64,000 nt of DNA, from positions 11,836 through 75,835 of the forward strand of contig CAJNCS010000009.1 in NCBI GenBank assembly GCA_905221325.1, in the 5' to 3' direction. Source of the DNA: a bacterium. GTDB taxonomy: Bacteria > Bacillota > Bacilli > Lactobacillales > Streptococcaceae. Below, piece after piece: positions 1-64,000 of the stretch (positions within the stretch are counted from its first letter, which is position 1; each line of letters begins with the position of its first letter). Under the pieces are notes generated by a model. That model had not been told where the DNA came from. It saw nothing but the letters and a program-made list of their open reading frames with translations, and did no database searches. The position numbers were made by a program, and so were the translations under genes.

Positions 1-666
1 AGCTTCCAAGTCTGTTCCATCTTCAACCAAGGCTGTATGCCAACCGTAAGCATTGTAACGGTCACGAACACTTTCTGTAAAGGAATCCTTTGTCTCACCA
101 TCCAAGTTGATATCATTTGAATCATAAAGAACCACCAACTTGTCGAGTTTTTGTAAGCCTGCGTATGAAGCCGCCTCACTTGAGACACCTTCCATCAAAT
201 CTCCGTCTCCACAGATCACATAAGTATAGTGGTCAAAGATATTGAAGCCTTCGCGGTTATACTTCGCTGCAAGGAAACGTTCTGCTTGGGCAAAACCAGT
301 AGCAGTAGAAATCCCTTGACCTAGAGGACCAGTTGTAGCGTCAACCCCTGCTGTATGGCCAAATTCTGGATGACCAGGTGTTTTAGAACCCCATTGGCGG
401 AAACTCTTGATTTCATCCATGCTAACATCTTCAAAACCAGAAAGGTGAAGAAGGGCATAGAGAAGCATAGATCCGTGTCCTGCTGAAAGAATAAAGCGAT
501 CGCGGTTGATCCAGTTTGGTTGGGCTGGATTGATACGAAGTTGTTTTGTGAAGAGGCTATAGGCCATAGGAGCAGCCCCCATAACCACCCCTGGGTGACC
601 TGAGTTTGCTTTGTTGATGGCGTCAATACCTAGAAAACGAATTGCATTAACAGATAGATTTGACAT
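1..666 (-). CDS. tkt: transketolase, N-terminal part (runs off the window)
   Basis: Only the first 222 codons are inside the window; the rest lies beyond base 1. The translation begins [20 protein letters not shown] and contains the thiamine diphosphate/metal segment GDGDLMEG and the N-terminal [11 protein letters not shown] segment typical of transketolase. The enzyme moves two-carbon units between sugar phosphates in the non-oxidative pentose phosphate pathway in the cytoplasm. The ATG at 664-666 follows a GAAAGGAAA ribosome-binding site. Identity is secure; completeness cannot be judged. Confidence 0.95.
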
Positions 667-783
667 AGAATTTCCTTTCTCTTTGAGGTGATTAATGAAT
701 CACACATCCTATTTTACTATTATATGAAAAAATGCATAGAATAGCAATAAAACAATTTGCGTTCATCTAACACATTTGATTTT

Positions 784-1407
784 CTATTTCCTCGTCACTT
801 CATAGTACGGAAGCAAGCGAGTATAAACGTCTTCTAGCTTCTCCAATATCCCTTCTACTGACTGATTTTCAATAAGGGAAACATCTGACTTGACCAAAAC
901 TTTACGGACTTCCTGACTTCTCACCTTCTCGCATAAAGTACGACGGTTCTCCTCAGTAGCCTCCATCTTATGACTTTCCCCATTTGAGTAGACTAGATAA
1001 TAAATTCCTTCTACCACTGGAATTTCTAAAACCTTGGCTTGCTTGCCTAAGGTCTGTTCGTCTTTCTTACGCTCGATGAAACTGACCTCTAAAGAAATCC
1101 CATAATCAGCAGGTGTTCCATACAAACGAAGAGCCATCATAGGTTCTGTCACTTGTCCGTCTCTCTGTAGATAGGCCCAGAAATGCGGCCGCAAGCGTTG
1201 TGCTTGGTTCATCCACTGACTAGTCTGTTGCAGTTGCCATTCTGGATGACTTGCTTGAAAGGTTTTGACCAATTCTGTGAAAGCCTTTCGGGCCTCTTGA
1301 CCTTTTCTTCGCAAGGTCAACATCTTTTCTCTTTCATCACCAGCTTTATCAGGATTACAGTACTGGACCCCTGCAAATGATAGGTATTCTCTAACTGCTT
1401 TCAGCAT
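784..1407 (-). CDS. conserved streptococcal protein of unknown function, 207 aa
   Basis: I do not recognise the family. The protein is soluble, without signal peptide or membrane segment, and rich in charged residues. The N-terminal half (residues 20-90) looks helical; the middle (about 95-150) alternates hydrophobic and polar residues like a beta region. It ends in YEVTRK. It lies between tkt and khpB on the same strand, with its own start after GGAAAG, and the khpB terminator sits just upstream, so it is probably transcribed separately. Confidence 0.75.
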   Translation of the reverse strand: MLKAVREYLSFAGVQYCNPDKAGDEREKMLTLRRKGQEARKAFTELVKTFQASHPEWQLQQTSQWMNQAQRLRPHFWAYLQRDGQVTEPMMALRLYGTPADYGISLEVSFIERKKDEQTLGKQAKVLEIPVVEGIYYLVYSNGESHKMEATEENRRTLCEKVRSQEVRKVLVKSDVSLIENQSVEGILEKLEDVYTRLLPYYEVTRK

Positions 1408-1431
1408 ATCTGAATCTTTCCTTTCCTAGCA

Positions 1432-1455
1432 AAAAATCAGGACAAGCCTGATTTT
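1432..1455 (-). terminator. intrinsic terminator after khpB
   Basis: Read on the minus strand, AAAATCAGG and CCTGATTTT form a 9-bp stem with a short loop followed by a T-run, directly downstream of the khpB stop codon. Confidence 0.75.
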
Positions 1456-1457
1456 GT

Positions 1458-2447
1458 TTATTCTGCATCTACGACAACATAGCGATTTGGCTCATCACCC
1501 TCAGAGTAACTCGTCACGCCATCCATGCGTGAAATAATGCGATGGATAATCTTGCGTTCGCTATTTGACATTGGATCTGTTTGTTGGCTACGCCCTTCTT
1601 CTAAAACGCGAGTCGCCAATTTTTGAGCGTAGGTTTGCAAGACTTCTGCACGGTGTTCAACGTAATCATTGACATTGATTGTGATGTAGAAGGTTCTTGA
1701 ATAGCGATTATAAAGGTAATTTTGCGCTAACAGTTGAAGAGCCTTCAAGACTTTTCCATGATAGCCGATAATACGGCCTGGTTCGTTGGTGTCAATTTGA
1801 AGATTGATGGTACGACGATTGTAGTCGCTTGAAATCGTACCTTCAACATCCATATCATCCACAATGGTTTGAACATAGTTAGCCACTTGAGCTGCTACTT
1901 GTTCGATGTCATAACTCGGCTCCACCTTCAAACCTAGATCTTCCAAAGACTGGCGTTCTACCGATTCTGACATAGATACAAATTCTTCACACTCTGCTGG
2001 GTCTTCCACTCCAGCATCTCCTGTCTGCAATTCATTTAAAATCGCGATGTGACCTGTTTCTTCTAAGATCGTGCTAGCGTGTTTCTCATTTTTTAAGATT
2101 TCAGCCTTGACTTCGTCAGAAACACCTTGACCTTCCTCTTCTATTTTTTTAATTGCCTCAACAACATGACCAAGATCAACTGTAGCCTCTGTTACTGTCT
2201 TAACAGGTTCATTTTGTTCATTGATTTCTTTCGGAACACCTTTTACAGCTTGTTGATTGGCCTTAATCACAGTCGTCTCACTAATCGCCTCAATATCAAC
2301 TTGAGCTGGTTTTTTCCCAAATAAGCCTAAAAAACCTTTCTTCTCTTTGGACACGACCTTGATGTGAGTCTTCATTCTCGGAATACCTAACTCTTTCAAT
2401 CCTTTCTGGATTGCTTCTTCAACAGTTGAACCTGTAAATAATACCAT
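1458..2447 (-). CDS. khpB: RNA-binding protein KhpB (Jag/EloR)
   Basis: The 329-aa protein has a Jag N-terminal domain (residues 1-50, with the KKGFLGLFGKKPA segment), a long acidic linker (about 60-180), a KH domain around 205-255 with the GRIIGYHGK loop, and a C-terminal R3H domain with SERKIIHRII (R-x3-H). KhpB pairs with KhpA, binds RNA and controls cell elongation and division in streptococci. It is the last gene of the rnpA-yidC-khpB unit, 17 bases after yidC. The linker is acidic and repetitive, as usual for this family. Confidence 0.93.
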   Translation of the reverse strand: MVLFTGSTVEEAIQKGLKELGIPRMKTHIKVVSKEKKGFLGLFGKKPAQVDIEAISETTVIKANQQAVKGVPKEINEQNEPVKTVTEATVDLGHVVEAIKKIEEEGQGVSDEVKAEILKNEKHASTILEETGHIAILNELQTGDAGVEDPAECEEFVSMSESVERQSLEDLGLKVEPSYDIEQVAAQVANYVQTIVDDMDVEGTISSDYNRRTINLQIDTNEPGRIIGYHGKVLKALQLLAQNYLYNRYSRTFYITINVNDYVEHRAEVLQTYAQKLATRVLEEGRSQQTDPMSNSERKIIHRIISRMDGVTSYSEGDEPNRYVVVDAE

Positions 2448-2464
2448 TATCAGATTCCTCCTTA

Positions 2465-3277
2465 TTATTTTGTTTTCTGAGCCTTTTTCTTGGCTTTTCT
2501 TTTTCTATTTTCCAAATCTTTTTTAGCTTGTACTTCCGCCTCACGCGCTGCAATAATCTTAAAAGGATTATTTAAGAAGTAGGTTTGCAAAACTTGATAA
2601 GCATTGGATACTGCCCAGTACAAGGCTACGCCACTAGGTGAAGAGATGGCAAAGATAAAGATCAGTACAGGCATCCCGTACATCATCCCTGTCATAGCTC
2701 CACTTCTTTCAGGCAAAGCCTTATTGGATAACCAACTGCTTAAGAAGGTAAAGACTGCTGCCAAAATCGGAAGGATAAAGCTTGTGTCTACTCCCCCAAG
2801 GTTCACCCACAAAAAATGCCCTGTTTTCAAAAAGTCCACTCGAGTCAAGGCTTGGAAGAGAGCCAAGAGAACCGGCATTTGAATCAAAATCGGCCAGAGA
2901 GAAGAAGAGTGTTTGACCCCTAATTCTTTATAGACCTTCCGCATCTCCTGATCCAGCTTGGTTCTACTTTCCATATCACGACCTGGATATTGTTCTTGCA
3001 GAGCCTTGATGCGTGGTTGAGCCTCTTGCATTTTTCTAGAGGCCACCATCTGAGTCTGAAAGACTGGCAATAGAATCGTACGAATCAGGATCGTAAAGAG
3101 GATAATCCCCACTCCGATACTAACGTCAAAGGACAAGAAGCGGATGATTTCAGCAAAAAAATAGACAAATTTACTCCATATATCTGTAGAATCTGCTGCA
3201 ACATCGCTTGTCCCACAGGCTGTCATGACAAACAAGGACAAGCCCAGCAAACTAGTCAACTGTAGTTTCTTTTTCAC
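2465..3277 (-). CDS. yidC: membrane protein insertase YidC (lipoprotein form)
   Basis: The 270-aa product begins with a lipoprotein signal and lipobox (VMTAC, Cys21), followed by five hydrophobic segments and a basic C-terminal tail ([11 protein letters not shown]). This is the Gram-positive YidC/SpoIIIJ form. It inserts membrane proteins, alone or with SecYEG. The start overlaps the 3' end of rnpA by 26 bases, indicating translational coupling. Streptococci usually have a second paralogue elsewhere, so yidC1 versus yidC2 is not settled here, although linkage to rnpA fits yidC1. Confidence 0.93.
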
Positions 3278-3623
3278 TCCTAATTCCTTCCCGGTAAATC
3301 TTTGATAACTTTAATACGTGGAGTAGATTTTTCTCCATTTCTGCATAATCCAAGCCTTCAACCCCTTTTCGAGCAATCACGACAAAATCAACGTTATCAG
3401 CTAACTGCTCCCTTACACTTAGCAAAATGTGTCGAATCCGTCTCTTGATCTGATTTCTGGTAACTGCATTCCCCAGCTTTTTGCTGACGGACAGTCCTAC
3501 TCGAAAATGGTTTTGCTGGTTTTCCAATTGGTAGACAACAAATTTTCGATTGGCAAAACTTGTTCCGTCCTTGAAAATCGCCTTAAAATCTTTCTCTCTT
3601 TTTACACGAAAGCTTTTCTTCAA
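3252..3623 (-). CDS. rnpA: ribonuclease P protein component
   Basis: The 123-aa basic protein carries the RNase P signature around residues 48-68 ([17 protein letters not shown]) and the N-terminal [13 protein letters not shown]. With the M1-type RNA it removes 5' leaders from tRNA precursors. It is the first gene of the rnpA-yidC-khpB operon and has a clear promoter at 3653-3680. The coupling of tRNA processing, membrane insertion and an RNA-binding division factor is the standard streptococcal arrangement. Confidence 0.96.
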
Positions 3624-3652
3624 AACTCAACTCCATCTATTAAATTACTACT

Positions 3653-3680
3653 ATTATACCATATTTTTTGAAAAAGCCAA
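3653..3680 (-). promoter_or_regulatory. sigma-A-type promoter of rnpA-yidC-khpB
   Basis: On the minus strand TTGGCT is followed after 16 bases by TATAAT, about 30 bases upstream of the rnpA start codon. The -10 is preceded by TGG, giving an extended -10. Confidence 0.7.
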
Positions 3681-3710
3681 TAACAGCAAGGTTTTAGCCA
3701 TTTTTACATA

Positions 3711-3740
3711 AAAAAAGCTGGAAAATCTCTTTCCCAACTT
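3711..3740 (-). terminator. intrinsic terminator of ackA
   Basis: On the minus strand AAGTTGG and CCAGCTT pair with one mismatch around an A-rich/T-rich inner stem, followed by a T-run. It lies 32 bases past the ackA stop and separates ackA from rnpA. Confidence 0.75.
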
Positions 3741-3771
3741 CTTTTCACAATCAAATTTTACGTGTATTTAC

Positions 3772-4962
3772 TTATTTTTTCAAGCGCTCAACATCGCGTG
3801 CAATCACCAATTCTTCATCTGTTGGAATAACCAAGACACGGATTTTCGCTGCGTCAGTTGAGATGTCTCCTGTAGCGCCAAAGACATTCTTTTCAGGATC
3901 CACATCACAGCCAAACCAAGAAATGCCTGAAATAACATCATGACGGAAATTTGCTGCATTTTCACCAACACCTGCTGTAAAGATGATAGCATCAGCTCCA
4001 TTAAGAACCGCAAGGTATTGGCCGATATATTTTTGAATACGATCCACATACATGTTATGAGCCAAAATAGCATCAGGATCGCCAGCTTCTACACCAGCTT
4101 CTACATCACGCATATCGCTAGATTTACCAAATACACCCTGCAAACCTGACTGACGGTTTAAGACATTGATCATATCTTCTGGTGTATTAAAATCATTTGT
4201 ATGTTCCATGAGGTAAGGAATGATAGCTGGGTCAATATCGCCAGTACGTGTCCCCATCATAACTCCTGCAAGTGGTGTGAATCCCATAGATGTATCAACT
4301 GACTTACCACCCTTAACAGCAGTAATAGAACCTCCATTACCGATATGGCAAGTAATCAATTTCAATTCTTCTAATGGACGGCCCAAAAGTTTAGCAGCTT
4401 CACCTGAAACAAATTGGTGGCTAGTTCCGTGAGCTCCATATTTACGAACCTTATTTTCAGTGTAATATTTAGTAGGTAGTGGATAACGGTATGCTTTTTC
4501 TGGCATAGTTGAGTGGAATGATGTGTCAAAAACTGCTACGCTTGTAACATTTGGCAACAATTCCTTGAAGGCACGAATTCCAGCAACGTTAGCAGGAGTG
4601 TGCAATGGTGCAAGAAGCCCCAACTCTTCAATTTGTTCTAAAACATCACCTTCTACTACAACAGAGTCTGTAAAGACTTCCCCACCAGCCACAACACGGT
4701 GTCCAACACCTGTAATCTCATTATAAGATTTGATGATATCGAAACGAATCAAATCATCTAATAAAATTTTAACGGCTTGTGTGTGATCTTCAATATCAAG
4801 AATTTGTTTTTCAGAACGATCGTTGAATTTTACAGTTGAGATCGAATCCTTCAAGCCAATACGTTCAATCAAGCCTTTTGCCAATACTGTTTCTTCTGGC
4901 ATTTGGTATAGTTGCCATTTCAAACTTGAGCTTCCTGCATTGATTGCAATTGTTTTTGTCAT
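3772..4962 (-). CDS. ackA: acetate kinase
   Basis: The 396-aa protein starts [19 protein letters not shown] (the N-x-G-S-S-S phosphate loop) and contains [25 protein letters not shown] and FTAGVGENA, all hallmarks of acetate kinase. It interconverts acetyl phosphate plus ADP with acetate plus ATP, the final ATP-yielding step from pyruvate oxidase or Pta. Length is normal. An AAAAGGGG site precedes the ATG, and a terminator follows, so it appears monocistronic. Confidence 0.97.
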
Positions 4963-5011
4963 AACATGATACCCCTTTTAAGCGTTTTCATCCATTATAA
5001 CAAATTATAAA

Positions 5012-5965
5012 TTATATTTCAGTAACTTTGCTCCAATTTTGAAAGTTTTCTTTAAAAGTCAATATCACAGCAGGATCTTGGAGGCTAGCTAGCGGATAGA
5101 CAAAAGGTTCTATCTCTTCGCTTCTTTTCTTCTGTAGTACAAAGATGCTCTTAGCTTGACTAGCTGTTGAGAAAAGTTCCTCTGGTAAAGTGATGATTGC
5201 AGACAGTGTCACTTCATCTTTGAGCCAATCTTTTAACAAATCACTTTGGGGACTGGTCAACAAATCACTCGGAGCTAGAAAAATAGCATAGCCATCTGAT
5301 TTGAGATACTTGAGCCCTTGCTCCATGAGCAAATGGTGGGCATAGGTATGTTCTTGGCTAGAAGCCACTTGATAGCGTGACGCAATAGCATCATCTGGGT
5401 AATAACCAACAGGCAAGTCGCTGATGACCACATCGCTTTCTTTAAGCATTTGCGGACGAACGGCGTCTCCTTGGACAAAACCAGCCTGCAAACCAATCAC
5501 ATCTGCCATACTAGCCGCCAAATCAATCAGCAAGTCATCCACTTCAATTCCCAAATAATCCACTTTTTTAGCAAGAGAAGTCAAGAAGGTAGCGCCCAGA
5601 ATCCCCATGCCAGAACCTATTTCGAGGATGCTAATTTCCTCTTTATGAAGCAACTCTTCCACAATAAGTACCAAGAGGAGGGCAATGGCATCTGGTGTAA
5701 ACTGGTGATTGGCCTGCAAAGGCTCCGTTTGTCCTGCCTTCATCAAGAGAAACTGATAGGTCTTGAGCCACTCTTCCTTGCGAAGCGCTAGGCGCTTAAG
5801 GGCTTGATTGTTCTCCTTGACCTGCTCTAGTTCGGTCTCGCCATCCAGGTAGATACTATTTTGCTCTACCAAGGCATCATAGAAGTTGGTCACCAAATCA
5901 CTTTGAATGACTTGGACATTCTCTAGTAAATACGTATAAGCTTGTTCAATTTTTTCAAAATCCAT
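5012..5965 (-). CDS. class I SAM-dependent methyltransferase, YtxK type
   Basis: The 317-aa protein has the SAM-binding segment ILEIGSGMGILGATF (about residues 117-131) and DVVISDLPVGYYP (about 176-188) where adenine methylases carry NPPF/Y. This degenerate motif IV is typical of the YtxK-like family found next to ackA and comG in streptococci and bacilli. The natural substrate is not established. A role in DNA modification cannot be assumed because the catalytic motif differs. Confidence 0.85.
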   Translation of the reverse strand: MDFEKIEQAYTYLLENVQVIQSDLVTNFYDALVEQNSIYLDGETELEQVKENNQALKRLALRKEEWLKTYQFLLMKAGQTEPLQANHQFTPDAIALLLVLIVEELLHKEEISILEIGSGMGILGATFLTSLAKKVDYLGIEVDDLLIDLAASMADVIGLQAGFVQGDAVRPQMLKESDVVISDLPVGYYPDDAIASRYQVASSQEHTYAHHLLMEQGLKYLKSDGYAIFLAPSDLLTSPQSDLLKDWLKDEVTLSAIITLPEELFSTASQAKSIFVLQKKRSEEIEPFVYPLASLQDPAVILTFKENFQNWSKVTEI

Positions 5966-6007
5966 GTTCCTATTTTATCAAATTTCCCCTATTTTTTCCA
6001 TCTGAAG

Positions 6008-6042
6008 AAAAAAATCACTGCTTTAGTCAGCAAGTGATTTTT
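6008..6042 (-). terminator. intrinsic terminator enclosing the stop of the 6023-6613 gene
   Basis: On the minus strand AAAATCACT pairs with AGTGATTTT (9 bp) and is followed by T residues. The stop codon of the upstream methyltransferase gene lies in the loop, so the terminator begins inside the coding sequence. Confidence 0.75.
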
Positions 6043-6613
6043 GGGCTACAGTTAAAAAGAGCTCTGCGTAATTTCCTAGGAAAAGACCTTCAGCACTATA
6101 GAGAATCTGACTGTCTATGCTCGAAAAACCAAACTGGGCGAGCTTGTTTTCCAGTTCAGCTAAATCAAAACCATGGTGATTGGTATCTGTCTTGACAAAA
6201 TCAGCAATGAGAACCTGTCCATTCTCCCTAAGATGATAGTGAAACATGGCAAGAGTCGCATCTAGATCAGGCATATGATGAAGAACCCGACTAACAACAA
6301 TCAGGTCAAATTGTTGCTCCAAGGGATTTGACAGTAAATCCTGCTCCAAAAACTGGATATTCTTGATTTCTTGCTGCTCCGCTTTCAAACGAGCTTGCTC
6401 CAGCATTTTCTCAGAAATGTCTACAAGAGTGACAGACTTAGCCTGCTTGGTTAGGGGCAAGGCTAATAGACCCGTCCCTCCACCGAAATCCAGAATTTCT
6501 TTGTCTGATAGAAAATCAAGCTGTTTCTCGATAGCTTGACAAACCAAGTTTGCAAGGAATATATTTTGGGGCGAATCAAAGGTTTCTGCTTTGTGATTAA
6601 AATCATGTTTCAT
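6023..6613 (-). CDS. class I SAM-dependent methyltransferase, UbiE-like
   Basis: The 196-aa protein has motif I EILDFGGGTGLLALPL (about residues 39-54), motif II VTLVDISEKML and DLIVVSRVLHHMPD, which place it in the small-molecule methyltransferase superfamily (Methyltransf_11/25 type). Substrate unknown. It follows comGG by about 30 bases on the same strand and ends in a terminator, so it may be the last, non-pilus gene of the comG transcript. Confidence 0.85.
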   Translation of the reverse strand: MKHDFNHKAETFDSPQNIFLANLVCQAIEKQLDFLSDKEILDFGGGTGLLALPLTKQAKSVTLVDISEKMLEQARLKAEQQEIKNIQFLEQDLLSNPLEQQFDLIVVSRVLHHMPDLDATLAMFHYHLRENGQVLIADFVKTDTNHHGFDLAELENKLAQFGFSSIDSQILYSAEGLFLGNYAELFLTVAQKSLAD

Positions 6614-6645
6614 GCTTTTAGTTTAACACAAAGTAGTTAAATTGA

Positions 6646-7059
6646 CTAGGAATTGTCTTTCTTATTTGCCTTATCGTCTGTTTTTTTCTGATTGATTTGT
6701 TCACTTGAGTTGGTAGGTGATTGTTTCTCAATGTCCGTTTTCTTTTCTTGGATTTTCATCGAAGGAAAGAGAAATTCATAGTTGCTCTTATTCATTCGAA
6801 CACTTGTCGCAAAACCTGTTTTCGTATTATGATACGTGACTTTTCCTAAGTTGAAGACTCGTTCCCCACTTTCTTGTTCAGCCTTCTCTTTGCTTCGCTT
6901 GGCCATGACAAAAGCGGCCAACTTTTCTTTGTTTAGGGCAAAGTCTTTGTGATGGGCGACTTGCCGGTTCCAATAAAACTGCAACAAAAGGCTAAAAATA
7001 GCTGCCATGGTGACTGCATATAAAAGAACGCCTGCCTTAACTTTTTGCTTTTTCCACAC
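6646..7059 (-). CDS. comGG: competence pilus minor component ComGG
   Basis: The 137-aa protein is the last comG product. It has a short basic N-terminus, a single hydrophobic segment (about residues 8-28, [21 protein letters not shown]) and a polar C-terminus rich in lysine and serine. It lacks a classical prepilin G/FTLxE site, as in the streptococcal ComGG family. It overlaps comGF by 23 bases. Assignment rests largely on position and membrane topology. Confidence 0.85.
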
Positions 7060-7498
7060 GATAGATGAACTCCCTTTCTAAACCATTTTGAAATTGGAAA
7101 CGAAAGCGAACCAATTGATTTTCCTCTGTAATTTGAGCTGATTTAAGTCCATAAACCATAGGTTGGTAGCCCCGTCCGCTGGTATCCGTTTTTCGAAAAT
7201 CATCCGATTTAGACTTACCTATAGAGATATCCTTACCATCCTGTTTCATGTAGAGGCGATTACCTTCCACCTTTTCAAACTGCGAACGCTCTAGCTCTGT
7301 CTCCAATTGATCCACAAACAAGAGCCACTCCTTTTGCTCGCTTTGCTGCTGGTAACGAACTTCTGAAATGAGGAGCTGACTCATAGCCTGAAAGAGGAGC
7401 AAGCCTCCGCTAATGACGATAAGGGCAATCAGAGATTCTAAAAGAGTGAACGCTCTTACCTTACTGCTCTTTAAGGTCGAGTAACTTCTCTGAACCAT
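7037..7498 (-). CDS. comGF: competence pseudopilin ComGF
   Basis: Starting at the ATG whose first base is 7498 gives 153 aa beginning [37 protein letters not shown] is a class III prepilin cleavage site followed by the hydrophobic pilin helix. The upstream in-frame start adds eleven residues and lacks a better ribosome-binding site. It is a minor pilin of the DNA-uptake pilus, processed by ComC peptidase. It overlaps both comGE and comGG, typical of this tightly packed operon. Confidence 0.88.
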
Positions 7499-7763
7499 GA
7501 TAGACCTCCACTCCCTTTTCACTAGCAAACACCTGAATCTCCACTCCGTTTATGTTTACCTGATTTTGACCTGTCTGCAGAGCCATCTTAGCCGCACGTA
7601 AGACTTCCTCTTTTTGCAAGATTTCTGCCTCTTCTTGTCTATTTTTTTGAATTTGTCCCAAAAGAAGGGTCGCAATGCTGGCAAACACTGCCAAAGCTAC
7701 TACTGCTTCTAGTAAGATTACTGCCTTAATTCTTTGTTTCCTTAGTGCGTTTAATTTTTCCAT
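7461..7763 (-). CDS. comGE: competence minor pseudopilin ComGE
   Basis: The 100-aa protein begins [29 protein letters not shown]: a basic leader, then an A-x3-LE prepilin-like site with the conserved Glu+5 and a hydrophobic helix. It is a minor subunit of the transformation pilus. It overlaps comGD by 38 bases and comGF by 38 bases. Confidence 0.88.
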
Positions 7764-8160
7764 TTCCTAGATATAATTGATAGCGAATCGCTCCTTTGCT
7801 GGTCTGAAATTCAACCTTAGCCAGGGACGAATTGCCCCCAGCTCGGTCAAATATAATGCTTTGTCCTGATGGCGCCTGAATTCCTTTAGGAACGGTCAAG
7901 TTTTGACTGCCATTGCTGATCGTCTGTCCATCTAAGTTCAGACTGGTTTTTTGCTGACTAGCAACACTGCGTTTTTGCGTTTCCCTATAGAGTTCTTCAA
8001 ACTCCATAAAGAAAATCTGCTCTTCCACCGCTGCAAAACTGGACTGAACTGAGCCGGACAAGCCCAAAGCAAGGATACTCACAAGTCCCAAAACCAAGAG
8101 ACTTTCCAGCATAGTAAAGGCCTTAATCTGCAACGGTTTGGCTTGTTTTTTGTTTTGCAT
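7726..8160 (-). CDS. comGD: competence pseudopilin ComGD
   Basis: The internal ATG at 8158-8160 gives a 144-aa protein, MQNKKQAKPLQIKAFTMLESLLVLGLV, with the prepilin site KAFTMLE. Longer in-frame starts run into comGC coding sequence and are unlikely. It is a minor pilin of the DNA-uptake pilus. The 5' end overlaps comGC by 38 bases. Confidence 0.9.
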   Translation of the reverse strand: MQNKKQAKPLQIKAFTMLESLLVLGLVSILALGLSGSVQSSFAAVEEQIFFMEFEELYRETQKRSVASQQKTSLNLDGQTISNGSQNLTVPKGIQAPSGQSIIFDRAGGNSSLAKVEFQTSKGAIRYQLYLGNGKIKRTKETKN

Positions 8161-8446
8161 GGTAGTCTTTATAAGCTTTAGCTTGCTCAGCTGTGATACG
8201 ACCGTCCGCTTGTAATTTGCTAAGGCTGGCATCATCATTTTTATCCAAACGATAGAGTTCTGCCTGGCTTTCCACAACCTTAACAACAGCAGCTTTTCCT
8301 TTGTCATCGACGGCATCCTTTTGCTTGGTCAAATTGGGCACAAAGAGCAAGAGAAGAACGCTGATGATTAAAAGGACGACTAGCATTTCTACCAAAGTGA
8401 AAGCTTTAACCTTAGCTTTTTTTAGTTTTGTCATGAATTTTTTCAT
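8123..8446 (-). CDS. comGC: major competence pilin ComGC
   Basis: The 107-aa prepilin begins MKKFMTKLKKAKVKAFTLVEMLVVLLII, with the class III site KAFTLVE and a canonical pilin helix, then a soluble domain. It polymerises into the transformation pilus that captures DNA. The gene is intact here. In some streptococci comGC is a phage insertion target, but this prophage lies elsewhere. Confidence 0.95.
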   Translation of the reverse strand: MKKFMTKLKKAKVKAFTLVEMLVVLLIISVLLLLFVPNLTKQKDAVDDKGKAAVVKVVESQAELYRLDKNDDASLSKLQADGRITAEQAKAYKDYHAKQKTSQTVAD

Positions 8447-8447
8447 T

Positions 8448-9464
8448 TTAAAAATTTACCTCCATATTTTGATACATGGGCATAAGCATTGCCGCATAAA
8501 GTAAAACGATAATCAGAGCCACAAAGATAAAAACCAGTGGCTGTACTAAGTTCATGGTACGATTAACTCGGGTAAAAAAGGCTTCCCAAGTTTTTTCAGC
8601 ATAGATTTCCAACTCACTCCCCAGCTTGGACTTGACTTCCCCATACTCGATGATAAGACTCAACTCCTTTTTAAAGAAAGGATAGGTCGCTATGGTTTGA
8701 GAAAATTCGCGGCCATTTTGCAGGGCTTGAGCCAAATCTTGACCGATTTCTTTAAAGAGCTGGGAACCCTGTTCCTGCATGATCTGAAAAATCTGCGTCA
8801 GCTCCATTCCCTGTGAAATCATATTGCCCCATTCACGCGCATAATAAGCTGTCAGATAAGTCTGGGCAAAGATTCCTAGAAAGGGAATCCGTGCTAACAT
8901 CGAGAAGATCCGCATCTTAGAACTTCTTTTGTAGAAAGTGAAAGCTAAAAGTAAAGATAGTGAGCAAACCAACACTAGTCCCAGAAATATTTGTGGCAGA
9001 TTACCGATGATTTGAGTAGCAATATTGCTACTATCTAGTTGGGGTAGCAGGTAGTTGCGCAAGCCTAACATGATTAGCAGGAGAAATCCTAGCAAAATCA
9101 AGGGATAGGTCGCCACTTCGATTAACTTTTTCTTGACCTTGGCCAGATTGTCCAGATATTCTTCTATCTTTTCTAAACTCAGGTGGAGATTCCCGTGAAC
9201 TTCAGCCAGGGATAGCTGGGTCACAATGGCACTTGAAAAACCCAAACTTTCCATCATTTCTGAGAAAGATTTCCCCTGAGACAAGCCTTGGTGCATCTGT
9301 GTCACATAGTCCTTTTCCAGCAAGGCACTTCTACCCAAGAAAGAAATAATTTCCACCAAGTGAAAGCCACTGGAGAAGAGGTTATTAAACAGAGTGATGA
9401 TTTTCTTTTGCTTAGCTGTAGCTAATTTTTTCCGTTTCAGCCTGAAGACTTGTGATATGTCCAT
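8448..9464 (-). CDS. comGB: competence pilus assembly membrane protein ComGB
   Basis: Starting at the ATG ending at 9464 gives 338 aa, MDISQVFRLKRKKLATAKQKK, with two GspF-type domains and hydrophobic segments around residues 130-155, 170-200 and 310-332. It is the inner-membrane platform of the type IV-like transformation pilus. The start overlaps comGA by 53 bases. A longer in-frame start 25 codons upstream has no independent support. Confidence 0.92.
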   Translation of the reverse strand: MDISQVFRLKRKKLATAKQKKIITLFNNLFSSGFHLVEIISFLGRSALLEKDYVTQMHQGLSQGKSFSEMMESLGFSSAIVTQLSLAEVHGNLHLSLEKIEEYLDNLAKVKKKLIEVATYPLILLGFLLLIMLGLRNYLLPQLDSSNIATQIIGNLPQIFLGLVLVCSLSLLLAFTFYKRSSKMRIFSMLARIPFLGIFAQTYLTAYYAREWGNMISQGMELTQIFQIMQEQGSQLFKEIGQDLAQALQNGREFSQTIATYPFFKKELSLIIEYGEVKSKLGSELEIYAEKTWEAFFTRVNRTMNLVQPLVFIFVALIIVLLYAAMLMPMYQNMEVNF

Positions 9465-10353
9465 CTTTAAGAAGCCGGTCAATCTGCTCATTCCAGCTAG
9501 TTGGCTGGTGGTCTTGATAGTTTTGGTTTGCAAAGTCAATGATTCCTCCTCCCCCGATTAATCTCTGGTAGCAGACGCCTTGTAGGACAACTGCTAGTTC
9601 CTCCTCCGTCACACCTAACTCCAGAAGGCGTTCATAAACACCTCGAATACTCTTGGCATGAATGGTTGAAAAGACTGTCGCACCTGTCAGACTGGCTCTA
9701 ACCACTGCACGCGCCGTCTCGCTGTCCCGAATTTCACCTATAATCAAGAGATCCGGTCGATGTCGGAGAGACAGTTTGATCAGATTTTCATAGGTCAATC
9801 CAATCGCCTCATTCAACTGCAACTGAAGCATGTCTTCCTGCTTGATCTCGACCGGATCTTCAATAGACATAACCTGCTGTCCCTTAAAAAGAGATTTGGC
9901 TAATTCGTGCATCAAGGTCGTCTTGCCACTGCCGACTGGACCTGCAAAAAGGTAGAGGCCCCTTTGCCTGTATTGCTTGCCCAGTTCTTCAATATCCTGA
10001 AACCAGAAATGCAGGTTCTGCTCCTCATCGTGCAACAAACGAATGACCAAGCTCTCATGTCCCCGATAATCTCCCACGGTGGACAAACGCAGTGATGAAA
10101 CCTTTTCGTCATACTGATAATCACAAGAACCCAGCTGACTGCGACGCTTTTCTCCTACATTCATCCCAGCCACAAACTTGAAATGACTAATCACAGCAGC
10201 AAATTTTTCAAAATCATAACAACCGATTTTACATCTTTCGTCTCCCACTCTCATATGGAGTTCATACGCATCTAATTTAGGAACAAAATAAATGTCTTGT
10301 GCACCTTTTCTCCTAGCCGAACGAATGATCTCTTGTGCGATTTCTTGAACCAT
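9412..10353 (-). CDS. comGA: competence pilus ATPase ComGA
   Basis: The 313-aa GspE/PilB-type ATPase has Walker A GPVGSGKTTL (about residues 138-147), an Asp box SIEDPVEI, Walker B DLLIIGEIRD and a His box STIHAKS. It powers assembly of the transformation pilus. It is the first gene of the comG operon, with a GAGGAGG site before the ATG and a SigX-type box about 20 bases further upstream. Confidence 0.96.
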   Translation of the reverse strand: MVQEIAQEIIRSARRKGAQDIYFVPKLDAYELHMRVGDERCKIGCYDFEKFAAVISHFKFVAGMNVGEKRRSQLGSCDYQYDEKVSSLRLSTVGDYRGHESLVIRLLHDEEQNLHFWFQDIEELGKQYRQRGLYLFAGPVGSGKTTLMHELAKSLFKGQQVMSIEDPVEIKQEDMLQLQLNEAIGLTYENLIKLSLRHRPDLLIIGEIRDSETARAVVRASLTGATVFSTIHAKSIRGVYERLLELGVTEEELAVVLQGVCYQRLIGGGGIIDFANQNYQDHQPTSWNEQIDRLLKDGHITSLQAETEKISYS

Positions 10354-10373
10354 ACTTACCTCCTCACCTATAC

Positions 10374-10381
10374 TATTCGAA
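10374..10381 (-). promoter_or_regulatory. SigX (ComX) cin-box upstream of comGA
   Basis: The minus strand reads TTCGAATA preceded by a T-run, 21 bases before the comGA start. The known streptococcal late-competence box is TACGAATA; this copy differs at one position. It would place the comG operon under the alternative sigma factor SigX. Confidence 0.65.
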
Positions 10382-10395
10382 AAAATTGGAAAAAA

Positions 10396-10425
10396 TAAAA
10401 AGCAACTTTTAAAAGTTACTTTTTA
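10396..10425 (-). terminator. terminator of the DUF1033 gene
   Basis: On the minus strand AAGTAACTTTTAAAAGTTGCTT forms an imperfect hairpin followed by a T-rich tract immediately after the DUF1033 stop codon. Confidence 0.65.
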
Positions 10426-10788
10426 TCTCCATTTCATGCGGCAAGAACGGTGTTTTTCTTGACCTGTTTGTTTTTCGTAGCCTGGACGTAGCTTTTCATC
10501 GGGGATGACTTGCTCATCCTGTAAAAGAGCCAAAGAATGATACTGCTGCAAGTACTCATCACACTCATCACACCAGCGTTTATCAGCAGGATCCCAAAAA
10601 ATAGTCATCAAATCGCTCCGACTCTTATAAAGAGGATTCTTCTTTTCCAGCTCAAACCAGCATGATTTATAATATTTTAGAGCATCATAATACTTGTCAA
10701 AAGATTGACTCATGATGACATCTTTTTCCCAACCTTCTATGAACCACCACGGTTCAAAATCCCCATACATTTCTATAACACGATACAT
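10423..10788 (-). CDS. DUF1033 family protein
   Basis: The ATG ending at 10788 gives a 121-aa protein, MYRVIEMYGDFEPWWFIEGWE, that fits the DUF1033 family found next to the comG operon in streptococci. It is rich in aromatic and charged residues and carries one CDEC motif near residue 56. The longer frame adds 26 residues with no ribosome-binding site. Function unknown. It lies upstream of comGA but outside the SigX box, so it is separately transcribed. Confidence 0.8.
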   Translation of the reverse strand: MYRVIEMYGDFEPWWFIEGWEKDVIMSQSFDKYYDALKYYKSCWFELEKKNPLYKSRSDLMTIFWDPADKRWCDECDEYLQQYHSLALLQDEQVIPDEKLRPGYEKQTGQEKHRSCRMKWR

Positions 10789-10897
10789 TTTCACTACTTC
10801 CTTTGTACCGTATATTATAACGAATTTTCTAGAACAATGAAAGGATTTTGCTTCATTATAGAACAATCCTCTAGCTTTCTGAAGATACCTCTAAATA

Positions 10898-10935
10898 GAA
10901 AAGCAAAGGCTGAGTCATCACAGCCTCTGCTTTTT
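10898..10935 (-). terminator. intrinsic terminator of nagA
   Basis: On the minus strand AAAAGCAGAGGCTG pairs with CAGCCTTTGCTTTT (one mismatch) right after the nagA stop, followed by a T-containing tract. Confidence 0.8.
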
Positions 10936-10936
10936 A

Positions 10937-12088
10937 CTATGCTTGATAACGTTTCACACCATCTAGGTAGGTTGCTACCAATTCCAAATCTTTATCTAGA
11001 ACGATAAAGTCAGCGTCATAACCTTCACGGATTTGACCACAGACATCGTCAATGTGAACAGATTTTGCTGGGTTGAGGCTGGCCATCATGACTGCTTCAT
11101 GCGGATTCGCAATTCCCCATTCGACCACATTCTTCAAACCATCTTTGAGTTTGAGGATAGAACCTGCCAAATTGCCTGTCGATTTGAGGCGTGCAGTTCC
11201 ATTGGCAACCACTACTGGGAATTCTCCCAACATGTAATCACCGTCTTCCAAGCCACCAGCTGTCATACAGTCTGTGATAAGGGCAATATTTTCAGTTCCT
11301 TTTTGTTTGAGCAAAATATCACAGGCCTTTGGATCTACGTGGTGACCGTCACAAATCAATTCTGCATAGGTATGAGGCAATTCATACATGGCTCCCACCA
11401 TACCGAGCTCACGGTGAGTCAACCCACGCATTCCATTGTAGGCATGTACCCAAACACTTGCTCCAGCATCGACTGCTTTTTTAGCTTCATCAAATGTCGC
11501 ATTGGAGTGTCCAAGAGCAACGGTCACACCTTCGCCCGTAATCGTACGAACAAAGTCTTCTACACCTTCACGTTCTGGCGCAAGGGCGATTTTATTGAGC
11601 AAGCCATTTGCTGCTTTTTGCCAAGCACGAAACTCATCCATACGAGGGTCTTTCATGTAGGCAGGGTTTTGAGCTCCCTTGTATTTCTCTGTGAAATAAG
11701 GCCCTTCAAAATAGATTCCCCGAATCTTAGCTCCACTTGCTTCCTGATAACGAGCACCGATATTTTCTGTTACCGCAAGCAATTGCTCATAAGATGAGGT
11801 CAAAGTTGTCGGCAAGAAGCTCGTTACTCCCATGCTGAGGAGCCCTTCACTCATGGTATGAAGGGTTCCTTCGATGTTATTGTCCATGACATCCACACCA
11901 CCAAATCCATGAATGTGGGTATCCACAAGTCCTGGAGCAATGCTGTAGCCTGTATAGTCAATGATGTCAGCGCCTTCAGGAATCTCTTCCACATGCTTTC
12001 CAAACTTACCATCCACAAGTTCCAAGTAGCCGCCACGACGAACTCCGTGTGGGTAGAAAAACTGATCCGCTTTAATATAATTAGGCAT
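10937..12088 (-). CDS. nagA: N-acetylglucosamine-6-phosphate deacetylase
   Basis: The 383-aa amidohydrolase shows the metal-site DTHIHGFGGVDVMD (about residues 56-69), the catalytic-region EGPYF, ALGHSNATFDEA, HAYNGM and ITDCMTAGG. It deacetylates GlcNAc-6-phosphate to glucosamine-6-phosphate, feeding amino sugars into glycolysis or cell wall synthesis. A GGAGG site precedes the ATG, and a NagR-type operator-like site lies about 75 bases upstream. A terminator follows, so it is monocistronic. Confidence 0.96.
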   Translation of the reverse strand: MPNYIKADQFFYPHGVRRGGYLELVDGKFGKHVEEIPEGADIIDYTGYSIAPGLVDTHIHGFGGVDVMDNNIEGTLHTMSEGLLSMGVTSFLPTTLTSSYEQLLAVTENIGARYQEASGAKIRGIYFEGPYFTEKYKGAQNPAYMKDPRMDEFRAWQKAANGLLNKIALAPEREGVEDFVRTITGEGVTVALGHSNATFDEAKKAVDAGASVWVHAYNGMRGLTHRELGMVGAMYELPHTYAELICDGHHVDPKACDILLKQKGTENIALITDCMTAGGLEDGDYMLGEFPVVVANGTARLKSTGNLAGSILKLKDGLKNVVEWGIANPHEAVMMASLNPAKSVHIDDVCGQIREGYDADFIVLDKDLELVATYLDGVKRYQA

Positions 12089-12164
12089 AATGATAACCTC
12101 CTTGATAGATTGATTCTAGAATTTATTATGTCAATTACATTATAAACCTTTCTTTTTCATTTGT

Positions 12165-12183
12165 AAATGGTATAGACCTATTT
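12165..12183. promoter_or_regulatory. candidate NagR (GntR family) operator upstream of nagA
   Basis: AAATGGTATAGACCTATTT resembles the palindromic GntR/NagR (dre) site built on TGGTATAGACCA, with one arm degenerate. Position upstream of nagA fits control by amino-sugar availability. Assigned from resemblance only. Confidence 0.5.
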
Positions 12184-12197
12184 TCTAGAGATATTTT

Positions 12198-12224
12198 AAA
12201 AGAGCTGGATTTCTCCAACTCTTT
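12198..12224 (-). terminator. intrinsic terminator of the OatA-like gene
   Basis: On the minus strand AAAGAGTTGGA, a GAAA loop and TCCAGCTCTTT form an 11-bp stem with one mismatch, just past the stop codon. Confidence 0.75.
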
Positions 12225-12228
12225 GATC

Positions 12229-14046
12229 TTATTTTGATTTCACAGGCAGTTCTTGAGCAGCCTTAACAGCAGCTGCAATCGTCTCTGCGTAAAGTTTAGC
12301 ACCTTCTTCAATCATGTTGCTATCATTTCCAAAGTGGACTTGGTCGGTTCCAGCCCAGATTTCAGGGTGTTCCTTAGCAACCTTATTCCAGTCAGCGATG
12401 CTCACATACGGATTCTTTTCTGCTAATTCCCGCGCATAAGTCGCATACTGCTCAACTGATTTGTAAGTCTCCTTGCTCTTGTCACCTTCATAAGGAGTTA
12501 CAAGAATCAGATGGTGGCCTTTGGGAAGATTTTTAACTATCGTATCTAAGTCATCTTTATAATTCTCTGGTCCGTTTACACCCGTTGCAATGACAACTGT
12601 TTTTAGAAGTACCTTGTTCTGGCTGTTATTGAGCATGATGTCATTGGCTTGCTTGGTCGTTCGACTAACTTGGGCATTGATATTTGCTTCAGGAAGCGTC
12701 TCTTGCAAGGCTGTATTGGCTCGTAAGGCTACAGAATCTCCAATCAAGGTGGTTCCCTCAGAAATTCCAAGTCGGCTAGCCTCTGCTTGCTCAGCCAATT
12801 TCTTCATCTGATCCAAGTTGGTCTGGGCTTGCTTGAAACCATTGACCATCAAGTCTGTCTCAAAAGCTCCAACTTGAGGAGCCACAGTTATGATAATCAA
12901 GGTAATCAAGGTAAGAATGCCAGCACCACCAGCACTAATTGGTTTAATATGAGGCAATCGACTAATCTTCCGTATTAAAGGATTGGATTTACCGGCAATC
13001 AATGGCTCAATAATATAGAAGGATAGGATAGCAAAGAAATAAGAAAAGATGATTGTCAGAATAACAGCAGGCAAATTACTCATCAACTGAGAAAAGATAA
13101 TATAAAAAGGCCAGTGAAAGAGATAAACCGCATAGCTGGTATCCGCTAAAAATGTGATTATCCGTGGTTCTTGTATCTCAGACGTTTTCTCATGCAAGAC
13201 ACGCGCAGCAAAAATCATGATCACGGCCGCTAAACTTGCCAGTACGAAACCAAATAAATAAGCGAATAAGTAAGTAAACTTGACAAAGAAAGTCAAGAGT
13301 ACTAATACCAAGAGACCTGCAGCAAACACCAGTAGGTTCTGACGAAGATCCCACGTCCGATCAAATTGCCTTACTAAATCGCTCGTCTGACGAACCCCCA
13401 CAACTGTCGCTAAAATGCTTCCTAAAAAGAAGGGATAGACATGGGTCAAACTTGAAAAGTAGACAGATGAATAGGAACTAGCTATTAGACTGCCAATAAA
13501 CATGGAGAAAAAGCTAATGATGAAAGCTCCCGCAGAAAGGAGAAAGACCATCCCTCTCAATTGGCTACTAGATTTTGAACGTTTCGATAAGAACCAAACC
13601 GCTAAGCCCCAAAGGATGTAGTAGTGAACCTCAACAGCTAGACTCCAGTTGTGAACAAAGAGATGCGGAATGAACTGGGATTCATAACTTCCCCCTGTTA
13701 ACATTTCGTAGAAGTTGGTCATAAAACCGAGAACTCCAGCAATCTGGCCACCAATGCCAGCGACATAGTCTTGACGAACCAAGAAAGTAAAAGGCATGGT
13801 CACCAGAACCATCAGCACCACAGGTGGCACGATCCGATAAAACCGTCTCTTAAAAAAGCCCAGCAAATCAATCTGGCTTTTCTTTCCAAACTCTTCTAAA
13901 AGGAGGGAGGTAATCAAGAATCCTGAAAAAGTGAAAAAGACATCTACCCCAAAGAAGCCTCCAGGAAAGATTGTTTGAAAGAAGTGGTACAAGAGCACCA
14001 AAAGTAAACCTGTAATCCTAATCAAGGAAAACCATTTAATACGCAT
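12229..14046 (-). CDS. oatA: peptidoglycan O-acetyltransferase, OatA/Adr type
   Basis: The 605-aa protein has an N-terminal acyltransferase-3 membrane domain with about ten to eleven hydrophobic segments (residues 1-390; FFGVDVFFTFSGFLI, HNWSLAVEVHYYILWG), and an extracellular SGNH hydrolase domain (about 420-600) with GDSVALR and DQVHFG supplying the Ser and the Asp/His pair. OatA moves acetyl groups across the membrane onto MurNAc O-6, giving lysozyme resistance. Streptococci carry more than one acyltransferase-3 paralogue, so the substrate is inferred. Confidence 0.85.
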   Translation of the reverse strand: MRIKWFSLIRITGLLLVLLYHFFQTIFPGGFFGVDVFFTFSGFLITSLLLEEFGKKSQIDLLGFFKRRFYRIVPPVVLMVLVTMPFTFLVRQDYVAGIGGQIAGVLGFMTNFYEMLTGGSYESQFIPHLFVHNWSLAVEVHYYILWGLAVWFLSKRSKSSSQLRGMVFLLSAGAFIISFFSMFIGSLIASSYSSVYFSSLTHVYPFFLGSILATVVGVRQTSDLVRQFDRTWDLRQNLLVFAAGLLVLVLLTFFVKFTYLFAYLFGFVLASLAAVIMIFAARVLHEKTSEIQEPRIITFLADTSYAVYLFHWPFYIIFSQLMSNLPAVILTIIFSYFFAILSFYIIEPLIAGKSNPLIRKISRLPHIKPISAGGAGILTLITLIIITVAPQVGAFETDLMVNGFKQAQTNLDQMKKLAEQAEASRLGISEGTTLIGDSVALRANTALQETLPEANINAQVSRTTKQANDIMLNNSQNKVLLKTVVIATGVNGPENYKDDLDTIVKNLPKGHHLILVTPYEGDKSKETYKSVEQYATYARELAEKNPYVSIADWNKVAKEHPEIWAGTDQVHFGNDSNMIEEGAKLYAETIAAAVKAAQELPVKSK

Positions 14047-14129
14047 ACGAGTTTATTCCCCACTCAATTAGATCTTAAAAACATCTAATTTTTATTCCAT
14101 AATACACCTTATTTTATCAAAAAAAGAAG

Positions 14130-14158
14130 AAAAATCCTAAGAGAAAACTTAGGATTTT
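14130..14158 (-). terminator. intrinsic terminator of tgt
   Basis: AAAATCCTAAG and CTTAGGATTTT form an 11-bp perfect stem with a 7-base loop, 20 bases past the tgt stop on the minus strand. Confidence 0.8.
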
Positions 14159-14177
14159 GGCATTCTAATTTTACACT

Positions 14178-15620
<1,443 letters not shown>

Positions 15621-15645
15621 CAGTGAGTAATGTCACTGTTTTTTT
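15621..15645 (+). terminator. plus-strand intrinsic terminator near attL
   Basis: CAGTGA, a 6-base loop and TCACTG are followed by seven T residues. No gene ends directly before it; it would stop transcripts crossing the left junction. Confidence 0.7.
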
Positions 15646-15672
15646 CTTTATCTTAAAAGGAGTACTACTTTC

Positions 15673-15805
15673 AGGAAGACACCTGATTGGGTGACTTCTT
15701 TAGGGAGATTATTATGAAAAAGTTAAAATAAAATCTTATTAAATCAACACTCTTGGAGGGTGTCCCTTCCAACTCCCCGACCTCTGGACAAGGTCTATTT
15801 TTTTT
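15673..15805 (+). ncRNA. candidate structured small RNA with terminator
   Basis: Three hairpins follow one another: 15673-15700 (stems AGGAAG/CTTCTT and CACC/GGTG), 15753-15772 (TTGGAGGG with CCCTTCCAA, one wobble) and a terminator stem GACCT/AGGTC at 15779-15795 followed by TATTTTTTTT. Between the first two is a good ribosome-binding site and a five-codon reading frame (MKKLK, 15714-15731). No clear promoter was found. It may be an sRNA or a leader; no family was recognised. Confidence 0.4.
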
Positions 15806-15836
15806 GAAAAAAAGTAAAAAAACTTTATCAAAACGC

Positions 15837-15865
15837 TTGACTTCCACGGTGTACCGTGATATAAT
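15837..15865 (+). promoter_or_regulatory. near-consensus promoter with inverted repeat in the spacer
   Basis: TTGACT, 17 bases, TATAAT. The spacer holds CACGGT-GT-ACCGTG (15845-15858), a two-armed inverted repeat well placed to act as an operator. It faces the three small plus-strand genes downstream. Confidence 0.75.
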
Positions 15866-15896
15866 ATAATCAAGATAAGGAAAGGAGGTGAGGAAG

Positions 15897-16046
15897 TTGA
15901 ACAAAGAAGATTGGCTTAGGTTACTTGAGAAGGCGATAGACAATATCCCTGAAACAGTAACAGCTATCGCAAGTCTGGTGACCGCAATAACGGTCGCAAG
16001 GCAAAACAAAAAGCGTAAACCCAAGTTCCGGCAAAAGAAAAGGTAA
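15897..16046 (+). CDS. small amphipathic/basic peptide, 49 aa, TTG start
   Basis: A strong AAAGGAGGTGAGG site lies 5 bases before a TTG codon. The peptide has an acidic/aromatic start (MNKEDWLRLLEKAIDN), an uninterrupted non-polar stretch around residues 20-35 (TVTAIASLVTAITVA) and a very basic tail (RQNKKRKPKFRQKKR). This layout resembles small membrane-active phage or toxin peptides, but no family is recognised. It is transcribed from the promoter at 15837-15865, opposite to the late phage operon. Confidence 0.6.
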   Translation: MNKEDWLRLLEKAIDNIPETVTAIASLVTAITVARQNKKRKPKFRQKKR

Positions 16047-16053
16047 ACGCTAA

Positions 16054-16082
16054 GAGGTAGGGGCGAAAGCCCCTTACACCTC
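16054..16082 (+). terminator. GAAA-capped hairpin after the 49-aa peptide
   Basis: GAGGT, GGGGC, a GAAA tetraloop, GCCCC and ACCTC pair in two coaxial stems, followed by TATTTTAT. It could terminate or attenuate transcription before the next two small genes. Confidence 0.65.
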
Positions 16083-16093
16083 TATTTTATCAA

Positions 16094-16186
16094 ATGAAAA
16101 GAGGAAAAGCAATGGTTAGTGCAATAGCTATTTTTATAATTGTGATCAATGTATATATCTATCTAAAAAATAAAAAGGACAAATAA
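16094..16186 (+). CDS. 30-aa predicted single-span membrane peptide
   Basis: The frame encodes MKRGKAMVSAIAIFIIVINV then YIYLKNKKDK: basic ends around one hydrophobic segment of about 16 residues. The ribosome-binding site is weak for the first ATG; an internal Met at codon 7 follows GAGGAAAAG with better spacing. It ends one base before the next gene. Too short for the usual ORF cut-off; called on context. Confidence 0.45.
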   Translation: MKRGKAMVSAIAIFIIVINVYIYLKNKKDK

Positions 16187-16187
16187 T

Positions 16188-16367
16188 ATGAGAAAAGTTA
16201 TTCAACAATTATTAGACAGTTCGATGTCTACATCTGCTATTTCGCAAGGCGCTGGAGTTCCATGGACTACTGTTTCTGACCTTAGGAAAGGAAAAACAAG
16301 CATGGACAAAATGGCGCTTCTAACGGCAGAAAAGCTCTATGAATTTGCTACAGCTGATAAGCAGTGA
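16188..16367 (+). CDS. 59-aa helix-turn-helix protein
   Basis: The product has a HTH-like segment STSAISQGAGVPWTTVSDLRKGKTSM (about residues 14-39), as in minimal XRE/Cro-like phage repressors. An AAAAAGGACA site precedes the ATG. The stop codon lies inside a terminator hairpin. It may autoregulate the plus-strand cassette through the inverted repeat in the upstream promoter; that link is inference. Confidence 0.65.
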   Translation: MRKVIQQLLDSSMSTSAISQGAGVPWTTVSDLRKGKTSMDKMALLTAEKLYEFATADKQ

Positions 16368-16385
16368 TTTCGGTCACTGCTTTTA
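16361..16385 (+). terminator. terminator of the plus-strand small-gene cassette
   Basis: GCAGTGA, TTTCGG, TCACTGC and a T-rich tail. The first arm contains the stop codon of the HTH gene. Confidence 0.8.
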
Positions 16386-16392
16386 TTATTGC

Positions 16393-16425
16393 AAACAAAA
16401 AAACCGCAAGCCTGAGCCTGCGGTT
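16393..16425 (-). terminator. terminator of the phage late operon
   Basis: On the minus strand AACCGCA and TGCGGTT enclose a 10-base loop and are followed by a run of seven T residues, about 35 bases past the lysin stop. Confidence 0.8.
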
Positions 16426-16456
16426 AGTTTAAGAAGAAAAATAGAATCTCCTTTCT

Positions 16457-17344
16457 TTATTTTGTAGTGATGAGCCCATCAGGCTCAATGTTAAAGGCTT
16501 CTTTATCGGCCATGCGACCATCAGGAAGCAGCATGTAGTATCCGCCATTGTAAGGCACAAATGTGTTCGATTTCATATCGCCGTTGACAGCATCCAGGTA
16601 ATACCATTTTTCATAGTATTTAACCCAACCAGTCTGCATAGAGCCATCACGGTTGAAGTAATACCATTTGCCATTGATTTTCTTCCAAGATGTGGCCATA
16701 TAGCCATCCTTGTCGAACCAATACCATTTGCCGTCTGTGTGCTTGAGCCAACGTTCAGAATACATGTATCCACGACTGTCGAAGTAGAACCATGATTTGT
16801 TTTCTTCAATGTACTCAAATTGGTCTTTTGGATAAGAGCCATTTGCACGAACCCACCAATAGCCTGTGTCATTCTTTTGCCAACCTGTCTTGACTTCTTC
16901 GGCAGTTGCAGATGGATTAGTCAGACGATACACATAGTAGTAAGGTCGTCCTGCATAGAGCCAAATATCGTCGTGGTCATTCACTGTGATGCCGTCAAAA
17001 CGATAGTTACAGTGGATAATGTTATCACTATCCACGAAAATACCAGTATGGCCACCTGCTCCACTAGAATATCCACGACGCCCCCAGATGAAGATATCCC
17101 CACGTTCAGCATCCCACGGCTGATTTTCTGTGATGAGTTCATATCCGTTCTTAATAAGCCAGTCATGCTCATACTCAGTATTGACCGCCCATCCAGCGGA
17201 TACAGCTCCAGCACTCGTCAAAGCGTAGTAGATCGAACTTGAGCAATCGTAAGAGTCAGGTCCATTGCGGTCATCCATACTATAAGATACTTGACCTTGT
17301 CGTGCACGCATCCAAGCGATAGCTGTTTCAATGTTTACTGCCAT
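16457..17344 (-). CDS. phage lysin: Amidase_5 (NlpC/P60-like) with choline-binding repeats
   Basis: The ATG ending at 17344 (AAAGGGGA upstream) gives 295 aa. Residues 1-140 form an Amidase_5-type peptidoglycan hydrolase with the catalytic-type Cys in [10 protein letters not shown] and His in [10 protein letters not shown]. Residues about 150-290 hold roughly six choline-binding repeats ([24 protein letters not shown]). It cuts the cell wall of choline-teichoic-acid streptococci at the end of infection. It overlaps the preceding holin stop. Confidence 0.92.
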
Positions 17345-17346
17345 AA

Positions 17347-17679
17347 TCATTCCCCTTTCCAAGCGTCATTCATCTGTTTAACAGCTGACTCGACAAATGT
17401 ATCAAGGTCACGATCAGTCATGCTGATGTTATATTTGCTAAGCTCAGCACGGATTTTCGTGCGTGCTTGCTCCAGCTTCTCTTCGCCCTTATATCCAGTT
17501 TCGGCTGCGACTTGCTCCACTGCATTGACTGCGTTTTTAGCCAAGATTTCAACAATCTTGATAGTTTTCTCTCCACCTTTTCGCAAAAGGTAATCTTTTA
17601 CTGCTTTGATGATACTGCCTGTGGCTACTGCTAAAAAGCCTGTAGCAAATGCAATAATGATTTCGTTAAATTGTGACAT
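17347..17679 (-). CDS. phage holin, LL-H family
   Basis: The 110-aa protein has one N-terminal hydrophobic segment (residues 6-26, [21 protein letters not shown]) and a charged helical C-terminus, as in the LLH holin family. It lies between another holin and the lysin. The two-holin arrangement is common in streptococcal phages; one may modulate the other. Confidence 0.85.
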
Positions 17680-17682
17680 GTG

Positions 17683-18099
17683 TTATTCTCCTTTGTTTTT
17701 ATCTTCGTCTTTCTCAATCAATCGCTGAAACGCTTTTAAAATTGGCTGAAAAAGAGTGACATTTCCTTTTAGTTTGCGGTAATTTTCAATGAGTGATTGA
17801 AAAGTAAATGCGATGTATCCGAGATAGATCGAGTACAAGAATGCGAATCCTGTCTTCTCAGGTAAGAGCACGGACATTGGGATAAGGATCATTAGCAAGA
17901 GGACCCCTAGAATTTTGCGAAGAAGTCCGTTGATGCCGATTTTACTCTTGTACTCGATGTCAGGGTTGACAATAGCCGCAATCGTTCCTGTCACAAAATC
18001 AATGATTTCCATTGAGACAATCAATGCCAGGGCGTACAAAACCAGACCATCTTCAGTCTGGACGACACTTCTTAAAAAATTGAAAAATTCGATTTGCAT
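17683..18099 (-). CDS. phage holin (toxin secretion/phage lysis holin family)
   Basis: The 138-aa protein has three hydrophobic segments (about residues 17-40, 61-81 and 85-105) and a charged tail (KDEDKNKGE). It fits the phage_holin_4 type that forms the membrane lesion letting lysin reach the wall. It is 3 bases upstream of the second holin. Confidence 0.88.
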   Translation of the reverse strand: MQIEFFNFLRSVVQTEDGLVLYALALIVSMEIIDFVTGTIAAIVNPDIEYKSKIGINGLLRKILGVLLLMILIPMSVLLPEKTGFAFLYSIYLGYIAFTFQSLIENYRKLKGNVTLFQPILKAFQRLIEKDEDKNKGE

Positions 18100-18108
18100 A
18101 TATCCTCC

Positions 18109-18714
18109 TTAATCGATACGTGGCATGACCACAGTCAACACGCCTTGTTGTAGCATTTCAGCAAGTGACTGTTCTTTCCATGTGTAACCTTCTGTCGGCT
18201 GCATTTGGAACTTAAAGATAGTCTTGGTTCCACTCGGCCATTTCGGATTCGTATCAAACGGATAAGGCATAGCCACGATGTCGCCATTTGCATAGCGTGT
18301 GCTCTTCGCAAGTGGCTTGATGAACCCTGCCACTTTATTATAAGCATGAGTAGGCATGCCCCCGTTTTGAGAAATGGCTAGAGCAATCAAGACCTCAGTG
18401 ATAGCTGAGACTGTGTCCAGATTTTCCTTATTCTCAGTGGTAGCTTGCTCCACCTTGGCTGCCATTTCCTTGTTTTGCTTGAGCTGCGCTTCTACCTGAT
18501 TAAATTTCTCTTTCTCAGCACGTTGAGGGAAATTCTCCTGATAAAGAGCCTCTAGGGCCAGCTCGAAAAGCTCGGTATTAGACAAACCGATTTTGTCAGC
18601 TGGTAAAAAGACGGGCACATAAGCACCGTCTGAGTTGACTAGCGTGACTTTGGTGGTGGACGCTGTTCCGCTGCCGTCATATTCCAAGGACTTTGTCCCG
18701 TATTCTAGTTTCAT
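18109..18714 (-). CDS. DUF1366 phage protein
   Basis: The 201-aa protein begins MKLEYGTKSLEYDGSG and has a coiled-coil-like middle (about residues 65-110) and an alanine-rich segment ALAISQNGG. It matches the DUF1366 proteins placed between tail fibre and holin genes in streptococcal phages. Function unknown; position suggests a tail tip or lysis accessory. Confidence 0.75.
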   Translation of the reverse strand: MKLEYGTKSLEYDGSGTASTTKVTLVNSDGAYVPVFLPADKIGLSNTELFELALEALYQENFPQRAEKEKFNQVEAQLKQNKEMAAKVEQATTENKENLDTVSAITEVLIALAISQNGGMPTHAYNKVAGFIKPLAKSTRYANGDIVAMPYPFDTNPKWPSGTKTIFKFQMQPTEGYTWKEQSLAEMLQQGVLTVVMPRID

Positions 18715-18726
18715 ATTTCCTCCTTT

Positions 18727-20739
18727 TTAAATTTTGAATGAAACATTATCGAAATTGAGCCAAGTGGCGTCAACGTTTTTTCTTACAACTATTTCTCCCG
18801 ATGTTAAAATGCATAAAACCGCGACTGTAAAATCATCGTTGAGCGCAAAAACGTAAGTTGAATGTAACGGTCTAAATCCCACTGGTAATTGAGCTATAAC
18901 CGTTCCGTAAGCTGTCTTTCCTTTCGTCCCAACTCCACGCAAATACACCACTCCATCGAACGTTTTTGAGTATTGCACATCATTGTATTGCTGATGATGT
19001 TGCCATCCATTTTGCAATGGTAGATTTTGCCAGGCTGTATTTTGAGTTATCCTTGAAATATCATCTTGTGTTGCAAGTTTCTTCCAAGCGTTCCAAGTCC
19101 CGTTTGTTTTTGAACGAACAGAAACTACTTGCCCTGAGAAGTCATAAGCTACTTGAACTACCCAATTATCATTATGTTTCAAAACTTGAACATGTTTCCA
19201 ACCATTGCCACCTTGAGGAGAATTTGATAGATTGTAGCCCATGTATTGACCTGAATCTGTGTAGTTATTCCAATCAATCTCGGCGCTCAAGGAGTTTCCT
19301 CCGTTTTTTGTCAACTGATGTTGTTGTATCGGCTTGTTGTCTGCGTAGATGTTGCCCCTAACATCTAGAGCGCCTTGCTCACGGATTTTGTTGACCCCTA
19401 CTCCTGACCTATCATAAGACAAAACCACGCTCTCCGTAGGCACATTGACCATGAACTCTGTTCTGGTGAATTTATCCTCAAGTGTACCAATAACAACCCA
19501 AGACTGATTAGCTAGGTAGTTCCCTGCAAGATTAGCCTGCGAATTGGTCAAGTTTGAGATACTTGTCCAGGAACCAGTGGCTGGTCCTGTGTCTACTTGA
19601 AAGTTAGTAGTCCCAAGCCTTGCGACCTTGAAAGTCAGCGACATTGTGTTTTTCTGACTACCTGAGACAGTCAAAGGCGCTACTTTGGCGTTTCTTGTGA
19701 CTGTCAAAGTGCTAGAGGTTGAGCCTGTTCTGGCTATACTAAAACTTAAAGCTGGAGCAAAATACTCAAGCACGGTTACAGATACCTCTTTAGTATCCGA
19801 CCATCTGCCACGGCTATCTGAGACACTCACTCTGATTTTGATGGTGCCGTGATAGTTCATAATGCCCAGACTTCCACCGTTTGAACTTGTGGACTGGTTT
19901 TTGCCAATAATCTCAGCATAATATCCAGTGATAGACGAGCCGTAAGAGCCGACTGCGCCATTAAACGCTACTTTGATGTTAGATATTACCTGGATGAACG
20001 TGTTTCCGTTTGGGATAAGGTTCTGAGCAGCACCGTTTATGTCCGACAGGGAAACTCCTGTAAATGTGGGTTTTACATTTGCTGGCACGCTTGCCGTGAA
20101 TGTAGTGGACTGTGTTCCAGTCTTGGTAGAGCCTGAGTAGGTATCTACATAGACTGTCCCAGTCCCACTTGCGGAATTTGGGATGTCATTGGCAAAGTCA
20201 AGAGGGATCGTCCACGTTGTGGATGTGTCTACATTCGTTGCAATCGTTCCACTCTTACCAGCCCAGGAATAGCGCACCGTATGCTTGAAACTGGAGCTTT
20301 GACGGTTAATGGTGATAGTAACCGAACTACCAATAACTCCAGCGCTCACGCTTACAGAGCTAGAGCGTGGTATAGTCGTCAGGCTAAGACTTGCTGATAC
20401 TGTGATAGTCCCATGCAGGCCATTATTCGGATTGAACGTGCATGATATAGGTAAGGTCTTAGTCCCATCCGCATTGTGGCTGATTGTACTTGACCCACTA
20501 GCAAGAGTGTACTCCTCGCCTGATGTTTCCCACGTTGGGTAGCTGTAATGCACGTTTCGACCGTCTAAATTGAGAGACAAAGTACTGTCTCCTTGATGGT
20601 TATGAGTGTAATAGGCGCCTGTACGACTGACTGTCATCCTCCAGTTGACGGTTGATGTGTTAGCTGTGATACTCTGAGAGCCTTGGTCTACATAAACATT
20701 GAGATACAAGCTCCCACTTGAGTTACTAAATTTAGCCAT
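18727..20739 (-). CDS. DUF859 phage minor structural protein
   Basis: The 670-aa protein starts MAKFSNSSGSLYLNVYVDQG and consists of Ser/Thr-rich beta domains (two or three Ig-like repeats over residues 1-440), then a C-terminal module (about 480-670) with W and G residues like a receptor-binding head. DUF859 proteins are tail-tip or fibre components of streptococcal phages. Confidence 0.85.
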   Translation of the reverse strand: MAKFSNSSGSLYLNVYVDQGSQSITANTSTVNWRMTVSRTGAYYTHNHQGDSTLSLNLDGRNVHYSYPTWETSGEEYTLASGSSTISHNADGTKTLPISCTFNPNNGLHGTITVSASLSLTTIPRSSSVSVSAGVIGSSVTITINRQSSSFKHTVRYSWAGKSGTIATNVDTSTTWTIPLDFANDIPNSASGTGTVYVDTYSGSTKTGTQSTTFTASVPANVKPTFTGVSLSDINGAAQNLIPNGNTFIQVISNIKVAFNGAVGSYGSSITGYYAEIIGKNQSTSSNGGSLGIMNYHGTIKIRVSVSDSRGRWSDTKEVSVTVLEYFAPALSFSIARTGSTSSTLTVTRNAKVAPLTVSGSQKNTMSLTFKVARLGTTNFQVDTGPATGSWTSISNLTNSQANLAGNYLANQSWVVIGTLEDKFTRTEFMVNVPTESVVLSYDRSGVGVNKIREQGALDVRGNIYADNKPIQQHQLTKNGGNSLSAEIDWNNYTDSGQYMGYNLSNSPQGGNGWKHVQVLKHNDNWVVQVAYDFSGQVVSVRSKTNGTWNAWKKLATQDDISRITQNTAWQNLPLQNGWQHHQQYNDVQYSKTFDGVVYLRGVGTKGKTAYGTVIAQLPVGFRPLHSTYVFALNDDFTVAVLCILTSGEIVVRKNVDATWLNFDNVSFKI

Positions 20740-20750
20740 TTTACTCCTTT

Positions 20751-23700
20751 TTATCCTACATAACGAATGACGTTCATGTCAGGGTTGATATGATATTGTT
20801 CCTCTCTAAAACGTCCAATCTGGATTGTTTTAGAGAAAATACCATTCTCGATATGAATGACCCCTTGTGAAATATACATGACCTCAACCCCTGCTGAATA
20901 CATTGAAATTCGTCCGTTAGGATTGAACATCATGCTAGAGCTACCGTCATTCTTACCAATCACAAGCCCCTCATTTGAGGAACTCATATAGGTATCGATG
21001 AAATTCCAGCGGTCAGACAATTCTCCCAAATCTTTGGCAATGTTAGAAACACGCTGACTAGCTGAAATCAAATCTTTTTCAGCTCGTGCTCTTGCGCTCT
21101 CGTTTGCGTTGACAAAGTCCTTATAAGCCTTTATCCAGTTATCAAGCGTATCAGCGCTAGCCTTGGCCTCAAGTTCAGCCTGGATAATTCCAGCTTTCTC
21201 ATTTAAAGCGTTCAGTTGCTCCTGAGTAAGGACTTGGTTTGCCTTGGAGTCAATATCAGCTTGCACATCCTCTGGAGCTGGCGACCAATCTGTTTTGACA
21301 GTCCCGCGCTCTAGCTTGATTTTCAGATTGGTGTCACGATTATCAAAACCAATACTGATTTTTGTCGGTTCTTGAACTGAGAATTTTTCAATTAAATACC
21401 CATTTTCAGGCAAATATCTCGTTGTATACTTCTGAAAAACATTATTTTTGTTAAAAGTAGTCCATCCTACCCATATTTTAGCGGTTCCCCAAGCTTGAAT
21501 AATATAATCTACATTTGGTTTTAACAAAATAAACTGGCTTGTATCATAGTTTTTATCATCAACTATGACGCCCCTGTTATTATAAAATTTGCCTCTATGA
21601 CGATTATTTAGATACAGTAAGTTGCCTGCGCCGACTTCAATTTTCGCCCAACGATCAGCCCATTTGTACTTAGTTTTATCTGAGCTATCAGGCCTCTCAT
21701 AATCTGAATAATGACCAAAATAACGCTGTCCGTTATCTGTCATTGTCAAACCAGAACCATCCGCATTGTCAGAATATGCAAAGTGAACATAAGGTGTTCT
21801 TCCATCTGCCCCTGGCTTACCTGGTAGCCCATCAGCGCCATCACGACCACGCCATCTCGTCCAGCGATAGTCAGCAGGATTGACGCTGTCAGTTGAGTTG
21901 AAATCAATATAGACCCCTACATAGGCCTTGTCATCGTTAGTCTGGCTAAATCCACTACCTGAAACAGTATCAGCGTAGGCAATGTGAGTGTACTGTGTAC
22001 GTCCGTCAGCTCCTTTAGGTCCAGGGAGGCCTTGGTCACCTTTTGGACCTTGTAAACCTTGGAGCCCTTGGAGTCCACGGTCTCCCTTTTCGCCTTTTTC
22101 TCCACGATCTCCTTTTGGACCAGGGTCCCCTTTCGGTCCTGTATCCCCTTTTTGACCTTGCAGGCCATCTGATGTATTGATAAGCGTTAACTGCTCGGAC
22201 GCTACCTCTTTGTTATCAATCCATGCAGAAACAGTCAAAACCATCTTTTGGTTGATGTCAGAGGCTCGAACAATGTAATTAGAGCTTGTAGCTTTGATTT
22301 CGCCATCTACAACCCAGCGCCAGCCACTATTGATAACCTTGTTACCTTTCATGAGGGTAGGAGTCACAATCGTCTGACCTTGACCGTTTTTAAAGGCTAT
22401 ACCGTTATCAGTAGCAAGTTTGATAGTGTAGGGCTTGGATGCTTCGAAAAGTCGCTCAAAGGCGGCTTGAATGCCATCTGATAGCTTACTCTCTAGAGCC
22501 TTAAAATTCGCAAAAGTAGTCTTATTACTTGCCGGATTTGTAAAGCTGATTTTCTGTTCGGTAACTCGTGCTTTTACTATTAAAGCTGGACTAAAACCAT
22601 CATCATAAATCTGGATCGTGTCCCCGATTTCTACGTCCACAAAGCCATCTACTTCATAGGTAATGGCTGGGTAGCAATGCTGCTTTAACTTCAGGTAAGC
22701 AAGCCGCCTCAATTCATTTGGCTCGTCTGTGTCAAAGTCGAAGTCTCGTCTTGTCCACTGGTCCTCAGCTGTTGCTGAAGTAAAAGTCGAGGGATAGAGT
22801 TGCATGGATAAAGGGGCGTACAGTTGTTGCCCCCTTTGATAGAACTCTAATTCTCCCCTCTCGTTTTTGATAGACCAATCTCCCAAGTTTTCAATGGTCA
22901 GAACCTCTTTTTCGGGCTCGGTTTCTTTCTCTTTTTTCTTAGGAGGTTTTATGATCCGTTTCTCTGTATTCGAAGGTCCGCCTTTCTGACTAGTTGTAAC
23001 CGTCTGCTCAATCGAACCATCAGAGCGAGTTGTTGTCGTTGTAGTGATTCGTGTTTTATCAGCTAATTTTGTGACTTTCGTATGGACAATAGTCTTGCTC
23101 TTTGTCCCGTCTGGAGCTGTCCGAATGATAGTTTCAGTTGTCGATCCGTCCGAATTTTTGACTCTTCGACTTGAAACGTGACGCTCCCCGCTGTCTTCAG
23201 CCTCAACAGTCGGCATTTTGCCGGTTGGCCGGATTGTATTGAAAACACCTGTCTTATCCACTTTCCGGGTGATAGAGCTAATATTTTTACCATATTTCAA
23301 AAACACATCATTCCTGATGCGACCAACTCCTTGGTGTGTATCGTCGTGTTCGTGATATATATTTACAATAAATTTCTTAAGCGTGCTATCTGCTTTTAAT
23401 TGTGTGTCAAATTCAATCTCAGCATTGAATTGTTTCGCAAGATTAAGCAAACGAGCGAGTTTTGTTTCTTGCGTCGTCCACTCAATGATGCGTTGTTTAT
23501 CTGAAATCTCGTTAATTCCAATAGTGAGATGAGCATAGTTCAATAAAGCCATCTCTTGGCAATATTCTGCAAAAGTCATTGCTCTCGTAGCCTTGTATGG
23601 ATTTACTAACTCATTGATCAATTCAAGATTAAGATTCTCACAATAGCATTTGATTGTCTGCTCATTTTCCTCCACTGACATCACATTAAAGAGGTAGGTG

Positions 23701-23930
23701 CGCCCATTGTATCGGAATGACACCCAAGCACGCTCGTTTAGATGTTGGTAGGCCTTTGATAAAGCTGTATCTGATTGAATTGCTTTCTTAAAGACTGTAA
23801 ACTCAAATGTTGAGGACCCTGTTGGCATGTCTCTTGACCAAGTATCGTTATAATAATTAAGCGTGTTCTGCTTACTATTATCAACAAAAGCAACCTTTTG
23901 CAAGTTTGCATCATGAATCGTTAAAAGCAT
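20751..23930 (-). CDS. tail-associated protein Tal / antireceptor with collagen-like region
   Basis: The ATG ending at 23930 (AAAGGTGG 5 bases upstream, 1-base overlap with Dit) gives 1059 aa. The N-terminal 380 residues are gp18/Tal-like (phage endopeptidase tail family). A region rich in lysine and Thr/Ser follows (about 260-340). Around residues 590-645 lies a Gly-X-Y collagen-like run, and a short one near 690-712; each is followed by a related segment beginning ADGRTxYxHxAYxD. It likely forms the tail tip that recognises the host. Confidence 0.87.
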
Positions 23931-25432
23931 TATAGCCACCTTTCTTCAAATTCAATGGTTACAGTAGGCTTGGTCTTGACCCAGCTTGAGTAATAGACCT
24001 CAAGTTGACTCTTTCCTGGAGGGATACTCAAAAATTTTGAACCCTGGACAACATCTGCGGCCCTCTCAATGCCATCCACTGTGACTGAATTGTTCTCGCT
24101 ATTTAACGTAAGGTTTGACCCCATAGGATAGCGGTTAGGAATATCCCTTGAAGCTTGTACAAAATCTTTGCGATACAACAACTCATCAAGATACAAGTGC
24201 GGGATAATTACCTTCCCGTGAAAAGCACCTATCGTCACATGGACCTTAGCTGACTTTTTACCTTCTATTTCAGGAACGATAAAATTATAGTATGAGCCGT
24301 TGTAGTAAACTTGAACTTTCTCATCATTTCTCTTGAGCTCAAACTGCCCTCTTGTTTTTGCAAAAGGATTTTTATTTTTATCGCTAGAGGAGTCAAATTC
24401 CAAAGTTTTTAAGAAATTGTATCCACCAGCGTTGTCAGTAGCAAAGACATTAAACCCACAGTATAAGCCGTTATAGCGCTTGTAAGTTTCAACACCATAC
24501 AAAAACTGCCCATTGGTGTCAGATACAGCTACTTTAATAAACCCACATTGAGTAATTGATTCTAACTGATAAACCAGCTTGCAAAAAATATAGTCATCAA
24601 GTGAGCCTTTCTCTCCCGTTGAGTCAGCAGGGATCTCCCATGAGAGCCCTGCTGCGTAGTTTGTATCTGTTATGCCATTAGACTGCTCTCTTAGCTTGAC
24701 ACGTTTCTTGCCATCTACTGTAACTAGCTCAGATGTTCCAGTTATGTTATCCCATTTGCTATTGGTTATTGAGCTATTTTTAATCGCTCTAGCAAAACCA
24801 TCAGCGATTTTGTCCCCCCTAAAGTCAAGCAAGACCTCAGATCGTTTAACTATCTCAGCATCAATCTCCTTAGGGTCTCCGACCTCAAGAGCTCCGCTAA
24901 TGTTGACAAGGCCGATGTAGCCATTCTCAGCATTGTGTTTGATTTTAACGATTGGAAATGCACTCTCTGTGCCATTATTTGTAAGATCAAACACCATCTT
25001 TCCTGCTTCGCTAGTTGCGTTTTTGTCGCTATCAAATCGCTTATAGGCTGAACTATGAGCCACACCATCAGGAATGATGAACCTAATAGAGCCGTTTGAA
25101 CGTCTCCCGCTTGCCTCTTGCATAGGGATATCATCAATTACCGTGGCCAGATAATACTTGTCTGGTTCATCTGAAAAGGTCAACTCTTTAGGACTATCAA
25201 CATTAAAAATACCCGCAAGCTTATGCTTGAGGGTATTTCTGTCTTCAGACCAGATGGAAAAGTCTACCTTGATATATTTTGCATCAATAGTTTGTTGCTG
25301 AACATTCACGCCAATTCTTGGGGCATGGTCGATAGAGATAGAGCGATTGTTTCCAATATCTCGTTGGATGTCATGGATTTCAATAAGCTCTCGTAAATCT
25401 GTTTTATTAAAACGCATAGTCACTTCGCTCAT
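23930..25432 (-). CDS. distal tail protein Dit
   Basis: The 500-aa protein begins [22 protein letters not shown] and fits the siphovirus Dit family, with an extended C-terminal part (about 200-500) that may be a carbohydrate-binding insertion (evolved Dit). It joins tail tube and tip. It overlaps the tape measure stop by 4 bases (ATGA) and is followed at once by Tal. Confidence 0.87.
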
Positions 25433-28400
25433 TCAATCACCCCTTTCATTCTTAGTAGCATTTTCTCACGCTCTTTCTGAGTTTTAGTAACAATATCCGT
25501 AACTTTTGAGCTGTCCAGATAAGCGTTTGTGTCCTTGTTAAGGATAGCAGTAAGCAATTTTTCTAAACTTGATCTCAGAATCCTCATCTCAGACACGACT
25601 TTATCAGTATCTTGCCCATTTTGAACACTTGTAGTTTGAATAGTGATATTACGTTGAGCTTCTTCCATTTCACGAAGAAATTTCGCATCACTCGGGATAC
25701 CGATACCAGAAGCATATTTAGGAACACCCATCTCACGCATCAAACGTCTAGTTTTATCAGCTCGCAAGACTTTAGAACCTCTCGGAAGAGGAAGCAAGAC
25801 ATCCCTGCCTTGAGGAATGAAACTCCGACCATTTGGCAGAGTGACCATTTCCTTGTAATTGCTATTTCTTTGGTCGTTGACGATAGCAAGCCCACCAGGG
25901 TGATAGTTGGTCCCGTGAGCATGCTTGCTCGCAAAGATATTCGTAAAGAAATCACCAGTAACACTGTTAATCCAACTTTTAATACCTGAAAGAACACCAG
26001 AAGCATTGTCTCGAGCATTGATAGTAACAGTTTTATCCTGAATACCATTTACACCGCTTTTGACCTCACTAACAGTACCATCGGTACCATTCTTAGCAAG
26101 GATATTCACTGGATCATATTGCTTGATAGCATTGATAGCACCGCTCGTCTCATTTCGTACACCGCCTGTTTGGTCAGCAGCAAACAAATTGATAGGAGCT
26201 TCTTGTTTCGGTGAATTAACACTCAAAATAGCACTTCCGACAGCTGCGCCCGTATTATCCACCGCATCCAGAGACTTAGTCTCAGCAGATGCGAAATTCC
26301 AAGCTGTAATCTTATCGATAGATAACTGGCCGTTGCTCAAAACATTCGTAGGATCAGCTTTAAAATCTTTTGTAAACGGTGTAGACGCATTCCAGGTCGT
26401 CAGAGTATCAGTTGAGCGAGCGACTGCTTTTCGGACGCTTTCATCATTGGCCAGCAACTCCTTCTGTTTTGGTTTCAGAGCTTCATAGTTAGACAGAGCC
26501 TTTGAGGCTTCCTCCGCCTTGTTCATGATGTCTGTATTCTTCATGAGAAGTTCTTTGACTTCCGCTGGCATGCTGTTCCATGTTTTAAGATGGGTTTCAC
26601 TATCAAAGATAGCTTGTAGGCCAGCTTGATTCTTGACAATCACTTGCTTCTCTTCGAGAGTCATGTCTTTCCATTTACCGGATTCGACAAGAGCCTCTGC
26701 AATTGTAGCGCGAGCGTTTGAATTGATTTCCGCAGTCTTAGCAATAAACTGCAATTGTTCCCAACCCTCCGCAGATTTAGCAGCCTCTCCGATGACTTCT
26801 TTCACATTGGATTTTACTTGGAAATTCCCATTCTTATCAATGTTACCTACCAACAACGACCAGGCATCGTTAGCCTCTTTCACTTCCTTGCTCATCTCAC
26901 TAGTATAGTTGGCAAGGATACTATGCGAATTACCCACTTTTTGAGAGGCTTCAGCAGCTTTCTTTCCGATTTCTTCATAGGACAGGCCGTATTCCTCCAG
27001 AACTTTTTTGGCTTCTTCCCAGTAGTTCCAACTTTGGCCAGTTCGAGCTTTCACCTTATCGTCAAGATTTCGCATGACTTGATAATACTTACTTCCCAAA
27101 GCTTCCATGGTTTGAGTATGGTTTGCTTCTAAAGTCTGCATTTTCTTGTTGTAAGTCTCCTGGTCGATAGCCTTACCGTCTAACAACTCTTTCAGCTCAC
27201 TCTTTGAGTTCTCGTAGAGTTTCTTTTCCTCATCAAGCGCTTGTTTTAAAACATCTTTAGTATGCTTCAATTGCGTTTCATTCAGACTTCTGACATCGCC
27301 ATTTAAAGCTTGTAAGGCAGCCTTCTGTTGCTCGGCTGACAAGTCCATCATTGAGAGTTTAGCCTTAATCATCTCGTTCTGATTGTTCAGGATGATTTCT
27401 TTCTCCTCTTGAGAGAATTTGCTCGCATCACCATTATGACGTTGATATATCTCATTGATTTGATTCATCATCGCTTCTGTGTTGCTGACCACCTGAGCAT
27501 TCTTCTCTTTTGCTTTCGCAATATCTTCTTCACTGAGGCCCCATTTAGCGCCCAATTCTTCCATTCGTTTGTTGGTCTTATCTGCAGCAGCGGCAATTTC
27601 TTCATAGAGCTTTTTAAAGGCTCCAGAGACTTTCTCAGCGCTTCCTGCTGTACTTCCAAAGTTTGCGACGGCTGTGCTTGTTTCATCAACTGTTTTTTGG
27701 AAGTTTCGCAATTCTTCACGCTGAACATCATCTAATGTAGAGCCAAATTCCTCCGCTTTGATACGAGCCTTATCTTTCTCGTTAGCTAGATAGGCTAGAC
27801 CACCAGCCAGCAGAACCGTACCTCCGACTAAAAGCCCAACAGGACTCGTCAATCCAGCTAAAGTTGTCTTGAGTAATCCAGTTTTTCCAGCAGTCTCAGC
27901 TACCTGAGTTCCTAGCTCAGCTGCTTCCTTGCCCGCTTTTCCAAGACTTAATCCCTTGGAAAACAGATCCGCAACCTTACTACCACCTTTAAAGAGATAA
28001 CCTAATCCCGTTGATGCGTTCCCCAGCATATTCAACAATGGGTAGCCCAAAGCTAGGAAACCACCAAAACCAAGTACTAACTTCTGTGTACTTTCGGGTG
28101 CCTTATCTAACCACTCAATAAACTCATTTGCCTTTTCAAGGAGAGGCGTGAGTAGAGGTAAAAGTTTCTGACCGATGTTGATTTGAAGCACTTCCAAACT
28201 TGACTTAAATCGCTCTACTCCATTTTTAGATGATTTAGACAGCTCATCCGCCAATTTTTTAGTATACCCACGAGCATTTTCAGTTTCCTTAGTAAGATTA
28301 CGTAACGCATCCCCTCCTTGGTTGATAAGGGCATTCATTCCAGTTTGAGCTTCAACACCAAAGGCACGAGCAATAGCAGATGATTTCTCAGCATCTGTCC

Positions 28401-29562
28401 ATCCTTTTGTTGATTCCTTGATGCGATCAATGATGTCAGGTAGTTTTAAAGCGCCAGATTGGAACTCTTCCACAGTAAAACCAAGCTCTTTCATTGCTGC
28501 AGCATTTGATTTAGAAGGCTTGAGCAATTTAGAAAGCGCACCACGTAAAGCTGTACCAGCCTTTTCCCCAGCAATACCATTATCAGAAAGAAGACCGATA
28601 GCGGCAGAAGTTTCCTCGATAGACATCCCCAAAGAGTGAGCCACAGGACCTATATACTCCATGGCTAGCCCCATATCTGAAAAGCCAGCCGATGTCTTAT
28701 TGGCCACATAAGTCAAGCTATCTGTAACACGGTTCGTGTCCTTAGCCTCTAGATCAAACTGACGCAAGATGTTAGTCGAAGCATTCATCACCACGTTAAA
28801 ATCATCCCCCGATGCCTTAGCAGCATCTAAGATAGCAGGCATAGCAGCAATAGTCTGATTAGCATCAAACCCTTTTTTGATAATTTCCTGCATTCCCTCA
28901 TTGATGGAGGATGTTGAGATACCATACTGCTTCGCCCAACCTTTCGAACTCTCACCCAATTTTTGTGTGGTGCTATTCAGTTCATCCGCTGTTGGGATAG
29001 TATCTGCTAGGAGTGACTTGGTCGTATTCATTTGACTTTCAAAGTCTATAGCTTTCTTAGTTGACAGGGCAAAACCAGCAGTAAGAGCTGTTGATACAGG
29101 TTTCATAGCATCACCCATTGCACGGAGTTTTTCGCCACCACTCTTAAAGGTATCTCCTAGCTTGTCCATTTTCCCAGCCCAGCTATTTTCGCGACCAACA
29201 TCTTTCAAAGCTTTTTCAACTCCACGTAGCTGGTTTTCCATTGCTGCCAACTTAGTATTCTCACGCTGAATATCTGCAGCAGCTTTATCAAAGTTAGCTG
29301 TTCCAGGGTCTAGCTTATCAAAACTTTTCTTCATCTCATCCAAAACTTTACGTTGTGAATCAATAGCTTGTCCTAAAGTCTTGTATTTAGCTTGAAGTAA
29401 GCTAGCATTTTTTTCATTCCCTTTCAAAGTACTATCCAAAGAACGGACATTGTTTTGAAAGTACTTTACAGCATTTTTTGCACCATTTAGAGAAGGGCTG
29501 AACTTTGACACGTCCAGCCCTAGCTCGATATACATCTGACCTAACGGCGTACCGCTTGCCAT
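25429..29562 (-). CDS. tail tape measure protein
   Basis: At 1377 aa this is the largest phage gene. It has a TP901-type tape measure domain (about residues 150-500), coiled-coil helices before and after, a hydrophobic Gly/Leu segment around 490-590 and tryptophan-bearing repeats near 930-1180. It sets tail length: by the usual 1.5 angstroms per residue rule the tail would be about 200 nm. Confidence 0.95.
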   Translation of the reverse strand: MASGTPLGQMYIELGLDVSKFSPSLNGAKNAVKYFQNNVRSLDSTLKGNEKNASLLQAKYKTLGQAIDSQRKVLDEMKKSFDKLDPGTANFDKAAADIQRENTKLAAMENQLRGVEKALKDVGRENSWAGKMDKLGDTFKSGGEKLRAMGDAMKPVSTALTAGFALSTKKAIDFESQMNTTKSLLADTIPTADELNSTTQKLGESSKGWAKQYGISTSSINEGMQEIIKKGFDANQTIAAMPAILDAAKASGDDFNVVMNASTNILRQFDLEAKDTNRVTDSLTYVANKTSAGFSDMGLAMEYIGPVAHSLGMSIEETSAAIGLLSDNGIAGEKAGTALRGALSKLLKPSKSNAAAMKELGFTVEEFQSGALKLPDIIDRIKESTKGWTDAEKSSAIARAFGVEAQTGMNALINQGGDALRNLTKETENARGYTKKLADELSKSSKNGVERFKSSLEVLQINIGQKLLPLLTPLLEKANEFIEWLDKAPESTQKLVLGFGGFLALGYPLLNMLGNASTGLGYLFKGGSKVADLFSKGLSLGKAGKEAAELGTQVAETAGKTGLLKTTLAGLTSPVGLLVGGTVLLAGGLAYLANEKDKARIKAEEFGSTLDDVQREELRNFQKTVDETSTAVANFGSTAGSAEKVSGAFKKLYEEIAAAADKTNKRMEELGAKWGLSEEDIAKAKEKNAQVVSNTEAMMNQINEIYQRHNGDASKFSQEEKEIILNNQNEMIKAKLSMMDLSAEQQKAALQALNGDVRSLNETQLKHTKDVLKQALDEEKKLYENSKSELKELLDGKAIDQETYNKKMQTLEANHTQTMEALGSKYYQVMRNLDDKVKARTGQSWNYWEEAKKVLEEYGLSYEEIGKKAAEASQKVGNSHSILANYTSEMSKEVKEANDAWSLLVGNIDKNGNFQVKSNVKEVIGEAAKSAEGWEQLQFIAKTAEINSNARATIAEALVESGKWKDMTLEEKQVIVKNQAGLQAIFDSETHLKTWNSMPAEVKELLMKNTDIMNKAEEASKALSNYEALKPKQKELLANDESVRKAVARSTDTLTTWNASTPFTKDFKADPTNVLSNGQLSIDKITAWNFASAETKSLDAVDNTGAAVGSAILSVNSPKQEAPINLFAADQTGGVRNETSGAINAIKQYDPVNILAKNGTDGTVSEVKSGVNGIQDKTVTINARDNASGVLSGIKSWINSVTGDFFTNIFASKHAHGTNYHPGGLAIVNDQRNSNYKEMVTLPNGRSFIPQGRDVLLPLPRGSKVLRADKTRRLMREMGVPKYASGIGIPSDAKFLREMEEAQRNITIQTTSVQNGQDTDKVVSEMRILRSSLEKLLTAILNKDTNAYLDSSKVTDIVTKTQKEREKMLLRMKGVIE

Positions 29563-29626
29563 ATTGTTCCTCCTTTTATCTCAAAGATACATTCAAAGCA
29601 AATAAAAAAGCCCTTGCGGACTTTTC

Positions 29627-29860
29627 TCATTTTAATTTCTTATAATTATCAAAAGCCATAGACATCATTGCCCATATAAAAACACCTAATAATCCATATC
29701 CATATAAAGGCAAAGAAGCAATGATGAATGGCGACAATAATATCTGCCCAATCGTATTCCCAAAGTTCGTACAAACACAGTAAATACCAAAACAGATATA
29801 TAGTACAAAAGTCAATGTCCAAAATAGACACCGCCTACGATTTTGTTCTACGATCTTCAT
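29627..29860 (-). CDS. small two-span membrane protein between tail chaperone and tape measure
   Basis: The ATG ending at 29860, 8 bases after GAGGAGG, gives 77 aa with two hydrophobic segments (about residues 12-32 and 38-66) and charged ends. No family recognised. Its own strong ribosome-binding site and its position, where chaperone and tape measure are normally adjacent, suggest an added gene (moron). Confidence 0.65.
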   Translation of the reverse strand: MKIVEQNRRRCLFWTLTFVLYICFGIYCVCTNFGNTIGQILLSPFIIASLPLYGYGLLGVFIWAMMSMAFDNYKKLK

Positions 29861-29919
29861 CCCACTCACCTCCTCACCCTTATTATATGCCTATTGAGGT
29901 GTTTTGTAAAGCCTTTTCA

Positions 29920-30108
29920 TCAGATAAGCTGCATAAAATCAACTAGATCCATGACTTCCTCAGTTTCAGCAGATTCAGTTTCACCAAGAACGCCCATTAG
30001 GTCCTCCCAACTAGTATCCATGACATCACGAATACTCATACCATAAGGACCCTCAGTAGCTTGCTTGACAAATACATAAAATCGTTTCAGCGCTTCGCTT
30101 GGCTTTAT
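29920..30108 (-). CDS. GT-type extension of the tail chaperone, made by -1 frameshift
   Basis: This frame has no ribosome-binding site but stays open for 62 codons from the A-run at the end of the upstream gene to TGA at 29920-29922. It encodes KPSEALKRFYVFVKQATEG and so on. A -1 slip on AAAAAA (30108-30113), immediately before the TAA stop, would fuse it to the 97-aa chaperone. This is the G/GT arrangement known from lambda and most siphoviruses. Confidence 0.75.
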   Translation of the reverse strand: MKPSEALKRFYVFVKQATEGPYGMSIRDVMDTSWEDLMGVLGETESAETEEVMDLVDFMQLI

Positions 30109-30398
30109 TTTTTCTCCTTTGGGTCGACATCACCGACCAGATGAGCGTAGATGTCCGCAAATACTGCAAAAATATCCGCCATATCTGTGTATTTCAAAAG
30201 TTCTTCCACTTCCAAATCTTCAAAGAGTGAGGCTATAAATTCCAATTGCTTGTCTAGTTTTTCAACTTCAGACAAATCAGTAGAAAGTGCTTCATTGAGA
30301 ATCAGGTAATCACGATAGTCCATGGTAGTAATTTCCTTACTAGTCTTTTGAACATCTTGCCCCTTTTCATTTTTAATTAAAAATTTAACCTTAGCCAT
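30105..30398 (-). CDS. tail assembly chaperone (gpG-like)
   Basis: The 97-aa protein MAKVKFLIKNEKGQDVQ has the small helical shape and location (after the major tail protein, before the tape measure) of tail assembly chaperones. It ends ...DVDPKEKK with GAG AAA AAA TAA, a slippery context. Together with the frameshifted form it keeps the tape measure soluble during tail assembly. Confidence 0.82.
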   Translation of the reverse strand: MAKVKFLIKNEKGQDVQKTSKEITTMDYRDYLILNEALSTDLSEVEKLDKQLEFIASLFEDLEVEELLKYTDMADIFAVFADIYAHLVGDVDPKEKK

Positions 30399-30447
30399 AT
30401 TCTTTTCCTTTCTAAAAAAAGATAAAAAGAGAGCTTGCGCCCTCTTC

Positions 30448-31047
30448 CTACGCTGCAGCGGTCATGTTTAGTTGACCCTTCAATTTCTTCAACTTTTCAG
30501 CATCTGAACCATATACAATTGCACCATATCGACCTTTAGTTGCAGCATCTGAACTAGCTGTCGCAGCAAAATCCACATTAGTGGTAGCTAACTCATTAGC
30601 CTTATTCTTGATTGTTTCAAAATCAATAGCATCCATAGAAAGCTGCCCTTTGTAAAAACCATAGTAGACCAGTTCCCCATCAGCAGTATTACTTTCAATG
30701 AGAATTGAAACATTCTTCGCAACGGTGTCTGCACCGAAGTAATAGATACCATCATCATTGCCATACCCCAAAGCATTAGTATATAAAGCTAATGGGACAT
30801 CAAGTAAGCCCATCTCTACCTTGACATCACCTACCCCCCGATTGGAGACGTGATAAGCAACATTACTGCCGTAAGTCTTTACAGGATCGCTAGATAATCC
30901 AGTTACTTTAGCAGTCTGTGTAGCCCCTTCATTATCTTTACCTTCTAGCGTGAAGAGGTTCTCTCCAACTGTTGGAGTCTTTCCATCATGCACACGAATG
31001 GTGACCGATTTAAGACCGATAAGTGCAGTTCCTTTTACTTTTGTCAT
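30448..31047 (-). CDS. major tail tube protein
   Basis: The ATG ending at 31047, after GAAAAAGAAATG-type purine-rich leader, gives 199 aa, MTKVKGTALIGLKSVTIRVHDGK. It is predicted mostly beta, fitting the phi13/TP901-1-type major tail protein. The longer frame adds 21 residues overlapping the previous gene and lacks a start signal. It polymerises into the tail tube. Confidence 0.87.
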   Translation of the reverse strand: MTKVKGTALIGLKSVTIRVHDGKTPTVGENLFTLEGKDNEGATQTAKVTGLSSDPVKTYGSNVAYHVSNRGVGDVKVEMGLLDVPLALYTNALGYGNDDGIYYFGADTVAKNVSILIESNTADGELVYYGFYKGQLSMDAIDFETIKNKANELATTNVDFAATASSDAATKGRYGAIVYGSDAEKLKKLKGQLNMTAAA

Positions 31048-31063
31048 TTCTTTTTCCTTCTTT

Positions 31064-31444
31064 CTAGTATTTACCATACAAAGCACTCTGACCCTTGTAA
31101 GTCCGAGCATCTACATAGCGTTTGATATCAGGGATCCATTGATCCAAACCACCAGCGGTTTGGTAAAATCCTTGGTCTTCCATAATCTTTTCAATTTTGC
31201 CTTGGAGCTTTTTACACTCCACTCGATTGGCAGACTCTACATTGATTTGATAAAGAAAAGTCTTAGCCAGACTAGTATTACTACCGTGAGCTGTCTGCAT
31301 CGGAGGTCCGACAGGAATAATGACAATACTCGTCTCGTCATCTCCCAAAGTATCAGGACGTTCAAATGACTTGATACTAATATCAGATAAAGACTCATCC
31401 TCTTTCAAAGCGTTGTAGAGTTCAGTTAATTTGTCCTTAATCAT
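31064..31444 (-). CDS. tail completion/terminator protein
   Basis: The 126-aa protein MIKDKLTELYNALKEDESL fits the small tail-component proteins that cap the tail tube at the head side. It directly follows the HK97 gp10-like gene with a 1-base overlap and precedes the major tail protein, the usual position. Confidence 0.8.
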   Translation of the reverse strand: MIKDKLTELYNALKEDESLSDISIKSFERPDTLGDDETSIVIIPVGPPMQTAHGSNTSLAKTFLYQINVESANRVECKKLQGKIEKIMEDQGFYQTAGGLDQWIPDIKRYVDARTYKGQSALYGKY

Positions 31445-31842
31445 TACAAAAACTCCTGTTTTAACTTCATGCCTACTTTGGATTTGAAGACCGGTTTGCT
31501 ACCTTCAAAAAAGCGACGCATAATACCGAAACCACGAGGATGTCCATTCTTTGCGTATCCAAATTCATTCAAATGAATAAGAGTCCAACGAGGACTTTTA
31601 AAACCTAATTTAACCATTGGAACCCCACTAGCTGTACCAGTCACATTTCCATGGACGACGGCTCCGGCCGTCTTACCAGTGTCAGCGTACACCGCCATAG
31701 CCCGTTTGAAAGTAGGCTCAAACTCCTCAACAGTTCCCTTCAAGACTCTATTGACCTTTCTACGGACCGCCGGCTCCCCTAGGCGAGCCTCAACATTCCT
31801 CAAAACATCATCAAATCCTTTTAAATTTGCTCCACTAGACAT
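31444..31842 (-). CDS. HK97 gp10-like head-tail protein
   Basis: The ATG ending at 31842, 8 bases after GGAGG, gives 132 aa, MSSGANLKGFDDVLRNVEAR, with the HK97 gp10 pattern. A GTG three codons upstream overlaps the ribosome-binding site and is rejected. The protein is thought to help join head and tail. Confidence 0.85.
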   Translation of the reverse strand: MSSGANLKGFDDVLRNVEARLGEPAVRRKVNRVLKGTVEEFEPTFKRAMAVYADTGKTAGAVVHGNVTGTASGVPMVKLGFKSPRWTLIHLNEFGYAKNGHPRGFGIMRRFFEGSKPVFKSKVGMKLKQEFL

Positions 31843-32218
31843 CACGACCACCTCCGATAATAACTATCAAAAAATCCCGATTATCAAAATCAGGACGCAC
31901 ATCAATAACCTGCCATTTCTTACCAACTAGACGGATATCCCCAACTTCGACAAAATGCCGACTTTCAGGCTGATAATCTGTCAGAGGATCACGAATTTTC
32001 AAAGTCATCTTAGCTTTCATCGCTTTTCCAGTCGCGATCTCAATATCTTTAAAACTAGGGGAGTAAACTTGCCCCATCGTAGAAAAAGCCTTCTTGTAGC
32101 TCACATCACGGCCATCAACCCCCTCCTCGACTTTAGAAGTATAGAAAGTCAAGGGGGTTCTCAGGTCTCCATTTTGAGCCTCAGGCTTTTTGTAGCGATA
32201 GCTAGGACGATTATACAT
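31835..32218 (-). CDS. head closure protein (head-tail joining)
   Basis: The 127-aa protein MYNRPSYRYKKPEAQNGDLRTPLTF has the SPP1 gp16 / head-tail joining pattern, including the C-terminal VIDVRPDFDNRDFLIVI beta segments. Its start overlaps the stop of the small upstream gene (ATGTATAA), and its end overlaps the gp10-like gene. Confidence 0.83.
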   Translation of the reverse strand: MYNRPSYRYKKPEAQNGDLRTPLTFYTSKVEEGVDGRDVSYKKAFSTMGQVYSPSFKDIEIATGKAMKAKMTLKIRDPLTDYQPESRHFVEVGDIRLVGKKWQVIDVRPDFDNRDFLIVIIGGGRDV

Positions 32219-32387
32219 AGTATGGTGATGTTTCAGTTACTTCTGTAGTTTTATCTTCCCATTCAACAAACTCAGGTAAAGCTGTTTTGATTTCGTCAAA
32301 ACGTTCCTTAGTTTCTTCGAATGTATCGCCCTCTTTACGGACCATTCCAGCTTTCAAGTCATAAAATTCTTTTAAAACCTTAATCAT
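32211..32387 (-). CDS. 58-aa small phage protein between connector genes
   Basis: A clear ATG after GGAGGAAAAAC encodes MIKVLKEFYDLKAGMVRKEG then DTFEETKERFDEIKTALPEF and ends ...SPYYV. The pattern resembles small head-region proteins with a Rho-like fold that sit beside connectors in streptococcal phages. It overlaps both neighbours by a few bases. Confidence 0.75.
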   Translation of the reverse strand: MIKVLKEFYDLKAGMVRKEGDTFEETKERFDEIKTALPEFVEWEDKTTEVTETSPYYV

Positions 32388-32670
32388 GTTTTTCCTCCGA
32401 TTTATAGTTTTCTAGAGACAACGCCATTAAATCACCTTGAAAGTTCCCGTAGAAAAATTCAACTTGGTCATTGTAGACATATCGAGCACGTTCTAAAATA
32501 AGCTCTCTCACTCGTGGATCAGCAGAGTCCTTACTACCGACCAGACTGAGGATGGCTGACTCAGAACTTTCCAACATTTTAGAGAGGTTGTTATCCTCTC
32601 CAGTATGAAAAATCCTCATCCGTTCCTTAAATGCTTTAAGGAGTGGGTGTAGTTCTTTTGTCTCCTCCAT
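32380..32670 (-). CDS. head-tail connector (gp6-like)
   Basis: The 96-aa helical protein MEETKELHPLLKAFKERMRIF, with RVRELILERARYVYNDQVEFF, matches the gp6/DNA-packaging connector family that extends the portal. It follows the capsid gene and precedes head-closure genes, the standard order. Confidence 0.82.
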   Translation of the reverse strand: MEETKELHPLLKAFKERMRIFHTGEDNNLSKMLESSESAILSLVGSKDSADPRVRELILERARYVYNDQVEFFYGNFQGDLMALSLENYKSEEKHD

Positions 32671-32681
32671 AGGGCAACACC

Positions 32682-33815
32682 TTAATCTTTACCAAGTTTT
32701 AGGGTCCAAACCGCAGCGGTTTTTTCATCATGTGGTTTCCCATATGCAAATTGTTTGCCAGTGTAAAGATTGAGATCGTCAAAAGCAAGAGTTTGGTCAA
32801 AAGTATCAAATTCAATTCCACCACCAATAACTGCATCGTAACGCCCTTTCACAAAAGTAGTGATTTTACCTGCTTCTTGAGCAATTGATGGGATTACAAT
32901 TGGATTGAATGGAAGATTTGTTACAAATACACCAAGTCCATTCAGAGTGGTGAATTGAGTTGTAAAGTCAAGTTCATCGCTCGTATTTACAACGATAACC
33001 ATGTTGCCACGAGTTACTACAGGTTTCCCGTTTGCTTTAGTGGAATGGTATTTGTAAATTTCTTTGAATTCATTGATCGTGATGTTAGCTTTTTCTTCAG
33101 TCGTCTTTCCTTTTGCTCCAAGAGTTACATCACCAGATGATGTCTTAGCATTGTATGTTGTTTTCCCTGCTGCAACCGTTCCTGTCAAAGTACGGGACAA
33201 ACCGATTGGTTTTTCATCTCCATCCCCATTCAAAAAGGCTGCTTCAAGAGCAACAGCGAAAGCTTCTGTAAGCTGAGCAGATACGAAAGAATGAAGCCAA
33301 CCAGGCCCGAACTTTTCTGTGTCTTTCGGAAGGACAACAAAGGCAGTCAATTTGTTCTGAAGAGCTTCTTCTTCACCAAATCCAGCAGTCAATTGACCCT
33401 TGATTTCATCGTTGATTTTCCCCCAAACTGCTACACCTGTTGTAGTAGAGCTAAGGAACTTCAAACGAGGGCCGCCGTTACGGAGTCCAATATGTTTAAG
33501 CAATGGATGTTCTTGTACCATATCTTCAAAGATACGGTCAACTGTTTCTTGCGGGAAGAACTTTTCAATTTTTCCTGGAGCTTTTTTGTCCAGATTGTTG
33601 AAAAATTCACGTTCACGAAGAGATAGTTTTTCATCAAATGGACTTACTGCAACAAGACCATCTACTTCCTCACGAGCTGATTTCTTTGCTTCATCCAGAA
33701 TGGCGTTAAGCATCTTCTCATAAAGTTCTCCTTGCTTTTCAGCGGGTTCATTGTTTGTAACAGCATCCAGAAAGTTCTGACGAGCTGTTTTAAATTCATC
33801 TGATAATTTCATCAT
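32682..33815 (-). CDS. major capsid protein, HK97 fold
   Basis: The 377-aa protein has an N-terminal helical scaffold-like delta region (residues 1-80), then HK97-type capsid segments (FPQETVDRIFEDMVQEHPLLKHIG; TTGVAVWGKINDEI; EAAFLNGDGDEKPIGL). The protease next door would remove the N-terminal region during head maturation. It builds the icosahedral shell. Confidence 0.93.
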   Translation of the reverse strand: MMKLSDEFKTARQNFLDAVTNNEPAEKQGELYEKMLNAILDEAKKSAREEVDGLVAVSPFDEKLSLREREFFNNLDKKAPGKIEKFFPQETVDRIFEDMVQEHPLLKHIGLRNGGPRLKFLSSTTTGVAVWGKINDEIKGQLTAGFGEEEALQNKLTAFVVLPKDTEKFGPGWLHSFVSAQLTEAFAVALEAAFLNGDGDEKPIGLSRTLTGTVAAGKTTYNAKTSSGDVTLGAKGKTTEEKANITINEFKEIYKYHSTKANGKPVVTRGNMVIVVNTSDELDFTTQFTTLNGLGVFVTNLPFNPIVIPSIAQEAGKITTFVKGRYDAVIGGGIEFDTFDQTLAFDDLNLYTGKQFAYGKPHDEKTAAVWTLKLGKD

Positions 33816-33832
33816 GTTTAAATTTTCCTTTC

Positions 33833-34552
33833 TTAAAATGCAAAACGACCGAAACCACTTGGCTCAGGCGCTTTCTTCTTTTCAGTTTTTTCTTTTTCTG
33901 GCTCATGCTCTGCCAGTTTTTGAGCTACTAACTCAGCAATCTTGTCCACATCAGGAGTCATAGTAGCCTGTATTCGCTCAATAAAATCTTGCGGGATCAT
34001 TGGCGTTTCGCTTGCTACTAGGAGAGGGGCAACCTCTTGCGCAAACATCACCTTATCCGCAAAACCATTCTCAACGGCTGCCTCGGCATCAAACCAGGTT
34101 GTCTGATTCATTAGCTCCAATAAATCATTCAATGCTTTTCCTGTCTTATGGACGTAAGCACTCGCAATAGACTTGTTAAAACCTTTCAACACAGCTGCCT
34201 CATGCTCTAGAGCGTTATGATCTCCATAAACGCCAGAGGATACATTATGAATCATGATTTGAGCAGTTGGGCTGATTTCAACAGAATCACCAGCCATAGC
34301 AATGACGCTAGCAGCACTTGCTGCAATACCTACGATTTTGACGGTTACTCGACCAGAGTAAGCGCGTAAAGCCGTGTAGATCTCGCTACCAGCGTAGACA
34401 TCTCCACCACCAGAGTTAATATGAATTTCTACATCTTCTCCAGTTTCCGGCAATACAATGTCTTTTGGTGCAGTAGCTTCCCTCTCAAATAACTCGTAGA
34501 TCCACTTGCTGTTATTTGAGATAATTGTTCCTTTAATTGGAATTACCTTCAT
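33833..34552 (-). CDS. head maturation protease, ClpP-like
   Basis: The ATG ending at 34552 gives 239 aa, MKVIPIKGTIISNNSKWIYELF. A GTG four codons upstream touches the GGAG site and is less likely. It shows the S14 fold with INSGGGDVYAGSEIY, catalytic Ser in GIAASAASVIAMAG and His in IMIHNVSSG. It trims the capsid precursor. Acidic, lysine-rich tail (EPEKEKTEKKKAPE). Confidence 0.92.
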   Translation of the reverse strand: MKVIPIKGTIISNNSKWIYELFEREATAPKDIVLPETGEDVEIHINSGGGDVYAGSEIYTALRAYSGRVTVKIVGIAASAASVIAMAGDSVEISPTAQIMIHNVSSGVYGDHNALEHEAAVLKGFNKSIASAYVHKTGKALNDLLELMNQTTWFDAEAAVENGFADKVMFAQEVAPLLVASETPMIPQDFIERIQATMTPDVDKIAELVAQKLAEHEPEKEKTEKKKAPEPSGFGRFAF

Positions 34553-35687
34553 CTTCTTTTTCACCTCCTTTCTCTATTTCCTTGCCAATATGATAATTTT
34601 TAGTCATTACTGGTTTATCGCCCCAAGGCACCGCCTCAAGTCCTAGCTCCGCTCGAACTTCATTGATCAGCATTGCTCCAGAGGAAATTAGCTTATCAAT
34701 GTTTTCAGCCAGAGCAAACTTATCCCTCTGACCTTCCCCAATAATGACAAAAAAGCGTTCCCCTGCATAAGCATCAGGACCAACCATAGCATGATTCAGT
34801 CCATCAGATACCTTCTTCACTAGAGATTTATAGCAGTAACTAGTAAACATTTTCTGACTGTTTTCTAGATTAGCCATATCCCCGTGCATCAATGCAGTTG
34901 GAATACCCAATATATCAGCAACCTCATCATCAAATTGCCTTCGAAGTTTTTTCAACTCATCAACAGACAGATTCGAAGTCCCAACCGTGTTTGTCAATTC
35001 GTTGTAGTCCAGACCGTTTTGAGCTGGAACGATAGCCACTGTTTTTTTAGTAAATGATTTGAATAGACCATCAGCATATTCTTGCATCTGCTTAAGTCTT
35101 TCCTCGTTAAAGGTACCGTTTGTCTTAGTGTTAAGAATGCCCCGAATCTGATTATTACGACCCAAGGCCTCGACCAAGCGACTATGTAGCTTTTCATAGT
35201 CTGCAAATAAGTCGCTCATGTATTCTTGCAGTCGATTGTTGTTATACTGCAAAAAAATCACATCACTCATAGCAAACTTTCTCTGAAACGTATAATCTCG
35301 CACAGATACCGTTTCAAAGGTATCATCATAGACTGCATATCGTTTTCGAGTGAAGCTATCAGCGACTAATAGTTGATCATCATCTGACAAGATGATGAGT
35401 ACTTCATTTTTTGTCAATAGACGATAAATCACCTTTTGCCAAAATTCTGAAGCAGACTCATTGCGATTCGGACGGATATTTAAAAGATAATCCCAATTAG
35501 AGCGTTCATGCTTGTTTTTGACCATGTAGCGAAACTCAGACTTTGCAAAGATACGAGCTACAAATTCAGCTGATTTATCTACAGCTAAACTTTTGAGATA
35601 AAGACTCCCAAAAATTCGCTCTAAATCATCAAAATCAAAACCAGTAATCACTTCCTTCCTAGCTTTGAAAATATCAAGCCACCCCAT
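34533..35687 (-). CDS. portal protein
   Basis: The ATG ending at 35687, 6 bases after AAAGGAGG, gives 384 aa starting MGWLDIFKARKEVITGFDFDD. It matches HK97-type portals (ILGIPTALMHGDMANLENSQKMF; ELGLEAVPWGDKP). Twelve copies form the DNA entry ring. The longer frame adds 26 residues overlapping terL and is rejected. Confidence 0.92.
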   Translation of the reverse strand: MGWLDIFKARKEVITGFDFDDLERIFGSLYLKSLAVDKSAEFVARIFAKSEFRYMVKNKHERSNWDYLLNIRPNRNESASEFWQKVIYRLLTKNEVLIILSDDDQLLVADSFTRKRYAVYDDTFETVSVRDYTFQRKFAMSDVIFLQYNNNRLQEYMSDLFADYEKLHSRLVEALGRNNQIRGILNTKTNGTFNEERLKQMQEYADGLFKSFTKKTVAIVPAQNGLDYNELTNTVGTSNLSVDELKKLRRQFDDEVADILGIPTALMHGDMANLENSQKMFTSYCYKSLVKKVSDGLNHAMVGPDAYAGERFFVIIGEGQRDKFALAENIDKLISSGAMLINEVRAELGLEAVPWGDKPVMTKNYHIGKEIEKGGEKEDEGNSN

Positions 35688-35745
35688 GTTACAACCTCCT
35701 TTCTTTGATTTTCTGCCGACCACCCACCCAAAATTTATTATTAGA

Positions 35746-37386
35746 TTAAAAATCCCAACTATCAATCATGTCAAGGAATTCCCCAACATTCGACTCTTGC
35801 ACAAGCTCACGCTTGTAGAGAGCAGCTATCAAAGCATGGAACCCATCTGTCTTTCTTCTGACAGGCTCTTTCTTCAAGAAACGCTTATTGCCATCCTTGT
35901 CCTCTTTGACATAGGTATTATCTGTATACCAAATCATAGAGTTGTCATTTTCAAAGATAAACCGCTCATTCGCAAATCCATCTTCGATGATTGGCGCAAC
36001 CTTAGACTGGATAGCCCCAAGATTCCGTAAGAACTCATATTCAAAGCCAGCCTCTTCCAAAAGTGGTTTCAGCAAGTCCATTTTAAAACCATCGGCACAT
36101 ACAAGTTCAATTTGATAAAGTTTACTCCATTCGACTAGCTTAGCAATCAAAAGACGTGGATCAATACTAGGACCGTCCACAATCGTAAACAAGCCTTTGT
36201 CTGCCCATTCTTGAATAGGGGCTTTTAGTTTGAAAGCTTTCAAAAATTCTTTACGAGCAAATGAATGTTGCTTCCAGATGAATTCATCACCATTCTTAAA
36301 TAGCAATCCGACACTTGCAAAGTCTCGGACACTTGCATAGTCAAAACCAGCCACGCAAGACCGACCCTTTAAGTCGATACCCGGAGACCGCAGACAAGCC
36401 AGCAGCTTCTCACGAGTCGTCACATCCTTTTCAAGATCCGCTTCAGGAAGATTCATCCGTTTTGTCATAAATTCCTGACGGCCAGACGGCTCCAGCTCAA
36501 GGTCATCATAATCTGCTTTCGTAGCGGATAGTAGTCGTTTTGCATATGGTGTGGTTTCATCCAGCATCGGATTTGCTTTCGTCCAATTCCTCATGTCATC
36601 CACTTCATCCGCATTATCTAACTTGCAGATAAAAGGGAAAAATCTAAAATCATCAATCTCACCATTCAAGATTTGCATAGACTTTTCTATCAGCTTGTCA
36701 TAGAACCCCTCGCGCACATATCCATTCGTCCCGTTATAGAATGTTCTAGCATGAGCAATCTTACCAAGACCAGACCTTTGAACCTTCACAGCCTTATCAT
36801 CTTCAAACTGGTGAATCTCATCAAACTCAAGACATCCATCACGAGCAGAGTCCATAGTCTTCGGATTATTCGTCCGAAAAGAAAAGACCGAGTTATTCGC
36901 TCGACCTGTGATAGACATTTTAGTTAGATAAAAATGGTCCTCAAGACCTCTCCTTTGGATAGTCTCATAAACTTCCTCGAAAGAAACTTTACCTTGTCTT
37001 TCAGAGTTTGCCGTGATGGTCACATCGTAATCTCTGATTGGATAAATTGGACTGATGAAAAAATTAGCTCTCGCAGACATAAAACCATTCTTACCACCAC
37101 CACGAGCAAGAGTATACAGATATTCATTGAAATGTGGCTCCCCGTCTTCCTTCCGAAAAAGAAAGATAAACGGAGTCAAGAAAAGTTGATACTTAGCAAG
37201 AGGGAAAAAGTTCTTTTCCGCAAAACGAATGAACTTGTCAATCAAGTCATTATCAAAATATAAATCATCACGAGGATAAATTTTCTCCTTGATGATTTTA
37301 AACAGCAGCTTTCTTTCTTTGTTGACAACGATTTCTCCACTCTCGGCCATTTTGATATAGTCATCAACCAGCGGATGAGAAATCAT
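35746..37386 (-). CDS. terminase large subunit
   Basis: The 546-aa motor protein has an ATPase motif ARGGGKNGFMSA (about residues 89-100), Walker B-like GCLEFDEIHQFE, and nuclease acidic residues in AGFDYASVRDFASVGLLF. It drives ATP-dependent DNA packaging and cuts concatemers. It overlaps terS by 4 bases (ATGA). Confidence 0.95.
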   Translation of the reverse strand: MISHPLVDDYIKMAESGEIVVNKERKLLFKIIKEKIYPRDDLYFDNDLIDKFIRFAEKNFFPLAKYQLFLTPFIFLFRKEDGEPHFNEYLYTLARGGGKNGFMSARANFFISPIYPIRDYDVTITANSERQGKVSFEEVYETIQRRGLEDHFYLTKMSITGRANNSVFSFRTNNPKTMDSARDGCLEFDEIHQFEDDKAVKVQRSGLGKIAHARTFYNGTNGYVREGFYDKLIEKSMQILNGEIDDFRFFPFICKLDNADEVDDMRNWTKANPMLDETTPYAKRLLSATKADYDDLELEPSGRQEFMTKRMNLPEADLEKDVTTREKLLACLRSPGIDLKGRSCVAGFDYASVRDFASVGLLFKNGDEFIWKQHSFARKEFLKAFKLKAPIQEWADKGLFTIVDGPSIDPRLLIAKLVEWSKLYQIELVCADGFKMDLLKPLLEEAGFEYEFLRNLGAIQSKVAPIIEDGFANERFIFENDNSMIWYTDNTYVKEDKDGNKRFLKKEPVRRKTDGFHALIAALYKRELVQESNVGEFLDMIDSWDF

Positions 37387-37721
37387 AGCAGGTCACTTCC
37401 AGACGTAGGTTTCTCAACAGGCGAGTTTTCCACCTCAAAACCAAACGATCGCTCAATAGCCAAAAGCTGATTGCTTGTTGTGTTGATTTCCTTGATGAGA
37501 GAATTCGCTTTTTGGAATCTCTGTTGTCCATTGTGAACAGTGATGACCAATCCGTCTTCATGAAGTTTAGCTTTCAGCTCATACAGCAATCTGACAAGAT
37601 AAAGATATCGATTCACTTTTTCGTACTGGATCGCATCCTTTTTTCTAGGACTAAAGTAGCCGATTTTAGAAAGTAGCTGATTTTCTAATTCTTTTATATT
37701 TTTTTCTGAGTATTCTTCCAT
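37383..37721 (-). CDS. terminase small subunit (P27-type)
   Basis: The 112-aa helical protein MEEYSEKNIKELENQLLSKI resembles P27-type small terminases that bind the packaging site. The ATG follows a G-rich tract (AAAGGGGGTGGGGGGTA). Position directly before terL and after HNH supports the call. Confidence 0.8.
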   Translation of the reverse strand: MEEYSEKNIKELENQLLSKIGYFSPRKKDAIQYEKVNRYLYLVRLLYELKAKLHEDGLVITVHNGQQRFQKANSLIKEINTTSNQLLAIERSFGFEVENSPVEKPTSGSDLL

Positions 37722-37839
37722 TACCCCCCACCCCCTTTAATTTTTTGTTAAAAATTTGGACAGTCGAGTGCAGACCGCTTACCGACATCTTTGAAAATTT
37801 CCGATTTTTTTGACCGGGGGGTGTTTAAGGTTCGTTCAC
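37722..37839. other. HNH-terS intergenic region, candidate cos/packaging site
   Basis: This 118-base spacer has unusual C/G homopolymer runs at both ends (ACCCCCCACCCCC at 37722-37736 region; GACCGGGGGGTG at about 37813) around an A/T-rich centre, plus GCAGACCGC. It lies between the HNH nuclease and terS, where cos sites of HNH-encoding cos phages are found. No direct proof. Confidence 0.35.
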
Positions 37840-38136
37840 CTAACCCCACCATTCATCTCTTCTGAAATTTCTGTCATTCTTATCAAAGCGATCATGCCTC
37901 TTATTATGACATGCTTTGCACAATGTTCGTAGATTATCGATATCAAGTGCAAACTCTGGATAGAACTCTAGCTCCTTGATGTGGTCAACCTCTAGGTTCT
38001 CTCTCGTGACTTTGCCTTCGTCTTTGCACCAAACACATTCGTTGTGATCACGTTCAAGTACTAACTTACGAAGCGCTCTCCATTCACTGGAATTGTAAAA
38101 CTGGTTGCGTTCTTCTCGAGTTGAAACTTCAATCAT
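37840..38136 (-). CDS. HNH endonuclease
   Basis: The 98-aa protein has the treble-clef HNH motif: CVWCKDEG, LEVDHIKEL (catalytic His), NLRTLCKACHNKRHD. In cos phages such a protein next to the terminase aids cleavage at cos. It overlaps the upstream 68-aa gene by 4 bases. Confidence 0.92.
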   Translation of the reverse strand: MIEVSTREERNQFYNSSEWRALRKLVLERDHNECVWCKDEGKVTRENLEVDHIKELEFYPEFALDIDNLRTLCKACHNKRHDRFDKNDRNFRRDEWWG

Positions 38137-38339
38137 TCGATTATTGATATCGATGCTTTGAGCTCGAATTTATTTAGCTTGTCAATGCAATTGTTCAAGT
38201 GTTCGATTGCTTCACAACATTCTTGAGTTAACTCTTTTAATTCTGAGCAATTTTCAATTTCGACTCCAACTACAATTTTTCCTAATGGTTTTTGGTTGGT
38301 TGTTCTTTTATTAGATAGTCTTTTAAAAGTGCCTTTCAT
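38133..38339 (-). CDS. 68-aa small phage protein
   Basis: The product MKGTFKRLSNKRTTNQKPLG then KIVVGVEIENCSELKELTQE has a basic N-terminus, a beta segment and a helix with two cysteines. No family recognised. It is coupled to the HNH gene by an ATGA overlap. Confidence 0.6.
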   Translation of the reverse strand: MKGTFKRLSNKRTTNQKPLGKIVVGVEIENCSELKELTQECCEAIEHLNNCIDKLNKFELKASISIIE

Positions 38340-38506
38340 AACTATGTAAACTCCTTTGTTTTCACTCTCTCAATTCCTTGTTTTACATATTCTAATGAAT
38401 TCGCTACATGAGTTTTAACTCAGATTTATCAAGCGTTTATCCTGCATACATAAAACGAAATCATCATAACCTCAAAACAATGAATTGATAGTAAAATAAA
38501 AAAAAA

Positions 38507-39073
38507 TTAAAAGCCTTGAAACTTCGTCATGGCTCTGTCTTGTGAATCTTGATTTTTACCAATATATCTTAGTGAAATGCTCTGACTTGAATGATTTAGT
38601 AGGTCCATTATCAAAGCGACATCCTTGGTTTGTTCGTACATGAATAAGCCAAATGTCTTTCTCATCGAGTGAGTAGCTATGTTTTCTAGACCAACTTCTT
38701 CAGCAGCTCTCTTTATGATTTTGTAAGCTGTGTTTGGTTTTATGTGCTGATGTTTTCCATTTCGACTTGGAAAGAGGAAGTCTTCATCTTTCTTATCTTT
38801 GATGTACTGCCTCATGGCATTCTTGAATTTCTTTGGCATCTTTCGTTTGGTTGGTTTGTCAGTCTTCTCATCGACAATCTGAACATGCCAGCCTTTAACA
38901 TGCTTTACTTTCAGTTTAACGATATCGCCAATACGAAAACCCAGATTAACACCAGATAAAAAGAGCATGAGGTTACGTTGTCTATCTGATTCTTTGACTG
39001 CGCTATGCAACGTCAGCCATTCAATCATAAGCTGAACATCATCTCTATTTCTGATTGGTTCAACAACTACCAC
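38507..39073 (-). CDS. second tyrosine recombinase, catalytic domain only
   Basis: The 188-aa protein starts at a GTG 9 bases after GGAGG. It has all catalytic residues: Arg47 (GFRIGD), His135/Arg138 (HSMRKT), His161 (LLNHSS) and Tyr170 (LRYIGK), but only about 25 residues before the fold begins, so it lacks arm-binding and most of the core-binding domain. Located between the ArpU regulator and HNH. Possible roles: resolving concatemers or multimers rather than integration. Confidence 0.85.
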   Translation of the reverse strand: MVVVEPIRNRDDVQLMIEWLTLHSAVKESDRQRNLMLFLSGVNLGFRIGDIVKLKVKHVKGWHVQIVDEKTDKPTKRKMPKKFKNAMRQYIKDKKDEDFLFPSRNGKHQHIKPNTAYKIIKRAAEEVGLENIATHSMRKTFGLFMYEQTKDVALIMDLLNHSSQSISLRYIGKNQDSQDRAMTKFQGF

Positions 39074-39103
39074 ATATCCTCACCTCCTTTTAGTGCACAA
39101 AAA

Positions 39104-39125
39104 AAGCAGAGGTTTCCTCTCTGCT
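39104..39125 (-). terminator. terminator of the early operon after arpU
   Basis: On the minus strand AGCAGAG and CTCTGCT enclose a 7-base loop followed by seven T residues, 35 bases past the ArpU-like gene. Confidence 0.8.
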
Positions 39126-39160
39126 ATTTTTCATGATACTAATTTACCACATTAAAATCA

Positions 39161-39586
39161 TCATTTGCTATCATTCTTATCATATATTTTAGATAATTTT
39201 AGCAACGCTTTGTGTTTTGTACGCTGGATAGTTGCAAGACTGCAATTTAATTTGATTTGAACCTCTTTCCAAGAGAGTCCGTCAATATACAGTAAGCGCA
39301 TCACGATATTTTCCACTGGATCATCAAGTGACTCAATCGCTTGAACGAGTTCATCACGTTCATGGTACATCTGTTTGATTTCTTCATACAGCTGATCTGA
39401 CTTGTCAATAATCAACACATTCAGTTCTTCAGTTTGATTCTTATTGCTTTTTGATTTCGGCATGCTGTCGAACTGTTGCCCTCGTAAAATACCTGACTTC
39501 AAACTGATGATTTCCTGGTGCTTTGACTTCGCTTTGATATCAATATAAGGCAAAGCCTTCAGTCTTTTTTTGATGTCTATTGCCAA
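39161..39586 (-). CDS. ArpU-like late transcription regulator
   Basis: The 141-aa protein starts at TTG after GGAGGG. The C-terminal third (LLYIDGLSWKEVQIKLNCSLATIQRTKHKALLKL) is a sigma-region-4-like helix-turn-helix, as in the ArpU/DUF1492 family. Such proteins end the early operon of streptococcal and enterococcal phages and are thought to switch on late genes. Confidence 0.85.
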   Translation of the reverse strand: MAIDIKKRLKALPYIDIKAKSKHQEIISLKSGILRGQQFDSMPKSKSNKNQTEELNVLIIDKSDQLYEEIKQMYHERDELVQAIESLDDPVENIVMRLLYIDGLSWKEVQIKLNCSLATIQRTKHKALLKLSKIYDKNDSK

Positions 39587-39663
39587 ACCTTACCCTCCTT
39601 CCTAAAGATTTACTTTGTTAAATTCTTCTAGACAAATGCTCGACCAAATGAAACGATTGATTT

Positions 39664-39960
39664 CTAAAAGCTTATCGCTCCCCATTTTTCAATTCTTTGA
39701 TAAAGCCCGATTTTAAATAATGCTTGCTTTTGTTTCGAAAACCTAGTTTCTTTTACTGGCAATGTTGCTGCAAATGATAATGTTTCACCATAAGCGCGAA
39801 TTACACATTTTGCTAATATCTCACTATTATCCCCTTCCCTAATTACAATTGATACATTAATTGTTTCATATTTTATAACCTCAATCAGACCAAGTTTATC
39901 TTGCTTGCTGTTTGTGTTTTGAAAACCTGAATATGGGTATTTTTTAGGTTTCATTTTCAT
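39664..39960 (-). CDS. 98-aa phage protein (KYPYSG family)
   Basis: The product begins MKMKPKKYPYSGFQNTNSKQ, a start shared with several small phage proteins, including the 49784 gene here (MRPKRYPFSG). The rest is mixed alpha/beta. Function unknown. It overlaps the YopX gene upstream by 17 bases. Confidence 0.65.
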   Translation of the reverse strand: MKMKPKKYPYSGFQNTNSKQDKLGLIEVIKYETINVSIVIREGDNSEILAKCVIRAYGETLSFAATLPVKETRFSKQKQALFKIGLYQRIEKWGAISF

Positions 39961-40348
39961 GAATATTTCCTATAACTTGACATTTCTCCCAAAGAAATTT
40001 TTCGAAAGGTGAGTATGTTGCAGGTGAGATATTAAGATAAGATAAATAGAATCCAACCTCTGTGACCTCTGTATCAGCGTCTTCAAAATAAGTATATTCC
40101 CCAAAAGATACAATGCTTGCATGAGCATTTGTAATTAGGATATCTCCTTCGAATATCTCATTTCCTGCTTTATCTTTAATACCTGTTGATAGCATTAAAT
40201 ATTCATCATCAATCGACCATCCTTTTAAATTGTTGCAGGTAAGCTTTTTGCTATCATTCGCATAGACATTGCCATTCCAGATAATCAATTCGTCATTAGC
40301 AAACATCTTTTGTCCGTGCTTATCCCACGCTCTAAATTTCGGAATCAT
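39944..40348 (-). CDS. YopX family protein, copy 2
   Basis: The ATG ending at 40348, after TGGAGGTGCAAG, gives 134 aa, MIPKFRAWDKHGQKMFANDE, with the YopX pattern (FRAWD; LMLSTGIKDKAGNEIFEGDIL; CQVIGNIHENE). The longer frame adds 30 residues inside the previous gene. Role unknown. It is a tandem partner of the next entry. Confidence 0.85.
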   Translation of the reverse strand: MIPKFRAWDKHGQKMFANDELIIWNGNVYANDSKKLTCNNLKGWSIDDEYLMLSTGIKDKAGNEIFEGDILITNAHASIVSFGEYTYFEDADTEVTEVGFYLSYLNISPATYSPFEKFLWEKCQVIGNIHENET

Positions 40349-40739
40349 CTTGCACCTCCATCTCCTCCAAAAGCTCAGGATTTTCGTAGATGTTCCCAAT
40401 AACTTTGTAATACGGTAGAAATTCCTTGGTGATGTCAATCCGATATGTACGACTTAGACCATCACCGTACCAGCGACCTTTGTCTTTGTCGTATTTGACA
40501 ATAAAGGTATATTCTGTCTGTATCTGATGATGTAAGATATCGCCTTCAAAAACTTCTGTACCTTCCTTGTCGACTAGTCCTGTTGATTGCATGAGGTGAA
40601 TGTCATTGTTCACAATCCATTCACCAGCAACAGAATCCTCATCAATAATCCAGATATTGCCATCACCAACCATCACTTCGTCTGGTTGATACATACGACT
40701 TAATGAGCCACTATCATAAGCTCTGAATTTTGGTGTCAT
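40332..40739 (-). CDS. YopX family protein, copy 1
   Basis: The 135-aa protein MTPKFRAYDSGSLSRMYQPD carries the YopX pattern (HLMQSTGLVDKEGTEVFEGDIL; YKVIGNIYENPE). It shares order and motifs with copy 2 but the sequences have diverged widely, so the duplication is old or the copies were acquired separately. Confidence 0.87.
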   Translation of the reverse strand: MTPKFRAYDSGSLSRMYQPDEVMVGDGNIWIIDEDSVAGEWIVNNDIHLMQSTGLVDKEGTEVFEGDILHHQIQTEYTFIVKYDKDKGRWYGDGLSRTYRIDITKEFLPYYKVIGNIYENPELLEEMEVQDDSEI

Positions 40740-40751
40740 CTCAAATTCTCC

Positions 40752-41030
40752 TTAAATAAACAAACTAGCTAGCCAAATAAAAAATGCACATGTAATAATT
40801 TTTGAAATACCACTTTTTATAGAATATAAAAATTCCTCTTCAGATACTTTTTTGCTAGGTGACACAGAAAAAATGAAAGATAGTAGTGCATCCATCCCTA
40901 ATGCTTGCCAAACTGTAATTTTACTTACTGGAACAATCGTTGTGATAATCTCATTCCAACCATACTGAACTACAAATGGCGATACAACGATTACAAATAC
41001 AGCACCTAAAACAATACCTAGTCTTTTCAC
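40752..41030 (-). CDS. 92-aa membrane protein
   Basis: MKRLGIVLGAVFVIVVSPFV then a loop and two further hydrophobic stretches (about 40-58 and 74-92). The N-terminus could be an uncleaved signal anchor. No family recognised. It starts just past the MazG-like gene. Confidence 0.6.
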   Translation of the reverse strand: MKRLGIVLGAVFVIVVSPFVVQYGWNEIITTIVPVSKITVWQALGMDALLSFIFSVSPSKKVSEEEFLYSIKSGISKIITCAFFIWLASLFI

Positions 41031-41031
41031 T

Positions 41032-41520
41032 TTATAAATCCTCCTCTTTCACAAACACCCCATCAATCATCTTACCTTTGCGGTCTTTAATAGCATCATA
41101 AGCAATCTGCAAGCAACTGTCTGCGTCCGTCCCATTAAAAAATGAAACAGAACTAATCACACTGTCAAGAAACATCAAGTCAGATTTAATCAGAGGCATC
41201 TTCGTCTCATTGTGACAGACATGAGCGTATAGTTTCTGAGCGATATTGCCCAAACTTGAAACCATCAGCAGCAATTCAAGTTCCTGTTGATTAGCTGAAA
41301 TCTGAGCACCGTTCTTGATTTGTTGCTCAAGCCCAATCAATACGACTTGAATATCACCAAGCGCATCGTAAATCAGTTCAGATTTATCCTTTGCGACACC
41401 CTCAAATAGTTCTCCTGACTCTTCCATCAGCTTCAAGAACTGCTTGACTGGATTTGCTTCATGTAGATTTCTATCAACAAACCATTGTTGAACCTTGTTT
41501 TCTAATTCTGTATTGTTCAT
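41032..41520 (-). CDS. MazG-like nucleotide pyrophosphohydrolase
   Basis: The 162-aa protein has the MazG-type metal motif LKLMEESGELFEG (E-E-x2-E) and YDALGDIQVVLIGL (Asp). Family members hydrolyse (d)NTPs or related nucleotides. Phage copies may lower ppGpp or clean dNTP pools. It is in the early operon before DNA methylase and YopX genes. Confidence 0.82.
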   Translation of the reverse strand: MNNTELENKVQQWFVDRNLHEANPVKQFLKLMEESGELFEGVAKDKSELIYDALGDIQVVLIGLEQQIKNGAQISANQQELELLLMVSSLGNIAQKLYAHVCHNETKMPLIKSDLMFLDSVISSVSFFNGTDADSCLQIAYDAIKDRKGKMIDGVFVKEEDL

Positions 41521-41565
41521 TGTTTTTCTCCTAAAAAATCAAATATCGTAGTCTGATATGACTGC

Positions 41566-42315
41566 TTAAAACAAACTGGTTTGAAAGGTTGAGAGCATTT
41601 GTTCCTGCGCTTTCTTGTAAAAATCTTTTTTTATTTCAAAGCCATAAGCAGCCCTTCCCATTTCGATTGCAGCTCTCAAGGTTGAACCACTTCCAGCAAC
41701 TGGATCGATAACTACATCATCTGGATCAGTAAATATTTCAATCAATCGTTTTAAAACTGGTATCGGTTTCTGCGTTGGATGTATAACAGGATAAGAGCTA
41801 TCTTTTTCCCAAGGAGCATGATTAAGTATCATAGCCCCACCATTGTTAAATTTAGGAAGTTTATCGCGATATAATACCGTCGCCTCTTCAACCGCACCAA
41901 CGATTTTCATATTAGCTTTCAATACTTGTGGGCTTGATTTCTTTGTAAAATAGAGCGGATAAGCGTTATTAAAGCCGTGTTTTTTACCACATTCAATAAC
42001 CATTTCTCGCTGTTGCCAAGCGTGAAAAACAATCATAGCAGGCGCTTTCCCTTTTTCTTTTGGCTCTTTTTTAAGCAAACGGCTACAAAAGTCAAAGAAA
42101 TTATTGATTTTGAAATCATTATCTGTATCAAAAAATGACTTTCCTGCTAGCTTGCTCTCGCCGTTTTTGTTATCCCCATCTTTATACCACCTCGGATCAG
42201 AAGCATACGCATTATTACCTAGATTGTAAGGAATATCAGCGATAATTAACTGCGCCCTTGGAATCTGATACCTTTTAGCATTTTCAAAATGATCGTTGTA
42301 TAGCTCGTATTTCAT
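41566..42315 (-). CDS. DNA methyltransferase, N4/N6 beta-type
   Basis: The 249-aa protein has motif IV as ADIPYNLGNNAYASDP near the N-terminus and SAM motif I near the C-terminus (VIDPVAGSGSTLRAAIEMG), the beta-class order of N4-cytosine/N6-adenine methylases. No restriction enzyme is nearby, so it is probably an orphan phage methylase that protects the genome or alters gene control. Specificity cannot be read. Confidence 0.87.
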   Translation of the reverse strand: MKYELYNDHFENAKRYQIPRAQLIIADIPYNLGNNAYASDPRWYKDGDNKNGESKLAGKSFFDTDNDFKINNFFDFCSRLLKKEPKEKGKAPAMIVFHAWQQREMVIECGKKHGFNNAYPLYFTKKSSPQVLKANMKIVGAVEEATVLYRDKLPKFNNGGAMILNHAPWEKDSSYPVIHPTQKPIPVLKRLIEIFTDPDDVVIDPVAGSGSTLRAAIEMGRAAYGFEIKKDFYKKAQEQMLSTFQTSLF

Positions 42316-42316
42316 T

Positions 42317-42577
42317 TCAAATCTTCACCTCATCCCCAACTTTCACTTTCTCATACACTTCCTTCGTGACTACGAAAATTCCGTAATCACGAATCGTAAT
42401 TGTGTACAACTTGCCATGTCGCCTTTTCTCGACGACCTTACCAAATATCTCAGCACCTTGATTATCCGCCTTATAGACGACAATCGGACGCTTTTGTTCT
42501 AGTTCTGCAATCCTGCCCATCTGCCAGATGTTCAATCCAGCAGAGACAAAAATCCAGATTGCGATGAATCGTTTCAT
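42317..42577 (-). CDS. DUF1372 phage protein
   Basis: The 86-aa product MKRFIAIWIFVSAGLNIWQM has an N-terminal membrane anchor, then a small beta domain (KLYTITIRDYGIFVVTKEVY). It fits the DUF1372 proteins common in streptococcal phages; function unknown. It overlaps its upstream neighbour by 4 bases. Confidence 0.75.
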   Translation of the reverse strand: MKRFIAIWIFVSAGLNIWQMGRIAELEQKRPIVVYKADNQGAEIFGKVVEKRRHGKLYTITIRDYGIFVVTKEVYEKVKVGDEVKI

Positions 42578-42801
42578 GTGGCCCCTCCTGAAAAATTGTT
42601 TGCAAAATTCTGCTGTTCTGTGTTAATTAGTTTATATTTATAATTTATCAAAGGGTTCGTGGTATCATTTACCAAATCGAGTTTCAAAATAATTCCATCT
42701 ACTTTTGAAGCCCTACTATCCCTTATTTTAATTTTTAAATCATGCCCGTTCGCAATATGTTCAAGATCGTTCTTAGATAAGAATATTTCAAGCATGCTCA
42801 T
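42574..42801 (-). CDS. 75-aa small phage protein
   Basis: The ATG ending at 42801 (1-base TGATG overlap with the interrupted gene upstream) gives MSMLEIFLSKNDLEHIANGH and so on. Short, mostly beta C-terminus. No family recognised. Confidence 0.6.
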   Translation of the reverse strand: MSMLEIFLSKNDLEHIANGHDLKIKIRDSRASKVDGIILKLDLVNDTTNPLINYKYKLINTEQQNFANNFSGGAT

Positions 42802-43058
42802 CACTCCACCTCATTTCTCAATTCAAAACCAATTCCATATAAGAGCAAATCATTTTGAAAGTCAACGAATGCTTCAATCATCTCAGCTTCTTGAAAATCG
42901 TATTCCTCGACCGTACCCAAGAAATCATCAATATCATCTCTTTGTACACTCCCATATTCTGTCTTAGTATGTTCCACGGCTAATTCATGGCCATCTACAT
43001 CAATTGTGTATCAGATTCTGCCACTTGAATAATCATATTTGTAATTCTTGATAATCAC
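42801..43058 (-). pseudogene. early-gene frame of 85 codons interrupted by one in-frame TGA
   Basis: From a GTG 8 bases after AAGGAG the frame reads MIIKNYKYDYSSGRI, then TGA (43011-43013), then continues in the same frame YTIDVDGHELAVEHTKTEYG to a normal stop at 42801-42803. Both halves have the codon use and acidic character of a single small phage protein. One base change would remove the stop. A sequencing error or readthrough is possible. Confidence 0.7.
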
Positions 43059-43207
43059 TATTTCATCTCCTTACTCTTAATTTCTCTAGTGAGTCTATTT
43101 TTTAAAACATGACTTGTAAAATAAATACCGTTTGCATATGTATAATAATCAGCAGTTTCTTCAACCCACTGACTTCGTGTGTAAGGGTATTTGTTTGGTC
43201 GCTTCAT
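43058..43207 (-). CDS. 49-aa small phage protein
   Basis: The product MKRPNKYPYTRSQWVEETAD begins with the KYPYT/S motif shared by other small proteins of this phage. A GAGGTGGTAAC site precedes the ATG. Its TAG stop shares a base with the GTG of the interrupted gene. Function unknown. Confidence 0.65.
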   Translation of the reverse strand: MKRPNKYPYTRSQWVEETADYYTYANGIYFTSHVLKNRLTREIKSKEMK

Positions 43208-43208
43208 G

Positions 43209-43547
43209 TTACCACCTCACATATAAGTATTTTGTATCGATATCTTGTCTTAAAATACAATCTCTCAATGACCTCAAATCTTTTAACGCACTGCTGACAG
43301 TTCCCCATTTGTTCTCGGGCTCATACTGCACATACTTTTCAGGGTACTGTTCCAATTCTGAGATACCACGTTGAATGTTTTCAAAAATCTGAGCGACATT
43401 GTAGATAGTACCTTGTTTGAAATCCCAATCCATAGCAACCCTGAACATTTTTCCAAGATTGTAAGTTGGAGAACGACGCTTAGGTTCGTCAATGCAGATA
43501 TATTGTCCGTTTTCTATTTTTCCTAAGATTTCCAAATCATAACTCAT
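43209..43547 (-). CDS. 112-aa phage protein
   Basis: MSYDLEILGKIENGQYICID, then CIDEPKRRSPTYNLGKMFRV. Soluble, mixed alpha/beta; no family recognised with certainty. It overlaps the upstream gene by 4 bases (ATGA) and is followed after 1 base by the next. Confidence 0.65.
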   Translation of the reverse strand: MSYDLEILGKIENGQYICIDEPKRRSPTYNLGKMFRVAMDWDFKQGTIYNVAQIFENIQRGISELEQYPEKYVQYEPENKWGTVSSALKDLRSLRDCILRQDIDTKYLYVRW

Positions 43548-43732
43548 CTACCTGCCTCCTCCGCAGCATACTGCAACCATACTAGGCATTCATATAGATC
43601 CCTTGCTTGCCTTTTGATGTTGCTTAATGATTGACTGCTCAATTTATCCTCATTTTGTAAGATTTCTATCTTGAGATTTGAAATAGCAGCAGACAATTCT
43701 TTTTCTTTTTTAAAATTTTCACTACATGACAT
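43544..43732 (-). CDS. 62-aa helical phage protein
   Basis: AAAGGAGG lies 7 bases before the ATG ending at 43732 (an adjacent ATG at 43735 is possible). The product MSCSENFKKEKELSAAISNL is mostly helical and ends WLQYAAEEAGR. Function unknown. Confidence 0.6.
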   Translation of the reverse strand: MSCSENFKKEKELSAAISNLKIEILQNEDKLSSQSLSNIKRQARDLYECLVWLQYAAEEAGR

Positions 43733-43899
43733 CATTCTACCTCCTTTAACTCGCCCTCCCAATTGCTGGCAGGGTGGACGCATAATTCCGTTCCGTTGTA
43801 ATAAACAAATTCCTTTTCACCATAATTATTTACTAAAACCCAGCCTTTTATGATTTTGATGCCGTCAAAAGACTCGTGTGTATACTTTGCAACCTTCAT
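43732..43899 (-). CDS. 55-aa small phage protein
   Basis: MKVAKYTHESFDGIKIIKGW then VLVNNYGEKEFVYYNGTELC: a short beta-rich protein. It starts in a TGATG overlap with the DUF1642 stop and overlaps the next start. Below usual ORF cut-offs but the tight coupling supports translation. Confidence 0.65.
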   Translation of the reverse strand: MKVAKYTHESFDGIKIIKGWVLVNNYGEKEFVYYNGTELCVHPASNWEGELKEVE

Positions 43900-44435
43900 C
43901 ACTCCACCTCCTCAATCTCAATACCAGAACAATCAAACACCCAGCCAAAACCTACTTCTTCTAGTTCTTTGCGAGTGTAATAAGGTTCTTTAATCTTATT
44001 ATCTGCAAATTCAAACCATTTTTTTAATCTGTTTTGAAATTTAATTAGTATTTGTTTGTTTGATTTGACAGATATTTTATACCGCTTTTCTTTCTCGACC
44101 TCGTAGCCATCCAGCCATGCACGAGCGAATGTTTCTTGGTTGCTCGTCTTTTCAATCCATAATATTAAATCGAAACTTTGGTTGTTTTCTTTCATAAAGT
44201 TTGGATTCATAGCAGTATATAGACTAGTTGTTAAATGCTCTTTACAAACCTCAATCCAATCCGCAACAAACTGCGGGATTGTGACTTTTTCCTGTTCAAT
44301 CGATTTGTAAATGAAGTTCTCGTCTATATTTACGATTTCTCCACTGACTAACTGAATTATCTTCTCTCTAGTTCCTAATGTATCAATTTGAAAACCAACT
44401 TCATATCCCTCTATAAACACTTTTTCTTTATTCAT
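43899..44435 (-). CDS. DUF1642 phage protein
   Basis: The 178-aa protein contains the DUF1642-like core (IPQFVADWIEVCKEH; FARAWLDGYEVEKEKRYKI). It is a common early protein of streptococcal and lactococcal phages with unknown role. Starts 8 bases inside the preceding small gene. Confidence 0.83.
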   Translation of the reverse strand: MNKEKVFIEGYEVGFQIDTLGTREKIIQLVSGEIVNIDENFIYKSIEQEKVTIPQFVADWIEVCKEHLTTSLYTAMNPNFMKENNQSFDLILWIEKTSNQETFARAWLDGYEVEKEKRYKISVKSNKQILIKFQNRLKKWFEFADNKIKEPYYTRKELEEVGFGWVFDCSGIEIEEVE

Positions 44436-44616
44436 CTTCCAAGTCCTCCATTTCTACTCCCAATTCAACAAGTTCTTGTTTTAGCATCTCGATTCGATTC
44501 TGGATGGTTTCTGTGATTAGACCAGACAATATCTCATCTGCTTTGATTTCTTTTTTTAAAAATCCATAAGCCGTTTTAAGAATAACTAGTCTCTTTCTTT
44601 GTAATAAGAAGCTCAT
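44428..44616 (-). CDS. 62-aa coiled-coil small protein
   Basis: MSFLLQRKRLVILKTAYGFL continues with a leucine/glutamate-rich helix and ends LEDE. It overlaps the 43-aa gene by 41 bases in another frame and has no strong ribosome-binding site, so the start may lie further in. Called with reserve. Confidence 0.45.
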   Translation of the reverse strand: MSFLLQRKRLVILKTAYGFLKKEIKADEILSGLITETIQNRIEMLKQELVELGVEMEDLEDE

Positions 44617-44707
44617 CCCAGCACTTGTGTTTAACCTCTAAGAAATATTTGTACTCTTTAATCAAATGAATGATATATCTAGCTTTGTTTAAGTCTTCAA
44701 GCTTCAT
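44576..44707 (-). CDS. 43-aa small phage protein
   Basis: An ATG after GTTGGAGTTAGTGAAG encodes MKLEDLNKARYIIHLIKEYK, then YFLEVKHKCWDELLITKKET. Helical; resembles short early phage proteins but no family is assigned. Confidence 0.5.
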   Translation of the reverse strand: MKLEDLNKARYIIHLIKEYKYFLEVKHKCWDELLITKKETSYS

Positions 44708-44733
44708 CTTCACTAACTCCAACTTATTTTCTA

Positions 44734-44776
44734 AAAATCCAGCTCTTGCACCTCATGGCTCAAAGACGCAAGAGCT
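44734..44776 (-). terminator. hairpin with T-run inside the early operon
   Basis: On the minus strand AGCTCTTGC (44768-44776) pairs perfectly with GCAAGAGCT (44741-44749), then GGATTTTTAG. It sits between early genes and could attenuate transcription or need antitermination. Confidence 0.55.
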
Positions 44777-44815
44777 AGCAAATTCTTTATACGTCATTCG
44801 TCCAAGTCGACGCAT
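44753..44815 (-). CDS. 20-aa micro-ORF
   Basis: MRRLGRMTYKEFASSCVFEP lies between two early genes; its second half forms one arm of the hairpin at 44741-44776. Translation would affect hairpin formation, so it could be a leader peptide. No direct support beyond position. Confidence 0.25.
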   Translation of the reverse strand: MRRLGRMTYKEFASSCVFEP

Positions 44816-44829
44816 ATTCCAGCTCGCTT

Positions 44830-45057
44830 TTAACGTGGTTCGCGGCACGTTGATTTTACTGCTAAGTAATAACAATCTATCGCACCATAATCAAAACGTA
44901 CATCGTCTTTTCCAATATACTTTCTGAATTTTGGCTTTGTGATTGATGAATAAGCTTTCTGATGACTTTTCATTTGTTCGATAAGTTCATCCACGTTATC
45001 GAAATTACCGAGAAAGAATTTTCGATGACCGTTGTAGACAAAGTAGAGATTTAACAT
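44830..45057 (-). CDS. 75-aa phage protein
   Basis: The ATG ending at 45057, 5 bases after TAGGAGG, gives MLNLYFVYNGHRKFFLGNFD and a C-terminus ending in CREPR. Mixed alpha/beta, unknown function. Follows the small methyltransferase by 9 bases. Confidence 0.65.
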   Translation of the reverse strand: MLNLYFVYNGHRKFFLGNFDNVDELIEQMKSHQKAYSSITKPKFRKYIGKDDVRFDYGAIDCYYLAVKSTCREPR

Positions 45058-45066
45058 CAATACCTC

Positions 45067-45528
45067 CTAAAATTTCATAAAAGCCATCCAATGAGTAGTT
45101 CCACGTTGCTGACCGAAAAGTGGTTGATGCGGAACCAATTCCAAAATTTCCTTAACATTTACTTGAGCATCAGACCATTTAAAAATAAGTGTTCCACCTG
45201 TTTTCAAGACTCTAAAACACTCTTCAAAACCTTGTTGTAAGTCTAATCGCCAAGTCAACAAATCTAGTTGACCATATTGCGCACGCATGAATGATTTCTG
45301 GCCAGCCCAGAGAAGGTGTGGCGGATCAAATACAACAAGGTTAAATGTTTCATCATCAAATGGCATATCTCGAAAATCTGCAACAATGTCTGGCTTAACA
45401 TTGATTTTCTTTTTGTGAATTTCAAATTCTTCTTCACGTCTATCCATGTATGTTGTATGTGGCTCGTGTTTATCAAACCAGAACATCCTAGACCCACAGC
45501 ACGCATCTAGTATTCGTATGTCTTTCAT
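45067..45528 (-). CDS. small SAM-dependent methyltransferase
   Basis: The 153-aa protein has RILDACCGSRMFWFD (motif I region), DFRDMPFDDETFNLVVFDPPHLLW (motif IV as DPPH) and VLKTGGTLIFKWSD. It resembles phage-encoded class I methylases annotated as DNA methylases, but DPPH is not a proven catalytic motif; the target may be DNA, RNA or protein. Confidence 0.8.
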   Translation of the reverse strand: MKDIRILDACCGSRMFWFDKHEPHTTYMDRREEEFEIHKKKINVKPDIVADFRDMPFDDETFNLVVFDPPHLLWAGQKSFMRAQYGQLDLLTWRLDLQQGFEECFRVLKTGGTLIFKWSDAQVNVKEILELVPHQPLFGQQRGTTHWMAFMKF

Positions 45529-45539
45529 CCCTCACCTCT

Positions 45540-46310
45540 CTAAAAGTAATCTTTCCTTTTATTTTTCAAGTCATTAAATACCATCAGATGATCATTGTCT
45601 ACACCTTTCATCAATCGACTCATAAACGGCCGACCGTAGCGTTTCTGAATTTCTTGTGCAGTCAGATTAGTCGTGATAATCGTGTTGGCTCTTTTATTGA
45701 GGATGTTATAAAGAATACTGAAGGACCACTCACTGTCCTTCTCCATTCCAAGATCATCTAGAACTAAGAATTTTGCGCTAGCAATTTTATTGACCAGAAA
45801 CTCTTCCTGGCTGAAATCCGTCTTGATTTTCATCAGCAAGTCAGTAACATTGATAAAGATAGCAATTTCTTTTGTGATTGCTGATAGCTCCTTCATAATC
45901 GCAAATGCAAGATGACTCTTACCTGTTCCAGCTTCACCTTGAAAAACAACATTATTTCTGGCACCATCTGCCCACTCTTTGCAGATTTTTTTTGCAAATT
46001 CTAACTTTTCGGTTTCTTTTTCTGTTGGAGTATCAAAATTCTCAAGAGTAGCATTCTTCAGCACATCATCATATAACGAGAATTTTTCAAGATAAAACTT
46101 TCGCTCCCTCTCGTATTCTGCATCAGCAAGCTCGTTTACTCTAATCTGATTTTCAGCATGGATTCGTTCTGATTCACACAAACGACAAAGAACATCATTT
46201 GTACGGATAATTTTAATCAGTGGAATTTTGTGTTTATCGCAAATTTCGTCCTGTTCTTCTGTATTTCTTTGATAAGAGAGAGCCATTTCTTCCAAAGCAT
46301 CAGTTACCAT
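45540..46310 (-). CDS. DnaC-like helicase loader (AAA+ ATPase)
   Basis: The 256-aa protein has an N-terminal zinc-type cluster (CDKHKIPLIKIIRTNDVLCRLC, about residues 24-45), Walker A GEAGTGKSHLA and Walker B FLVLDDLGMEKDSEW. It loads the replicative helicase on phage origins. Works with the replisome organizer upstream, with a 52-aa gene between. Confidence 0.92.
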   Translation of the reverse strand: MVTDALEEMALSYQRNTEEQDEICDKHKIPLIKIIRTNDVLCRLCESERIHAENQIRVNELADAEYERERKFYLEKFSLYDDVLKNATLENFDTPTEKETEKLEFAKKICKEWADGARNNVVFQGEAGTGKSHLAFAIMKELSAITKEIAIFINVTDLLMKIKTDFSQEEFLVNKIASAKFLVLDDLGMEKDSEWSFSILYNILNKRANTIITTNLTAQEIQKRYGRPFMSRLMKGVDNDHLMVFNDLKNKRKDYF

Positions 46311-46462
46311 GTCAGCTTACCTCCGCAAGTTTTAAAACTTGCCATATCTGACAAGCAGGCTATGACAGTAGAGAGAGGTTGTTTTATAAGCAGTGACTTC
46401 TTTTCTTCGCTAATAGGATAAAACTCCTCTTCAAATTGCTTGATAACTTCTAAAATCCCCAT
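46304..46462 (-). CDS. 52-aa small protein between replication genes
   Basis: The ATG overlaps the end of the replisome organizer (GAATGG) and the stop overlaps the loader start (ACATGGTAA). It encodes MGILEVIKQFEEEFYPISEE then KKSLLIKQPLSTVIACLSDM. Translational coupling on both sides supports a real gene, perhaps a replication accessory. No family recognised. Confidence 0.65.
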   Translation of the reverse strand: MGILEVIKQFEEEFYPISEEKKSLLIKQPLSTVIACLSDMASFKTCGGKLTW

Positions 46463-47250
46463 TCGTCTTTTACCTCCTGTCCTGATTTTTTCTCCTTGTG
46501 TTGCTTTTCCGATTGTCGAACTTGTTCAACTGTCGTAACCTGGTTCATCTGCCAATTTCTTAAAATGCCACCAATATATTTGATGTTTGGTTTACCTAAA
46601 TTAATAGCTATCTTCAATGCTTCTTTAACTAGCTCAGCATCATTTTCCTTTAGCAGATGATTGATTTCCTCAATCTCGAAACCTGATAGTAATCTACGAA
46701 ACTCAGACTGAAAAAGTTCTAAGATATTCTCACTACTAGTAGTAGTTATATTCTTATCTTTATCTAATCTATTCTTAATCTTAGTCTTATCTCCTTCTCC
46801 TTCTTCTTCTAGTGCGTTACCGTCCGTTACTGTAACGTTACATGTAACGTTACTAAGGGCAAGATTTTTCTGTTTCTCACGGTGTCTTGCTACACGATTC
46901 CGTGTTTGTTCCTTGATTCTTTCCATGCCATCAATATTTTGGTGTTTTTCCCAATTTGGCAAAGTAATGACGCCATCGATTATCTCAATCATTCCGAACT
47001 GCTCAAATACCCCTAGAGCCATTCTTACACTATTCAGAGGCCTTTGAAAGATTGTAGCGAGCATTTCATCAGTATAGTGAACTTTATCTGACATCATCAA
47101 AAGTCCGTTGCGATTATGTTTACCAGCGAGAGCTAGGATTTTAAACCATATAACCAAAATTGCATCATGATCTGGTAGTGCATCAATAAGACGTATTTTT
47201 TCATCATCAAAAATATCCGTCGTAATCTTAATCCATTTGATTTCACTCAT
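46450..47250 (-). CDS. phage replisome organizer / DnaD-like initiator
   Basis: The 266-aa protein has an N-terminal replisome-organizer winged helix (EIKWIKITTDIFDDEKIRLI to about residue 110), an asparagine/lysine-rich linker, and a DnaD-like C-terminal domain (LFQSEFRRLLSGFEIEEINHLL, YIGGILRNW). It binds the phage origin, probably in its own gene, and recruits the loader. Confidence 0.9.
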   Translation of the reverse strand: MSEIKWIKITTDIFDDEKIRLIDALPDHDAILVIWFKILALAGKHNRNGLLMMSDKVHYTDEMLATIFQRPLNSVRMALGVFEQFGMIEIIDGVITLPNWEKHQNIDGMERIKEQTRNRVARHREKQKNLALSNVTCNVTVTDGNALEEEGEGDKTKIKNRLDKDKNITTTSSENILELFQSEFRRLLSGFEIEEINHLLKENDAELVKEALKIAINLGKPNIKYIGGILRNWQMNQVTTVEQVRQSEKQHKEKKSGQEVKDEWGF

Positions 47251-47585
47251 GCGCTATCCTCCCAATACTTATCCAAATCAACATTCATAACCGCAGCGAG
47301 GTTCTTTTGCTCGGTTAAAATTTGACGACGATAGGGAGTAAGTCCTGCTTGTCGCTCTTCCTCGCTACGAGGCAAGTAATATCCGTTCGGCTTCATCTTC
47401 TTAGCTACGATAGGATGACCAAAATTCACACGCAGACTCTCAATGACCTCTTCCAGCTTACGCTTCGACAGTCCAGTTTCTAGGCGAATTTCACTTGCTT
47501 GAATGGGCAAGTCGAAAGTCGCGCAATTCATGATCATGTTTAACACACGGATTTCCATCTCGCTCATTTCACGACTAACACTCAT
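47247..47585 (-). CDS. helix-turn-helix early protein
   Basis: The ATG ending at 47585, 7 bases after GGAGGG, gives 112 aa, MSVSREMSEMEIRVLNMIMN. Winged-helix pattern IQASEIRLETGLSKRKLEEVIESLR. It precedes and overlaps the replisome organizer by 4 bases. Possibly a regulator or replication accessory. Confidence 0.75.
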   Translation of the reverse strand: MSVSREMSEMEIRVLNMIMNCATFDLPIQASEIRLETGLSKRKLEEVIESLRVNFGHPIVAKKMKPNGYYLPRSEEERQAGLTPYRRQILTEQKNLAAVMNVDLDKYWEDSA

Positions 47586-48010
47586 GTCTTTGCCCTCCAT
47601 TTTCTTGGATTCTGACGGAAATCCATGGTCATTTCCTGATAAAGCAAACGCCCATTTTCTTCTAAGAGATTGGCATTTTGACTTCTTAGAAGATCATTAT
47701 TTCTTGCTTCTTCCTGGTAGTCGTTAGCCAGTCTGTCATAATCTTCGATGCATGCTCTAAAAACTTGTGGTACGTCCTCAATCGACGAAGTGAGGCCTAT
47801 AGGAGGTTGTGTGTCATATGTGAATCTCCTATCGCTATTTTTCAAGTTTCTTCGTACAACTTCTCTAAAATTCTCAGCCTCTTCGATGATAATCGCTGTT
47901 TTTTCTTCAGCCTTTTCTTCATCTTTGGATGTAAGTAGCAGCAGGATGAAGACCACGATAAAGATAGTCAATAAGCCAAGCAATTGGCTTGATAAAGTTG
48001 GTTCTGTCAT
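47582..48010 (-). CDS. 142-aa membrane-anchored coiled-coil protein
   Basis: An N-terminal transmembrane segment (residues 10-27, LLGLLTIFIVVFILLLLT) precedes a highly charged, helical domain (EDYDRLANDYQEEARNNDLL). Function unknown. Start is 10 bases downstream of the 240-aa gene. Confidence 0.65.
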   Translation of the reverse strand: MTEPTLSSQLLGLLTIFIVVFILLLLTSKDEEKAEEKTAIIIEEAENFREVVRRNLKNSDRRFTYDTQPPIGLTSSIEDVPQVFRACIEDYDRLANDYQEEARNNDLLRSQNANLLEENGRLLYQEMTMDFRQNPRKWRAKT

Positions 48011-48020
48011 TTCCCTTCTC

Positions 48021-48743
48021 CTAAATAACTTTTTCTTTCAGTGTTTCAAAAACTTCAAACTTCAAATTTGTCTGTTCTTTTATTTTCTTCAATACACTAA
48101 GCACTGTGTCATCTTCGTTAAACTGAATGATGGTATCACTTATAACTAGTTCATAGATGTTAGACATAATTCTATTATCTATTTCTGTCTGTTCATCGGA
48201 TTCTATTTCTAAATCGATTTCGTTCTTATAATTTTTGAGAGCGTTAGCGGATTCATTAAATCCATGAAGTAACAATGTTCTTTGTAAAATTTCATTCACA
48301 TCAATGTATTTATCTAAACTTTCTCTTTCTCTTGCTCGTTTTGTTTCATCAGGAAACAGAATATGCATTCTATCAAAGATTTTGCTAAGTATTTTTACAT
48401 TCTTTTTGGTTGGTTTTGTCTGAGTGTTTACAATACTAGCCATCGGATATCCTTTAGTAAATCCAAGTTTTAAATCTAAATCACTGGCAGAGGACGAAAT
48501 CTCTTTTCTAAGATTTTTTAAAATATCAATAAGTAAGGTTGCCCACATTATCGACATAAAATCATGTCCAAATGAACCGTTGTAATCGTTTGGTTTCTCA
48601 AGTGGATTAAATTTCTCGTTGGATAAATTTTGTACAATTTTTTTAAGATTTTCATCTTCATGTTCATAGTTTTCGAAGAAATTTCGTAATCCTGGTCTAT
48701 TCTCTTTCTTCATCTTATGTTTATATGCTTTTTTATTATTCAT
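48021..48743 (-). CDS. 240-aa protein of unknown function
   Basis: MNNKKAYKHKMKKENRPGLR starts a soluble, lysine-rich, low-GC gene. Residues 155-160 read RTLLLH, matching the R-x4-H spacing of HEPN ribonucleases in a helical context, but nothing else proves that fold. It is the only larger early gene with no counterpart I recognise and could be an accessory (defence or takeover) gene. Confidence 0.7.
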   Translation of the reverse strand: MNNKKAYKHKMKKENRPGLRNFFENYEHEDENLKKIVQNLSNEKFNPLEKPNDYNGSFGHDFMSIMWATLLIDILKNLRKEISSSASDLDLKLGFTKGYPMASIVNTQTKPTKKNVKILSKIFDRMHILFPDETKRARERESLDKYIDVNEILQRTLLLHGFNESANALKNYKNEIDLEIESDEQTEIDNRIMSNIYELVISDTIIQFNEDDTVLSVLKKIKEQTNLKFEVFETLKEKVI

Positions 48744-48754
48744 CTTTTTTCTCC

Positions 48755-49045
48755 TTACTCTCTTAGTTTTCGTACTTGTTTTTCTAACTCTAAAATCTCA
48801 TAAACATCATTGACATCGTACATAATATCTTTCCCTTGCTTACGAAATCGTAATCCTTTGCGTTCTAACTTCTTAATATAGCCGTGAGTAAAGCCGAACT
48901 TCTTCATCAAAGCCTGTTGATTGATTGGCATACGATCATTCTCTAACTGCTCCTTGACTTGCTTTTCAGCAAAGGCCAGTAATTGGTTTGTGAATAATTC
49001 AGCACTTTCGCCGTCCAATCGTAATTGTAACGTTATTCCTTCCAT
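48755..49045 (-). CDS. DUF771/excisionase-like phage protein
   Basis: The 96-aa protein MEGITLQLRLDGESAELFTN has a C-terminal helix-turn-helix-like half (INQQALMKKFGFTHGYIKKLERKGLRFRK) as in DUF771, a family related to Xis-type winged helices. It may act as excisionase or regulator. Its leader contains one copy of the 31-bp repeat. Confidence 0.75.
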   Translation of the reverse strand: MEGITLQLRLDGESAELFTNQLLAFAEKQVKEQLENDRMPINQQALMKKFGFTHGYIKKLERKGLRFRKQGKDIMYDVNDVYEILELEKQVRKLRE

Positions 49046-49046
49046 T

Positions 49047-49077
49047 TTCTACATCCTCTCAACTATGCGGGCAAGCA
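49047..49077. repeat. 31-bp direct repeat, copy 1
   Basis: TTCTACATCCTC followed by TCAACTATGCGGGCAAGCA; three mismatches to copy 2 at 53022-53052. The last 19 bases are identical. Confidence 0.85.
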
Positions 49078-49083
49078 TTTTTG

Positions 49084-49141
49084 TGATATAATGGTTTTAA
49101 TTATTTAAGTATGCGCCTGATTGCTGTCAGGTGCTTTTTTG
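49084..49141 (+). ncRNA. possible very short plus-strand transcript ending in a terminator
   Basis: TGATATAAT (extended -10 at 49084-49092) lies about 20 bases before GCGCCTGA/TCAGGTGC and a run of T residues (49113-49141). A transcript would be only about 45 bases long and antisense to the leader of the 48755 gene. The terminator alone is well supported; the promoter is tentative. Confidence 0.4.
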
Positions 49142-49144
49142 TTT

Positions 49145-49357
49145 TTAAATAACCACGTTTCGTGGTCTTGGATCTGAAAAAATTTCACCAATATCTTTTT
49201 CTAGAATATCGGCGATAATAAACATTTCGTCTGATTTAAAAGCGCTCTGTCCCTTCTCTTTCTGACGATATGCCGTTTCAGAAATTCCAAGTTTTTGAGC
49301 TAATTCTTTCTGTGTAATGCCTTTTTCTTTTCTTAGTTGATACAAATAAATTTGCAC
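49145..49357 (-). CDS. XRE helix-turn-helix regulator (Cro-like)
   Basis: The 70-aa protein has a canonical HTH (KGITQKELAQKLGISETAYRQKEKG, residues 13-37). It lies in the early operon and probably acts as Cro or an early repressor. The DNA encoding its last residues (PRNVV) contains the palindrome CCACGTTTCGTGG, matching the CI operator region. Confidence 0.87.
   Translation of the reverse strand: MQIYLYQLRKEKGITQKELAQKLGISETAYRQKEKGQSAFKSDEMFIIADILEKDIGEIFSDPRPRNVVI
49153..49165. promoter_or_regulatory. operator-like palindrome inside the Cro-like gene
   Basis: CCACG-TTT-CGTGG; 11 of these bases recur as CACGTTTCGTG at 50769-50779 in the early promoter spacer. Confidence 0.55.
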
Positions 49358-49397
49358 GTTCCTACCTCCTTATTTTTCTATTTGTTCCTCGCAATTC

Positions 49398-49406
49398 TGC
49401 TATAAT
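49398..49406 (+). promoter_or_regulatory. extended -10 promoter of the 49430 gene
   Basis: TGCTATAAT lies 23 bases before the ATG at 49430, with GAAGGGAGGTG as ribosome-binding site between. No clear -35. Confidence 0.6.
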
Positions 49407-49429
49407 ATAGCTAGAAGGGAGGTGAAGCC

Positions 49430-49642
49430 ATGAGTAAAGAATTTGATGCTTTTAAAAATTCTACTTACGCTACTTTAAAAACTATGATTTCTGGTGATGT
49501 AAATATCGTTTTAGGAATTATAGAGACTTTGCTTCAAGCACAAGCAAAAGATCTTGAAAACACATTTACAAACCGAAAAATCGATGATTTGATGAAGCGT
49601 GTTGCTGAGTTAGAGTCACAAGTCGATGAATTCTCAAACTAG
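49430..49642 (+). CDS. 70-aa plus-strand phage protein
   Basis: MSKEFDAFKNSTYATLKTMI then helical segments and a C-terminal coiled coil (RVAELESQVDEF). It is divergent from the Cro-like gene with its own promoter and a strong ribosome-binding site. Its 3' end overlaps the minus-strand 49566 frame. Expression from the prophage is plausible. No family recognised. Confidence 0.7.
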   Translation: MSKEFDAFKNSTYATLKTMISGDVNIVLGIIETLLQAQAKDLENTFTNRKIDDLMKRVAELESQVDEFSN

Positions 49643-49784
49643 CATCATCTAATTTCTGCTCAGCTCGTTCTTGCTTTTTTTGAATTTTAGCATTAAAGAC
49701 TGAGTAAGCATCTTCCCAAACCTTGACTACTTCCGTGGTCGAGGCTTTTATCTTGCCACTGAATGGGTATCTTTTAGGTCTCAT
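49566..49784 (-). CDS. 72-aa phage protein (KRYPFSG type), antisense to the 49430 gene at its end
   Basis: The ATG ending at 49784 encodes MRPKRYPFSGKIKASTTEVV, related in its start to the 39664 gene. The last 25 codons run antisense through the end of the 70-aa plus-strand gene. Both are plausible; the overlap lowers confidence. Confidence 0.5.
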   Translation of the reverse strand: MRPKRYPFSGKIKASTTEVVKVWEDAYSVFNAKIQKKQERAEQKLDDASLRIHRLVTLTQQHASSNHRFFGL

Positions 49785-49788
49785 TTCA

Positions 49789-49932
49789 CTACCTCGTCTC
49801 ACTTTCTATCGCCCTGAGTTCTATCTCATGGCTGACTTGTCTAAATAGCTTCTCACACGCTATTTTAGCTTCTCTGTACGTTTTAGATTTACTGATGAAG
49901 TAATCAGCAAGTTCAATGATTTTATCTTCCAT
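49789..49932 (-). CDS. 47-aa small phage protein
   Basis: MEDKIIELADYFISKSKTYR then EAKIACEKLFRQVSHEIELR: helical. The stop lies 4 bases before the next ATG. An 18-bp perfect palindrome lies 14 bases upstream of its start. Confidence 0.6.
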   Translation of the reverse strand: MEDKIIELADYFISKSKTYREAKIACEKLFRQVSHEIELRAIESETR

Positions 49933-49946
49933 GATTGTCTCCGAAA

Positions 49947-49964
49947 ATCGGTCTTAAGACCGAT
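49947..49964. promoter_or_regulatory. 18-bp perfect palindrome
   Basis: ATCGGTCTTAAGACCGAT. It could be a repressor site or an RNA hairpin in the leader of the 47-aa gene. Confidence 0.6.
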
Positions 49965-50049
49965 GTGTTAAGCAACTTGATTTTGCATAATGAATATATC
50001 TTTACGAAGGGAGGACACTTTATTTGTCCGAGTTTTTGTATAGAAATGT

Positions 50050-50338
50050 GATCAACCTTTGAAAAACGTTCTCACTAACGAACATCAGTCTTTCCAACTG
50101 ACAAGTAACTAGTGCGGAGAAAAGGGATTGAGTTATCGACCTGCCGTGCTGTTGTGATAGCAACTGTACGAGTAGGATGGAAACTTTAACTCTTTCCCCA
50201 GAACTCCCCGAGAATTAGTATTCGCAGTGAATGATGCATGTGTAGGAAGTGGAACCTCCGAAGTGATTTCAGTCTTACCAACGTTGATCTATAAAAAATC
50301 CACACCTCCAGCGACTTGGTAACTTGCTGGAGTTTTTT
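50050..50338 (+). ncRNA. candidate structured non-coding RNA with terminator
   Basis: Helices read by eye: closing stem GATCAAC (50050-50056) with GTTGATC (50283-50289); hairpins CGTT/AACG (50067-50080) and TCAGT/ACTGA (50085-50101); a long nested hairpin 50116-50207 with GGAG/CTCC, GGGA/TCCC, GAGTT/AACTC, CCTGC/GTAGG, CGTGC/GTACG and GTTG/CAAC; and ATTC/GAAT (50220-50232). Two pairs are G-T on the plus strand and would be C-A on the minus strand, favouring plus. A terminator follows. No promoter or known family was identified. Confidence 0.55.
50306..50338 (+). terminator. intrinsic terminator after the RNA candidate
   Basis: CTCCAGC and GCTGGAG form a 7-bp stem with a 13-base loop, followed by six T residues on the plus strand. 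Confidence 0.8.
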
Positions 50339-50400
50339 AATCCATTATTGCAGAATCAACATTTACATTACCTCCTTTTTTATTTCGCTCCATGAGCAAC

Positions 50401-50441
50401 AGCCTGCCAGGGAGTCGAACCCTGGTGCTACCGATCAGGCT
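50401..50441 (-). ncRNA. tRNA-like minihelix (acceptor stem plus T-arm)
   Basis: On the minus strand: AGCCTG, then ATCGGTAGCAC, then CAGGG-TTCGACT-CCCTG, then G and CAGGCT. The outer arms form a 6-bp acceptor-like stem, the T-arm has a perfect 5-bp stem and a canonical TTCRANY loop, and GGTAG resembles the D-loop GG. There is no anticodon arm. It overlaps the stop codon of the 50435-50710 gene. Alternative: a scar of a tRNA attachment site. Confidence 0.5.
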
Positions 50442-50710
50442 ACATTTATTTTGTCCATCATTCCTGCAAATGCTGCATCAAAACGAATGTCATTGATTTC
50501 ATCTTGAGTGAAACCAGAATCTAGAAGATAACGCTCTTGGCGTTCGATCTCTTCCGCTAACTCTGTCCATCCGAAAGCGAACCGACGGCAGTTAGTACAA
50601 AATTCTTCAAGTTGGCTATAGAGGAAGTTTTCCTCGTATGTATTTTGAAGCAAGGTTTCTGCAACCACTGCTTTGAAGATGTTGATGGCTTTATCGTTTA
50701 ATGTGTTCAT
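50435..50710 (-). CDS. 91-aa first gene of the early operon
   Basis: MNTLNDKAINIFKAVVAETL then helical, with two cysteines (EEFCTNCRRFAFGW) and a C-terminal DEINDIRFDAAFAGMMDKIN. It is the first gene after the strong minus-strand promoter at 50760-50788 and so the first lytic gene. Function unknown; may be an anti-repressor or host-takeover protein. The 3' end runs into the tRNA-like element. Confidence 0.75.
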   Translation of the reverse strand: MNTLNDKAINIFKAVVAETLLQNTYEENFLYSQLEEFCTNCRRFAFGWTELAEEIERQERYLLDSGFTQDEINDIRFDAAFAGMMDKINVA

Positions 50711-50759
50711 GATGTTTCCCTCCGATTTGTTTTTTTGTTATTTTCTTAAGCTTGATTTA

Positions 50760-50788
50760 ATTATAGCACACGTTTCGTGGGCTGTCAA
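50760..50788 (-). promoter_or_regulatory. early (lytic) promoter overlapped by CI operator
   Basis: TTGACA, 17 bases, TATAAT on the minus strand: a perfect consensus promoter. Its spacer contains CACGTTTCGTG read on plus (50769-50779), an inverted repeat around TTT, suited to repression by the CI-like protein. Confidence 0.85.
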
Positions 50789-50822
50789 CAATTTTTTTAC
50801 GAAAAAGTAAAAAAAGTTTTCT

Positions 50823-50845
50823 TTTCGTGGGTTTTGTGTTATACT
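50823..50845 (+). promoter_or_regulatory. promoter of the CI-like gene with operator half-site
   Basis: TGTTATACT (50837-50845) is an extended -10, 32 bases before the start codon. TTTCGTGGG at 50823-50831 repeats the 9 bases found at 50773-50781 in the facing promoter. Confidence 0.65.
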
Positions 50846-50876
50846 TTACTTATAGAAAAATAAAAAGGACTCAATC

Positions 50877-51623
50877 ATGAATAAAGAAGAAATTGCCATT
50901 GTAATAGGCGAAAATATAAAGCAATATAGGCTTCAAAATGGTTGGACTCAACAAGAATTAGGGACTAAGATAGGGATAAGTAAAAATGCTATCGGGAATT
51001 ATGAGAAAGGTTTTAGATCTCCTAAAAAGGATACAATGTTTGACTTGGCGAATGCTTTTAACATTTCGATTGATGACCTTTTCCCTCCGATTCAAAAAGA
51101 CTCTTCTTCTCCCACTTCCTCCATCCAAACCATCTACGATGAACTAAACTCTACAAGACAAGTAAAAGTCCTGAATTATGCAAAGAGGCAACTTAACGAG
51201 CAGATAAACGAAGAAGAAACGAAGGAAAACGAAGTATCAGAAGTCATTCAGCTCTACAGTTACGACTACTACGACCACCCAGCTTCTGCAGGTACAGGCC
51301 AGTATTTGAACGATGTACGAGTGGAGCGGATTGAGTTGCCAGTAGATATCGATGCCGACTTCGTCATTCCAATCAAAGGGGACTCCATGGAGCCTGACTA
51401 TCACGACGGCGACCTGGTATTCATTCAGACCAGCGTGGACTTAAATAACGGTGTTATCGGAGTGTTCAACTACAACGGTGATGCTTATATCAAGCAGCTT
51501 GTCATCGACAAAGAACAGGCATACCTACATAGCTTGAACCCTGCGTACAAGGATATGCCAATCACACCAGAGACCGACTTCCGAATTATCGGCGAAGTCG
51601 TGGATTTGTATAGAGAGGGATAA
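50877..51623 (+). CDS. CI-like repressor with S24 autocleavage domain
   Basis: The 248-aa protein has an N-terminal XRE HTH (NGWTQQELGTKIGISKNAIGNYEKG, residues 21-45) and a LexA-like S24 domain with cleavage site Ala138-Gly139 (SAGTG), Ser170 (KGDSMEPDYHDGD) and Lys206 (GDAYIKQL). It should repress the early promoter and be inactivated by RecA-stimulated autocleavage, making the prophage SOS-inducible. Start after AAAAAGGAC. Confidence 0.95.
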   Translation: MNKEEIAIVIGENIKQYRLQNGWTQQELGTKIGISKNAIGNYEKGFRSPKKDTMFDLANAFNISIDDLFPPIQKDSSSPTSSIQTIYDELNSTRQVKVLNYAKRQLNEQINEEETKENEVSEVIQLYSYDYYDHPASAGTGQYLNDVRVERIELPVDIDADFVIPIKGDSMEPDYHDGDLVFIQTSVDLNNGVIGVFNYNGDAYIKQLVIDKEQAYLHSLNPAYKDMPITPETDFRIIGEVVDLYREG

Positions 51624-51624
51624 T

Positions 51625-51831
51625 ATGAGTAGTGAAAGCAGACCAATGGAAGTGATTAAACACAACCTAGATTGTCAATGTCATAGACGAAGAGAGTGGA
51701 TTAGAGTCAATGATAAGTGGCATGCTATCGAGTTTTCGGTAGACGATCCAAACGAACCTCCTATGACCGAAGAAGAAAAAGTCAACGTAGCCTTAATTAT
51801 TCAACAACACTTATCAAAAAAATCCGAATAA
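51625..51831 (+). CDS. 68-aa protein downstream of the repressor
   Basis: MSSESRPMEVIKHNLDCQCH then RRREWIRVNDKWHAIEFSVD; a CxC motif lies near the N-terminus. One base separates it from the repressor stop, so it is co-transcribed and expressed in the lysogen. Function unknown. Confidence 0.7.
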   Translation: MSSESRPMEVIKHNLDCQCHRRREWIRVNDKWHAIEFSVDDPNEPPMTEEEKVNVALIIQQHLSKKSE

Positions 51832-51908
51832 CAAAAGATTCTATTAAGACGCTCTGAAGAGCCTTGACGTCCCTACAGAGTTTGATTACTTAAATACTAC
51901 AATCTAAA

Positions 51909-51933
51909 AACCATGACAAGTGAGATCATGGTT
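51909..51933 (+). other. hairpin upstream of the exonuclease gene
   Basis: AACCATGA and TCATGGTT form an 8-bp stem with a 9-base loop in the 144-base gap between the 68-aa gene and the exonuclease. No T-run follows, so it is not a standard terminator. A weak promoter-like pair (TTGACG, 17 bases, TACTTA) starts at about 51863. Confidence 0.45.
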
Positions 51934-51975
51934 AAAGAGGAATGCTTAGCATTGTTGGAATGAAAGGAAACTTAT

Positions 51976-52899
51976 ATGTCTTACTCATATGTTGCTTTAG
52001 ATGTTGAAACTGCGAATGACTTTCGCGGTAGTGTTTGTTCTATCGGATTAGTAAAATTTAAAGATGGAAATATTGTTGATACATTTTACACTTTAATCAA
52101 TCCAGAAGAAGAGTTTGATGATTTCAATATTTTCATCCATGGCATTACTCCTGAAGATGTTCTTGATTCACCTACATTCCCAGAAGTAAGGAAGTCCATT
52201 GTTGATTTTATTGGTTCTGATATAGTTGTAGCCCACTTTGCACAGTTCGATATGGGAGCCCTTAAAGATGTATACCAAAAATACGAACTGGATTTTGATA
52301 ACATAGAATACATTTGTTCATATCGATTAGCCAAGGTCGCTTTACCTGGTCAATTGAATTACAAACTAAAAAGACTGGCTAAAAATTTGAATATTGAGCT
52401 AGACCACCACAACGCTTTATCAGATGCACGAGCAAGCGGATTGATTTTAGAATATCTACTATCTACTAATTCATTTTCCGACCTCAACGCTTTTTTAAAA
52501 GAATTTAGATACAATAAAACTGGCTTACTTGGTCAGTATGGATTTAAAAGGAAAAAAAGTTATCAATACAAGGAAAACCTTATCTATCAGCCAACAGAAG
52601 AAGAAAAAGCAGCAATGGATCCAGACCATTACTTTTACGGTTTATACTTTTGCTTTACTGGGAAACTCGAGCGAATGACTAGAAAAGAAGCTAACAAAGC
52701 TGCTGCGTTAGTTGGTGGCATTCCTGAAAAAGGAGTGACCAAACACACTAATATCTTAGTTGTAGGAGAACAAGATTGGAGAGTAGTCGGCACAGATGGG
52801 TTAAGTAGTAAAATGAAAAAAGCACAAACATTGTTAGAAAAAGGTCAAGATATTGAAATCATGACAGAAAATGATTTTATAAGATTGCTTGAGGAATAA
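51976..52899 (+). CDS. DnaQ-like 3'-5' exonuclease with C-terminal BRCT domain
   Basis: The 307-aa protein has exonuclease motifs ALDVETAN (Asp9, Glu11), VVAHFAQFDMGAL and HNALSDARASG (DEDDh type), a linker, and a BRCT domain (about residues 215-305; YFCFTGKLERMTRKEANKAA, GGIPEKGVTKHTNILVVG). Such proteins are related to the PolC/DinG exonuclease family. Its site between CI and integrase is where phages keep genes expressed in the lysogen, so a role in defence, exclusion or repair is possible. Confidence 0.87.
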   Translation: MSYSYVALDVETANDFRGSVCSIGLVKFKDGNIVDTFYTLINPEEEFDDFNIFIHGITPEDVLDSPTFPEVRKSIVDFIGSDIVVAHFAQFDMGALKDVYQKYELDFDNIEYICSYRLAKVALPGQLNYKLKRLAKNLNIELDHHNALSDARASGLILEYLLSTNSFSDLNAFLKEFRYNKTGLLGQYGFKRKKSYQYKENLIYQPTEEEKAAMDPDHYFYGLYFCFTGKLERMTRKEANKAAALVGGIPEKGVTKHTNILVVGEQDWRVVGTDGLSSKMKKAQTLLEKGQDIEIMTENDFIRLLEE

Positions 52900-52915
52900 T
52901 TAACAAGAAATAAAA

Positions 52916-52957
52916 AATCCCCACACTCTCCGACGGCCATCTTTGAGTGTGAGGATT
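52916..52957 (-). terminator. long hairpin, minus-strand terminator (may act both ways)
   Basis: AATCCCCACACTC pairs with GAGTGTGAGGATT (13 bp, one wobble) around a 16-base loop. The T-run is on the minus strand. It ends the exonuclease/integrase gap on one side. Confidence 0.7.
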
Positions 52958-52960
52958 CAA

Positions 52961-52987
52961 CCTTCCATCTAGCAAGCAATGGAAAGG
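52961..52987. other. second hairpin upstream of the integrase
   Basis: CCTTCCAT and ATGGAAAGG pair over 8 bp with one bulge. Confidence 0.5.
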
Positions 52988-53020
52988 ATGATAAAAAAAT
53001 ACAACTATAGTTTATCATAA
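52988..53020 (+). CDS. 10-codon leader peptide copying the integrase start
   Basis: After GGAAAGG the frame reads MIKKYNYSLS. Its first 16 bases, ATGATAAAAAAATACA, are identical to the first 16 of the integrase gene 86 bases downstream. It could be a leader, a decoy start or a duplication scar. Confidence 0.35.
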   Translation: MIKKYNYSLS

Positions 53021-53021
53021 G

Positions 53022-53052
53022 TTCTACACCTTTTCAACTATGCGGGCAAGCA
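53022..53052. repeat. 31-bp direct repeat, copy 2
   Basis: TTCTACACCTTT followed by TCAACTATGCGGGCAAGCA, in the same orientation as copy 1 at 49047-49077. Confidence 0.85.
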
Positions 53053-53073
53053 ATCGAAAAGAAAGGACTTTTT

Positions 53074-54219
53074 ATGATAAAAAAATACATTACAAAAAAA
53101 GGAGAGACTAGATATCTCTTTCAAACATACCTGGGTATAGATCCAGCTACTGGAAAAGAAAAACGTACAACAAGACGTGGTTTTAAAACTATAAAAGAGG
53201 CCAAGGCTGCCGAACGTGATCTTCTCTTAGATGTTGAAGAAAATGGTTTTTCAAACAATGAGGATTTCCAGAACCCTACTTTTGCTGAAGTCGCTGAGTT
53301 ATGGCTTGATAGCTTTAAAAGTACTGTAAAACCAACAACATATCAGAACGTTAAGAAAAAACTTAATGTTATGATTGACTCATATTTTACAGATATGAAG
53401 ATTAAGCAGATCAGTGTCGCTTATTGTCAGAAGGTTGCTATAAAGTTAAGCAATCGCTATGTCCTCTATGCCAATTACTACTCTGTTATTAGCCGTATTT
53501 TCAAGTATGCCACTTCTCTTGACATCATTAAGTCAAATCCCTTAGACAAGATTATCAAGCCTAAAAATAAACCCTTAAAGGACAAAGAAAACTACTATAC
53601 AAAACAGGAACTAACCGAGTTCCTTAAAGTTTACAAAGCAAATTGTAAGCCAGTAGACTATACCTTTTTTCACTTACTCGCTTTTTCTGGATTGAGAACT
53701 GGAGAAGCAATCGGCCTCATGTGGTCAGATGTTGACTTTGAAAATAAACGGTTAAGCATTTCTCGCACGGCTGTCGTGATTGGTAAAAAACAAACTGTTC
53801 AGGATCCTAAAACCAAAAGGAGTAAGAGGGTTATCACCTTAGATGATGAAACTCTGAATGTTTTGAAACTCTGGAAACGACAGCAAATAAAAGAATATTT
53901 CCAGGCTGGTGTGCCTTACAAACATGATTCGAACTATATTTTTACGAATGACATAGGGGGATGGCTTTTAGCCGCAACTATGAAAGTGAAGCTTAGCAGA
54001 TTCTTTTGTAAACACAAAGATCTTAAAAAAATTTCGCCTCACGGATTTAGGCACACACATGCTTCTCTCCTATTTGAAGCTGGTGTTACAGCAAAAATCA
54101 TTTCAGATAGACTCGGTCACAATAATGTTCAAATCACCCTTGATATGTATACCCACATCAATGATAATCAACGTGTTGAAGTCGTTGACCAGTTCATGGA
54201 TTTCATCCGCTCCAGCTAA
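53074..54219 (+). CDS. int: phage integrase, tyrosine recombinase
   Basis: The 381-aa integrase has an AP2-like arm-binding domain (residues 1-60, MIKKYITKKGETRYLFQTYL), a SAM-like core-binding domain (68-160) and a catalytic domain with Arg208 (GLRTGEAIG), His323/Arg326 (HGFRHTH), His349 (LGHNN) and Tyr359 (DMYTH). It integrates and excises the prophage. A GAAAGGAC site precedes the ATG. It is the last phage gene, ending 8 bases before the right-end repeats. Confidence 0.96.
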   Translation: MIKKYITKKGETRYLFQTYLGIDPATGKEKRTTRRGFKTIKEAKAAERDLLLDVEENGFSNNEDFQNPTFAEVAELWLDSFKSTVKPTTYQNVKKKLNVMIDSYFTDMKIKQISVAYCQKVAIKLSNRYVLYANYYSVISRIFKYATSLDIIKSNPLDKIIKPKNKPLKDKENYYTKQELTEFLKVYKANCKPVDYTFFHLLAFSGLRTGEAIGLMWSDVDFENKRLSISRTAVVIGKKQTVQDPKTKRSKRVITLDDETLNVLKLWKRQQIKEYFQAGVPYKHDSNYIFTNDIGGWLLAATMKVKLSRFFCKHKDLKKISPHGFRHTHASLLFEAGVTAKIISDRLGHNNVQITLDMYTHINDNQRVEVVDQFMDFIRSS

Positions 54220-54227
54220 AAGTAAAG

Positions 54228-54258
54228 TCGTATTCAATCTCGTATTCACTTTTGCTTA
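54228..54258. repeat. right-end repeats and candidate attR core
   Basis: TCGTATTCA at 54228 and 54240 with the same 12-base period as at the left end, then TTTTGCTTA at 54250-54258, shared with 15477-15485. The order (repeats nearer the phage, 9-bp match nearer the host) is mirrored at the two ends. Confidence 0.45.
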
Positions 54259-54310
54259 ACACGCTAGAAGTCCACTGGTTTCAAAGGATTAGCAAGCTGT
54301 GTACTATTTA

Positions 54311-54319
54311 TGGTATAAT
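54311..54319 (+). promoter_or_regulatory. extended -10 directly before the DUF975 start
   Basis: TGGTATAAT ends 6 bases before the ATG at 54326, so transcription would begin at or next to the start codon. Confidence 0.6.
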
Positions 54320-54325
54320 GAAAGA

Positions 54326-55183
54326 ATGAAATACCCAAAAATTGATTTAAAAACCATTCGTCTGCAGACTAGGCAATTTCAGGCTGAAAATCCCCGCCTC
54401 TTTCTCGTCTATCTCTTACCTAGCATACTGGTCATCTTATCAGGCTTTCTCAACCCCTTGGCTCGTCTCCAAGAAAATGTTTTAGAGCAATCCTTTTTCA
54501 GCATGCTAGCACAAGTGCTCCAAGCCTATCTCTTCCCACTAGTGGTTTCTTTTGTGAGCACGATTTTTCTAGCAGGTGCTGCTTTTGCGACACTCAGACT
54601 CCTCAAGGATCCTGACACAGAACTCTCAGTAAAATCAAGTCTGGCCCTCTTTGCTGAAGAGCGCTTCTCGCAAACCTTCCTGACCCTACTCCTCAAACGT
54701 TTCTACCTCTTTTTATGGAGCATTCCAAACTTAGTAGGCGTTTATTTTCTCTTTTATAGCAATCTCTTGGCTCGGAGATTTGTAGCCCTACATCCTGAAT
54801 TTCCAAAATTAGACCTCTCATCCGTTGAAACCGAGCAGTTCCTTATGACCTTTGGCCTCTACTTTTTCGCGAGTCTCATCTTGATGATTGTGGGAAACAT
54901 CCTCTACGTTCCGCAACATTATGCCTACTCGCAGGTAGAATTCCTCCTTTGCGACACTCTGGCTTTAGGACAGGCTAAACCCCGTCAAATCCTGAAAACC
55001 AGCCGTTTCTTGATGAAAGGTTACAAGTTTCAACGCTTTGTCCTCGACCTACAACTACTCCCTTGGTACTTCCTTAACTGGATCACCTTTGGAATTGCTA
55101 GCTTTTCACTCCTTCCCTATATCCAAAACAATCACATCTTCTTTTACAGAGCCCTACTAGCCCGTAAACGTCGAAATGGATAA
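54326..55183 (+). CDS. DUF975 family membrane protein
   Basis: The 285-aa protein MKYPKIDLKTIRLQTRQFQA has about five to six hydrophobic segments (residues 20-42, 62-90, 125-150, 178-204, 245-270) and the DUF975 layout. Function unknown in streptococci. The ATG lies 6 bases after a -10 box with no ribosome-binding site, which suggests a leaderless mRNA. It is the first host gene past the prophage. Confidence 0.8.
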   Translation: MKYPKIDLKTIRLQTRQFQAENPRLFLVYLLPSILVILSGFLNPLARLQENVLEQSFFSMLAQVLQAYLFPLVVSFVSTIFLAGAAFATLRLLKDPDTELSVKSSLALFAEERFSQTFLTLLLKRFYLFLWSIPNLVGVYFLFYSNLLARRFVALHPEFPKLDLSSVETEQFLMTFGLYFFASLILMIVGNILYVPQHYAYSQVEFLLCDTLALGQAKPRQILKTSRFLMKGYKFQRFVLDLQLLPWYFLNWITFGIASFSLLPYIQNNHIFFYRALLARKRRNG

Positions 55184-55192
55184 GAGCATACA

Positions 55193-55222
55193 AAACCCAG
55201 CGTCCTGAAAGACGCTGGGTTT
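55193..55222. terminator. bidirectional terminator between DUF975 and DUF1304 genes
   Basis: AAACCCAGCGTC and GACGCTGGGTTT form a 12-bp perfect stem with a 6-base loop between two convergent genes, with A and T runs on the two sides. Confidence 0.9.
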
Positions 55223-55223
55223 C

Positions 55224-55586
55224 TTATTTAAAAAGCAAAATACTCAGCAGAGTCAAAATAGCGGGCCCACCTTGCTTCAGAAGAATCTTCTTGTCTGCTG
55301 TCAGAGAACCGTAGGTCGCTACACCAAGCACAAATAAAACAAAGATGGCCACAATTTCCAAACTTTGTGAGAAATAAATCCCGTACAAGAGAAACACACC
55401 CAGCAAAGCATTATAAATCCCTTGGTTTTTAAACAGTGAGGTGACAGAGGGGCTAGTCAACTCTTCCTTGTCCATATTAAAGACTCGGCTGGTTGCATCT
55501 GATTGGGTTGCCATACTCTCCAAATAAAAGATATAAAAATGTTCAAGGGCAACAAGGGTTGCTAAAATAGTAGTAATGATTGACAT
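55224..55586 (-). CDS. DUF1304 family membrane protein
   Basis: The 120-aa protein MSIITTILATLVALEHFYIF has four hydrophobic segments (about 3-22, 54-72, 76-96, 101-119), with the EHFYI and NQGIYN motifs of DUF1304. Unknown function. It forms a two-gene unit with the marR gene, 10 bases apart. Confidence 0.87.
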   Translation of the reverse strand: MSIITTILATLVALEHFYIFYLESMATQSDATSRVFNMDKEELTSPSVTSLFKNQGIYNALLGVFLLYGIYFSQSLEIVAIFVLFVLGVATYGSLTADKKILLKQGGPAILTLLSILLFK

Positions 55587-55596
55587 CGTTTTCTCC

Positions 55597-56022
55597 TTAA
55601 AATTCTATTTTTTCTAGACCTGACACTAGTTTCGTCAGTAAAGTTGTTAGCTCTTTCTGCTCGGCTGTCGATAAGATGCTCTCCATCTGTTCCTTCACTC
55701 GCAAATGATGTTTAGGCGGACTGACTAAGAGTTGATTCTTGGCTTCTTGGGTTAATTCAACTAAGACTTCTCGCTGATTGGCCGGATTACGCTTGCGACT
55801 GACATAGCCCTCTGACTCTAGTATCTTAAAATGACGGGTCAAGGCCGCCTGGTCGATTTGCAACTTCTCCTGAACGGCAATCTGGTTGCAGGGTGACTGC
55901 TGCAGTAAAAACTGCAAGATTTGATAGCGGGTCAAACTAATTCCCAATTGTTTCTCAAAGAGTTGAGTGATCATCTGATCTGTTAAATGGAGCTGGTACA
56001 GTAAGTCGTTAATTTTTTTCAT
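55597..56022 (-). CDS. MarR family transcription regulator
   Basis: The 141-aa protein has a winged helix (IAVQEKLQIDQAALTRHFKILESEGYVSRKRNPANQRE, about residues 48-85). It probably controls its own operon with DUF1304 through the paired palindromes 21 bases upstream. Ligand unknown. Confidence 0.9.
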   Translation of the reverse strand: MKKINDLLYQLHLTDQMITQLFEKQLGISLTRYQILQFLLQQSPCNQIAVQEKLQIDQAALTRHFKILESEGYVSRKRNPANQREVLVELTQEAKNQLLVSPPKHHLRVKEQMESILSTAEQKELTTLLTKLVSGLEKIEF

Positions 56023-56042
56023 TTCTACCTCCTTGCGTACGC

Positions 56043-56069
56043 TTGATTTATCAACTATTGACTTATCAA
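56043..56069. promoter_or_regulatory. two tandem palindromes upstream of marR
   Basis: TTGATTTATCAA (56043-56054) and TTGACTTATCAA (56058-56069), separated by three bases. Their pairing and position suit a MarR dimer site pair. Confidence 0.6.
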
Positions 56070-56118
56070 TTATATTACAGAAAGATTAAAAACGCAACCA
56101 TTTTGCTTACTCACGAAA

Positions 56119-56152
56119 AATAGCCTCTTGGTTTCAATCCCAAAAGGCTATT
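56119..56152 (-). terminator. terminator of the 56181 gene
   Basis: AATAGCCT and AGGCTATT enclose an 18-base loop that partly pairs (TTTGGGA/ACCAAGA region); T-run on the minus strand. Confidence 0.65.
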
Positions 56153-56180
56153 ATTTCTATATTCTAGATAAAATCCAGCA

Positions 56181-57047
56181 CTAACCTACCAAATCTGCTC
56201 GAAGGATTTCTCCCTCTTTATCAATGACAACTTCGATGGCATGACCTGCAAAAAATTCCTCGCTATCATCATAGTAGAGGGTCAATTCCCCGTCTTCGTT
56301 GATCGATAGTTCACTCAAGGAAAGAGAGTTGGTAAAATACTCTTCTGTTAACTCCACGTCATTTTCATCTGAATCTATCCAGTCTTGAGCTGTTTCCCAC
56401 AGTTCTTTGACAATATAGTCTTTAATCCGAGTATCTTGAACTTGGAAAGTTCCCATAAATTTCTTTAGATCATCAAAACAACTTGGAGGGAGACTTTCAT
56501 CTGCACTCGCAGCAAAGATAGCATGAATCTTACCACCACCCTCGTAAGTGATAAATCCTTCAAACCAAGAATAGGCTCTGTTTAAGGTGAATTCGCCAAT
56601 ATCGTCTTGAATGATGACAGGTTTTTGATAGGTTTCAATCAAGGTCTCTAACCTAGAGTCTGAGGATTGGTCATCTAGGTATTCCAGCAAGTGGTAGCAG
56701 TTATTAGCTACTTCTGACATATATGGCTCTAACTCCATGAAGGGGCGTTTTTGACATTTGATATGATGAATTTTGTAGGGTTCAAAACTAAAGCCCCATC
56801 TCTTTTCTTCAAATTCCTCAGGAGTCAATACCCATTCCAAACGTCCCTCACGTTCAGAGAATTCCTGGGTTGCAACATTGACACTAGCTTTAAAATGAAC
56901 GGACGGCATTTTACAACCATCTTTTAAAGAAGCGGCCCCAGTTACATTTTGGAGGGTAAAAATCAAGAATTCGACAATTTCACCACAAAATTCCTCTTCA
57001 AAATCATCTCTTGTTTTCTCAAATGGAGTTTTTAATCGATTTGTCAT
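56181..57047 (-). CDS. DUF2262-like protein, 288 aa
   Basis: A soluble acidic protein. The central segment DIGEFTLNRAYSWFEGFITY (about residues 147-166) resembles the DUF2262 domain. The C-terminus is a DUF-like beta region (GELTLYYDDSEEFFAGHAIEVVIDKEG). Function unknown; may be an immunity-like or regulatory protein. Stand-alone, with its own terminator. Confidence 0.6.
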   Translation of the reverse strand: MTNRLKTPFEKTRDDFEEEFCGEIVEFLIFTLQNVTGAASLKDGCKMPSVHFKASVNVATQEFSEREGRLEWVLTPEEFEEKRWGFSFEPYKIHHIKCQKRPFMELEPYMSEVANNCYHLLEYLDDQSSDSRLETLIETYQKPVIIQDDIGEFTLNRAYSWFEGFITYEGGGKIHAIFAASADESLPPSCFDDLKKFMGTFQVQDTRIKDYIVKELWETAQDWIDSDENDVELTEEYFTNSLSLSELSINEDGELTLYYDDSEEFFAGHAIEVVIDKEGEILRADLVG

Positions 57048-57157
57048 TCACTTCATCCCTTCTCTCTATGCTTAAAAGCGTTAGTATGGTTTTGTATTCG
57101 CTTACATTTTAACATGTTTTAGATTTTATTTCACTTATCAATACTATTTTACACAAA

Positions 57158-57189
57158 AAGAAGCTACACTTTTAAATGTATAGCTTCTT
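57158..57189 (-). terminator. terminator of the LysM gene
   Basis: AAGAAGCTATAC and GTGTAGCTTCTT pair over 12 bp with one wobble, followed by T residues. Confidence 0.85.
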
Positions 57190-57196
57190 ATTATTC

Positions 57197-58333
57197 TTAA
57201 TTCATTGATACGTGAACGTGGTCATAGTGGTTTTCGGTTACGCTACCACGGTCTGGCATTGGATTCCAAGTGTAGGCTGGTCCATATTTACTATCATATG
57301 GAGCATAGAAACGTTGCTTCCAGATGATATAGTTGATACCACGGCTAGCTATATTTTGGACTGCATATTCTGCAATTTGGTCTCCGAGTGCTGAACTCAC
57401 TGGAACCATGAAATCGATGGCTAAACCTTTTCCATGGTCGCCACTGTCTCCAGGACGGTAACCACTAAAGGATGTGATGCCAAACAAGTTAGCGATTTCT
57501 TCCTTAAAGGCTGCTGTTTGCGGTTGAAGACCAGCGTTCTCAGACTTAGCAACAGCAAGTCCTGCATAGTCAGGAGCTGCTGGAGCTGAATAAGTTCTTG
57601 AAGGAGTTTGGCTTTGCTCTGCTTGATAAGTCAAAGTTGTAGTATCAGAATTTGTTGTTTCTTCTACTGCACTTGTTCCTGTTGTATCAGCAGGTATTTC
57701 GGTTGCTGGAGCAGCTGCTACTGGTGCTTCTGCTGGAGTTGTTGCTGCTACTGGTGCTTCCGCTGGAGTCGTTTCAGCTGTTTCTTCAGCTACAGGTGTT
57801 TCTGTAGATGGTGTCTCCTCAGCAACTGTCACTGTCTCAGAAACTTCTGAACTTGACGCTACTTCTGTTGATTTTTCGGTCTCTGTTGCACTTGGTACTT
57901 CCTCAATTGGTTGAGAAAGATCTTCTACTTGAACTGTTTGTTCATCGACTGTCACTTGGTTGGTCATCAAATCAGCTGTCGCAGTCGTCACTTCTTCACT
58001 AGCATCTGCTTGAGGAGCTTGGATTTCAACTTCCGTCACCTCTTCTGCCTCATTGACAGTTGTAGTGAGGACAGTATCTGGGAAAATCAAGTCCATATTG
58101 GTGATTTTGTTCAAATTAGCAAGAACCGTCACATCTACTCCCAAAGCTTCTGCAATCGTGCTCAGGGTATCACCATACTGGACTGTATAGCTGTTCTTGT
58201 TTTCGTTTTTAGTCACATCGTTTTTGATTTGCTCAACGCTACGTGCTGTCCATGCAATTTCTTCCGCTTGAGTTGCCAATGCTGGCGCAAAAGACAAGGC
58301 TACTGTTGAAGCTAAAATAATTCTTTTCTTCAT
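57197..58333 (-). CDS. secreted LysM protein with C-terminal metal-peptidase-like domain
   Basis: The 378-aa protein has a signal peptide (residues 1-23, ending ALATQAEE), a LysM domain (about 47-92, YTVQYGDTLSTIAEALGVDV), a Thr/Glu/Ala/Val-rich low-complexity stretch (about 95-245) including APVA-T-PAE repeats, and a C-terminal domain (about 270-378) with DHGKGLAIDF and HYDHVHV, the H/D/H pattern of metal-binding cell-wall proteins. It likely acts in cell wall turnover; activity not shown. Confidence 0.85.
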   Translation of the reverse strand: MKKRIILASTVALSFAPALATQAEEIAWTARSVEQIKNDVTKNENKNSYTVQYGDTLSTIAEALGVDVTVLANLNKITNMDLIFPDTVLTTTVNEAEEVTEVEIQAPQADASEEVTTATADLMTNQVTVDEQTVQVEDLSQPIEEVPSATETEKSTEVASSSEVSETVTVAEETPSTETPVAEETAETTPAEAPVAATTPAEAPVAAAPATEIPADTTGTSAVEETTNSDTTTLTYQAEQSQTPSRTYSAPAAPDYAGLAVAKSENAGLQPQTAAFKEEIANLFGITSFSGYRPGDSGDHGKGLAIDFMVPVSSALGDQIAEYAVQNIASRGINYIIWKQRFYAPYDSKYGPAYTWNPMPDRGSVTENHYDHVHVSMN

Positions 58334-58494
58334 TCGTTCATATTCCTTTCAAATGAGTACCTGTCTATCATAACACAAAAAAAGCAGAAAAAACCCCCTC
58401 TCGGGCCTATTTAACAGAACTGTCCATTCCTTGTAACAAACTCGATTACTTGAAATAGTTTGTTAGGTTTCTGTCACGCAACTGACACAATTTT

Positions 58495-59118
58495 TTATTC
58501 CCCAGCATCAAAAATGTGGGGAATATCTGCCAACGCTTGAATTCTGTGATTTCCTTCATAAGAAGACTCTAGAAAGTTAATGCTTTGAATGCTGCTATTC
58601 TGGGCAAATTCCACATCCAAAATCCGGTCCCCTATATAATAGGTAGCCCTAGGATCCAACTCATACTTGTCTAGCAGATAGGTCGCCGCTTCTGGACTGG
58701 GCTTGCGCGCAAAGCCACTCTGACTGGTTAAAATCTCTTTGAAATAGGATTCCAACCCCAAGTCTCTGAGAATGGCAAAAGCATTGCCCCCCTTATGAGT
58801 ATAGACAAACTGCTGAATCCCTGCTTGGTCTGCCCAAGATAGCACTTCACGCGCACCTGGCATCAAAACTACCTGAGCATTCTTCTCAGCCAGACTCTGG
58901 GCACGCACCTGGTTGAGAACATCCGCATCCAGTTTTCTCTCTTCTGCCACCTGCTCCAGCAAATCCTGCACAGAGTACCTGAGGATAAACTCTCTCACTT
59001 TCTCCTTATCATAAGGAATAGCAAACTGAGCAAAGGTCTCCTCAATCCCTGACAAAATCGCTTCGTAAGAATCCAATAAAGTCCCGTCTAAATCCCAAAT
59101 AAAAGCTGTTTTTTGCAT
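58495..59118 (-). CDS. HAD-family phosphatase (phosphoglycolate phosphatase-like)
   Basis: The 207-aa protein has HAD motif I FIWDLDGTLLDS, motif II VYTHKGGNA (with Thr in place of the more usual Ser/Thr position), motif III Lys in ARKPSPE and motif IV YIGDRILDVEFA. Substrate unknown; annotation as Gph is common but unproven. It follows the MATE gene by 3 bases. Confidence 0.87.
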   Translation of the reverse strand: MQKTAFIWDLDGTLLDSYEAILSGIEETFAQFAIPYDKEKVREFILRYSVQDLLEQVAEERKLDADVLNQVRAQSLAEKNAQVVLMPGAREVLSWADQAGIQQFVYTHKGGNAFAILRDLGLESYFKEILTSQSGFARKPSPEAATYLLDKYELDPRATYYIGDRILDVEFAQNSSIQSINFLESSYEGNHRIQALADIPHIFDAGE

Positions 59119-59121
59119 TTC

Positions 59122-60402
59122 CTATCCCTTCAACATCATATAACGCTGGTAACGGTAGCGTAGAAATAACCAGCGAAAACCATTATCCAAAAGTGTTCCT
59201 GCCCAAATACCAGGTAAGCCCCAACCAAGAACAATGCCCATCAGATAGGCTGTCCCTATGCGGATACACCACATCCCGATACTTGTTGCATAAAAGGGAA
59301 GGCGAGCATTCCCCAAACCCTGCCAAACTGCAGTATAGATGACTGTTCCTATCGTCATGGGAGTTCCCAATAGAGAAAACAGTGCAACCAAAACGCTCGC
59401 TTCGACTGCTACAGGGTCCGTCGTATAGAGATGAGTCAGTGGTGTCCCTAAGGCATAGATACTGAGAGTTAAGGGCAACATGAGAAACAGAGAAAGCCAA
59501 AAGGTTTGCTTGCTCAAATCATCTACTCTTTCCCCGTTATTCTCTCCAGCTGCTCGAGCTACCTGCATGACCGTCGCTGTAGCCACGCCAAAGGCAGGCA
59601 TATAGTTAAACTGGGTCAAAACTTCTCCGACTGCATTTCCCGCTACTGCCTCCGTCCCAAAAGAGACGACCAAGGCAATGATAACGACATCTCCAGCCCG
59701 CATCATGAGGCGTTCTCCTGCCGCTGGCAAAGCCAAGGTCAATAGTTCTTTATCTAAAGCAAAAGTCGGTTTCTCAAAAGGCAGCTTTAATTGCGACCAT
59801 AAAATCACAAGGCCGACCAAGCGAGACAAAATGGTTCCCCAAGCAACACCCGCTATACCCATATCAAGGATAAAAATAGCTAGACTTGAAAAAAGAATAT
59901 TCAAGGCATTGGATAAAAGACTAACATAGAGGGGCAGACGCGGATTATGTGTTGCACGAATCAAGGCACCCAAACTGGTCATCAAGCCCAAGAGAACAAT
60001 CGATCCACCCACCAAAGATAGGTAGAGTCCACCACTTTCGGCCACAGCCTGCTCAGTTCCCAAAAATCCTATCATCTCTTGCCCAGCAAAGAGCGATAAG
60101 GCGCCTAAAAGTGCACTCAGCAATAGGGTTATCTTGATAGCCTCTGTCACGTGATAAGCCAACTTGGACTGATCTTTCTGCCCCATGCTTTTTGAAATAA
60201 CACTAGAAATAGCAGCTCCCAGAGCGATGAAAATCGCTTGGTAAATCGTGATAATATTGCTAGCCACTGAAACACCCGAAATAGCGATCAAGCCCAAGTG
60301 GGCAACCAAGTAACTGTCCACCATCCCCATGAGCATCTGCAAAAAGTTTTCGCCCATAGCTGGCAAGGCAATGTTGAGAATGTCTTTATTTTTTCTAAAC
60401 AA
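59122..60402 (-). CDS. MATE family efflux transporter
   Basis: The 426-aa protein has twelve hydrophobic segments in two MatE halves (LPAMGENFLQMLMGMVDSYL; LPAAGERLMMRAGDVVIIAL). It exports drugs or metabolites using an ion gradient. Probable two-gene transcript with the HAD phosphatase. Substrate unknown. Confidence 0.93.
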   Translation of the reverse strand: MFRKNKDILNIALPAMGENFLQMLMGMVDSYLVAHLGLIAISGVSVASNIITIYQAIFIALGAAISSVISKSMGQKDQSKLAYHVTEAIKITLLLSALLGALSLFAGQEMIGFLGTEQAVAESGGLYLSLVGGSIVLLGLMTSLGALIRATHNPRLPLYVSLLSNALNILFSSLAIFILDMGIAGVAWGTILSRLVGLVILWSQLKLPFEKPTFALDKELLTLALPAAGERLMMRAGDVVIIALVVSFGTEAVAGNAVGEVLTQFNYMPAFGVATATVMQVARAAGENNGERVDDLSKQTFWLSLFLMLPLTLSIYALGTPLTHLYTTDPVAVEASVLVALFSLLGTPMTIGTVIYTAVWQGLGNARLPFYATSIGMWCIRIGTAYLMGIVLGWGLPGIWAGTLLDNGFRWLFLRYRYQRYMMLKG

Positions 60403-60422
60403 TCTGTCCTCCTGATGAAAAG

Positions 60423-60450
60423 AAACTCAGTTGGTTTCCCAACCGAGTTT
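60423..60450 (-). terminator. terminator of thrC
   Basis: AAACTCGGTTGG, GAAA, CCAACTGAGTTT form a 12-bp stem with one mismatch after the thrC stop. Confidence 0.85.
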
Positions 60451-60462
60451 ACTTCCTCTGTC

Positions 60463-61947
60463 TTAAAGTCCTAGATAAGCCTCAACCGCTGCTTGCATGT
60501 CAGCAGCTGCCACTGTTGTCTTGTGACGAACAGGAGCTGTTTCAAGACCATCAACTGCTGGTGGCACTGCCACTCCTGAAATGTCATGTAATTGAGCCAA
60601 GGCTTCAAAGTCGGTCAAGCCTGCTTTCCCTGTTACAGCTTCTACTGCAACCACTGGGAACTTGTATGGACTAGCTGTTGAAGCAATCACGGTCTTTGTT
60701 ACATCGCCAGTAGCCACTTGGTATTTTTTGTAAACTGCTGAGGCAACCGCCGTATGTGGATCCTCGATATACGAATTTGACTCATAAACACGCTTGATTT
60801 CTGCTGCCGTTTCTTCCTCAGTCGCATACTCAGCAGCAAAAAGGTCCAAGATAGCAAAATCAAAATCCGTCAACTCATATTGTCCTTGCGTATTCAAGGC
60901 ATTCATAAGTTCAGCTGTCTTTTCAGCATTATTTCCCAAAAGATGGAAAATCAAGCGCTCCAAGTTTGAAGATACCAAGATATCCATAGATGGGCTAGTT
61001 GTTACCTTAAACTCACGTTTCTTGTCATAGACACGTGTTTTAAAGAAGTCTGTCAAGACATTATTGTCATTTGAAGCACAGATCAATTTGCCAACTGGTA
61101 GACCGATTTGTTTGGCATAAAAGGCAGCCAAAATATTGCCGAAGTTTCCAGTTGGTACTGTGAAGTTGACTTTTTCACCAGCCACAATCTCACCAGACTT
61201 AACCAACTGAGCGTAGGCATAGACATAATAAACAACCTGTGGTACCAAACGACCAATATTCATAGAGTTAGCTGATGAAAACTGTAGCTTATTAGCAAGC
61301 AATTTTTCACGAAGTACCACATCGTTAAACATGTGCTTCACGTTTGTCTGAGCATCGTCAAAGTTTCCATCAATAGCGATAACATGCGTATTGTCCCCTG
61401 TTTGAGTTGTCATTTGTAGTTCTTGAACCTTGCTGACACCATCTTTTGGATAAAAAACAATAATCTCAGTACCAGGCACATCTGCAAACCCAGCCATAGC
61501 CGCTTTTCCAGTATCACCAGACGTCGCTGTCAAGATGACAATCTTGTTCTCCAAACCATGCTTTTTAGCCGCAGTCGTCATAAAGTATGGCAAAATTGAC
61601 AAGGCCATATCCTTAAAGGCAATGGTTGAACCATGGAAGAGTTCCAAGTTGTATTGCCCATCTAGTTTCACCAAAGGGGCAATAGCTGGAGTATCAAATT
61701 TGCTATCGTAGGCATTGTTGATACAGTAGTCTAACTCCTCAGCTGTAAAATCATCCAAAAATGCTGACAAAACAAGCTTAGCCACCTCTTGGTAAGAAGC
61801 ATCTTTTAATTTGTCAAAATCCAAATTGACCTTTGGATAAGTAACTGGGGTAAAGAGACCACCGTCCGTCGCCAAACCTTGCAAAATAGCTTGGCTGGCA
61901 GTTACTGTATTATTCGCATCACGCGTTGATTGATAAACTAATGTCAT
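60463..61947 (-). CDS. thrC: threonine synthase
   Basis: The 494-aa PLP enzyme starts MTLVYQSTRDANNTVTASQA and has the cofactor lysine in FHGSTIAFKDMALSIL and TATSGDTGKAAMAG. It converts O-phosphohomoserine to threonine. The length fits the long, yeast-like class. Stand-alone with its own terminator. Confidence 0.96.
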   Translation of the reverse strand: MTLVYQSTRDANNTVTASQAILQGLATDGGLFTPVTYPKVNLDFDKLKDASYQEVAKLVLSAFLDDFTAEELDYCINNAYDSKFDTPAIAPLVKLDGQYNLELFHGSTIAFKDMALSILPYFMTTAAKKHGLENKIVILTATSGDTGKAAMAGFADVPGTEIIVFYPKDGVSKVQELQMTTQTGDNTHVIAIDGNFDDAQTNVKHMFNDVVLREKLLANKLQFSSANSMNIGRLVPQVVYYVYAYAQLVKSGEIVAGEKVNFTVPTGNFGNILAAFYAKQIGLPVGKLICASNDNNVLTDFFKTRVYDKKREFKVTTSPSMDILVSSNLERLIFHLLGNNAEKTAELMNALNTQGQYELTDFDFAILDLFAAEYATEEETAAEIKRVYESNSYIEDPHTAVASAVYKKYQVATGDVTKTVIASTASPYKFPVVAVEAVTGKAGLTDFEALAQLHDISGVAVPPAVDGLETAPVRHKTTVAAADMQAAVEAYLGL

Positions 61948-62021
61948 AATCTCTATCCTTTATCTATAGTCCATTCCATTATATCATGATTTTTCAGAAA
62001 ATTCTCCCTTTATAAGAGAAA

Positions 62022-63299
62022 TTATAGACCCAATTCTTCTTTCAAAGGTTGTAAATAGGTCATTTCTTGCTTGCCTCTCTTCTCCAGTCCTTCCTCAGCT
62101 AGAAGGAGTAAGCCTTTTGAAAACTCGACAATTGCAGTTTCTTCCTCAACTGTGAGCATTTTCTTAGAAAAGCGTCGCCTCAATGACTTGTAATCACGAC
62201 CAAATGTAGTAAAAAATCGTGCAGATTGCAAGTAAGCTTCTAACTTATCTAAATTAACTAATAATCCCAAGTGAAAGGCAGCAGAAGCAAAAGTCCTATC
62301 AAGCGGCTGAGTACACACACTACGAAACTCAACTGTTCCTCGAGTTGTTAAGTCTTGGTACTGGTAACTACGATGAGTTTGGAAATCCTCCTCCTGAGGA
62401 TAGATCAATACCTCATCCCCATTAAGGGTAAATGCTTGGATTTCAGGTGTAGCCAAATAGTCCCTAACCTGAATCGGATAAAAATAATAGGTCTGCCCAT
62501 CACGCTCCGCAGTAAAGATTGCAGAATGATCTAGATAATCAAAAAAATCATTCTCGTCTTTGAAGAGTCTGACATTGACGCCTACATTTTCAGGATAAAT
62601 CCCGTGCATAGACTCTTCCCAAAAAATATCTCTCGAAATTTTGGTATCCCAATCTGCCCCCGAAAACATAGAATTGGCAAACAAATAGGCTTTAGCTGCT
62701 TCAATTTGCGTAAAAGCATTGATAACACGCAGGTAGTTAGACTTTGAAACGTCCAGTTGAACTTGGCTCCCACAGATAAAGGCTCCATACTCAGGAAAAT
62801 CATGTAAACCTATACTAGTCACACTTCTACTCAAGTTCAAGTAAGCCATCAACATCTGATATCGGGGATAAGCTACTGGTTGATTCTCACTCTCCTCCCA
62901 GTATGGATGGATTCCAGAACCAACGATTGCATGATTAGATTCACCCAACTTTTTCTGAATCGTATCCATATAGGCCCTAAAACGCTCCTCAACCTCTTGA
63001 ATGGATTTAGCCCTACCAAAAGCAAACTCAACGATCGTATAAGCAACTTCAAATAAGATTGTATCCTGACTGACCGGATCTAGTAACTGAATTGGATTTC
63101 CAAAATCATCAACTTTCTCAACTGTAAACTTCAGAACAGAAGATAAATACCGAAACAGTTCCTTAACAACCTCAATATCCGTAGCCTTACCCTCTAAATT
63201 TACAACAGGATACTCCAGCTCAACCCCAACAAATAAATCAGGCTTCTCTTTTATATTTTCTAAGTAGCGCTTCTTAAGCAAATCAACCGAACGAGACAT
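62022..63299 (-). CDS. glutamate-cysteine ligase-like protein (GCS2 family)
   Basis: The 425-aa protein contains VGVELEYPVVNLEGK, ILFEVAYTIVEFAFGRA, GSGIHPYW and TRGTVEFRSVCTQPLD, the glutamate-binding pattern of carboxylate-amine ligases (GCS2). It may make gamma-glutamylcysteine or a related dipeptide. Substrate not shown. Confidence 0.8.
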   Translation of the reverse strand: MSRSVDLLKKRYLENIKEKPDLFVGVELEYPVVNLEGKATDIEVVKELFRYLSSVLKFTVEKVDDFGNPIQLLDPVSQDTILFEVAYTIVEFAFGRAKSIQEVEERFRAYMDTIQKKLGESNHAIVGSGIHPYWEESENQPVAYPRYQMLMAYLNLSRSVTSIGLHDFPEYGAFICGSQVQLDVSKSNYLRVINAFTQIEAAKAYLFANSMFSGADWDTKISRDIFWEESMHGIYPENVGVNVRLFKDENDFFDYLDHSAIFTAERDGQTYYFYPIQVRDYLATPEIQAFTLNGDEVLIYPQEEDFQTHRSYQYQDLTTRGTVEFRSVCTQPLDRTFASAAFHLGLLVNLDKLEAYLQSARFFTTFGRDYKSLRRRFSKKMLTVEEETAIVEFSKGLLLLAEEGLEKRGKQEMTYLQPLKEELGL

Positions 63300-63482
63300 T
63301 AACCACCAAACTCTTTCATAATCTACATAAAATGTGAATAAGTAATATTATACCAAAATTCCTTTCAAAAACAATTAGAATGACACTCAAAAATAATTAT
63401 TGAGCCTTTATGACACTTTAAAAAAGATAAAATTTAGTAGGAAATAAAAAAACAAGATCCGAAAACCTTGTCGTTATTACTA

Positions 63483-63566
63483 TACCGGCGGCCGGGGTCG
63501 AACCGGCACGTCCTTGCGGACACTGGATTTTGAGTCCAGCGCGTCTGCCAATTCCGCCACGCCGGC
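63483..63566 (-). tRNA. tRNA-Leu (anticodon CAA)
   Basis: 84 bases with a long variable arm; anticodon loop CTCAAAA after stem CTGGA; T-loop TTCGACC. First pair of the acceptor is G-T. Confidence 0.95.
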
Positions 63567-63575
63567 AAATAGTAA

Positions 63576-63647
63576 CTGGGGTAGCTGGATTCGAACCAAC
63601 GCATGAGGGAGTCAAAGTCCCTTGCCTTACCGCTTGGCTATACCCCA
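63576..63647 (-). tRNA. tRNA-Gln (anticodon TTG)
   Basis: 72 bases; anticodon loop CTTTGAC between AGGGA and TCCCT; acceptor TGGGGTA/TACCCCA. Confidence 0.96.
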
Positions 63648-63660
63648 ATAATATAAAATA

Positions 63661-63734
63661 GGCGAGTGATGGGGATCGAACCCACGCATGCCAGAGCCAC
63701 AATCTGGTGTGTTAACCACTTCACCACACCCGCC
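63661..63734 (-). tRNA. tRNA-His (anticodon GTG)
   Basis: 74 bases; anticodon loop TTGTGGC; extra 5' G opposite C73 as expected for His identity. Confidence 0.96.
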
Positions 63735-63747
63735 ATAATTCTATAAA

Positions 63748-63818
63748 CACGGGCAGTAGGAATTGAACCCACACTGAAGGTTTTGGAGACCTTAGTTCTA
63801 CCTTTAAACTATGCCCGT
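63748..63818 (-). tRNA. tRNA-Trp (anticodon CCA)
   Basis: 71 bases; anticodon loop CTCCAAA between AAGGT and ACCTT; discriminator G. Confidence 0.96.
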
Positions 63819-63829
63819 AACTAAAGGAA

Positions 63830-63910
63830 TGGAAGGGGAGGGATTCGAACCCCCGAACCCGAAGGAGCGGATTTACAGTCCGCCGCGTTTAGCCTCTTCG
63901 CTACCCTTCC
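63830..63910 (-). tRNA. tRNA-Tyr (anticodon GTA)
   Basis: 81 bases with long variable arm; anticodon loop CTGTAAA; acceptor GGAAGGG/CCCTTCC. Confidence 0.96.
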
Positions 63911-63924
63911 TAGTCATAAGTATA

Positions 63925-63997
63925 TGGCGCGAGACGGAATCGAACCGCCGACACATGGAGCTTCAATCCATTGCTCTACCAACTGAGCTACCGAGCC
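63925..63997 (-). tRNA. tRNA-Phe (anticodon GAA)
   Basis: 73 bases; anticodon loop TTGAAGC; one T-C mismatch at acceptor pair 4 and a G-T pair at position 7. It is the last feature in the window; the cluster may continue beyond. Confidence 0.94.
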
Positions 63998-64000
63998 AAA

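Follow-up and report, generated by a model that had tools for sequence, protein, structure and literature searches.

Genetic context of the RNA in the prophage immunity region

The window (the whole stretch of 64,000 nucleotides analysed here, from a streptococcal genome) contained a prophage immunity region at 46–54 kb. This region carried a CI-like repressor gene on the plus strand (50877–51623) and, on the minus strand, a consensus promoter recognized by the promoter scan (TTGACA, 17 bases, TATAAT, with TG; 50788–50760), from which three minus-strand genes would be read: the phrog_5570 gene (91 residues; 50710–50435) and the phrog_2317 gene (47 residues; 49932–49789), both assigned by PHROGs, and a Cro-like gene (49357–49145). 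The sequence to the right of approximately 50357 displayed 85–90% identity to S. pneumoniae/S. mitis phages in 35 of the 36 matching phage records, and the window RNA (see below) was itself absent from these phages.

A perfect 18-base palindrome ATCGGTCTTAAGACCGAT (49948–49965), identified from the sequence as a candidate operator, lay in the gap separating the RNA from the divergent phrog_2317 gene; a near-identical ATCGGTCTTAAGACCGAT-like palindrome with small changes occupied the same position in the Javan367-type loci of sister phages (see below). Separately, several streptococcal members (L162, 3130–3160; L084; and L135) had palindromes of the type TACCGTAAATTTACGGTA overlapping the promoter of the RNA, which suggests repressor control.

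Two further elements were observed nearby: (i) a plus-strand ORF of 70 residues (49430–49642) with promoter-like TGCTATAAT, which had no match in PHROG, Pfam, and PADLOC and (ii) a 41-base sequence imitating the acceptor stem and T-arm of a tRNA (AGCCTG...CCAGGG TTCGACT CCCTGG CAGGCT; 50441–50401, minus strand), located in the early message directly 3′ of the phrog_5570 stop. This mimic was kept in sixteen distinct forms among relatives, some of them with a compensatory T-stem CCAAGG/CCTTGG; it was not called a tRNA by ARAGORN, and its top Rfam match was mascRNA-menRNA, below cut-off.

Extent, fold, and strand of the window RNA

The window element is well supported as a plus-strand RNA of about 340 bases (approximately 49999–50338), with a predicted architecture of 5′ hairpin, multi-helix body, and terminator; with a start some 50 bases before 50050, the conserved element was longer than the preliminary description had it. 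A candidate −10 box CATAAT (49986–49991, plus strand) was aligned with TATAAT of L162 in the L162/L174 alignment (see below), and the transcript would be expected to start from it near 49998–50000; this box was weak, having no good −35 and being missing from the promoter-scan listing.

The RNA body was enclosed by the closing helix P2, formed by GATCAAC (50050–50056) and GTTGATC (50283–50289) with 226 bases between and pair probabilities of 0.94–0.96. Within it lay hairpin P4 (50085–50101; 50085–50089 paired with 50097–50101), a 92-base central arm (50116–50207) with the G-U pairs 50143–50173, 50148–50167, and 50155–50160 on the plus strand, and a small 3′ hairpin (50244–50257; 50244–50246 paired with 50255–50257, with an 8-base loop) followed by CGAAGT, which resembled the 3′ motif of the sister RNAs (see below). 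The intrinsic terminator (50306–50338) consisted of a 9-bp hairpin (50306–50332) and T6, and it started 16 bases past the closing stem, just as had been described earlier.

The fold energies were compared with those of dinucleotide shuffles on both strands: 50050–50290 gave z −3.85 on the plus strand (0 of 1000 shuffles as low) and z −1.88 on the minus strand (36 of 1000), and the central arm (50117–50205) gave z −6.01 (0 of 1000) and z −1.85 (44 of 1000), respectively. These values favoured the plus strand, and the earlier claim of a plus-strand RNA was upheld.

Covariation in a homologue and probable loss of the body in another prophage

Two nearly identical IMG/VR sequences, L162 and L174, matched the window RNA over its full length, with strong ends and a weak middle. 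They were the sole matches in viral_contigs of an exact pattern from the 3′ part of the RNA, while two exact patterns from the RNA body had no match there. Covariation in a homologue, a check that the preliminary description itself had named, was present in L162: in a plain, structure-free MAFFT alignment of two sequences, with the structure taken from one of them, the 59 pairs of the window structure had 95.8% of cells paired, and in 18 of them both bases differed (double changes). When slid by 1–3 columns, the structure had 30–44% of cells paired and 1–4 pairs with a double change, and none of 500 shuffles matched the observed pairing values.

The changes were distributed over several helices: (i) P2 had a double change from C-G to G-C in one of its seven pairs; (ii) P4 had double changes in three of five pairs and no broken pair, and its loop CTTTCCA was kept; (iii) the central arm, its sequence mostly rewritten and its pairing kept, had 14 double changes, 3 one-sided changes, 10 unchanged pairs, and 5 broken pairs among 32 pairs; and (iv) the small 3′ hairpin was unchanged. 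The 7-bp closing stem and the 92-base arm of the preliminary description thus held, as did P4, the second of its two small hairpins; the first (50068–50071/50080–50083) was unsupported because its register shifted in L162 in the alignment as read by eye. The lower part of the long rod predicted as the minimum-energy structure was rejected, since 10 of its 33 pairs broke in L162 and 2 of 33 changed on both sides.

A chance fold in unconstrained sequence, with which a family mean fold energy close to that of shuffles (see below) would agree, is set against 18 double changes versus 1–4 in the slid controls; it is refuted by the L162 covariation unless that homology is spurious, and it is extremely improbable. 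The fold is real, and it is the plus strand's.

The IMG/VR sequence L030, 88–93% identical to the window on both flanks, did not contain 49460–50282: it resumed exactly at GTTGATC, and its junction (L030, 3413–3429) had ATGAGTAAAGAT joined to GTTGATCTATAA, followed by the same terminator. This gap probably represents, on the alignment, a loss of the RNA body, in which case the RNA would be dispensable to that prophage.

The 5′ element: hairpin P1, Shine-Dalgarno sequence, and mini-ORF

The 5′ edge of the RNA had been described as a part of a stretch with no supported gene; it was in fact covered by a predicted 12-codon ORF, and the upstream half of the 5′ hairpin had been missed. This 5′ element was composed of three overlapping features on the plus strand: (i) hairpin P1 (50003–50040), recognized from the fold and the homologue, with P1a (50003–50010/50033–50040), P1b (50013–50017/50025–50029), and a purine internal loop between them; (ii) a Shine-Dalgarno (SD) sequence AAGGGAGG (50007–50014), partly inside P1; and (iii) the mini-ORF TTG...TGA, MSEFLYRNVINL (50024–50062), whose length and frame were kept across lineages. 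The 5′ hairpin, SD, and TTG-started ORF that characterize the family (see below) were all found in the window, as TTTGTCCGAGTTTTTG with SD and 12 codons. An ATG-started mini-ORF (MQIGKIF...) was dropped, since the ATG was absent in the window, L077, and others, and the TTG frame was common to the members.

The length of the mini-ORF was compared across the family after L164, L180, L184, L186, L188, L198, L202, L203, and L204, judged by eye as coding or unrelated, had been dropped. It was 11–12 codons in 7 of 13 lineages (one row each, thus one streptococcal row only; shuffled mean 0.93, maximum 6 in 2000) and in 12 of 18 rows, six of which were related streptococcal rows (shuffled maximum 6 in 2000). 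With six dropped loci restored (one per duplicate, with L202 too short), the count was 8 of 19 (shuffled maximum 7 in 2000). There was no comparable agreement in ORF length in the other two frames. The 32 non-identical peptides included 14 with 11 residues, 5 with 12, 8 with 19, and 5 with 16–31; a one-base insertion altered the ORF of L076 after codon 7, and the ORFs of L109/L117 ended at 12 codons while other enterobacterial forms reached 19.

The P1 hairpin recurred as well, in counts that include related rows: a whole P1-type hairpin was found by energy in 25 of 32 family elements (spacer-shuffled mean 12.2, maximum 19 in 300), and a P1b of at least 3 bp under a strict rule in 21 of 37 distinct elements (shuffled mean 9.1, maximum 16 in 2000). 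The sequence of the inner stem varied while its pairing stayed: GGAC:GUCC in the window, GGGC:GUCC in enterobacteria, UGAU:GUCA in L077, and GGUU:GGCC in L171.

These data bear on the possibility that the peptide is the product and that the structured RNA merely stabilizes or regulates its mRNA. The peptide start M[AST][KE]FL and the peptide length were kept, as would be expected in that case, but the residues past position 5 were highly variable, the covariation sat in the body, and the nucleotides of the first five codons were also explained by the P1 hairpin; a peptide product is therefore very unlikely.

The SD sequence was predicted to form an anti-SD duplex of −15.5 kcal/mol in the window element, compared with −5.5 to −12.8 kcal/mol at 12 other gene starts of the window, and of −12.4 to −22.4 kcal/mol across 32 distinct family ORFs. 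CreT-type RNAs act through an SD plus a few codons, and the family element might similarly be a ribosome- or tRNA-titrating decoy or a tiny RNA toxin that slows translation and harms an invading phage; a predicted anti-SD pairing that exceeds that of ordinary gene starts and an ORF held at 11–12 codons would suit this. Such a decoy has no need of a conserved multi-helix body, however, the members had no rare-codon run in common, and the SD was predicted to be partly buried in P1, so that this explanation is judged unlikely.

The end of the mini-ORF overlapped the closing helix: by coordinates, codons 9–11 were the 5′ strand of P2. A long-range helix at or within the ORF end was thus present in the window, with its double change in L162, and the closing helix of the sister RNAs lay at the corresponding place.

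Distribution of the family across phages

The 5′ end of a sister RNA (see below) provided the search pattern with which the family was found. Four overlapping patterns of the 5′ element matched 22, 48, 113, and 15 stretches in viral_contigs, and 80 of the 113 were among the matches listed. The element recurred in Streptococcus and Escherichia/Klebsiella phages and in further IMG/VR sequences, where it encoded M[AST][KE]FL... at the head of a long RNA body, and all members kept the SD, the TTG start, M[AST][KE]FL, and a short ORF; conservation within TTG..C..RAR-TTTTTG was partly imposed, because the search patterns fixed that string. The covariance model R2, built from the window and L162, matched the 5′ elements of L170 (E 9.6e-9), L169 (E 6.7e-8), L177 (E 2.8e-7), the enterobacterial L148 (E 0.0012), and L171 (E 0.0018). 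The family appears to span phages of Firmicutes and Proteobacteria, i.e., of very distant bacteria.

The enterobacterial form was present in 159 of 5,426 complete E. coli genomes (~3%), with no annotated feature under it among the 60 matches listed of these 159, and in four phage records: two unannotated from Klebsiella and two from Escherichia with hypothetical proteins drawn there. In lambdoid prophages, it lay with O-P-ren on one side and the nin genes on the other and had the orientation of the early genes. Among 284 streptococcal genomes, the 5′ pattern matched 27: eight were family elements by letters, four were ambiguous, and the other 15 were one recurring sequence, a putative chromosomal gene; a backward control pattern gave 4 matches. 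Model R2 matched 5 of the 284 genomes, with the 5′ motif in G160 only.

The orientation of the enterobacterial form bears on the earlier statement that the RNA is antisense to the early lytic transcript, which stands for its position in the window; as a shared property it falls, since the enterobacterial relatives lie on the early-gene strand, and control of the lysis-lysogeny choice through antisense is accordingly unsupported as a shared function. An antisense or trans-acting lysis-lysogeny RNA, pairing with the early lytic or another mRNA and using its body as a scaffold, would fit a plus-strand RNA with a terminator that lies antisense to the early message in the window. It fits poorly with the sense orientation in enterobacterial prophages, where the antisense overlap was not conserved in the homologues, and with a central arm that changes nearly all its bases and keeps its pairing, which fits structure better than a fixed antisense target; this reading is quite unlikely.

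Fold energies were also computed for 24 members in a fixed 280-base frame: the mean z was −1.06 on the plus strand and −0.78 on the minus strand, with 2 and 3 of the 24, respectively, below −2. The energies of the family were thus unremarkable on the plus strand, and the window RNA was unusually stable for it.

Searches by sequence similarity recovered little. The blastn search of the window RNA did not reveal any significant relative among 50,697 phage records (two matches at E 4); it gave nothing convincing in plasmids and E. coli genomes, and, in 15 of the 284 streptococcal genomes, weak matches of 22–52 bases that were judged chance by reading. Such RNAs would escape notice because the middle diverges past sequence recognition, as in this blastn search of the phage records, while the fold persists. 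An origin of the RNA from a transposon or repeat was rejected, as no repeated copies appeared in the genus search.

Sister RNAs at the same locus

Other streptococcal phages (e.g., Javan367, L071; K13; L065) harbored a different RNA with its own terminator in the same gap and on the same strand. In seven sequences of these sister RNAs, 26 of 94 predicted pairs had a double change. The full-length covariance model R1, built from seven Javan367-type sister sequences, matched T-type RNAs and L179 (E 1e-21 to 2.6e-9) and missed the window RNA, its only match in the window being an unrelated one at 16434–16463 (E 1.4). On L162, R1 matched the 3′ motif only (E 0.76), and R2 matched the same motif on L163 (E 0.79), a reciprocal and insignificant pair of matches; the 3′-motif model R3 (13 sequences) had no match up to E 10 in the window, nor in L162/L174. 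The window RNA and the sisters had in common the 5′ element, the layout, and, as compared with Javan367, the locus. Since R1 and R3 missed the window RNA, kinship beyond the 5′ element would rest on topology, and common descent of the two bodies is unproven.

Neighbouring genes of the RNA

The same plus-strand slot carried variable genes in sister phages: a TIR effector in Javan367 and IPP5 (PADLOC PDLC00733; E 3.4e-17 and 1.4e-17, respectively) and a DUF4145 protein like PD-T7-4 in IPP16 (E 3.1e-17). The family RNA and the TIR gene adjoined in Javan367; the 5′ element was not found by pattern at the IPP5 and IPP16 loci. The genes behind the enterobacterial RNAs were variable, too, and PADLOC matched none of the four enterobacterial cargo proteins that were compared with it; in the window, there was no cargo gene next to the RNA. 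With TIR and PD-T7-4-like genes occupying that slot in sister phages, a defence role is plausible, and we tentatively infer one for the RNA, at less than even probability.

The position of these genes could also point to a cis-acting leader, in which the mini-ORF and the body would be an attenuator of terminator read-through into downstream cargo or cI. Ribosome-mediated attenuators work by a short ORF ahead of a terminator, and, as in leader-peptide attenuators, translation of a short ORF would here compete with folding. In several enterobacterial loci, the RNA was immediately followed by a cargo gene, in L110/L132/L156 with no obvious terminator before it as read by eye, and a repressor-like gene followed on the same strand in streptococcal T-type loci. 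In the window, by contrast, the next plus-strand gene was cI (50877), about 540 bases past the terminator and with a minus-strand gene between; across the family, there was no consistent downstream gene (L140 had no cargo before its ninB-like gene), and the large conserved body was far bigger than an attenuator requires. A role as an attenuator is accordingly given a low probability.

Comparison with known RNAs

The whole window was searched against Rfam 15 at gathering score, and six tRNAs only were found; at a relaxed threshold, 49900–50480 gave four matches, all far below cut-off, so that the preliminary description was right in recognizing no RNA family. Rfam matches in L065, L071, L110, L118, L132, and L135 lay only elsewhere in these sequences and below cut-off, and ARAGORN found six tRNAs and no tmRNA in the window.

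Several known RNAs were compared by their features. The tmRNA (SsrA) is likewise a folded RNA with a long-range closing helix and an ORF of about ten codons, but the window RNA had no tRNA-like domain by ARAGORN and Rfam, and its ORF had its own start codon and SD. A retron msr-msd was also considered, and a PHROGs scan of ten neighbouring proteins showed no reverse transcriptase. GOLLD and ROOL are big structured RNAs in Firmicutes phages (PMC12286853); the window RNA was much shorter and had a mini-ORF, and the window and six relatives were unmatched in Rfam. The AbiF ncRNA (RCd22, RF03085) is, according to PMC12373285, a phage-encoded structured RNA tied to anti-phage effectors; RF03085 was unmatched here, and no AbiF gene was among the ten neighbouring proteins scanned. 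STnc6030 of BTP1 (PMC7067206) and svsR (PMC12803456) resemble the proposed role as prophage RNAs protecting the lysogen, but the former, with 786 nt, is antisense to late genes (PMC7067206) and the latter is a 77-nt hairpin within cI (PMC12803456). On their descriptions, svsR, STnc6030, and the AbiF RNAs were rejected as the identity of the window RNA. In PMC8040213, 28 RNA candidates are listed in the vicinity of phage, integrase, or sortase domains.

No description of a mini-ORF RNA of this kind was found in the open-access papers searched, a scope that most subscription journals and bioRxiv lie beyond. The element very probably represents a new phage RNA family, and its architecture is new as far as Rfam and the open-access literature reach, with the reservation that an earlier description elsewhere is possible.

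Proposed mechanism and implications

Because the last codons of the mini-ORF form one strand of P2, translation and the closed fold would exclude each other. The RNA, if transcribed and translated as predicted, would then have two states: a ribosome completing the mini-ORF would open P1 and the 5′ strand of P2, giving an open, translated form, and the untranslated form would be closed. Such translation-coupled folding is considered conceivable at odds somewhat short of even. The strong predicted SD pairing would hold the RNA in its open form as long as initiation proceeds, so that the RNA could sense translation in the lysogen; upon failure of initiation, e.g., when another phage takes over the cell, the closed form would build up. 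This closed form would be the active one and, as a part of prophage defence, might have the ribosome, an RNA, or a protein as its target in trans, and the freely varying central arm could be the site where specificity diverges.

Taken as a whole, the explanation of the mini-ORF RNA as a translation sensor whose closed form protects the lysogen in trans is given an even chance. Its extension to a phage RNA class of Firmicutes and Proteobacteria, in which translation of the ORF opens the closing helix and reports the translation state, lysogen protection is triggered, and the hypervariable arm sets specificity, is more doubtful.

Should this reading hold, a compact RNA device combining a very short ORF with a structured RNA would be shared by prophages whose bacterial hosts are very distantly related, and, with ~3% of complete E. 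coli genomes carrying the RNA, it would be testable in laboratory E. coli. If true, it would add RNA-based reading of translation, or RNA-based protection of the lysogen, to a field that has catalogued mostly protein systems.
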